From IMG/VR virus record IMGVR_UViG_3300024308_000060, positions 1 to 24,130 of that record: a stretch of 24,130 bases of DNA, one strand, 5' to 3'. This DNA comes from a virus. Numbering within the stretch: position 1 is the first letter of the stretch; every line of letters starts with the position of its first letter. This document shows positions 1 through 24,130 of the stretch, in pieces. The translations under genes were made by a program, and so were the position numbers. The notes below the pieces were generated by a model. The model worked only from the letters and a program-made list of their open reading frames with translations. It made no database searches and was not told where the DNA came from.

Positions 1-38
1 GCCGTCGTCGTCTCTTTTACGCAGTCAGCGAATTTCAT
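1..38 (-). CDS. Phage structural protein, N-terminal codons only
   Basis: Only the first 12 codons are visible before the window ends. They start with ATG at 38 and read M-K-F-A-D-C-V-K-E-T-T-T. A GAGG Shine-Dalgarno-like sequence lies just upstream, in the end of the previous ORF. From memory, many phage head/tail-region proteins open with a similar 'ADRVKETTTTTGTG' string, so this is probably the start of such a structural protein. The assignment rests on very few residues and on position downstream of the capsid gene. Confidence 0.5.
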   Translation of the reverse strand, partial: MKFADCVKETTT

Positions 39-44
39 GGAACC

Positions 45-320
45 TCAATATTCGTTGGGCTGCTGCTGCAGCTCGATGGTTTTCATCCGCCCGCGCCGCT
101 CATACATCACCGTGGTGACGCCGAGCTGGGCGAGCATGGCCAGGGCCTGCGCATATGTCGCGCGGTCGACCTGGCCGACGGCGCCGTGCACGTACACGAC
201 GCGGTCGGTGAGGTGGGTGACCGTGATGATCCCGGCATATGGCCGGCGCGCCTCGTAGCCTCCTGGCGCGTCGTACACGCGAATGGTCGAGACGCTGGTG
301 GCCATATGCAGGTGGGTCAC
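45..320 (-). CDS. Small hypothetical phage protein downstream of capsid
   Basis: A 91-residue ORF lying between the 49-aa ORF and the next structural gene in the late operon. It has no signal peptide or membrane segment. The middle is rich in short hydrophobic strands (IITVTH, RVVYVHG) followed by an Ala/Gln-rich helix (residues about 54-69), suggesting a small folded alpha/beta protein. I do not recognise the family. Its position after an HK97-type capsid gene is where head-decoration, head-completion or connector proteins are often found, but the sequence shows nothing to choose among these. Start chosen at ATG 320, 19 bases after the previous stop. Confidence 0.6.
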   Translation of the reverse strand: MTHLHMATSVSTIRVYDAPGGYEARRPYAGIITVTHLTDRVVYVHGAVGQVDRATYAQALAMLAQLGVTTVMYERRGRMKTIELQQQPNEY

Positions 321-338
321 GACGGTCTTCCCAGCTTG

Positions 339-488
339 TTATTTCGTGGTTTTGGCGGGTTTTTCTTCTGCCGGCGCTTCTTTCGCGACGCCGCCGTCGA
401 TCAGGCGCTTGGCCTGCTCGCCGTCGAAGCCGGCGATATCGCCGGGGCTGTAAATCTTCCAGGGTTTGATGAATTCAACCGATTGCAT
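339..488 (-). CDS. 49-aa phage protein between capsid and head-completion genes
   Basis: A short ORF starting at ATG 488 with an AGGAG ribosome-binding site 7 bases upstream and ending in TAA at 339. It reads MQSVEFIKPWKIYSPGDIAG..., then F-D-G-E-Q-A-K-R-L-I-D-G-G-V-A, and ends in a Lys/Glu/Pro/Ala-rich tail. The pattern 'Y-x-x-G-D-x-A-G-F-x-x-x-x-A-x-x-L-I-x-x-G-V-A' is common in tiny proteins encoded next to phage capsid genes, whose function is unknown to me. The ribosome-binding site, gene-like composition and position support a real gene. Confidence 0.7.
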   Translation of the reverse strand: MQSVEFIKPWKIYSPGDIAGFDGEQAKRLIDGGVAKEAPAEEKPAKTTK

Positions 489-510
489 GATCAGCTCCTA
501 TTGAGGATGT

Positions 511-537
511 AAAACCCGACCCGCCGTAGCGGGCCGG
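511..537 (-). terminator. Terminator-like hairpin after capsid gene
   Basis: Read on the minus strand, a 9-bp stem (one G-T pair) closes on a 4-base loop (arms 529-537 and 516-524). It is followed by a short T run (514-511, offset by one base). It lies 13 bases past the capsid stop. The short T tract makes it a moderate rather than strong intrinsic terminator, so it could instead be an mRNA-stabilising hairpin. Confidence 0.55.
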
Positions 538-549
538 AACTGAGGTGCG

Positions 550-1881
550 TTACGCGCCCCAGGCGACAGCGGTCAGGACCGCAACGGATTCGACGTGGCG
601 CGGGCCGAAGTCGTGCTTTGCGATCACGCGAACCAGAGTCTGGTCGCGCTGGAAGGCGCTGACCACGTTGCCGCCGTCATCCTTGTAGGTAGCCTCTTTC
701 GAGTAGTCGATCAGCAGGGTTTCGTCTTCGCCGATGAAGCAGTCGTTGAAGTCCACGAAGTAGATTTCCGACTGGTTCGAACCGGCGCCCAGGTTGTTCG
801 GGACCTGGGTAGTCTTGCCGATTGGGTAGCCCTTCAGGTTGCCATCCTTCATTTCTGGATAGACCTTGTTGCCGTTGCCGTCGCGCATACCTTCCAGGAA
901 GCGGAAGGTACGTGGCGACATGATCCAGCCCGGCGAGCCCATGTTGGCGTTGACGGCTTCCAGGCACAGGATCAGCTTGTTCAGGTCGGTTTCGACCTTC
1001 TGGATCGAGGCGCCGTCGGAGGCGGCGATCTTGAAGCCGGTGAGCGCCCAGGCCAACAGGCCTTTCGGGGTGTCGAGGTTGCCATCGTCGCGGATGAACG
1101 CCTTGTCTTCACGCGCGCTCATCGCGCCGGTCAGGTCATCGACGACCAGCTTGTCGACGTTCGGGCTGGTGCCCGCGTATGCGAGCAGGTCATTCGAGAT
1201 CGGAACCAGGCCGGTCAGCTTTTTGGCCGACAGCTTCAGGTTGTCGAAGGTCTGGCTGGTAGTCGGGATGTCGGTATCGCTGCCGATGTAACCGACCACT
1301 GCACCGCCTTTCAGGCGCGGCAGCGTGATGTTGCCGTTGGTGAGCGGCAGCGAGCGAGCACCCAGACGGCGCACGACCGACTGTGGACGCCACAGCTCGA
1401 TCACTTCGCGGGCCATGTTCGTCGGGACCAGGACACCGCCGGCGCCCGGGGTCAAGGTGTTCAGGGCCATCGCCACGTCGTCACCGAATCCGTTCTCCGC
1501 TGCGAATTTCGCTGCGACCTGCTGATTGCCGCCGGCGACGACGAGCGCGCGAACCATGCGCGACATGCCCGACCCCGGCAGTTCCGGAGTGCGCGGACGC
1601 GCAGGCAGACCCGCTGGAGTTGCTGCTGCAGGTGGCGCAGCCGGCTGGTGCGCGACGCCGAGCGCGCGGTCGACCGGCACGGCCGCGGCGGCGGCGATGG
1701 TTTCGGCCGCTTCCATGCGGGTGATCTGGGCGGTCAGGTCGCCGAATTTGGCTTGCAGGTCGGTGAATTGCTGCAGCTGCTCGGCGGTCAGTTGTCCGCC
1801 GTCGGCTTCGATCTTGGCCAGCGCTTGGACGCTGGCATTGACCTTGGCGCGTTCGCTGCGGACTTCATTGATGGTTGGCAT
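550..1881 (-). CDS. HK97-fold major capsid protein
   Basis: Builds the phage head. The protein is 443 residues. The first ~75 residues are charged and helical (coiled-coil-like), followed by an Ala/Pro-rich linker (about 76-100). This is the usual fused scaffolding (delta) domain of HK97-type capsids, removed by the protease encoded just upstream. The mature region from about residue 105 carries typical features: 'GAGGVLVP' entering the N-arm, 'R-x-L-G-A-R-S-L-P' leading to the E-loop ('KGGAVVGYIGSDTDIPT'), the spine-helix segment 'RTFRFLEGMRDGNG', and the C-terminal 'FGPRHVESVAVLTAV'. Start at ATG 1881 has an AGGAG site. The gene stands between two terminator-like hairpins, unusual for a late operon gene. 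No separate scaffold gene is visible, consistent with the fused delta domain. Confidence 0.95.
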   Translation of the reverse strand: MPTINEVRSERAKVNASVQALAKIEADGGQLTAEQLQQFTDLQAKFGDLTAQITRMEAAETIAAAAAVPVDRALGVAHQPAAPPAAATPAGLPARPRTPELPGSGMSRMVRALVVAGGNQQVAAKFAAENGFGDDVAMALNTLTPGAGGVLVPTNMAREVIELWRPQSVVRRLGARSLPLTNGNITLPRLKGGAVVGYIGSDTDIPTTSQTFDNLKLSAKKLTGLVPISNDLLAYAGTSPNVDKLVVDDLTGAMSAREDKAFIRDDGNLDTPKGLLAWALTGFKIAASDGASIQKVETDLNKLILCLEAVNANMGSPGWIMSPRTFRFLEGMRDGNGNKVYPEMKDGNLKGYPIGKTTQVPNNLGAGSNQSEIYFVDFNDCFIGEDETLLIDYSKEATYKDDGGNVVSAFQRDQTLVRVIAKHDFGPRHVESVAVLTAVAWGA

Positions 1882-1900
1882 ATTGCCTCTCCTAGAATGG

Positions 1901-1924
1901 AAAAAGCCGCCTCGAGGGCGGCTT
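1901..1924 (-). terminator. Terminator-like hairpin immediately before capsid gene
   Basis: Minus-strand transcript would form an 8-bp stem (arms 1917-1924 and 1904-1911) around a TCGAG/CTCGA loop, ending in five T residues (1905-1901). It lies only 20 bases before the capsid start and just before its ribosome-binding site. It has the full form of an intrinsic terminator, so transcription reaching the capsid gene from upstream would need read-through or antitermination. Confidence 0.75.
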
Positions 1925-1947
1925 GGTTGCTTGTCCCGCGAACGCGG

Positions 1948-2907
1948 TCAAATTTGGGACTGGAGCGCCATCGCTTTCGCGCGGGCGCCGATGGATTGCT
2001 TGGTACTGCGGGCGATGCGGGCTTCGCGAGCTTGGGCGGCGATCCGGTCGATGGTCGCCTGCGGGGTCTCGATGCGATCGGCGAAGCCGACGTCGACGCC
2101 TTGCTGCCCCATGAATACGCCGGCCTCGGTGCCGCGCACGGCATCGGCACTGATGCCGCGGTACCGGGCGACAGAGTCCACGAACTGCCCGTAGTAGCCC
2201 TGCACCATGTCGGTCAGGAACTTCATCGACTGATCGGTCAGCGGCTCATGGGGGCTGAGGTCATTCTTGTGCGCGCCGGCATAGACGGTCGTGACCTTCA
2301 CACCCATCTGTTCGTTGCGCGCCGAGACGTCGAGATGTTTGGCGATCACGCCGACTGAGCCGACGCCGGAAGTGCGCGACATTGACACGTTGCCGATCGC
2401 TGAGGCCAGCAGGTAGCCGGCCGAATAGGCGCTGTAATGGGTGATTGCGCTCATCGGTTTGGTGCCACGCGCCTCGAACAGGAAGTCGGCCAGCTCGAAG
2501 GCCCCGACGGTGCTGCCGCCAGGGCTGTCGATGTCGAAGGCAATCTGCTCGACCGCCGGATCCGCCAGCGCGGCGTGGACCTGGGCCCGGACCTGCTCGT
2601 AGCTGGTCATGGTCTCGCAGGGATTCATCTGCATGCTGCGACTCACCAGCACGCCGTGCACCGGGATGATGGCAACGCCAGTGTCGGCGATCTGCTGGCG
2701 GCGCGCCGACTCCGCGCGCATTGCTGCGGTCTCGGTCGGATAGTCGTCGTCCTCCATCATCTGCGGCTGGGCGCCGTTGACGCTCAGGTTGACGATGTTC
2801 AGGCTCATCTGCTGGTTGGCCCAGGCCGCAGCCTGGTCCAGCATCGCCTCGGTCACCATCAGCGGCTGATTGAAAATCATGCCGGCGATGCGGAAACGGT
2901 TTTTCAT
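1948..2907 (-). CDS. Phage head maturation protease, S49 (SppA/ClpP-fold) type
   Basis: A 319-residue serine peptidase expected to process the capsid delta domain and itself during prohead maturation. The S49 hallmarks are visible in order: 'DIDSPGGS' (oxyanion strand, residues about 122-130), 'SAYSAGYLLAS' with the candidate nucleophile Ser, then 'SVGVIAKHLD' and the downstream Lys-containing segment expected to give the Ser/Lys dyad. An N-terminal ~75-residue segment of unknown fold precedes the catalytic part. The start codon at 2907 overlaps the portal stop (ATGA), with a GAAGGAA site upstream, so the two are translationally coupled. HK97 itself uses a U35-type protease, so this head cassette is of the lambda-C-like protease variety combined with an HK97 portal and capsid. 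Confidence 0.92.
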   Translation of the reverse strand: MKNRFRIAGMIFNQPLMVTEAMLDQAAAWANQQMSLNIVNLSVNGAQPQMMEDDDYPTETAAMRAESARRQQIADTGVAIIPVHGVLVSRSMQMNPCETMTSYEQVRAQVHAALADPAVEQIAFDIDSPGGSTVGAFELADFLFEARGTKPMSAITHYSAYSAGYLLASAIGNVSMSRTSGVGSVGVIAKHLDVSARNEQMGVKVTTVYAGAHKNDLSPHEPLTDQSMKFLTDMVQGYYGQFVDSVARYRGISADAVRGTEAGVFMGQQGVDVGFADRIETPQATIDRIAAQAREARIARSTKQSIGARAKAMALQSQI

Positions 2908-4148
2908 GCGAGGATTCCTTCGATTTCAGCGACCGCACGAGGATCGGCGGCCGGCATCTTGTCGGGCAGCGGCTTGGCCGCGTCGACCATGTTCAACGGC
3001 TGCAGGTAGGTGTCGCCGCCCGTGATCGGCGGCAGGTTCTCCAGGCGCCGGATATCGTTCACCGACAGCCAGCCCCACTGGCGCGCCACGGCGTAGGCCG
3101 CATAGCGAGATGCCTGATCGCCGCGCAGCAGGCCAGAAACGTTGAATTCGATGTAATACTCGTTGCGCTCACTCTGGAGCAGCAGGTCGCGCATCATCGC
3201 CTGCTCGTGCCGCTTGATCCATGGCAGCAGCGTGTAAATCACGAACTGGATGGCCTGGTGCTCGATGTTCGAGAACGTGGCCTTGTCCAGCTCGCCGATC
3301 ATGTGCGGCGGCACCTTGTAGATGCGCGCGATATCCAGCGATGTCAGCTTCAGCGCCGGGATCAGCTCCGCGTCGACGTTGGTCATCGACAGCGCCTTGA
3401 AGGTCATGCCTTCCTGGAGCATGGCCACGCGCTTGGCGTTGCTGGTGCCGCCGTAAATCTGCTGCCACCTGTCCGTGATCTTGTCGATCACGCCCTGGTC
3501 CTTAATCGGCGCAGACTCGCGCGGACGCTCGATCACGCCAGACAGCGCGGTACCGTTCAGGAACGACTTGCCTGCGTACTGCTGGATCGCTTGGGCGTAA
3601 CCAATCGAGTTCGCATGCAGCATGATCGGCGACACGCCGACGTAGCCATTCAGGCTCCACCAGCGCACATGGTGAATCATGCGCTGCGGCACCGGGTCCT
3701 GTCCGTCGATCCGGTAGTACGGCAAAAGGTCCGGCCCCTTCATCACCTGGACTGTTTCGCACGAGAGCGGATACAGGCCGGTGACCGTGCCGTCCGGATC
3801 GCGGCCGATGATGCTGTACGAGTTGCCGCGCGTGCCGGCCGACATCTGGCTCTGTTCGCGGAATTCGAGGGGCGTCTGCCATTCGTTGGGCGCGTGCGCC
3901 AGGATGCGATACAGCGGATGATCCTTCGCAGCCTCCCTGCCACCATCCTTCGTGCGACGGAAAAGCTCGAGCGGCAGCTGCGCGATACTTTCTGACAGGA
4001 GTGTCACGCATGCCTGCACCGCGGTCAGCGCCAGGGCCGACTCCACGGTCACCAGCGGCCCCGCGTCGGAGCGCGCACCGCCCAGGCCCGACAGCCAGCC
4101 ACCGTTGCCGGTGGCGATCTGCGGACTGAAAAAGTGTTTGGCGAACAT
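2904..4148 (-). CDS. HK97-family portal protein
   Basis: A 414-residue protein forming the dodecameric portal at the head vertex through which DNA is packaged. Recognisable family stretches include 'ALTAVQACVTLLSESIAQLPLELFRR' (near residues 40-65), 'HPLYRILAHAPNEWQTPLEFRE', the wing/stem region 'RVAMLQEGMTFKALSMTNVDAELIP' and 'IYKVPPHMIGELDKATFSNIEHQAIQFV', followed by 'QWGWLSVNDIRRLENLPPITGGDTYLQPLNMV'. Length fits the HK97-type portal family. The gene starts at 4148, three bases after the stop of the small membrane ORF, and its stop overlaps the protease start. Confidence 0.95.
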   Translation of the reverse strand: MFAKHFFSPQIATGNGGWLSGLGGARSDAGPLVTVESALALTAVQACVTLLSESIAQLPLELFRRTKDGGREAAKDHPLYRILAHAPNEWQTPLEFREQSQMSAGTRGNSYSIIGRDPDGTVTGLYPLSCETVQVMKGPDLLPYYRIDGQDPVPQRMIHHVRWWSLNGYVGVSPIMLHANSIGYAQAIQQYAGKSFLNGTALSGVIERPRESAPIKDQGVIDKITDRWQQIYGGTSNAKRVAMLQEGMTFKALSMTNVDAELIPALKLTSLDIARIYKVPPHMIGELDKATFSNIEHQAIQFVIYTLLPWIKRHEQAMMRDLLLQSERNEYYIEFNVSGLLRGDQASRYAAYAVARQWGWLSVNDIRRLENLPPITGGDTYLQPLNMVDAAKPLPDKMPAADPRAVAEIEGILA

Positions 4149-4151
4149 CCG

Positions 4152-4322
4152 TTACCCCCTGCCGCCACGCGCCAACGCGCGTGCGACGATGTACGACCAG
4201 CCCAGCAGGCCAGTGCCGGCGACGATGAAGCCGGCCGGCAGAAAGATCATGCCGGCGCCGATCGTGATCGAGGCCAGGCCGAGAATGCCGGCGACGAGGG
4301 TCGCCCAGTCGATGAAGCTCAT
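4152..4322 (-). CDS. Small two-helix membrane protein between terminase and portal
   Basis: A 56-residue hydrophobic protein starting MSFIDWATLVAG. Two likely transmembrane segments (about residues 7-27 and 28-49) are separated by a short Met/Phe/Pro turn, and a short basic tail (R-x-L-A-R-G-G-R-G) follows. The start at 4322 overlaps the terminase stop (ATGA), giving translational coupling. A longer in-frame extension exists upstream but it overlaps the terminase coding sequence and looks like shadow sequence. Small membrane ORFs are often found between terminase and portal genes in HK97-like phages. A holin-like role is possible but nothing here proves it. Confidence 0.75.
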   Translation of the reverse strand: MSFIDWATLVAGILGLASITIGAGMIFLPAGFIVAGTGLLGWSYIVARALARGGRG

Positions 4323-5992
4323 ATCGTTACGCCCTCGTCGTAGATTGAAGTGGTCTGTGCTGGCTCCGGATTCAGCGCCATGAGTTGGACGGCGTTGAAC
4401 AGCGCCATCAGCGGGTCGATCTTGCCGGTGCCGGACGCCTGCTTGGTGATCAGCGCCGCATTCCCGCGCGGTTCGATCTTGGCGTTGCTGACGCACCAGT
4501 TCATGAGCGCCTGGCCGCCGTGTACCAGCACGCCCTCAGCCAGCTTCCGCTCGGTGACGCTGATCGCACCGATCAGCTTCCAGCCCTGCGAGACGCCGAA
4601 GCACTTGTTCTCGTCGATCTCGGCGTCGACCAGCGCTTGGAACATGACCTTGTGGGTCTTCTCCGGATCCAGTCCGACAGAGGCGAGCAGACCCGACTCG
4701 TTGACTTCCTTGACCACGGCCGCCACCTCGGCGACGTCGCCTGGCAGCTCCTCAATGATCACGAGGTCGCCCTGCTCCTGGAAGTCGTCATATTTGGTTT
4801 CCTCGCTCTTACGGCGCTCCATGGCGATCGGGTGCGCCCAAGCGCGCGTCCATGCGAGCCACTTGCCGGTACCGCGCTCGCGGCCGACGAATGCCAGTCC
4901 CAGAAGGTCATCGAGGCCGCCGCCGTCGATGCCGGCGGTGATGACCTCGCACCTAGCCAGCAGCTCCTGCAGCGTGATGCCGGGCACCTTTGCCTGGCGT
5001 TCCCAGAAGTCGGCGCCAGCCCAGCGGTCCGACCGCAGGTTCATGCCAATCTCGACGTTCAGGTGCTTGGCCAGAAACTGCTGGAAGGTACCGTCGGTGC
5101 GGTGCTGCAGCTTCCGCAGCTGGTCTGCCAGCCATTCAGCGCTTACGGAGCGGCCGATGTTCGGATTCGTGATGTAGTAGGTCGACGAGTCCAGGTAGGC
5201 CTTCGCCTTAACCATAGCCGCCGGGTATTCATACAGGACGCCGAGGGACTTCGGATCAAAAACCTTCCCGTCCCGCACGTCGCGGAAGTAGTTCAGCTTG
5301 TCCCTGTACACGCCGGCCGGCGGCTCGTCGCTCTGCGTGGTCAGGTAAATGACCCAGCCCTCATCGCGTGAAACCTGGCCGCCAAGCGCCTCCATGAACA
5401 TCGCCTCGGCGTTGGCGCGCTTGCCGAACAGCCAATGCTCGTCCACCAGGATCTTGCCAGACTTCTTACCCGAAACCGTGTCTGTATCGGCCGCGACGAC
5501 TTTCAGCGAGGCGCGCGACACCCGGTGCGTGATCGTGCGTACATGATCCTGCACGTGGAACAGTGCCAGCAGCTCGTCGTCGGCGCGCACCATCGCAGCG
5601 GCAGGCTTGAAGCTGTTGTCGGCCACCTCTTTCGTAGGCGCCAGGATCAGATGCTCTTCCTCGTCGCGCCAACACAAGATAACCGCGGTCAGCATAATGC
5701 CGGCCGCGATCGTCGATTTCGTGTTCTTCTTCGAGATGAGCAGGTAATACTCGCGGATCAGCTGGTTGCCCGTTTCCGCGTCATACCCGCCGAAAATCGC
5801 TGCGACAAAGTCGAATACCCATTGCTCACTGCACTCACCGAACGTCGGCTTGCCGGGAAGGTCGACCACCTTCAGTTCTTTGAAGATGGCCAGTGCCTGC
5901 TCTGCCTGCTCTGGGAAGATTGGCGGCGGGATGATCGACAGCCTGGCCTTCAGCCTGTCTTCCCAGCCCAGGCAGGCGGTAGACCATTCCAT
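4319..5992 (-). CDS. terL: Phage terminase large subunit
   Basis: The DNA-packaging motor, 557 residues. The N-terminal ATPase has a Walker A-like 'SKKNTKST' at about residues 87-94 (the deviant loop seen in HK97-type large terminases) and the Walker B 'ILVDEHW' at about 181-187, with 'APTKEVADNSFKPA' between them. The C-terminal nuclease domain begins near residue 350 with 'AGIDGGGLDDLLGL', where the acidic residues of the RNase H-like fold are expected, and ends with a conserved 'GKIDPLMALFNAVQLM' containing another candidate metal ligand Asp. Start ATG 5992 has an AAGGA site and lies 11 bases after the small-subunit stop. Confidence 0.95.
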   Translation of the reverse strand: MEWSTACLGWEDRLKARLSIIPPPIFPEQAEQALAIFKELKVVDLPGKPTFGECSEQWVFDFVAAIFGGYDAETGNQLIREYYLLISKKNTKSTIAAGIMLTAVILCWRDEEEHLILAPTKEVADNSFKPAAAMVRADDELLALFHVQDHVRTITHRVSRASLKVVAADTDTVSGKKSGKILVDEHWLFGKRANAEAMFMEALGGQVSRDEGWVIYLTTQSDEPPAGVYRDKLNYFRDVRDGKVFDPKSLGVLYEYPAAMVKAKAYLDSSTYYITNPNIGRSVSAEWLADQLRKLQHRTDGTFQQFLAKHLNVEIGMNLRSDRWAGADFWERQAKVPGITLQELLARCEVITAGIDGGGLDDLLGLAFVGRERGTGKWLAWTRAWAHPIAMERRKSEETKYDDFQEQGDLVIIEELPGDVAEVAAVVKEVNESGLLASVGLDPEKTHKVMFQALVDAEIDENKCFGVSQGWKLIGAISVTERKLAEGVLVHGGQALMNWCVSNAKIEPRGNAALITKQASGTGKIDPLMALFNAVQLMALNPEPAQTTSIYDEGVTI

Positions 5993-6002
5993 GTTGTCAT
6001 CC

Positions 6003-6455
6003 TTACTTCACGGCCTTGAGAGCTGGGGGCGCAGCAGCGCCGAAGCGACCTGCCACCTTTTTCGCCTCTTCGTTCTTTTGATGTTTCTTTCCGCCCTCAC
6101 CCAGTTTCGTGTGGGTGAAGGGCATCAGCGCCTTGGCCGCGTCGATCCTCAGCTTCGCCTCGAGCGCGCCATCGTTCATTGCTGCCAGGAGGAAGGCCTT
6201 CGGGTCCGAGTGCATCAACGCAGCGTTGATGTCGAACGTCGGCGCTGGCGGCGGCTGGAGGGTCGGTGTTGGCGTGCAGGGCGCTGCTTTCTGACGTTGA
6301 GCGAGGAAGGGCGCAACGTCCTTGTCTTTAACAAGTCGGGCGCCGGCCTGCGCCGCTGTCGCAGCGCTGTATCCGGCACGAATTGCCGCTTCCTTATTCG
6401 AGAACCCGGCCAAAACGGCATCGGCGAAGGCTCGCTTTTTGCCTGTTAAAGCCAT
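6003..6455 (-). CDS. terS: Phage terminase small subunit
   Basis: Recognises phage DNA for packaging with the large subunit. The 150-residue protein starts 'MALTGKKRAFADAVLAGFSNKEAAIRAG', the N-terminal helix-turn-helix pattern of the Terminase_2 type ('A-x-x-A-G-Y-S-x-x-T-A-x-x-x-G-x-x-L' follows). A Pro-rich linker (about 60-72) and a C-terminal part ending in basic/Ala-rich sequence follow. A GGAGG site lies 9 bases before ATG 6455. An in-frame TTG two codons earlier (6461) is a less likely start. Directly upstream of terL. Confidence 0.88.
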   Translation of the reverse strand: MALTGKKRAFADAVLAGFSNKEAAIRAGYSAATAAQAGARLVKDKDVAPFLAQRQKAAPCTPTPTLQPPPAPTFDINAALMHSDPKAFLLAAMNDGALEAKLRIDAAKALMPFTHTKLGEGGKKHQKNEEAKKVAGRFGAAAPPALKAVK

Positions 6456-6556
6456 TAACAATTTCCTCCAAGGGGACTTTTTTCTGCGCGTGAGGGGCTA
6501 GTCGGTGTCCGAGGCCTGGCGGCCCCAGACTTCGACCACCCCCCTCCCCTTTCGGG

Positions 6557-6820
6557 TCAGGCCCGGCCCGCGAGGCCACGCTGGGCGGGCGTCCGGCAGT
6601 CGAGGCCGATGTGGCAGTTGGTGGCGCCCCAGCGCGTGTAGAACCAGACCAGCCAGTGATGGACGGGCGCCTGGTCGAATGGAATATCGGGGTTAGCGCG
6701 GTATGCCTTGATGGTGACGAGCCGCCACCATGGCCAGGTGCTCGGGCCGTGGTGTGGCTGCGAGACACGCTTGCTTGGATGCGCGAACAGAGCGCGCTTC
6801 GGGGTGATCTGGAATCGCAT
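6557..6820 (-). CDS. Hypothetical Trp/His-rich phage protein
   Basis: An 87-residue ORF between the HNH nuclease and the terminase small subunit. It is basic and rich in Trp, His and Pro ('PSTWPWWRLVTIKAYRA', 'VHHWLVWFYTRWGATNCH'). It starts at ATG 6820, 6 bases after the HNH stop, with an AGGA-type site upstream. The family is not recognised. Position in the packaging cassette suggests a late-expressed accessory protein. The ORF could be partly spurious, but its start signal and tight spacing favour a real gene. Confidence 0.55.
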   Translation of the reverse strand: MRFQITPKRALFAHPSKRVSQPHHGPSTWPWWRLVTIKAYRANPDIPFDQAPVHHWLVWFYTRWGATNCHIGLDCRTPAQRGLAGRA

Positions 6821-6826
6821 GCTTAC

Positions 6827-7144
6827 CTATCCTCGTGCGCGCTCCGCCGCCTCTCGCGCCGACTTGGCGTCGTGGCACGGAGTGCAGAGCACTTCCTTGT
6901 TGTCGTCGTCGTCGCTCCCGCCCTTCCAGAGCGGGATGATGTGGTCGACCGGGCCGCCGAGCGTGTGCTTGCCCCGGCGGCGGCATTCTTGACACAGACC
7001 GCAGTCGCGCGCGCGGATGCGTTCGCGATCCCTGACACCGGCCGATCCGCGCTTGCGCTCGACAGTGTCGGGACGCTGGGCGGGCAGCATGGTCACCCGG
7101 CTCGGAGCCGATGCCAGATTCGTGCGTAGCTGCTGCAGCTTCAT
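6827..7144 (-). CDS. HNH endonuclease next to terminase
   Basis: A 105-residue HNH nuclease. The C-terminal part has 'C-x-x-C-x-x-C' (residues 48-54), the catalytic 'VDHIIPLWKGG' (His 68), Asn 82, then 'LCTPCH' (Cys 87, Cys 90, His 91), which together form the beta-beta-alpha metal fold with zinc-binding cysteines. HNH proteins encoded beside terminase genes in HK97-like phages assist the terminase in cos/pac cleavage during packaging, as known for HK97 gp74; the same role is inferred here from position. Its start overlaps the stop of the 116-aa ORF (ATGA). Confidence 0.9.
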   Translation of the reverse strand: MKLQQLRTNLASAPSRVTMLPAQRPDTVERKRGSAGVRDRERIRARDCGLCQECRRRGKHTLGGPVDHIIPLWKGGSDDDDNKEVLCTPCHDAKSAREAAERARG

Positions 7145-7491
7145 TCGCCGCCAATCATGTCGACTGGGATCCGGAAGTAAGCGGCGATCTGGTCAGTGCT
7201 GTAGGTCATCCACTCGCCGAACGCCGCTGGCACGGGATGGCTGGCCGGCTCGAAGACCTTCTTCAGTGCCTGAGGTGCGTTGACCGGCACCTGGCGCGCT
7301 GCATCGATGATCGAGCTGCCCGGCCCGCCATACCCCTTGGCACGCAGCATGGACTGCGCTTCTTCGCACTCAGCCAGACGCTCGGCGATCTGGTTGATGC
7401 GATGGAGGTCGTGCGCCTTCGCTGGGTGCGGGTTGCCGCCCAGGACTGCGCGCAGGATTTCGGCGCGGTAGATGCGGGCGATGTCGTTCAT
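7141..7491 (-). CDS. Hypothetical phage late protein, 116 aa
   Basis: Starts MNDIARIYRAEILRAVLGG at 7491, overlapping the stop of the preceding micro-ORF (ATGA), and ends overlapping the HNH start. The N-terminal two thirds is helical and charged ('LHRINQIAERLAECEEAQSML'), followed by a Gly-rich turn and a second helical part ending 'YSTDQIAAYFRIPVDMIGGE'. I do not recognise the family. The tight coupling on both sides argues it is a genuine member of the late packaging operon. Confidence 0.65.
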   Translation of the reverse strand: MNDIARIYRAEILRAVLGGNPHPAKAHDLHRINQIAERLAECEEAQSMLRAKGYGGPGSSIIDAARQVPVNAPQALKKVFEPASHPVPAAFGEWMTYSTDQIAAYFRIPVDMIGGE

Positions 7492-7583
7492 GCTGCGCCT
7501 CGGGCTTGTTCGGCGGCCTGGTCGCGCTGGCGCTGCACCGTGTAGCGCAGCCATGCCAGCTCGTCCTCTACTTGAATGCGCAT
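7488..7583 (-). CDS. 31-aa micro-ORF in late operon
   Basis: Reads M-R-I-Q-V-E-D-E-L-A-W-L-R-Y-T-V-Q-R-Q-R-D-Q-A-A-E-Q, then A-R-G-A-A, a single amphipathic helix. A GGGAG site sits 7 bases before ATG 7583. A second ATG at 7589 overlaps the previous stop (ATGA) and would add two residues. The stop overlaps the next start. The chained overlaps on both sides are the main reason to call it. Function unknown. Confidence 0.55.
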   Translation of the reverse strand: MRIQVEDELAWLRYTVQRQRDQAAEQARGAA

Positions 7584-7585
7584 GC

Positions 7586-7723
7586 TCATACTCCCGCGAA
7601 CTTGGCCCGGGCTTCGAGCCAGGTGCGCGCCTCGATCGTCTCGATGACCTCGCACTCGTCATGCTCGACTTCATCAATGAACAGGCGACCGGACTTCTCC
7701 CGCATCAGGTAGAAGGTCTTCAT
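7586..7723 (-). CDS. 45-aa acidic phage protein, first gene after the late-region terminators
   Basis: Reads MKTFYLMREKSGRLFIDEVE, then an acidic segment (H-D-E-C-E-V-I-E-T-I-E) and ends A-R-T-W-L-E-A-R-A-K-F-A-G-V. A GAGGT site lies 6 bases before ATG 7723. Longer in-frame starts upstream run through the terminator hairpin and are unlikely. It is the first ORF downstream of the putative late control region, so it should be among the first late products. The family is not recognised. Confidence 0.6.
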   Translation of the reverse strand: MKTFYLMREKSGRLFIDEVEHDECEVIETIEARTWLEARAKFAGV

Positions 7724-7739
7724 TGCACACCTCGGAAAT

Positions 7740-7774
7740 AAAAAGCCGCCCGGCGCATTGCTGCGAGGGGCGGC
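7740..7774 (-). terminator. Intrinsic terminator before the first late gene
   Basis: On the minus strand a 7-bp GC stem (arms 7768-7774 and 7745-7751) with an inner 3-bp GCG/CGC pairing closes on a small loop. Five T residues follow (7744-7740). It lies 17 bases before the 45-aa ORF start. The 11-base string AAAAAGCCGCC at its tail recurs at 1901-1911, before the capsid gene. Confidence 0.72.
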
Positions 7775-7932
7775 GAAATGCAGCGGACTGGAGGAGACAA
7801 GTAGTGGCGGCCGGGATACCCCAACCCTGCGCGCCGCGTCGCGCTTGACCACACAGCTGACGCTTGGCCGGCCTCGGACCCCTCAGGCATGCATGCGAGA
7901 GCAGGCACCAGCACCAGGCGGCAGCTATGTGG

Positions 7933-7952
7933 TGACTCGATAACGAGAGTCA
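7933..7952. repeat. Short inverted repeat TGACTC-N8-GAGTCA
   Basis: A perfect 6-bp inverted repeat with an 8-base spacer, lying between the two terminators of the late control region. It could be a protein-binding site or a small RNA hairpin. No second copy was seen and it may be chance. Confidence 0.3.
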
Positions 7953-7994
7953 GGCGGCCAGCCCCAGGGCTATCTGCACAAGTGGGCGGCAAAC

Positions 7995-8019
7995 AAAAAA
8001 GCCCGCTGGGTGGCGGGCT
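7995..8019 (-). terminator. Strong intrinsic terminator
   Basis: Minus strand: AGCCCGC stem (8019-8013), 6-base loop, GCGGGCT (8006-8000), then a run of T residues (8000-7995). It is the best intrinsic terminator in the window. It lies about 130 bases downstream of the promoter candidate at 8150-8178 and about 190 bases after the response-regulator stop. It could end both the early operon and a short leader RNA. Confidence 0.85.
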
Positions 8020-8149
8020 CGTTCAGGAAGATACGGCACATATTTCAGGGCGAGCGCCGGCTTTACTGCTGGCTGGACTGCTCGACTGCCTCGGGTGACG
8101 TTGGCGCCGAAGCGCGCATTACGTGGATCGAGGGATATGTGAAGGCTCT

Positions 8150-8178
8150 AGTTTACGCCGTCTTTTTCAGACGCGCAA
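8150..8178 (-). promoter_or_regulatory. Candidate late (pR'-like) promoter
   Basis: On the minus strand, TTGCGC (8178-8173; 4 of 6 to consensus) and TAAACT (8155-8150; 4 of 6) are separated by exactly 17 bases. The spacer overlaps an inverted repeat CGTCT-N5-AGACG (8159-8173). Transcription would begin near 8143 and meet the terminator at 8019. Placement right after the Q-like/receiver genes is what a Q-dependent late promoter would show. The match to consensus is moderate. Confidence 0.4.
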
Positions 8179-8205
8179 CAATCTCATGAGTTGCAGCGCG
8201 ACTAC

Positions 8206-8586
8206 TCAGCAAAAACCGTGCTTATTCATCGCGGTCATGAGCTCGGCCTTGAACGCGGAGAAGTCCACCGCTTTCTGAATGAACTCGATAGCTCCCAACT
8301 CCCGCGCACGTTTCCGATCAGACTGCAACCCGGAGCCGGACAGCATGATCGTGGGGATGGCAATCTGATGGGAAGTGCGCAGCTTCTCAAGCAAATCAAA
8401 TCCATTTACCTTCGGCATTTTTATGTCGAGCAGGAGAAGGTCAATCGGCGTTTCTTGCAGGGCAATATAGGCCTCCTCGCCATCCCGCGCAACGCGGAGC
8501 GTGTGCGGCACGCTGCAGCTTTCGAGGGCAATGGTAGTGAGCATGACATCAACCATGGCATCGTCGACCAGGAGTATTTTGATCAT
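8206..8586 (-). CDS. Single-domain response regulator (CheY/Rcp1-like receiver)
   Basis: A 126-residue stand-alone phosphoacceptor domain with no output domain. All receiver signature residues are present: acidic pair Asp8-Asp9 ('ILLVDD'), phosphorylation site Asp54 ('LLLLDIKMPKVNG'), Ser83 ('MLSGSG') and Lys105 ('FIQK'). It is therefore expected to accept phosphate and signal by protein-protein contact. It lies between the Q-like antiterminator gene (stop 8630) and the putative late promoter. No histidine kinase is near, so any phosphodonor would be a host kinase. No good ribosome-binding site precedes ATG 8586. A divergent relative is encoded on the other strand at 9452-9886. Receivers are rare in phage genomes; a host-derived cargo gene is the simplest reading. 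Confidence 0.9.
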   Translation of the reverse strand: MIKILLVDDAMVDVMLTTIALESCSVPHTLRVARDGEEAYIALQETPIDLLLLDIKMPKVNGFDLLEKLRTSHQIAIPTIMLSGSGLQSDRKRARELGAIEFIQKAVDFSAFKAELMTAMNKHGFC

Positions 8587-8629
8587 CCAGCATGGTAGCA
8601 GATGCGGGTCATACCCCTCGCCACGAACG

Positions 8630-9172
8630 TCACGCTGCCCGCCTCATCTTTGCCGCCGCCCGCGCGCTATGCGCCTGGAACACACCCTCCAGTTCGCTGA
8701 TCATGTCGAGCACCTTCTCGCGCTCGATCGCGCCGCCCAGGATCGGCTCGCGGCCGGAGCCGTTGCAGTGCGCGCACGCACGGCTTTCGACAACCTTCGT
8801 CCCGTGGCAGTACGAGCACTCGCCGCCCAGCCAGTGGGCCAGGCTGACGCGGGCGATCTTGGCGTACATGGCATACGCCGCCTTGATGTCCCATTCGGCC
8901 TTGATGCTCATCCACTTGCGGTCGAAACCCTTGTGCGCCACCGCGCTGGTCCATACGCGCAGCAGCACGGCCAGCTCGCGGGCGGCGCTCTCGGCCGGCT
9001 GGCGCGGCACCCCGGCGATGTGCGCACGCAACAGCATGGACCCGAACAGCTCACCCGATCCGCCCGACAAGTCGGCCAGCGCCGCGGCAACGAGCGGCTC
9101 CGTCTGGTGGTGCTGATCGTCGTCCTGCAGGTTGGAAGTGGTCAGTGCGTTGAGGTAGCGCTCGGCGAACAT
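8630..9172 (-). CDS. Zinc-finger protein, lambda-Q-like late antiterminator candidate
   Basis: A 180-residue, mostly helical protein with a zinc-binding module 'C-S-Y-C-H-G-T-K' (Cys119, Cys122) and 'C-A-H-C-N-G-S-G' (Cys133, Cys136). This two-CxxCxG arrangement occurs in DnaJ zinc fingers and in phage Q-type antitermination proteins. The preceding 'FDRKWMSIKAEWDIKAAYAMYAKIARVSLAHW' segment and the gene position (last early gene before the packaging genes, followed by promoter and terminators) favour Q. Start chosen at ATG 9172 because it has GGAG with good spacing and because GC-rich third codon positions begin there. An in-frame ATG at 9358 with AAGGAG close upstream would add 62 residues of poorer coding character. 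Q would bind near the late promoter and let RNA polymerase read through the terminators. Family assignment is moderate. Confidence 0.65.
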   Translation of the reverse strand: MFAERYLNALTTSNLQDDDQHHQTEPLVAAALADLSGGSGELFGSMLLRAHIAGVPRQPAESAARELAVLLRVWTSAVAHKGFDRKWMSIKAEWDIKAAYAMYAKIARVSLAHWLGGECSYCHGTKVVESRACAHCNGSGREPILGGAIEREKVLDMISELEGVFQAHSARAAAKMRRAA

Positions 9173-9435
9173 AATTTTCTCCGTGTTAATGCCGAACACA
9201 TTACCAGCGGAAATGCCAAACCGTCGAGCCGCCCGAGATTTTCCAAATGACAACGCCGCTGCACCGTCCGCTCGACTCTTGGCGACAGCAATTCCCATCA
9301 TTCTGCCGACCGTTGATAAATCATAGAGCCTGAATCTACGGGCGCGCTTCGATACCATGTGCTCCTTTTTTGGCGTCGTTGCTTGAACAGCACGCCTACA
9401 GTTCAGCTCAATTGCACTTTTCTATGAATCCGGAA

Positions 9436-9444
9436 TGATATGAT
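9436..9444 (+). promoter_or_regulatory. Extended -10 promoter candidate for the rightward receiver gene
   Basis: TGATATGAT matches the extended -10 form TGnTATAAT with one mismatch. A TTGCAC at 9412-9417 lies 18 bases before an alternative -10 reading (TGATAT). Initiation about 7 bases after the -10 would fall at 9451-9452, on the ATG of the receiver gene, suggesting a leaderless or nearly leaderless mRNA. The surrounding 9173-9451 stretch is AT-richer than its flanks and shows no other clear feature. Confidence 0.4.
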
Positions 9445-9451
9445 TCCCGCT

Positions 9452-9886
9452 ATGAGAATGAAGATATTGCTCGTCGAAGACTCTGACATGGATGCCGAGC
9501 TCGCAATTCATGCATTACGGCGGGGAGGATTCGTGGGGGAGATTGTCCGCGCAGTTGATGGGGGTGTTGCGTTATGGCATTTGGCTGTCTGCCAAGACTT
9601 TAACCTTGTGTTGCTCGACCTGAAGCTGAGGGTCGTAGGTGGATTTGAGTTCTTGACGATGTTGCACGACAATCCGAAGCTTGCCGGCATCCCTGTAATA
9701 ATCCTGAGCGGGACGCTCGATCCTCTTGACCGTCAACGCGCTCGTGAACTCGGCGCAGCGGATTTCGTGCAAAAATATCCTGACTTGTCGCTTTTATCTC
9801 GTGCCCTCGCAGACGCTATAGGTCTGTTGACGAATACTCCAGACAGTGACGAGAACCCGAAAAGCGCGCGATCCAGATCGCTCTAA
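9452..9886 (+). CDS. Second single-domain response regulator (receiver), opposite strand
   Basis: A 144-residue receiver domain with Glu9-Asp10 ('ILLVEDSD'), phosphorylation site Asp56 ('LVLLDLKL'), Ser86 ('IILSG') and Lys108 ('FVQK') all retained. The usual 'MPxxxG' after the phospho-Asp is replaced by 'L-R-V-V-G-G', lacking the proline. A ~20-residue polar tail (SDENPKSARSRSL) follows the domain. It resembles the 8206-8586 receiver in order of motifs (including 'RARELGA') but is clearly divergent. It reads against all neighbouring phage genes, in AT-richer DNA and with its own promoter candidate, which is the profile of a phage cargo ('moron') gene. Starts at 9440 (with GGAA upstream) and 9458 are also possible. 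Confidence 0.88.
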   Translation: MRMKILLVEDSDMDAELAIHALRRGGFVGEIVRAVDGGVALWHLAVCQDFNLVLLDLKLRVVGGFEFLTMLHDNPKLAGIPVIILSGTLDPLDRQRARELGAADFVQKYPDLSLLSRALADAIGLLTNTPDSDENPKSARSRSL

Positions 9887-9887
9887 G

Positions 9888-10133
9888 ATGCCCAAATTCA
9901 AGTTAACCTACACTATTCTCGATAGGTTGCCGCCGAAGGAGATGATTGTAAGCTTCGGCTCGAACGCCGCGACGCTTCAGACCGCAGCTCGAGCGATTCT
10001 CACACATGAGTTTCCGCACCTATCCTTCCCGAATGTTGACCAGGACGCGGATACAGTTAAGCGAATCTTGGAGAGATACGCCGTTCGCAATGTTCGTATC
10101 TCGCTTTTGGGTGCAAATCCAGACTCCCTTTGA
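9888..10133 (+). CDS. Unknown 81-aa protein paired with the receiver gene
   Basis: Begins one base after the stop of the receiver gene (TAA-G-ATG), so the two are probably co-transcribed and coupled. The sequence MPKFKLTYTILDRLPPKEMI... looks like an alpha/beta fold: strand, then 'TLQTAARAILTHEFPHLSF' helix, then 'DTVKRILERYAVRNVRISLLG'. An in-frame ATG at 9846 inside the receiver gene would add 14 basic residues and is less likely. I do not recognise the family. Low GC like its partner. A receiver-associated partner protein is a fair guess only from the pairing. Confidence 0.65.
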   Translation: MPKFKLTYTILDRLPPKEMIVSFGSNAATLQTAARAILTHEFPHLSFPNVDQDADTVKRILERYAVRNVRISLLGANPDSL

Positions 10134-10193
10134 GGCAATCGACCGGACGGCCTGAAGCCACGTCGGACACTGCTATCGTAAGCCAGCGAATGG

Positions 10194-10538
10194 TCACAGG
10201 AGCGCAATGACCGCTCCGTACCCTGCTCGCGCATTGTCGACTTCTAGTTGAGGCGCTTGATTTCTCCTCCTAAACCGGATCTCCAATTCGCGCACGAGCT
10301 GCTCTACAGACACTTCGGTAGCGTTCGCCAGACGGGATTCTCCCAAGCGGCCATGCAGCCAGTCCTGATAGGAAGATAGATCGCTGAATTGGGCTACATG
10401 CGCAAGCAGGTCTTGGCCGCTGATCGTGCCCCTCACATAGGCGCGCAGCATGGCCTCATCTGATTCGGAAACAACTATCCCCTCCTCTTCCAGGCTGTTG
10501 ATCGTCTGCGCGACCCGCTTTCCTCGTAAGCTCTGCAT
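10194..10538 (-). CDS. Orphan VbhA-type (Fic) antitoxin-like protein
   Basis: A 114-residue protein. Its first ~50 residues read 'RVAQTINSLEEEG' then 'SESDEAMLRAYVRGTISGQDLL'. This matches the VbhA antitoxin plan: an inhibitory helix with (S/T)xxxE(G/N), here Ser15-x-x-x-Glu19-Gly20, followed by a short helical domain with 'L-x-x-Y/V-x-x-G-x-I'. In VbhA/VbhT the Glu occupies the Fic active site and blocks AMPylation. The remaining ~60 residues (charged, 'QLVRELEIRFRRRNQ') are not recognised. No Fic toxin gene lies beside it, so it is an orphan antitoxin, an anti-Fic factor acting on host toxins, or a relic. Start 10538 has AGAGGTGG upstream and a promoter candidate; an in-frame start at 10643 lacks a ribosome-binding site. 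The gene is AT-richer than the phage core. Confidence 0.72.
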   Translation of the reverse strand: MQSLRGKRVAQTINSLEEEGIVVSESDEAMLRAYVRGTISGQDLLAHVAQFSDLSSYQDWLHGRLGESRLANATEVSVEQLVRELEIRFRRRNQAPQLEVDNARAGYGAVIALL

Positions 10539-10607
10539 TTTGCCACCTCTGCGTCCAATCGTCGGTGCCGAGTGGCTGCCGATGACAATTGGATAGATTT
10601 CCACTCG

Positions 10608-10636
10608 ATAATAGTTCTCACTGGAAATCTCGTACA
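10608..10636 (-). promoter_or_regulatory. Promoter candidate for the VbhA-like gene
   Basis: On the minus strand, TATTAT (10613-10608; 5 of 6) lies 17 bases after TGTACG (10636-10631; a weak 3 of 6 -35). Transcription would start near 10600 and give a ~60-base leader before ATG 10538. A separate promoter fits an independently expressed cargo gene, but the -35 is poor. The rest of the 10539-10735 gap shows nothing else clear. Confidence 0.35.
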
Positions 10637-10735
10637 GGGACATTCGTACTAGGCGCTGCCTGGAAACAACGTCTATGGCAAAGATTCACTCCTTCGCAGT
10701 GGTCGATGGGTATCGCTAAGAGTTCGTCCGACCTT

Positions 10736-11107
10736 TTAGCGGCTATGCCCGCCCATAATCTCCACGACGACACAGCCAGGCTTCTTCCCATACTCCCGGC
10801 GGATCGTCACCGGTTCAAACTGGCTGTCGTTTACGCCCAGCGCGTCGGCCACGCCGTCGAGCATTGGCTTGCAGGCCGCCAGCAGGTTGTCGCGATCGCG
10901 CGCCCGGCGGTCCGGCTGGATGAACGTGATCACCAGCGCCAGCTCCTGCCCTGGCTCGAACTGGTGGCCGGTGCCGGCGATGCGGGTCAGGTGCGCGGCG
11001 CTGACACGCGCTGCCCTGCGCAGTGCGACGGCCGAGGCCCAGTGCCGTCCTTTCGAATTGTTTGGGTTCAGCCTGCGGTCTGGGAATGGGAGGGTCACTG
11101 AAAGCAT
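10736..11107 (-). CDS. rusA: RusA-family Holliday junction resolvase
   Basis: A 123-residue homolog of RusA, a phage-encoded endonuclease that cuts Holliday junctions during phage recombination and replication. Family features: N-terminal 'SVTLPFPDRRLNPN', the central 'P-D-R-R-A-R-D-R-D-N-L-L-A' with Asp71 and Asp73, and 'PMLDGVADALGVNDSQ' with Asp84 and Asp94, the acidic residues that bind catalytic metal. ATG 11107 has AAGGA upstream and follows the previous stop (TGA) by one base. A longer in-frame extension to 11266 overlaps the neighbouring gene and lacks support. It is the last early gene before the accessory patch. Confidence 0.93.
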   Translation of the reverse strand: MLSVTLPFPDRRLNPNNSKGRHWASAVALRRAARVSAAHLTRIAGTGHQFEPGQELALVITFIQPDRRARDRDNLLAACKPMLDGVADALGVNDSQFEPVTIRREYGKKPGCVVVEIMGGHSR

Positions 11108-11108
11108 T

Positions 11109-11363
11109 TCATCCTTTCGTTTCGGTATGGACTTCACTCTGTTGTTTTGCTTGCCACTTCTCGATCCAGCGACTGCGAGGCGCCATCGGCCGGGCCGGGT
11201 TGAACAGTACGCATGCGCGATCGCTCCAAGAGGCGAACGCCGGCCGCGACGCGCTGCTGCCCTCATGGCCCAGGCAACGCCCGCGTCCCTGCTTGAGCTG
11301 ATCGGGGTCGCACTTGACGTCCAGCCTCTCGCAGCGGGCGCACAGTTCCGGTGCCTCGCCCAT
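11109..11363 (-). CDS. Small Cys-rich phage protein upstream of RusA
   Basis: An 84-residue protein beginning MGEAPELCARCERLDVKCDP. Cys residues in 'C-A-R-C' and 'K-C-D', then 'GRGRCLGH', 'RACVLFNPA' and a C-terminal 'RSRWIEKWQAK', suggest a small metal-binding fold. From memory, similar short proteins (Cys motif near the N-terminus, 'CVLF...' and 'WIE' at the end) occur in replication regions of Burkholderiales prophages without a known function. The ATG at 11363 overlaps the previous stop (TGATG). A GTG at 11366 is an alternative start. It abuts rusA. Confidence 0.7.
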   Translation of the reverse strand: MGEAPELCARCERLDVKCDPDQLKQGRGRCLGHEGSSASRPAFASWSDRACVLFNPARPMAPRSRWIEKWQAKQQSEVHTETKG

Positions 11364-12049
11364 CACGCCGCCCTAGCCGGCGGCGGATCACGGCGCACCA
11401 GGTCCTTCAGTGCGCCGATCCCATCAGGCTTGCGCGTGCGCTGCTCGGGCTGAGCATGGGCTGGCGGCATGGCTGCCGGTCGGATTGGCGACGTGGCGGC
11501 CGGCGGCGCCAGCCCAGGGTCCAGGGCCAGCTCGATCCGGGCCTTGAACTGCCCCATGTACTCGCCCGACCGCGGCGACAGGCCCAGCTCGGCGCCCTTG
11601 GCCAGGATGGTGGCGTCGGTCGCCCACCAGTTGCCCCCGGCCGGCTTCTTCTGCACCTCGGGTGGCGTCCAGTCGGCCAGGTAGAACTCGCTCGGGCCGA
11701 AGAAGGTCGCCGACTGCTTGACGAAGACCGGCTCGATCTTCAGCGCCTTCACGTAGGCGGCGTACGCCTGGGCGCCGACGAGCAGCTCCGACACCAAAGC
11801 CCCGGCCGCCAGCCGCGCGGCCCAGGCCTTGTGCGCCGCCTTCTTGCTGTCGCCCGGGCGCTGCGGGTAGACCTCCCACACCGCCTCGAAGTCGGCCGGA
11901 TAGTCGTTGCGCTTCACCTTGGCCGGCTTGGTGCTGCCGGCGCGCAGGCGATCGAGTTCATCCAGCAGCTCGACCACGGTCGACGACTTCAGGTGCACGG
12001 TGGCGCCTGCGGCAGCCAGGCCGCGCAACGGGGAATAGTCACGAGGCAT
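11363..12049 (-). CDS. Putative phage replication-type protein
   Basis: 228 residues. The core 'YPADFEAVWEVYPQRPGDSKKAAHKAWAARL' with 'AYAAYVKALKIEPVFVKQSATFFG' and 'YLADW' resembles the C-terminal module found in many phage replication (primosome/helicase-loader-like) proteins, usually placed after an HTH domain. Here no HTH domain precedes it: the first 45 residues are short and helical, and the last 60 are Pro/Ala-rich and probably disordered. A role in replication initiation is inferred from this module and the neighbourhood (Rha/KilAC regulator upstream, RusA downstream). It overlaps the Rha-like gene by 11 bases. Confidence 0.65.
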   Translation of the reverse strand: MPRDYSPLRGLAAAGATVHLKSSTVVELLDELDRLRAGSTKPAKVKRNDYPADFEAVWEVYPQRPGDSKKAAHKAWAARLAAGALVSELLVGAQAYAAYVKALKIEPVFVKQSATFFGPSEFYLADWTPPEVQKKPAGGNWWATDATILAKGAELGLSPRSGEYMGQFKARIELALDPGLAPPAATSPIRPAAMPPAHAQPEQRTRKPDGIGALKDLVRRDPPPARAA

Positions 12050-12764
12050 GCCCTACCTCCTTCTGGCGCAGCGCCACTTGGTGCTTTGCCCACTCACCGG
12101 CAACCCAGGTCACCCCCTTCGGAGTGAAGCGCGCCGAGTTGAACGCGTGCCCGGTGTCGGCGGTACCGGCCTTGACGCAGAATCGGCCGGCATCGATGTG
12201 CTGCGCATGCGGCGTGAGCTCCGCGCCGAGCCGGTACAGGATCTTCTGGTCGATCAAGAATTCTCGGAATTGGTTCTCCTTGGCGCCCAACAGCTTGGCC
12301 ACCTGGCGGAAGCCTTTCGTGCCGGTCGAGTCGGCATAGCGCTCGACGAACTCCACGGCCGGCGCCGCGGCGGCGAGCTGGGCGGCCTGGGTCTCGATCA
12401 CATCCTGCTGTTCGGCCGCCAGGCGCAGCGCCGCGGCGAACGACTGCGGCACGGCCGGCGCTGGCGCAATGGCCTCCAGCTCCTGCCAGCGGTCGACCAG
12501 GCGCGCGGTGAATTCGGGCGACAGCTGCGCCACGATCACATACGAATCGCGCTTGCCGACGCGGTATTGACGGATCATCTTCGGGCCAGGCCCGTCGTTC
12601 GGCACTTCCTCAAGTTGAGGGAGTGCGATCGTGCCGCGCGCCAGTAGGCTCTCGATCGTGCGCAACACATTGTCGTGCCGCTTCTCCACCAGGTCGGCAA
12701 TCTCCCGGCTCGACATAGTGACGTCGGCGCCGGCGGCGGTTTGCAGTGTCAGCATGCTTCCCAT
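12039..12764 (-). CDS. Rha/KilAC-type phage regulatory protein (antirepressor-like)
   Basis: 241 residues with two recognisable parts. The N-terminal ~95 residues ('TMSSREIADLVEKRHDNVLRTIESLL ... YRVGKRDSYVIVAQLSPEFTARLVDRWQELE') match the Rha/pRha domain. A helical Ala/Gln-rich linker leads to a C-terminal KilAC/ANT-type domain ('VEFVERYADSTGTKGFRQVAKLLGAKENQFREFLIDQKILYR', ending in a 'RFTPKGVTWV' block). Such proteins act as antirepressors or early regulators in lambdoid-like phages; the exact target here is unknown. Start at 12764 has AAAGGA with good spacing. The gene lies mid-way through the early operon. Confidence 0.88.
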   Translation of the reverse strand: MGSMLTLQTAAGADVTMSSREIADLVEKRHDNVLRTIESLLARGTIALPQLEEVPNDGPGPKMIRQYRVGKRDSYVIVAQLSPEFTARLVDRWQELEAIAPAPAVPQSFAAALRLAAEQQDVIETQAAQLAAAAPAVEFVERYADSTGTKGFRQVAKLLGAKENQFREFLIDQKILYRLGAELTPHAQHIDAGRFCVKAGTADTGHAFNSARFTPKGVTWVAGEWAKHQVALRQKEVGHAS

Positions 12765-12793
12765 GTCGTTTCCTTTCTATTCGTGGTGCCGCG

Positions 12794-13282
12794 TCAGGCA
12801 GCTTCCCTGGCCAGCTCGCGCACGACGCTGGTCGAATTGATGTGGTGGCGCACGCGGCGGTCGACTTCGCGGCACGCGCGCTCGACGTCGATGGCGCGGA
12901 CGTTCTCGAGCTGGGCGTCGTGGCATTCCAGCGCCTCGCGGATCGCGGTGAGCTCGTCGCCCTTCATGATCACGCGGTCGAGTTTTACGATGCGCTTGCC
13001 CACCTCGAGCAGCGCGTCGCGCGCAGCGATGGTCACCTGGCGGAATTCGTCACCGATCCCCTGCTCGCACATCACGTTGGCCATGTTGATCGCGCCCACC
13101 AGCAGGTCCCAGCCCTCCCGTGTGCCGGTGCCCTGCGCCATGTCGGCCAAGGCCTTGTGGCTGCGGATCTGGATCAGGCGCAGGTGGTCGACGTGGTCGC
13201 CACTCATCCCGCCGAAGACGGTGGTCAGGACGTTGCGGGCCACGTACTTCGGGCGGTATTTCTTGTTGCGCGGCTTCTTCAC
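12794..13282 (-). CDS. Conserved hypothetical phage protein, 162 aa
   Basis: A mostly helical protein starting MKKPRNKKYRPKYVARN, a strongly basic N-terminus that could bind nucleic acid. A segment with 'ALADMAQGTGTREGWDLLVGAINMANVM' follows, then long charged helices. I recall similar prophage proteins starting 'KKYRPK' with a conserved 'G-x-W-x-x-L-x-x-x-x-N' segment, but with no assigned function. It overlaps the stop of the helicase-methyltransferase gene (ATGA at 13282-13279), so it is probably made together with it. No catalytic motif is visible. Confidence 0.7.
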   Translation of the reverse strand: MKKPRNKKYRPKYVARNVLTTVFGGMSGDHVDHLRLIQIRSHKALADMAQGTGTREGWDLLVGAINMANVMCEQGIGDEFRQVTIAARDALLEVGKRIVKLDRVIMKGDELTAIREALECHDAQLENVRAIDVERACREVDRRVRHHINSTSVVRELAREAA

Positions 13283-15894
13283 GCTGCCTCCCGCTCCGGT
13301 TGGTCGGCGTCGGCCGCCTCAAAATCGAACAGCGTCGGCATGCTGACCTCGCGCTCCATGGCACGGCAGTAGTGCACCTGATCGGAGAAGTAGGCCGGGT
13401 TCAGTTCCGAGCCGGCGCCGCGGCGACCCAGCCTCATCGCGCGCACCGGAACCGTGCCCAGGCCGCAGAATGGGTCGTACACCACGTCGCCCTGGTTGCT
13501 GTAGCGGTTAATCAAACGGTCGACGATGTCGATCTGGAACGGGCAGACATGCTTCTCGACCGCGCGTGCCGACTGCTCGCCGTTCAGGGTGCGCATCCGG
13601 ACAATGTCGTGCCAGACCATCGGATCGGCGCTGCCCGGCGCCAGGCTGAGGTAGTCGGCCGGCAGCGCCTTGTTGGCCAGCATCTGCTCCCCGACCGCGA
13701 CATGCAGCTCGTAGTTGTAGACGTTCGCCAGCGACATGTCAGTGAACACCTTGGACAGCTTCGCCGGGCCGTAGGCGGCGATTTCCTCGGCGCCGAGCAG
13801 CCGGTCGCCGCTCGAGCGCCAGAAGGCGTGCGCATCGACCTGCCAGCGCGCCACGCTGTAGCCGGTGCCGGGGATCGGCGCCAGCTTGCGATCGAACGCC
13901 ACCGGGGCGCCGTCGTCGGCCTGGCACAGCGGCTTGGACTTGGTCACCGGCTCGTCCGCGTAGCCGCGGCTGCGGTCCGTCTGCGGCTTGTGGAACAGCA
14001 GGATGTACTCGGGCGAGCCGACGCCCATTTTCGTGCCGTCCTTGCACACCTCGCTGTAGCCCAGGCGGTAGGTCTGGTTGTTCTCGCGCACCACGTCGGT
14101 CACTACCGTGATCATGCCCAGGTAGTCGAACCCATGCTTCATGCCGTGGAACAGCGCCTCGGCGTGGAACGGGCTGACGGTGGGCACGCCGGCGCCGGTC
14201 ACGTTGCCGAAATTGATCCGGTCTTTCACGTGGCAGGCGTAGATGCGGCCCGGCTGCAAGATCCGGTGCAGCTGCGGCGTCAGGAAATCCATCTGGGCCC
14301 AGAAGTGGGCGTTGTCCTGGGTGTGGCCGAAATCGTTGTAGCTGGGCGTGTACTCGTAGTGGTTCGCGAACGGGATGCTGGTCAGGATCATGCCGACCGA
14401 GTTATCCGGCTGCTCGAGCGCCTCCAGCACGCAGTCGTTGTTCGCCACGGTGAAGCGCTCGCCCTTGACCACGTGCCGCTCGACGCCGATCGTGCGCGCC
14501 AGGCTGTCCTGCATCGAAAGCTGGTCCAGACCGTAGGTGCGGATGATCTCGCCCATCTTCTCCTGCATCTCGTCGTGGCGGCGCCACTTCTCCTGCAGTT
14601 CGGCCAGCACCGCGCGCTCCACCTCCGTGTGGATGATGTCGATGCGCACCGGATGCGTCTGCTGGAAGCGCTGGATTCGGTGGATGGCCTGAATGAAGTC
14701 GTTGAACTTGAACCCGATGCCGGCGAAGATCGCGCGGTGGCAGTGCAGCTGGAAGTTGCAGCCCGAGCCGGCGATAATCGGCTTGGTCGACAGGATCGGG
14801 AACTTGCCGTCGCTGAAATCGGCAATCCGCTGCTCGCGCTCGTCCAGATCTTGCGTGCCCCACACGCTCACCGCCGCCGGCAGCGCCGCCTGGATGGCGT
14901 GTCGCTCATCCTCGAGGTCGTGCCAGATCACGAAGTGGTCAGCAGGATCCGCCGCAACGATCTCGGCCACCTTGGCGACGCGCGCTCCCAGGCTCTGCCG
15001 CTTCTCGCCGGCGGCGGCCGACAGCCCCATGGCCACGTTCGGGATCAGCAGGCCCTGACCGTTCTTCTCGGCGCCGGCCGCCTCGTAGTCGCTCGGCACC
15101 TCGTGGTAGTGCACCTCGAGCGGCGGCAGGTCGTAGCCCTCGTCCGAATGCCCCAGATCGCTCGGGCGCCGGATGAAGCACGCCCAGCTGGCCACCCACA
15201 GCCAGAATTCCGTTTCCTTGTGCGGGTAGAGGGTCAGGTTGCCGGCCTTTTCGCTGTCGCGCTGGAAGAAGCGGGTCAGCGCCTGGCCAGTGTCCATCAC
15301 GCCAAGGAAACCTGCGTAGTGGATCAGCTCCTTGAAGCGATTCGGGCTCGGCGTGGCGGTGAATACGAACTTGAACTCGACTTGGTCGAACAGTGGCAGG
15401 AACTCCTGATAGGTCTTGCTGCCGAAGCTGCGCAGAATGCTCGCCTCGTCCAGCGATGCGGCGCCGAACTTGCGCGGGTCGACCTTCCCCTCGCGCACGC
15501 TCTCGTAATTGGTCATGTAGATGGTGTCGGTGCCGCCGATCTCGTCGTCCGAGCGGATGAACTTCAGGTCGATCGCATGCTCGCCGGTGAAGCGCTTCGC
15601 CACCTCACGAGTGAACTCCTGGCGCACGCCCAGCGGCAGCACGATCAGGCGCAGGCACGGCCGGTGGATGCCGATCTGGCGCATCACCTCGAGGTTGGTG
15701 CTGGTCTTGTGCAGGCCGAACGACGCGAAGATGGCGCGTTGGCCGCCCTGCAATGCCCACCGAACGATGTCGCGGGTGTGCGGCTTCAAGCCTGGGTTGA
15801 TCTGCTCGAGCGGGACGTCGAAGCCCATGCGCGGCGCCAGTTTGATCTTGGCGCGGAGGAAGTCGTTGTAATCGCTTAAAATGTTGCCAGACAT
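13279..15894 (-). CDS. Helicase-DNA methyltransferase fusion protein
   Basis: 871 residues. The first half is a superfamily-2 helicase: motif I 'ASFGLHKTS' (residues 57-65; His where Gly is usual in GxGKT), motif II 'LDEAS' (148-152), motif III 'TATPSPN' (179-185) and motif VI-like 'AIHRIQRFQQ' (403-412). The second half is an amino-methyltransferase with motif IV 'TSIPF' (505-509, in place of D/S-P-P-Y/F) and the SAM-binding motif I 'DPFCGLGT' (807-814) near the C-terminus, followed by 'GSELNP'. The order IV then I is the permuted beta-class order of N6-adenine or N4-cytosine enzymes. It probably methylates phage DNA to escape host restriction, with the helicase giving DNA translocation or remodelling. 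Start 15894 has GGAG and follows the repeated hairpin-box element. Confidence 0.88.
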   Translation of the reverse strand: MSGNILSDYNDFLRAKIKLAPRMGFDVPLEQINPGLKPHTRDIVRWALQGGQRAIFASFGLHKTSTNLEVMRQIGIHRPCLRLIVLPLGVRQEFTREVAKRFTGEHAIDLKFIRSDDEIGGTDTIYMTNYESVREGKVDPRKFGAASLDEASILRSFGSKTYQEFLPLFDQVEFKFVFTATPSPNRFKELIHYAGFLGVMDTGQALTRFFQRDSEKAGNLTLYPHKETEFWLWVASWACFIRRPSDLGHSDEGYDLPPLEVHYHEVPSDYEAAGAEKNGQGLLIPNVAMGLSAAAGEKRQSLGARVAKVAEIVAADPADHFVIWHDLEDERHAIQAALPAAVSVWGTQDLDEREQRIADFSDGKFPILSTKPIIAGSGCNFQLHCHRAIFAGIGFKFNDFIQAIHRIQRFQQTHPVRIDIIHTEVERAVLAELQEKWRRHDEMQEKMGEIIRTYGLDQLSMQDSLARTIGVERHVVKGERFTVANNDCVLEALEQPDNSVGMILTSIPFANHYEYTPSYNDFGHTQDNAHFWAQMDFLTPQLHRILQPGRIYACHVKDRINFGNVTGAGVPTVSPFHAEALFHGMKHGFDYLGMITVVTDVVRENNQTYRLGYSEVCKDGTKMGVGSPEYILLFHKPQTDRSRGYADEPVTKSKPLCQADDGAPVAFDRKLAPIPGTGYSVARWQVDAHAFWRSSGDRLLGAEEIAAYGPAKLSKVFTDMSLANVYNYELHVAVGEQMLANKALPADYLSLAPGSADPMVWHDIVRMRTLNGEQSARAVEKHVCPFQIDIVDRLINRYSNQGDVVYDPFCGLGTVPVRAMRLGRRGAGSELNPAYFSDQVHYCRAMEREVSMPTLFDFEAADADQPEREAA

Positions 15895-15896
15895 AA

Positions 15897-16439
15897 TTAC
15901 TCCAAGGTGATTTGTTTAGAGGCCGCGCCGGCTGCAACCGTCGCGGCTTCGCTATTTCGGATCAGGGCGATGCACTCGGCCAGCAGCTGCAACTGCGTGC
16001 CGTAGCGCTCTTCGAAGCGGGCCTTGTACGGGTGGACCGCGATGAGGGTCGGGTTCGTGCCGGTGCCGTCCTGGTGGTGGCCAGCGCACAGCGGCAGGAC
16101 CAGCAGGTGCGCGTCCTGCTTCGTGCGGCCGTCGATGTGGTGCACGCTGACTTCCGGGTTGTGCCAGCCGTCCGCGCGGCACGCGATGCAGCCCAGGGCC
16201 GCGATCGCCGACATGAACCGCGCTTCGTCGGCGGTCGGCGGGCGGCCCTTCATGCCGCGCGACTTCATCGCCTTCGGCAGCTTTGCCGGCTTCGGCTCGC
16301 GGGCCCGGGCCTGCGCCTGGACTGCGGCGACGCGCAGCAGGCCGGCGCCGGCAGCGGGCGACTTGAAACCAGTACCGCGGGCGATCGGTGCCTTGCGCTG
16401 GAGCGGCTTGCCCGGCTTGAGGGCTGAGCGGCGCATCAT
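15897..16439 (-). CDS. ref: Ref-family RecA-dependent nuclease
   Basis: 180 residues resembling phage P1 Ref, an HNH-type nuclease that cuts DNA within RecA-bound D-loops and stimulates recombination. The N-terminal ~65 residues are basic and Ala/Pro-rich (disordered, DNA-binding in Ref). Then 'KSRGMKGRPPTADEARFMSAIAALGCIACR' leads to the nuclease core 'EVSVHHIDGRTK' (His-His), 'LPLCAGHH' and a C-terminal 'ARFEERYGTQLQLLAECIALI'. The final ~14 residues (AATVAAGAASKQITLE) are encoded by the repeated hairpin-box element shared with 22928-22969 and look like an appended tail. The start (two ATGs, 16439 and 16436) faces a rightward small gene across only 35 bases. Confidence 0.88.
   Translation of the reverse strand: MMRRSALKPGKPLQRKAPIARGTGFKSPAAGAGLLRVAAVQAQARAREPKPAKLPKAMKSRGMKGRPPTADEARFMSAIAALGCIACRADGWHNPEVSVHHIDGRTKQDAHLLVLPLCAGHHQDGTGTNPTLIAVHPYKARFEERYGTQLQLLAECIALIRNSEAATVAAGAASKQITLE
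15901..15947 (-). promoter_or_regulatory. Hairpin-box element, copy 2 (upstream of helicase-methyltransferase)
   Basis: Minus strand: a hairpin (15947-15922; 9 pairs with one mismatch, loop TTGCAG), then CTCTAAA, then CAAATCACCTTGGA (15914-15901), ending at the ribosome-binding site of the 871-aa gene. The same loop and the same 14-base box occur at 22928-22969 with a different but still paired stem. This copy overlaps the 3' end of ref. Possible cis-acting RNA or a module-joining sequence. Confidence 0.5.
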
Positions 16440-16474
16440 GCTAGGATTCCATTTCGAAAATCACTGGAACTGCC

Positions 16475-16726
16475 ATGCGTGACACCCATATCCGTAGCCA
16501 CAAGCAACAATTTTTCTCGATTACTGTTCGTCCGATCGCTGGCCTGGGGTATCAGGCAACGTTCACCATCTATGGCGGGAACCGAGATGCAGCGGAACAA
16601 GGGAGTAGCCGCGCCCGAGTCGACGAGGGAAACCCGCCGCGACACTTCGACACCGAACAAGAGGCCATCAATGCTGCCGAAGCGAGGGCGTGTGACTGGA
16701 TCGACGCCAATCCGTTGAAGGACTAG
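16475..16726 (+). CDS. Rightward small hypothetical protein
   Basis: An 83-residue ORF on the plus strand inserted between two leftward genes. It starts MRDTHIRSHKQQFFSITVRP. It looks like a small beta-rich domain with a terminal helix: 'FSITVRPIAGLGYQATFTIYG', a polar middle, then 'HFDTEQEAINAAEARACDWIDANP'. The closing 'F-D-T-x-x-x-A-x-x-A-x-x-x-x-x-x-W-I-D' pattern is one I associate with short proteins common in Burkholderiales. GGAA precedes the ATG at 7 bases. It ends 2 bases before the stop of the opposing gene. Function unknown; probably an independently expressed cargo gene. Confidence 0.65.
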   Translation: MRDTHIRSHKQQFFSITVRPIAGLGYQATFTIYGGNRDAAEQGSSRARVDEGNPPRHFDTEQEAINAAEARACDWIDANPLKD

Positions 16727-16728
16727 AT

Positions 16729-17382
16729 TCACGGCACCGCCCGCTTGAACTCGACCACCCACACCCAAGGGTTGGCGTCCCAGCTGCCTGGGCCATAGGT
16801 CTGCTCCCACAGCTTCGAGAAGTAACCGACGTCCGTCAGGCCAAGGGGATTGCCGGCTGCGCACGCGCCACGCGCCCACTCCAGAACACCCTCGGCGTCG
16901 GCGTCAGCCTCGCTGATGTCCTGTAGCCGCTCGACGCGCACCGACACGATCTCCAGCAGGATGCGGCTGGCCCAGCGCGGCATGTGGATGCTCGGCCGCC
17001 AGCGGCAAACCCACTCGTCGTCCATGGTCATGAACTCGGGCGCCGCGCCGCCGTCGGCTGCGTACTGGCAAAATTCCGGGCTGTTGAACGCTTCCGGATC
17101 GGCCCGGTACTCGGACTCGCGGTCGCCATCGAACAGCGGACCCTGGAACGTCTCGCGCACCCACAGGCGGTCGCCGGGGTGGCCGTAGGGGCAGGGATGC
17201 CAGTGGTCGGCGGCGGTGTCAGGGTGCTCGGACCAGGGCCAGCGACTGCCATCGTCGCGCTCGCCGATCTCTTGGCACCGCACCTTTAAGGCGCGTCGCG
17301 TCTGCGTCTTCGTTCCGTCGAGCAGCGCGCGCACCATGGCGCCGCTGAACAGGATCGGCCGTTCTTTGAACTGTGCGCTCAT
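16729..17382 (-). CDS. Conserved phage protein (KERPILFSG... / SIHMPRWASRI type)
   Basis: 217 residues starting MSAQFKERPILFSGAMVRAL. Stretches typical of a widespread prophage family are present in order: 'LLDGTKTQTRRALK', 'CPYGHPGDRLWVRETFQG', 'YRADPEAF', 'WRPSIHMPRWASRILLEIVSVRVERLQDISEADADAEG', and C-terminal 'FSKLWEQTYG ... WDANPWVWVVEFKR'. The fold resembles ASCH/PUA-like RNA- or nucleotide-binding proteins, but that relation is from memory and unproven. Start at 17382 has GAAGG upstream. A longer frame to 17538 is shadow sequence. The context is the modification/recombination block. Confidence 0.85.
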   Translation of the reverse strand: MSAQFKERPILFSGAMVRALLDGTKTQTRRALKVRCQEIGERDDGSRWPWSEHPDTAADHWHPCPYGHPGDRLWVRETFQGPLFDGDRESEYRADPEAFNSPEFCQYAADGGAAPEFMTMDDEWVCRWRPSIHMPRWASRILLEIVSVRVERLQDISEADADAEGVLEWARGACAAGNPLGLTDVGYFSKLWEQTYGPGSWDANPWVWVVEFKRAVP

Positions 17383-17384
17383 GG

Positions 17385-17912
17385 TCAGGCCTTCGTATGG
17401 AAGGATTGACCCGTGCGCACCGACCACGCCGGGATGTCTTGGCGGGTGCCGCGCGGGTTCGGGATGTACTTCTTGCTCAGCGACGGGCGCGTGAAGACGT
17501 CCGGCGAGGTGCGCACCGCGGCGATCTGGCCGACCCACTGCACAGGCTCGATGCCGGCCAGCTTGTCGAAGTGGCCGCGAGCATAGGTGCTGATGTCGAT
17601 CTTGCCCTCGCGCTCAATCAGCCAGCCATAGGCCATGGCGCGCTGCAGCGCCTCTTCTGGCCGCGTGCTCATGCCGCCGAAGTCAACCGCAGCGAACAGC
17701 TGCCGCGCCGGCGTGGTGCCGTTCTTGTACAGGTATTCGCCCGCAGCATAGGCGGCGGTGCCGCGGCCAGCCGTGCGAACTGGATTAATGTGCTTGCCCA
17801 TGGTCGGGCCTCCAAATGGTGGATTCTGTGGAATGTCGGACATCGACGCGGACTCATCCTGGGGGCGCCCACAATCGACGCATTGCAGTGGGGAGTGGAG
17901 GATCCAGGTCAT
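17385..17912 (-). CDS. Hypothetical phage protein with two possible starts
   Basis: From ATG 17912 (overlapping the previous stop, with GGAGG 7 bases upstream) the product is 175 residues. From ATG 17801 (GGAGG 8 bases upstream) it is 138 residues, starting MGKHINPVRTAGRGTAAYAA. The N-terminal extension carries 'C-V-D-C-G-R-P'. The shared part, 'AAYAAGEYLYKNGTTPARQLFAAVDFGG', 'EEALQRAMAYGWLIEREGKIDISTYARGHFDKL' and a polar tail, looks like a small winged-helix-type domain, although this is only pattern-based. Two strong ribosome-binding sites in one frame suggest nested products or a recent start change. Function unknown. Confidence 0.65.
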   Translation of the reverse strand: MTWILHSPLQCVDCGRPQDESASMSDIPQNPPFGGPTMGKHINPVRTAGRGTAAYAAGEYLYKNGTTPARQLFAAVDFGGMSTRPEEALQRAMAYGWLIEREGKIDISTYARGHFDKLAGIEPVQWVGQIAAVRTSPDVFTRPSLSKKYIPNPRGTRQDIPAWSVRTGQSFHTKA

Positions 17913-19138
17913 AGCTCAGCCTCCGAGAAGAGCCGCGGCTGCACGGCGCCGTTCTGATAGACCGTGTCCATGATCGTGGTAGCAATCGGCTCGTCGCCAT
18001 CCCACCCGCGCGGCCAGGTCTCCAGGGCGACGAGCTCGCGGATGCGCGCCTCTTCCTCGGCGTTGATCATGTCGACCAGCGGGCGGCCCAGCGCGGTGGC
18101 GGCAGCATTCACCTCGGCCTGGATGGCCAGCAGGCGCTCCAGACCCATGAGGCGCGCCTCGAAGGTCAGCGGCCCCATGCGCTGGGGATTCTTGCCGATG
18201 CTCCCGTCCTTCAGGCGCTCGATGCCTGCCTTGCGCAGTCGGTGCTGCGGCTCGCGCAACTCGCGCCAGAGCACCTTGATGCCCTTCATCGGCGCCAGGT
18301 ATGCCCAGTGCGGATTCTTGAGGATGGTGTCGAGCGCCGAATCCTCCTGGGCGAGCGGGCAGCCGATGCAGCCGGTGCGCGCGTTGATCTCCTCGGCCTC
18401 GTCCCCGCCGTAGGCATCAGCGATCGCCGCCGTGCTCCAGTCGCCGAACTCGGCCGTCGGCGCCCAGTGCTTGAGCCATTCCCACACGTGGCAGACCCGC
18501 CAGTGCAGCAGTGGCGCCAGCGTGGCCAGCCGGCCCCGCAGGCCCTTCGCGTTCGGCAGGACCTGCTGATACCATCCCTGCCCACACTCGGCGCCATCCT
18601 TCCCACAGCTCATCTCGATGCGGCGATCGCGGATAGCGCTTTCGCCCTGGCGCACGCCGGTGATCATCAGGACTTGGCCCTCGAGCGACTCGACGTGGCG
18701 GCGCAGCGCCTCTTCCATCGGCTCGATCTTGATCTGGCCCGTGCACCAGCGCAGCGTGTTGTTGTTCGGCGGCGGCACTCCGCGGCCGAGGATGTAGACC
18801 ATGAAGCGGTCGTCGAGCGGGGCCATCACGACCTCGACCTTGATGCCGCGCTCCTCCAACTCGTCCATGATCTGGCGCGCCGACGCGGCGAGCGGCAAAA
18901 GCTCCTGGCGCGTGTCCGCGTAGAACACCGTCAGCGTCCGTGGGCGGCGAATCTTGCCGGTGTCGATCAGATAGATCAGCAGGGTCAGCGTGGCAGAACT
19001 GTCCTTGCCACCGGACCAAGCCACGCCCCAGTGATCGTGGTCGGCACCGTAGGCCTCGAGCGACTGGATCGTGAGCTCGATCGATTCGGTCATCTGCATG
19101 CGGCGCGCGCCGGCGCCGAAGATATCGATCTGATTCAT
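17909..19138 (-). CDS. PP-loop / PAPS-reductase-family protein, DndC-like
   Basis: 409 residues. The ATP-pyrophosphatase loop 'SGGKDSS' is at residues 42-48, followed by 'FYADTRQEL'. Cysteines in 'RWCTGQIKIEP' (Cys132), Cys178/Cys185 and 'TGCIGCPL' (Cys257, Cys260) are placed as in Fe-S-cluster proteins of the DndC/PAPS-reductase-like group. 'ITGVRQGES' and 'R-x-x-R' elements fit substrate binding. Members either reduce activated sulfate or, in DndC, activate DNA for phosphorothioate sulfur insertion. The start at 19138 overlaps the stop of the cytosine methyltransferase (ATGA), so the two are coupled, which points to DNA modification rather than cysteine synthesis. No dndA/B/D/E homolog is seen. 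The specific substrate is not knowable from this sequence. Confidence 0.87.
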   Translation of the reverse strand: MNQIDIFGAGARRMQMTESIELTIQSLEAYGADHDHWGVAWSGGKDSSATLTLLIYLIDTGKIRRPRTLTVFYADTRQELLPLAASARQIMDELEERGIKVEVVMAPLDDRFMVYILGRGVPPPNNNTLRWCTGQIKIEPMEEALRRHVESLEGQVLMITGVRQGESAIRDRRIEMSCGKDGAECGQGWYQQVLPNAKGLRGRLATLAPLLHWRVCHVWEWLKHWAPTAEFGDWSTAAIADAYGGDEAEEINARTGCIGCPLAQEDSALDTILKNPHWAYLAPMKGIKVLWRELREPQHRLRKAGIERLKDGSIGKNPQRMGPLTFEARLMGLERLLAIQAEVNAAATALGRPLVDMINAEEEARIRELVALETWPRGWDGDEPIATTIMDTVYQNGAVQPRLFSEAEL

Positions 19139-21537
19139 GCTGCCACCCCGGCGATTTGCCGTTCGTGCGCGAAGTTGGCGCGGATCAGCGCCTCCGACAG
19201 CGGTGGGCACACGCTGTTGCCGCACATGCGCACCTGGGCCGACTTCGTCAGCGGGATGCGCGGGAGCGACAGCGGGTCTCCGTCGACCTGCTCGCCACCC
19301 ACGAACAGCAGCTCCGGATCGGGGATTTCGTCGATGACGTAGGCGGCTGGGAAGCCCTGGGCGCGGTACAGTTCGTGCGGCGCCAGCATGCGCAGACCGA
19401 TGTCGACGATTTCGTAATCCTGGCCGTGGATCGTGACCAGGCCGAAGCGGTCGCGGCTGGTGACCGTGGCCAGCGGCGAACCGGGCGTCTGATCCTGATC
19501 GGTGCCGTAGTAGGCCAGCAAGAAGGCGCGCACCTCGGCGTGATGCTGGCCACCGGCGCTGATCGTGTGCAACGGCTCGTCGGTGCCGGCCGCCGTGCTG
19601 GTACCGCGCAGCTTGACCAGGCTACTCGTCATCAAAGCATGGCGCGCGCTGGCAGTCACCGTCTTCAGCGGGTCGCCAGCGCATTGGCCGCGGGACTCCT
19701 CCCCCTTCTGCGAATACATCGCCTCAATGTGGGCGGTGACGATGCCCAGCGCGTGAGGGGCGCCGGCCGGATTTTCCCTCGGGCCGGCCGTGATGGTCGG
19801 CACCGGCTCGGCCAGGTCGCTGCCGGTCGAGCCGGTGCGGAACTTGGTCAGGTGGGCCGTGACCAGGCTGTGGTGATCCGAACTGGTGACCGTACCGATT
19901 GGGTCTTCAAGATCGGATCCGACCACGCCAGTGTAGTGCTTCGCCAGGAAGGCAGTGGCCACCGCGGTGTCGCCCTTGGCCGTGATCGTCGCAGTCGGCT
20001 CGTCGGCGCCGCGAGGGCGGCTGTCACCGGCGCGCCCGCCCACGCCGACCAGCGCGGCCGAGACCAGGCCGAAGTGCCCGCCTTTCACCTGGGCGCAGAC
20101 CGTGCGCAGCGGCGCGTCGGCCGGCATCACGCGCTGGTTGCTCGCGTTGGCATGCTCGTTGAGAAACGCGGTGACCAGTGCAGCCTTGGTCGAGCCTACG
20201 ACGGTACCGAGCGGTTTCTCGATGTCCAGTGCGCGCGCCTCTTGTGCCGTGCTGACCAGAGTGATCCGATTTTCTTCACCGCATTGCGGACACTCAGCCG
20301 GCGCCAGTCCGCCCGCACCGGTGGCATGCTTGTCCTTGAAGTCGAGGGCGCAATCGGGGCAGTGATACACGGCCGGCCGCTCGCCGTAGCCGGTCTGCAC
20401 CATGGTGGCGACGGCCAGCGCTTGGTTGCCGGCGGACGTCACTGTCGGCAGTGGGCTATCGGCATCGGCGCCGGGGTGGCCAGTCGTGTTGGTCATGACG
20501 AACGGGCGTAGGGTCGCGCTGGCCAGCGCCTTCTCGCCGCGCTGCGCGCCGGTGATCGTACGGAAAGGCTCGTGCACCGACTCGCTGCGGTCACTGCCTT
20601 GGTGCGTCACCGGGACGATGCTCGGGACGACCACCGCGCGGTGATTTTCGGTGGTCAGGGTACCGATCGGCTGGTTGGCCGTGACCGGCTTGCCGGCGTA
20701 GATCGGGCCGCCCTGCCCCACGATGAACGGATCCGCCGCGTCGACCACGTAGCGCATGATGCCCTTGGCGATGCGGCGCAGCGTGGCCTCTGCCAGCGGG
20801 CGCTTGCGGCTGAAGATGCTCGGGCACTCCAGCGACCAGTCGATGCATTCCGCCGCGGTTCGGTACGGCTGCAGCTTGCCCGCGCGGACGGCCGGCGAGT
20901 CCGGCGCGCCGTTGGTCGGCGCCGGCCACTGGATCGGCAGGCCGTCGCGGCGCGCCACCAGGAAGAAGCGCTTGCGGATCGTCGGGGTGTCGTAGTCGCT
21001 GGCGCGCAGCTCGCGGTGGTCGACCTTGTAGCCGTGGGCCTCCAGCTGGCGGACGAACGATTCAAACGTCTTGCCGCGCTTCGCCGGGTCCGGCTTCCAG
21101 TGCCCGTGCTCGTCCTGGATCAGCGGGCCCCACGTTTTGAACTCTTCCACGTTTTCGAGCATGATCACTCGCGGCTTGCACTTCGCCGCCCAGCGCAACG
21201 TCACCCAGGCCAGGCCGCGGATCTTCTTCTCTACCGGCTTGCCGCCCTTGGCTTTGCTGAAATGCTTGCAGTCGGGCGAAAGCCAGACCAGGGCCACCGG
21301 CTGGTTGCCGGTTACCTCGATCGGGTCGATGTCCCACACGCTCTCGCACAGGTGCTTCGTGTGCGGGTGGTTGATGGCGTGCATGGCCAGCGCTTCGGGG
21401 TCGTGGTTGATTGCGATGTCGACCGGGCGGCCGAACGCGGCTTCCAGGCCGGTGCTGGTCCCGCCGCCGCCGGCGAAGTTGTCGATGATGAGCTCGTGGC
21501 CCAGGTCCAGCTGCATGGTGATGAGGTCGCGCTTCAT
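19135..21537 (-). CDS. C5-cytosine DNA methyltransferase with repeat array
   Basis: 800 residues, starting MKRDLITMQLDLGHELIIDN, with GGAGG 8 bases before ATG 21537. SAM-binding motif I is 'DNFAGGGGTSTGLE' (19-32); the catalytic loop 'WLSPDCKHFSK' has Cys90; motif VI 'ENVEEF' is at 128-133; motif VIII 'RKRFFLVARR' at 188-197; motif IX 'GLRMLAPHELYRAQGFP' near 714-730; and motif X 'GNSVCPPLSEALI' at 773-785. Between motifs VIII and IX, residues about 288-705 hold some eleven ~30-60-residue repeats of the form 'E-P-L-x-T-I-T-x-x-x-x-H-x-L-V-x-A-x-L'. A zinc-ribbon insertion (Cys393, 396, 416, 419) sits inside the third. Ordinary enzymes of this class are 300-450 residues. It presumably modifies phage DNA against restriction. 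It is coupled by ATGA to both neighbours. Confidence 0.93.
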   Translation of the reverse strand: MKRDLITMQLDLGHELIIDNFAGGGGTSTGLEAAFGRPVDIAINHDPEALAMHAINHPHTKHLCESVWDIDPIEVTGNQPVALVWLSPDCKHFSKAKGGKPVEKKIRGLAWVTLRWAAKCKPRVIMLENVEEFKTWGPLIQDEHGHWKPDPAKRGKTFESFVRQLEAHGYKVDHRELRASDYDTPTIRKRFFLVARRDGLPIQWPAPTNGAPDSPAVRAGKLQPYRTAAECIDWSLECPSIFSRKRPLAEATLRRIAKGIMRYVVDAADPFIVGQGGPIYAGKPVTANQPIGTLTTENHRAVVVPSIVPVTHQGSDRSESVHEPFRTITGAQRGEKALASATLRPFVMTNTTGHPGADADSPLPTVTSAGNQALAVATMVQTGYGERPAVYHCPDCALDFKDKHATGAGGLAPAECPQCGEENRITLVSTAQEARALDIEKPLGTVVGSTKAALVTAFLNEHANASNQRVMPADAPLRTVCAQVKGGHFGLVSAALVGVGGRAGDSRPRGADEPTATITAKGDTAVATAFLAKHYTGVVGSDLEDPIGTVTSSDHHSLVTAHLTKFRTGSTGSDLAEPVPTITAGPRENPAGAPHALGIVTAHIEAMYSQKGEESRGQCAGDPLKTVTASARHALMTSSLVKLRGTSTAAGTDEPLHTISAGGQHHAEVRAFLLAYYGTDQDQTPGSPLATVTSRDRFGLVTIHGQDYEIVDIGLRMLAPHELYRAQGFPAAYVIDEIPDPELLFVGGEQVDGDPLSLPRIPLTKSAQVRMCGNSVCPPLSEALIRANFAHERQIAGVAA

Positions 21538-21983
21538 GGGCGGGCCTCCGCGGCGCGCAGGCCGAAGAACGCAGCGACCAGCGGGTCGCGCGCGGCCGGC
21601 GCCGAGTGCAGGCGCACAGCGAAGTGGCTGTCGTCGTGCATGACGTGGATGTGGCGGCCGGCACCGTTCGTGGCGACGTCGCGCGGGCGCTTCGGCACGC
21701 CGGTCGGGCGCGATACCGGCGCTGCGGCGAGCTGCGCCAGGTAGGCGTGGGCCTGCTCCGGCGTGATGGTCAGGTAGCACATCAGGCCTTCGTCGCCGCG
21801 CGCCGAGGTGACGCGCGCGCCCAGGTCGGCCAGGTACTTGCGCACCCCGGATGGGCCCATCTCGAGCAGGTTGCCGATGGCGGCGCGGCTCAGCGGGCCA
21901 ACGAGCAGAGCGCCGACCAGGCGGCGCAGGTTGTCCAGGCGCGCAGCGGTCTGCCCAGGGGTGACGTAGCTGGCGCGCGTCAT
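21534..21983 (-). CDS. Small DNA-binding (winged-helix-like) candidate
   Basis: 149 residues. The N-terminal ~70 residues, 'LDNLRRLVGALLVGPLSRAAIGNLLEMGPSGVRKYLADLGARV', read as a winged helix-turn-helix: helix, short turn 'GPLSRAAIGNLL', recognition helix 'GPSGVRKYLADL'. The C-terminal half is Pro/Arg-rich, then 'RHIHVMHDDSHFAVRLH'. AAGGAG precedes the start by 7 bases. Both ends overlap neighbours as ATGA. It may regulate or assist the methyltransferase it precedes, but this is inferred only from position. Confidence 0.7.
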   Translation of the reverse strand: MTRASYVTPGQTAARLDNLRRLVGALLVGPLSRAAIGNLLEMGPSGVRKYLADLGARVTSARGDEGLMCYLTITPEQAHAYLAQLAAAPVSRPTGVPKRPRDVATNGAGRHIHVMHDDSHFAVRLHSAPAARDPLVAAFFGLRAAEARP

Positions 21984-22669
21984 GCTGCGCTCCTTGCTTG
22001 ATTGGCCGCGGCGTCGGCGGCATGGAGGTCTGCCACCCAGGCCGGCGTAGCCGACTTGAGCACGTCATCGCGCATCGGCATCAGCACGCCGACGAAGTTT
22101 GGCTCCACCGGCAGGCGGATCACGGCGCTTCCGTTCGGATCGCCGTTGACATTGAAGAACTGCATGCCGCTGTAAATCGTCCGACCGCTCTGCTTTGCAG
22201 CGGCGAGTGCGGCCTTCTCGGCCGGCGCCAGCACCGAAGCGCTGTACGTACCGAGCAACCCGGGCTGCAGGGTTTCTATCTTCGGAATCACTCGCTCGTA
22301 GCGCGGGAAATTGCCCTCGATGTCGGGCTTTCCGGCCTGGATGTAGACTTCCTGCCCGGTCTTATCGATTATTGCCAGGCGGTCGCCGATCATCACCACT
22401 TCGCGCTCGTCTGCCAAGCCGACTGCGCAAGCCTGCTGCATGCGCGCATCGAAGCGCAGGATTACTTCGTGCTCGCACACCGCGTGACGATCATGGACTG
22501 CGCCGAGCGCGTGTCCATTCGTAGCGGTGATGATCGCGCCGCCGTCCTTGTGCGGACGAACGTTGATGCCGTTCAGGTAGTAGCGAACATCGGACTTCGC
22601 CATGAACGGAAGGACCAGGGTCAGCAGCTTGGCGGTGAGGCGCAGCTTGACGTGGATGTTCGTCGTCAT
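21980..22669 (-). CDS. DnaN-like (sliding clamp-like) phage protein fragment
   Basis: 229 residues. The stretch 'DVRYYLNGINVRPHKDGGAIITATNGHALGAVHD' (residues about 27-60) closely follows the second domain of bacterial DNA polymerase III beta clamps ('DVRYYLNG ... ATDGHRL'). A strand-rich region and 'YIQAGKPDIEGNFPRYERVIPK' follow, also like the clamp. The protein is about 60% of a full clamp (~365 residues) and seems to lack the first domain. Short DnaN-like proteins in phages may act in replication or compete with host clamp. The C-terminus is Ala-rich. It overlaps both neighbours by ATGA. Confidence 0.82.
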   Translation of the reverse strand: MTTNIHVKLRLTAKLLTLVLPFMAKSDVRYYLNGINVRPHKDGGAIITATNGHALGAVHDRHAVCEHEVILRFDARMQQACAVGLADEREVVMIGDRLAIIDKTGQEVYIQAGKPDIEGNFPRYERVIPKIETLQPGLLGTYSASVLAPAEKAALAAAKQSGRTIYSGMQFFNVNGDPNGSAVIRLPVEPNFVGVLMPMRDDVLKSATPAWVADLHAADAAANQARSAA

Positions 22670-22917
22670 GCTTCACCGCCGATCACGGCGCGCGCGGCCG
22701 CATCCAGGTCTGCATCGGTCAGGGTGTGGCGGCGGACCTCGACGACATACACGTGGTCTCCGGCGCGCAGCCAGTCGTTCTCGATCACCAGCTCGTTCAG
22801 GGTGGCGGCCTCCGACTCGACCGGCAGGACCGAGTACGAGGTGACCAGCGCGGCGGCCGGCGGCGAAGACTGATCCTCACCGGCGTGCGCTGCCGGCGAA
22901 AGTTGTTGTGATACCAT
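22666..22917 (-). CDS. Hypothetical small early phage protein, 83 aa
   Basis: Starts MVSQQLSPAAHAGEDQSSPP at 22917 with GGAAGGAA upstream. After a polar, probably disordered N-terminus (about 30 residues), the rest ('LNELVIENDWLRAGDHVYVVEVRRHTLTDADLDAAARAVIG') looks like a small beta-strand plus helix domain. An in-frame extension to 22962 would translate the hairpin-box element and lacks a start signal. Family not recognised. Its leader carries copy 1 of the hairpin-box element. Confidence 0.6.
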   Translation of the reverse strand: MVSQQLSPAAHAGEDQSSPPAAALVTSYSVLPVESEAATLNELVIENDWLRAGDHVYVVEVRRHTLTDADLDAAARAVIGGEA

Positions 22918-22927
22918 TTGGCTTCCT

Positions 22928-22969
22928 TCCAAGGTGATTTGCTTTACAGGACCCGGCTGCAACCGGGTC
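22928..22969 (-). promoter_or_regulatory. Hairpin-box element, copy 1
   Basis: Minus strand: a perfect 7-bp hairpin (22969-22950, loop TTGCAG), then CTGTAAAG, then CAAATCACCTTGGA (22941-22928), which runs into the ribosome-binding site of the 83-aa ORF. Read on the plus strand, the hairpin is followed by TTTT (22970-22973), so it could also serve as a rightward terminator. Compare copy 2 at 15901-15947. Confidence 0.55.
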
Positions 22970-22972
22970 TTT

Positions 22973-23080
22973 TCACTTCTGCTGTTCTGCGAGCATCTGC
23001 TCGAACTTCTTGCGGCTCATCACGTGCCCGGGCTCGACTGGCTCCGGCGGCGTGGCTTGCTCGTCCTGCTGTTGATCCAT
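22973..23080 (-). CDS. 35-aa micro-ORF in early operon
   Basis: Starts at ATG 23080 with AGGAG followed by AAGGG upstream and ends in TGA at 22973. It reads M-D-Q-Q-Q-D-E-Q-A-T-P-P-E-P-V-E-P, then G-H-V-M-S-R-K-K-F-E-Q-M-L-A-E-Q-Q-K: an acidic disordered start and a short charged helix. The strong ribosome-binding site is the main support. Function unknown. Confidence 0.5.
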   Translation of the reverse strand: MDQQQDEQATPPEPVEPGHVMSRKKFEQMLAEQQK

Positions 23081-23155
23081 CCCTTCTCCTTCTGTGATCC
23101 AGCGCAGGTCTGCCGACCGGCGCCGGGGTATCGTGGTATCGGTGAGGAGCGTGCT

Positions 23156-23392
23156 TCACGCCGCCAGCGCGCGGATTTCCTTCACCGGCACGCCCAGGTG
23201 CTCGTGGATGCTCAAGATCACGCGTGGCCCCAGCCTGGCGCCGGCGCGCAGCTTGCACACCACGCTCGGCGCAATATCCAGCTCGCGCGCCAGCGCCGCA
23301 TCGCTCTTGATGTCGAATCGGTCGCGCAGCGCGTCCAGCAGCCTCGGCACATTCTTCAATCTCCACTCCCTCGGTATTGGTGGCGGCGCCAT
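23156..23392 (-). CDS. Cro/XRE-like helix-turn-helix protein
   Basis: A 78-residue DNA-binding protein. The HTH is 'LLDALRDRFDIKSDAALARELDIAPSVVCKLRAGARLG' (the second and third helices at about residues 30-48 match the XRE plan), followed by 'RVILSIHEHLGVPVKEIRAL'. The small size and place at the start of the early operon fit a Cro-like early repressor. An in-frame TTG at 23359 preceded by GGGAG at good spacing may be the true start (product beginning at the K-N-V-P residues), since the first 11 residues are Pro-rich and the ATG at 23392 has only a weak site. Confidence 0.8.
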   Translation of the reverse strand: MAPPPIPREWRLKNVPRLLDALRDRFDIKSDAALARELDIAPSVVCKLRAGARLGPRVILSIHEHLGVPVKEIRALAA

Positions 23393-23420
23393 CCCGCCGC
23401 CTGGGTGCTACCTACGTCGA

Positions 23421-23990
23421 CTAGGCGCTCGCGCGGGCCAGCGCCCGGCGCGCGTGAATCTCGGCGGTCACGTCGTCTGCGGCAGCCTGGTAGGCCTCGG
23501 CCGCTTCGGTCAGTTCGATGCGCACGGCGAGCAGCTGCTCCTCGCCCGCCTCGGCGCCAACCTGGAGCAGAGCCAGTTTCCCTTCCGCGCTTTCCTTGGC
23601 GATGTTCTTCAGGTGCTTGAGCGGGTCGAAGCCGATCGCTGGGGCCTGGTCGGCGGCGCGAGCCTCGATGCCGAGCGGGCACAGAATCTGGTTCATAGCG
23701 GCCAGGCGCTGCTCAGGCGGCAGCGCGGCCAGGATCGACGGGATCATGTTGGCAGGCAGGTTGCCTTCGTCCAGCCAGCGGAAAATCTTCTGCGCAGATT
23801 TCTTGGCGCGGTCGTAGGCATCACTGCCGCCAAATTCGAAGGTGATCTCCGTGGCCGCGCCGGCGGCGTACGCCAGGTGCGCCTCGACGATCGCGATCGC
23901 CACTGCCTCGCGGCTCATGCGCTGGGTGGTGCGCCACGCCTCAATGGCGGAGCGCAGGATCTCGACCAGCGACTGATTTTGAATACTCAT
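23421..23990 (-). CDS. Phage early protein in the CII/YdaT position
   Basis: 189 residues starting MSIQNQSLVEILRSAIEAWR. The first ~110 residues, with 'SREAVAIAIVEAHLAYAAG', 'RAKKSAQKIFRWLDEGNLPANMIPSILAALPPEQRLAAMNQIL', resemble a helical protein widely found next to Cro-like genes in Burkholderiales prophages, which I associate with the YdaT/CII region. The remainder is a long charged helix ('EEQLLAVRIELTEAAEAYQAAADDVTAEIHARRALAR'), probably coiled coil. It is the first early gene. Only 43 bases separate its start from the IS3 end, so its native promoter may be interrupted. The functional name is tentative. Confidence 0.65.
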   Translation of the reverse strand: MSIQNQSLVEILRSAIEAWRTTQRMSREAVAIAIVEAHLAYAAGAATEITFEFGGSDAYDRAKKSAQKIFRWLDEGNLPANMIPSILAALPPEQRLAAMNQILCPLGIEARAADQAPAIGFDPLKHLKNIAKESAEGKLALLQVGAEAGEEQLLAVRIELTEAAEAYQAAADDVTAEIHARRALARASA

Positions 23991-24033
23991 CTTCGTGACT
24001 CTTTCCGCTTAGAAAGCTAATCTGACAACACTC

Positions 24034-24130
24034 TGAACCGCCCCGGGTTTTGTAGAGGCTCCATTCTTTGAGAAAATGGAGCTATGAAGAAGCAACCTAA
24101 GTATTCCCCCGAAGTCATCGAGCGCGCTGT
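24034..24130 (+). mobile_element. IS3-family insertion sequence, left end
   Basis: The sequence beginning TGAACCGCCCCGGG at 24034 looks like an IS3-family terminal inverted repeat (starting TG). A typical 50-base interval separates it from the first transposase codon at 24084. Only the left end is in the window, so neither the partner repeat nor the target duplication can be checked. The element lies immediately upstream of the first early gene of the prophage. Confidence 0.72.
24084..24130 (+). CDS. IS3-family transposase OrfA, N-terminal codons only
   Basis: The first 15 codons read MKKQPKYSPEVIERA (next codon cut), the usual opening of IS3-group OrfA proteins, which continue into an HTH domain. 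TGGAG lies just before the ATG. Truncated by the window end. Confidence 0.78.
   Translation, partial: MKKQPKYSPEVIERA

Follow-up and report, generated by a model that had tools for sequence, protein, structure and literature searches.

A Q-like gene between two receiver genes

The window analysed here, 24,130 bp long, is a whole IMG/VR record and represents a fragment of a soil phage whose relatives are found in Duganella- and Janthinobacterium-type bacteria, and it is best explained as part of a temperate phage whose kin are prophages of Duganella, Janthinobacterium and similar Oxalobacteraceae-type hosts. It carries two genes for stand-alone receivers, R1 (8206-8586, minus strand; 126 AA) and R2 (9452-9886, plus strand; 144 AA from the ATG at 9452), on either side of a Q-like gene (8630-9172, minus strand), from which R2 diverges. 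The two proteins match the receiver profile PF00072 with 71 and 53 bits, respectively (curated cut-off 30.2 bits), over profile positions 1-108 of 111, and each has a complete active site, formed by D8, D9, D54, S83 and K105 in R1 and by E9, D10, D56, S86 and K108 in R2; residues, strands and coordinates thus agree with what an earlier note on this DNA had reported. No further Pfam domain, and hence no output domain, was detected in either protein, and the note's remark that no kinase lies nearby is borne out by the lack of a HATPase domain anywhere in the record. Searches for Rfam families and tRNA genes found none. By phmmer, R1 and R2 fall among phytochrome-type and CheY-like single receivers, and they share with the CheY/Rcp1-type proteins (PF00072; PDB 6xvu, 5ic5, 1k68 RcpA and 1i3c Rcp1) a whole-length receiver, the acidic pocket and the Asp, Ser and Lys residues. 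Unlike these, they are phage-borne and have no partner kinase in the record, and R2 and its closest relative carry the residues LRVV after the phospho-Asp region, where other relatives have Pro.

The gene between the receivers encodes a zinc-finger protein of 180 AA, a putative late antiterminator. Its start was moved from 9358 to 9172, since homology across the family begins at the ATG at 9172, behind GGAGAAAATT; the start at 9358 was rejected. The family comprises about 100 phage and prophage loci in which CxxC/CxxC is invariant, and its genes occur in 68 of 394 host-family genomes. With the Q late antiterminators of PHROG_127 the protein shares a zinc-finger region and the position of its gene ahead of a late promoter, a terminator and the late operon, a layout that supports the Q label by position. 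The profile match itself, in contrast, is weak (16 bits, zinc finger only), Pfam, PDB and fold searches gave no confirming match, and the structure model, of low confidence (mean pLDDT 72), had no significant fold match. The label is therefore putative, resting on position and the weak zinc-finger match. In one relative, L017, the Q gene (8079-8618, plus strand) has a TAG at codon 4.

Downstream of Q and R1 lies a putative late promoter (8150-8178, minus strand), in which TTGCGC and TAAACT are separated by 17 nt and of which TTG...GTAAACT is conserved in 18 aligned relatives. Its -10 region and leader form a conserved element of about 80 bp (8079-8163, minus strand) which nhmmer recovered at about 45 related loci, on the strand of Q and downstream of it; R1 sits between Q and the putative late promoter, as the note had placed it. 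The element is probably the site of Q action. It was also observed that the leader following the promoter (8079-8163, minus strand) is very conserved and belongs to no Rfam family; it is possibly an RNA or a Q-loading element. After the promoter comes a tR'-like intrinsic terminator candidate, a hairpin with a T-run (7999-8020, minus strand), which has a counterpart at the equivalent position in the related locus L003; it should be noted that in our scan terminators were no commoner than in shuffled sequence. As read from the DNA, the layout of this region is that of a Q-controlled late promoter.

The receivers differ from their neighbours in base composition, with a GC content of 0.54 for R1 and 0.53 for R2 as compared to 0.68 for Q, and GC3 is likewise low in both relative to Q and terminase. 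The GC-rich Q gene is flanked by two low-GC stretches, namely R1 and the region 9150-10650 (0.50-0.57). An 81-AA ORF (9888-10133, plus strand) begins 1 nt past the R2 stop and is possibly co-translated with R2. It matches no Pfam or PHROG family, and as a known partner of R2 it was discarded, no convincing relatives having been found in viral contigs, plasmids or the 394 genomes (best match 22%). Further along the same low-GC island is another piece of cargo, an ORF with a VbhA-like antitoxin domain (10194-10535, minus strand; PF18495, 32 bits), beside which no Fic toxin was seen among the listed ORFs.

Relatives, constraint and putative promoters of the receivers

The best non-phage match of R1, at 74% identity, is a chromosomal orphan receiver (L167) of genome G144, which comes from the same bacterial family as SJZ107, a prophage host; 394 genomes of this family were searched, and 28 of them contain R1 matches below 1e-18, one of which sits in the SJZ107 prophage. 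The G144 gene differs from R1 in having housekeeping neighbours instead of a prophage around it, but the two share the same extended -10 and start region. Over the presumed kinase-docking surface they are identical at 22 of 24 positions, as against 71 of 102 elsewhere; we take this surface, from general knowledge of kinase-receiver complexes, to consist of alpha-1 and the beta5-alpha5 loop. At the level of sequence, R1 is shown to descend from a host-type orphan receiver. A second phage copy occupies the same slot in L003 with 72% identity, and there an in-frame TAA cuts off the last 12 residues.

R2 has a different closest relative. Its best match among the 394 genomes is a receiver (L207, 57% identity) in a prophage of genome G212, where it lies divergently upstream of a Q-family gene (match at G212:C45) and hence in the same slot as R2. 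The two share LRVV as well as the -10 and start layout; unlike R2, the L207 receiver has a tandem partner, a degenerate pseudo-receiver without the phospho-acceptor Asp, and the 81-AA ORF was not found beside it. The shared divergent slot makes a local role of R2 possible. A pattern search of viral contigs for common orthologues of R2 found none.

Both receivers are under purifying constraint. The pN/pS ratio is 0.27 for R1 against the L003 copy and 0.41 for R2 against the L207 receiver, compared with 0.23 for Q against that of L003, all of which are upper bounds since synonymous sites are near saturation. Together with the profile scores and the active sites, these values rule out that R1 and R2 are chance ORFs.

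Each receiver gene starts directly behind an extended -10-like motif, and neither has a Shine-Dalgarno sequence. For R1 the motif is TGCTACCAT (8592-8600, minus strand), 5 nt before the ATG, and TGCTAC(C/T)AT is common to the R1, L003 and G144 copies at this distance, all three without Shine-Dalgarno. For R2 it is TGATATGAT (9436-9444, plus strand), 7 nt before the ATG; the L207 homologue carries TGATATCAT at the equivalent position, and the two genes have TGATAT(G/C)AT before the ATG in common. The motif class was found in 30 of 38 genes of the clade and in 29 of 330 background genes (p about 1e-20), while a Shine-Dalgarno sequence precedes 3 of the 38 and 159 of the 330; the counts include related genes, and the p-value thus overstates independence. 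No good -35 was found for the putative promoters of R1 and R2, the conserved feature being an extended -10 at the right distance. Chromosomal orphan receivers of the clade (L138-L166) likewise have a -10-like motif 5-7 nt before the ATG, mostly without Shine-Dalgarno, and are probably leaderless genes. We consider it strongly suggested that R1 and R2 each possess an extended -10 promoter of their own, still putative, and a leaderless start, in which case their expression in the lysogen need not depend on the Q operon. As R1 lies only 43 nt downstream of Q on the same strand, it could also be read from the Q operon. Neither receiver gene has a terminator of its own, the site at 7999-8020 being the sole terminator-like site within 7700-10300.

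Variable slots beside Q and recurrent phage receivers

Among the related phages, between about 190 and 1490 bp separate the Q stop from the late element, and the genes in this interval differ from one phage to the next. R1 was present in this slot only in the window and L003, i.e. 2 of about 45 mapped loci, and L003, with its premature stop, is the only one of 21 close Q relatives to have it; an R2 orthologue is absent from all 21. The pairing of Q with a receiver, for which the earlier note had suggested a search of related prophages, is nevertheless not confined to the window: an R2-like gene occupies the same slot in L207. Among the host-family genomes, a receiver of the R1 or R2 type was seen in the same prophage as a Q-family gene only in G212 and G072. 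The slot divergently upstream of Q contains, in other phages, a Septu pair (L007, 5868-7863, minus strand; PtuA 618 bits, PtuB 343 bits), an exo/endonuclease-phosphatase (L006), a PEP-CTERM protein (L017) or a SEC-C protein (L019), and further cargo at the two slots includes a nucleotidyltransferase (L008) and a biotinyl-lipoyl domain protein (L011). Judged by sequence, both places are hypervariable slots whose interchangeable cargo changes, or is missing, from phage to phage; R1 and R2 are each, as cargo is, an extra gene where relatives have nothing or something else. A comparable arrangement is known from lambdoid and Stx phages, in which accessory genes adjoin Q and the late promoter and terminator of the pR' region (PMC6266700). 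In Stx phages pR' precedes the cargo and drives its transcription, whereas R1 is located upstream of the late promoter and apparently has a promoter of its own.

Receivers recur in this phage group. Of 79 other Q-group records, 9 contain a PF00072 match above cut-off, as against none of 50 random IMG/VR contigs of at least 20 kb (Fisher test, p=0.007 for the first 71 records and about 0.01, calculated by hand, for all 79), an enrichment that involves small numbers, some near-duplicate records (L108/L110) and control contigs from mixed hosts; L017 adds a weak, degenerate receiver to the nine. In the tree, phage receivers fall into at least five lineages (R1; the R1-like gene of SJZ107; R2; L106/L108/L110/L119; L113/L120), and the pseudo-receivers of L017, L207 and L078 form a long-branched group that may represent one more. 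The sequences show that receivers have entered this phage group several times. In three phages the receiver is 15-19 kb from Q in contig coordinates, some receivers at this distance being on the lysogeny side. Pseudo-receivers without a phospho-acceptor Asp were observed near Q in L207 (8338-8781, minus strand), L025 (1489-1845, plus strand) and L078 (6963-7433, minus strand), and the degenerate genes near Q possibly constitute a phage-specific family. Beyond this group, receivers do occur in known phage gene sets, contrary to what the note had stated: PHROGs holds several receiver-containing families, although they are rare. INPHARED yielded 44 distant receiver matches, many of them probably host sequence or contamination, and no relative of Q among its phage records. 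In the library searched, the literature on phage-encoded receivers or prophage rewiring of two-component signalling yielded no description of either.

Host signalling or late switch

That R1 and R2 are cargo we regard as highly probable, and the host-derived cargo which the earlier note had offered as its simpler reading fits best with the 74% identity of R1 to a chromosomal orphan receiver and with their shared promoter and start region. As the content of the slots changes from phage to phage, some being empty, the receivers most likely adjust host signalling rather than the phage switch, and we think it likely, with somewhat less assurance, that they are lysogenic-conversion ('moron') genes plugging into host phosphorelays. 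In the mechanism we propose, R1, between Q and the late promoter, and R2, divergently upstream of Q, would be expressed in the lysogen from their own putative promoters, apart from the Q operon, and we infer that the phage receivers would take phosphate from host histidine kinases. R1, which keeps nearly all docking residues of its chromosomal counterpart, would probably duplicate, compete with or re-route the phosphorelay of that counterpart and so shift host behaviour to the benefit of the prophage, and R2 would probably do likewise for another relay. To our knowledge, no function has been assigned by experiment to the chromosomal homologues.

The note had favoured a more intimate connection with the phage, a receiver through which the signal of a host kinase would adjust the switch to late genes; in this reading phosphorylated R1, R2 or both would bind Q, RNA polymerase or the region of Q and the late promoter. 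The position of R1 between Q and the late promoter speaks for this, as do the closest relative of R2, which diverges from a Q-family gene in another prophage, and the proximity of pseudo-receivers to Q in L017, L207 and L078. However, of the 21 close relatives that share this Q, 20 lack R1 and all lack R2, the slots carry unrelated cargo elsewhere, the R1 copy of L003 is truncated, receivers in three phages are far from Q, and a DNA-binding domain is lacking in stand-alone receivers. Given such variable slots, and given that nearly every relative with this Q lacks R1 and R2, we rejected this role as the main reading and hold it to be distinctly unlikely overall, unlikely for R1 and weak for R2. 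A version restricted to R2, namely that LRVV and the divergent position in two prophages, once with a pseudo-receiver, mark a phage-specific receiver lineage through which signals from a host kinase would influence the decision taken by Q and time late expression, appears to us very improbable.

Two further possibilities treat the receivers as cargo of another kind. They could serve defence or superinfection exclusion, either by dampening a pathway (motility, pili or capsule) through which the host exposes phage receptors or by forming a small defence module together with the 81-AA ORF, and the full Septu system in the R2 slot of L007 and the location of an ORF of no known family 1 nt after R2 lend this some appeal. 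We nevertheless consider it unlikely, as no PADLOC family fits R1 or R2, the 18-bit matches covering part of the receiver only, and the ORF is not conserved beside the R2-like gene of L207. Alternatively, the receivers might be neutral passengers, captured host genes without benefit to the phage and heading for loss, as the premature stop in L003 and the loss of the phospho-acceptor in the pseudo-receivers of L017, L207 and L078 might indicate; the low pN/pS ratios, the complete active sites and the recurrence of receivers in this phage group argue against such decay and make it quite improbable.

Conversion of host signalling by R1 and R2 thus remains our preferred reading. If the receivers work in the lysogen, prophages would rewire two-component signalling of their hosts with a protein of as little as 126 residues, and R1, with its near-identical docking residues, would allow one to test directly whether a phage receiver competes with its counterpart on the chromosome. 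More broadly, the hypervariable slots beside Q are a place in which to seek new cargo and defence genes in phages of Oxalobacteraceae-type hosts.

Follow-up and report, generated by a model that had tools for sequence, protein, structure and literature searches.

A likely multispecific phage cytosine-C5 methyltransferase with eleven exchangeable modules in the recognition-domain position

The DNA analysed here (the window) is a linear virus record of 24,130 bases with genes typical of tailed phages, among them those for terminase, portal, protease and capsid proteins. It encodes a DNA (cytosine-C5) methyltransferase in which eleven related units lie in the position of the target-recognition domain (Table 1). 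We consider it likely that this is a multispecific enzyme whose single recognition domain has been replaced by eleven minimal modules. This one enzyme probably shields the phage genome from many bacterial restriction enzymes at once. The modules form a library that is shared among homologous phage enzymes, which acquire, lose and swap them as cassettes and also change their order.

The protein matched PF00145 over residues 17-203 (Pfam; E 2.5e-24) and the DNA methyltransferase family phrog_116 (E 2.9e-97). Motifs I, IV, VI, VIII, IX and X follow one another in order and include the catalytic Cys, which is the set of a C5 methyltransferase; the first four of them are contained in the first 194 residues. 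Motif IV reads SPDC-KHFS: the catalytic Cys is preceded by Asp, where Pro is usual, and this was invariant in 76/76 aligned homologues. Many columns between residues 200 and 269 were also invariant or nearly so in the 76-homologue alignment. As motif VIII is located at residues 185-194 and motif IX at residues 715-730, the array lies between these two motifs, where the original prediction had placed it.

Table 1. Methyltransferase gene of the window, its conserved motifs and its modules; for each module the residue number of the conserved P is given (located by motif and profile HMM)
Feature	Coordinates	Strand	Basis or remark
DNA (cytosine-C5) methyltransferase gene, 800 aa	19135..21537	-	open frame
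Motif I FAGGGG, SAM binding	21460..21477	-	residues 21-26; invariant in 76 homologues
Motif IV SPDCKHFS with catalytic Cys90	21256..21279	-	residues 87-94; S87, P88, D89 and C90 invariant
Motif VI (ENV)	21139..21159	-	residues 127-133
Motif VIII PTIRKRFFLV	20956..20985	-	residues 185-194
Variable region, conserved N-terminal part, ~70 aa before array	20731..20940	-	alignment columns
Module 1, class H (P290)	20617..20730	-	motif / profile HMM and class clustering
Module 2, class F (P324)	20515..20619	-	
Module 3, class O (P362)	20401..20517	-	
Module 4, class p, class-D-like, MVQTGYGER...RALDIEKPLGTVVG (P442), zinc-ribbon-like insert	20161..20415	-	cleanly absent in L028
CPDC...CPQC zinc-ribbon-like insert in first loop of module 4	20281..20361	-	residues 393-419
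Module 5, class B (P476)	20059..20163	-	
Module 6, class G (P514)	19945..20061	-	
Module 7, class E (P546)	19849..19947	-	
Module 8, class L (P578)	19753..19851	-	
Module 9, class q (P623)	19618..19755	-	cleanly absent in L003
Module 10, class C (P655)	19522..19620	-	class C next to last in 80/81 cases
Module 11, class A (P688), runs into motif IX	19423..19524	-	class A last in 115/116 cases
Motif IX LRMLAPHELYRAQGFP	19348..19395	-	residues 715-730
Motif X QVRMCGNSVCPPLSEAL	19186..19236	-	residues 768-784

About eleven repeats had been proposed at 19423-20676. Both the motif and the profile HMM gave exactly eleven units with matching coordinates, and the upstream edge of the array moves to ~20730 once loop 1 of unit 1 is included. 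The units are ~36 residues long; in each, one loop leads into P-L-x-T-(I/V)-T and another loop connects this with L-V-x-A. Each of them scored 20-47 bits with the unit profile HMM; shuffled family proteins reached 3.4 bits at best. When the array was compared with itself, 130 high-scoring 16-residue windows were obtained, whereas 100 shuffles gave 1.15 on average and 8 at most. Self-similarity was thus far above the shuffle background, and the original observation is confirmed. Across the family the P-to-P spacing was 35.9 residues on average (sd 4.1).

The modules measure ~32-45 residues, except for one that is longer owing to an insert. This zinc-ribbon-like insert in unit 4 had escaped the original prediction, which otherwise had the unit count and the coordinates right. 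A comparable CxxC insert is present in only some relatives: the first loop of class-D-like modules carries zinc-ribbon-like CxxC inserts of differing sequence in L003, L004, L006, L008 and L010. Such inserts were apparently gained more than once across the relatives.

With the window protein as query, 79 related loci were found in viral contigs, and two short members used as queries added 98 further loci. Another 39 related loci came from bacterial genomes, and 534 phage records had some match. The 215 proteins examined had between 1 and 11 units, and those with the fewest were from truncated contigs or were very short members; intact members such as those of Vibrio phage K478b and Marinobacter phage AS1 have three units each. 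Removal of near-duplicates left 192 proteins with 1,248 units, which we sorted into classes by average-linkage clustering at 0.55. This gave 46 classes with at least five members (about 45 common classes), which together hold 1,150 of the 1,248 units.

Two modules of one class hardly ever occur in the same protein. We observed 2 same-class pairs within a protein, compared with a mean of 145 and a minimum of 118 under a label permutation that ignores the relatedness of the proteins. Because of this simplification, two further controls were made. The nearest unit was located in the unit's own protein in 0/1,248 cases. For 1,245 of the 1,248 units, the best match from proteins with a core identity of <65% was better than the best match in the own protein. 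Recent local duplication is therefore not how the array grew, and an origin by tandem duplication was rejected.

The 192 proteins contained 164 distinct module strings. Of 269 class pairs that often occur together, 52 were seen in both orders; for example, D precedes B in the relatives of the window protein but follows it in L053 and L064. Fixed ancestral positions combined with loss alone are therefore insufficient to account for the strings. Classes A, M and R nearly always occupy the last position and class C the one before it, so that a structural role is conceivable for two or more units. A 116-kb viral contig (IMGVR_UViG_2773857766_000004) encodes two methyltransferases of the family, L058 and L060, with overlapping yet different module sets.

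Exchange of modules was evident between close relatives. Among proteins with cores >90% identical, the mean overlap in module content (Jaccard) was no more than 65%, and the shared modules were 91% identical. The cores of L003 and L033 are 97-98% identical to that of the window protein, but their module sets differ; L033, at 97.8% core identity, has the string HZBGYLJCA where the window protein has HFOpBGELqCA. At the DNA level, the lack of module 4 in L028 corresponds to a clean excision of gene positions 1121-1357, the flanks of which are adjacent in L028, and the lack of module 9 in L003 to a clean excision of gene positions 1794-1904. Since the borders of these excisions fall within the conserved L-V-x-A, we conclude that the natural cassette comprises loop 1, P-L-x-T-(I/V)-T, loop 2 and L-V-x-A.

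Over all classes, the P and the T three residues further on are almost invariant. A class is defined by two stretches, one immediately preceding the P and the other immediately following T-(I/V)-T: positions -8 to -5, +2 and +7 to +11 carry ~2-3 bits of class information, and the entropy within classes is low. For the modules common to twelve close relatives, dN/dS was 0.076, compared with 0.094 for the core. Purifying selection thus acts on the modules and on the catalytic core with equal strength. An ordinary recognition domain followed by disordered filler is contradicted by this dN/dS value and by the conservation of the classes, and filler was rejected on the former ground, although AlphaFold2 leaves most units unresolved.

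The AlphaFold2 model of the window protein, built with 76 full-length homologues, had a pLDDT of only 20-35 over the array and was good only for the region running into motif IX. Differences in copy number spoil the alignment over the array, and we therefore modelled the 4-unit homologue L156 instead. This model (pTM 0.78) matched the fold of M.HhaI over 294/327 residues (Z 29.4). The array of L156 reached a pLDDT of 30-72, with moderate confidence for unit 2 (65-72) and values below 50 for units 3-4, which were unresolved. The model is compatible with a single slot that would be used by one module at a time. In a profile search of the PDB with alignment A2, the matches listed covered motifs I-VIII and IX-X but not the recognition region. 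Alignment of the C-terminal profile with M.HhaI by hhalign gave no firm register between the T-L doublet and the units.

Functional data are available for homologues. Two prophage m5C enzymes of Paracoccus aminophilus, JCM7686_0772 and JCM7686_2655, were expressed in E. coli and protected CCNGG, CCWGG, AGCT, CCGG and GCN7GC sites; their specificity was relaxed, measured as partial protection, and R.PamI was not counteracted (PMC3925955). JCM7686_0772 was not found in one genome scan. Pyei1_p05, which is ~69% identical to the Paracoccus aminophilus enzymes (PMC6536676), aligned with the window protein over 97% of the latter's length at 37% identity and has 8 units. The Aeromonas ARM81mr and ARM81ld methyltransferases have 5 units each, and relaxed specificity is stated for them in PMC5537653, in which the homologue Phi2LM21_p23 is given as inactive in E. 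coli. The relaxed-specificity enzymes (JCM7686_0772 and _2655, Pyei1_p05, ARM81mr_p29 and ARM81ld_p31) belong to the same family as the window protein, phrog_116; these alphaproteobacterial and Aeromonas prophage enzymes have fewer units than the window protein and differ from it in module classes. The accessible parts of PMC3925955, PMC5537653 and PMC6536676 contain no mention of repeats or modules, and a literature search with most subscription papers outside its reach found the repeats of the family nowhere described.

Taken together, these results make the reading of several sequences the best supported of the functions that were originally proposed for the array: the modules are unique within a protein, swappable, under purifying selection and in the recognition-domain position. 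The relaxed specificity of the close relatives of a unit-bearing homologue adds support. We propose that each module would read its own short cytosine-containing site and that the modules would take turns in one recognition slot opposite the catalytic pocket. The enzyme would then methylate several different sites and shield phage DNA from many host restriction enzymes, and the exchange of cassettes may track the restriction repertoire of the hosts. On balance we lean towards the more detailed picture of ~45 autonomous ~36-residue modules that form a phage-wide library, are combined without duplicates up to eleven per enzyme, have their own sites, share one catalytic slot and are swapped to match host restriction.

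Partial protection could also come from a generally sloppy enzyme. Phages have non-specific adenine methyltransferases, and by comparison with these the array might be a general DNA-binding surface with weak sequence preference, the modules not being matched to sites. We regard this as unlikely. It would agree with the relaxed specificity and partial protection of the homologues, but not with the missing protection against R.PamI (both from PMC3925955). Moreover, the loops vary little among members of one class but are distinct from class to class, a protein hardly ever uses a class twice, and 45 sharply defined classes are not needed for a nonspecific surface. It is quite improbable that one module, such as the last, is the true recognition module and that the others are structural or vestigial copies. 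The restricted classes at the end of the array and the good modelling of only the region running into motif IX in the large model point in this direction. On the other hand, selection on the modules matches that on the core, class identity is kept across proteins with cores <65% identical, and in L156 it is unit 2, not the last unit, that is better modelled.

The original prediction had also considered a solenoid that senses DNA over a long stretch; in a related, TALE-like reading, all units jointly read one long composite site. The tandem arrangement with regular spacing would agree with such an array, but we find it very improbable. Local duplication was not detected, modules are lost or swapped singly while their neighbours stay, and the number of units ranges from about 2-3 to 11. 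TALE-like readers re-use module types along the array, whereas the window family does almost nothing of the kind. AlphaFold2 predicted no solenoid, at the low confidence given above for both models, and the homologues protect several short sites (PMC3925955). Least credible is an anti-restriction scaffold or decoy that binds host proteins and does not act via methylation specificity. The phage setting beside other DNA-modification genes would suit it. However, the catalytic motifs are intact, the units are exactly in the recognition-domain position, and the analysis brought up no evidence for a binding role; all that speaks for an anti-restriction function is that methylation plainly helps a phage to escape restriction.

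Several other genes of the window were noted. Directly downstream of the methyltransferase lies a DndC-like gene of the PAPS-reductase family (17909-19147, minus strand; phrog_12882, E 1.9e-236). A link to DNA phosphorothioation through this neighbour was dropped, the gene being present in only 3/79 related loci. An 871-residue fusion of a helicase-like part and an N6/N4 DNA methyltransferase part is encoded at 13279-15894 (minus strand) and was found in 21/79 related loci; just upstream of it is a gene for a Ref-like RecA-dependent nuclease (15897-16439, minus strand; PF16786, E 1.2e-30). Two stand-alone response-regulator receiver genes (PF00072) at 8206-8586 (minus strand) and 9440-9886 (plus strand) are unusual cargo for a phage.

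How several recognition modules in one C5 methyltransferase use one active site is an old question. The range from ~2 to 11 modules, the ~45 classes and the natural gain and loss of single cassettes make it directly testable, and relatives that are one module apart should differ by one methylation motif. If our reading is true, decoding the library would amount to a plug-in code for cytosine methylation. A decoded library would permit the building of methyltransferases of chosen specificity, and the resistance of a phage genome to particular restriction enzymes could be predicted from it. The modules also offer an explanation for the 'relaxed specificity' of prophage m5C enzymes.

The catalytic fold of the window enzyme is that of M.HhaI, but M.HhaI has a single recognition domain where the window enzyme has eleven modules. 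Structures of C5 methyltransferases show a T-L doublet with recognition loops on either side; in M.HhaI the doublet is T250-L251 (verified in the sequence). Multispecific C5 methyltransferases with a few modules each are known from Bacillus phages (M.SPRI, M.phi3TI, M.rho11SI, M.H2I and M.SPbetaI). According to Trautner and co-workers (in EMBO J, 1996; cited in PMC12707154), their variable region is reportedly bipartite, with ~71 constant residues followed by recognition domains of 38-54 residues. Like the window protein, these are phage orphan enzymes in which a constant stretch and then a row of several recognition modules, each with a T-(L/V/I) core, occupy the region between motifs VIII and IX. 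The window modules are contiguous, non-overlapping and slightly shorter than those of the Bacillus phage enzymes, and they are interchangeable as units between enzymes, as is the case for multispecific C5 methyltransferases. The window family differs in having up to 11 modules, ~45 classes, some zinc-ribbon-like inserts and SPDC instead of PPC in motif IV.

In SPbeta mtbP, two comparable cores precede motif IX, and hhalign lined up the last of them with unit 11, and the following part with motifs IX-X, in the same register (probability 52%). The unit HMM gave only -1.6 bits on this protein, which is not significant, and the window modules may thus form a sequence family separate from the Bacillus phage modules. 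The window protein is best described as being built and probably working like a multispecific C5 methyltransferase, of which it would be a much larger variant with eleven modules.
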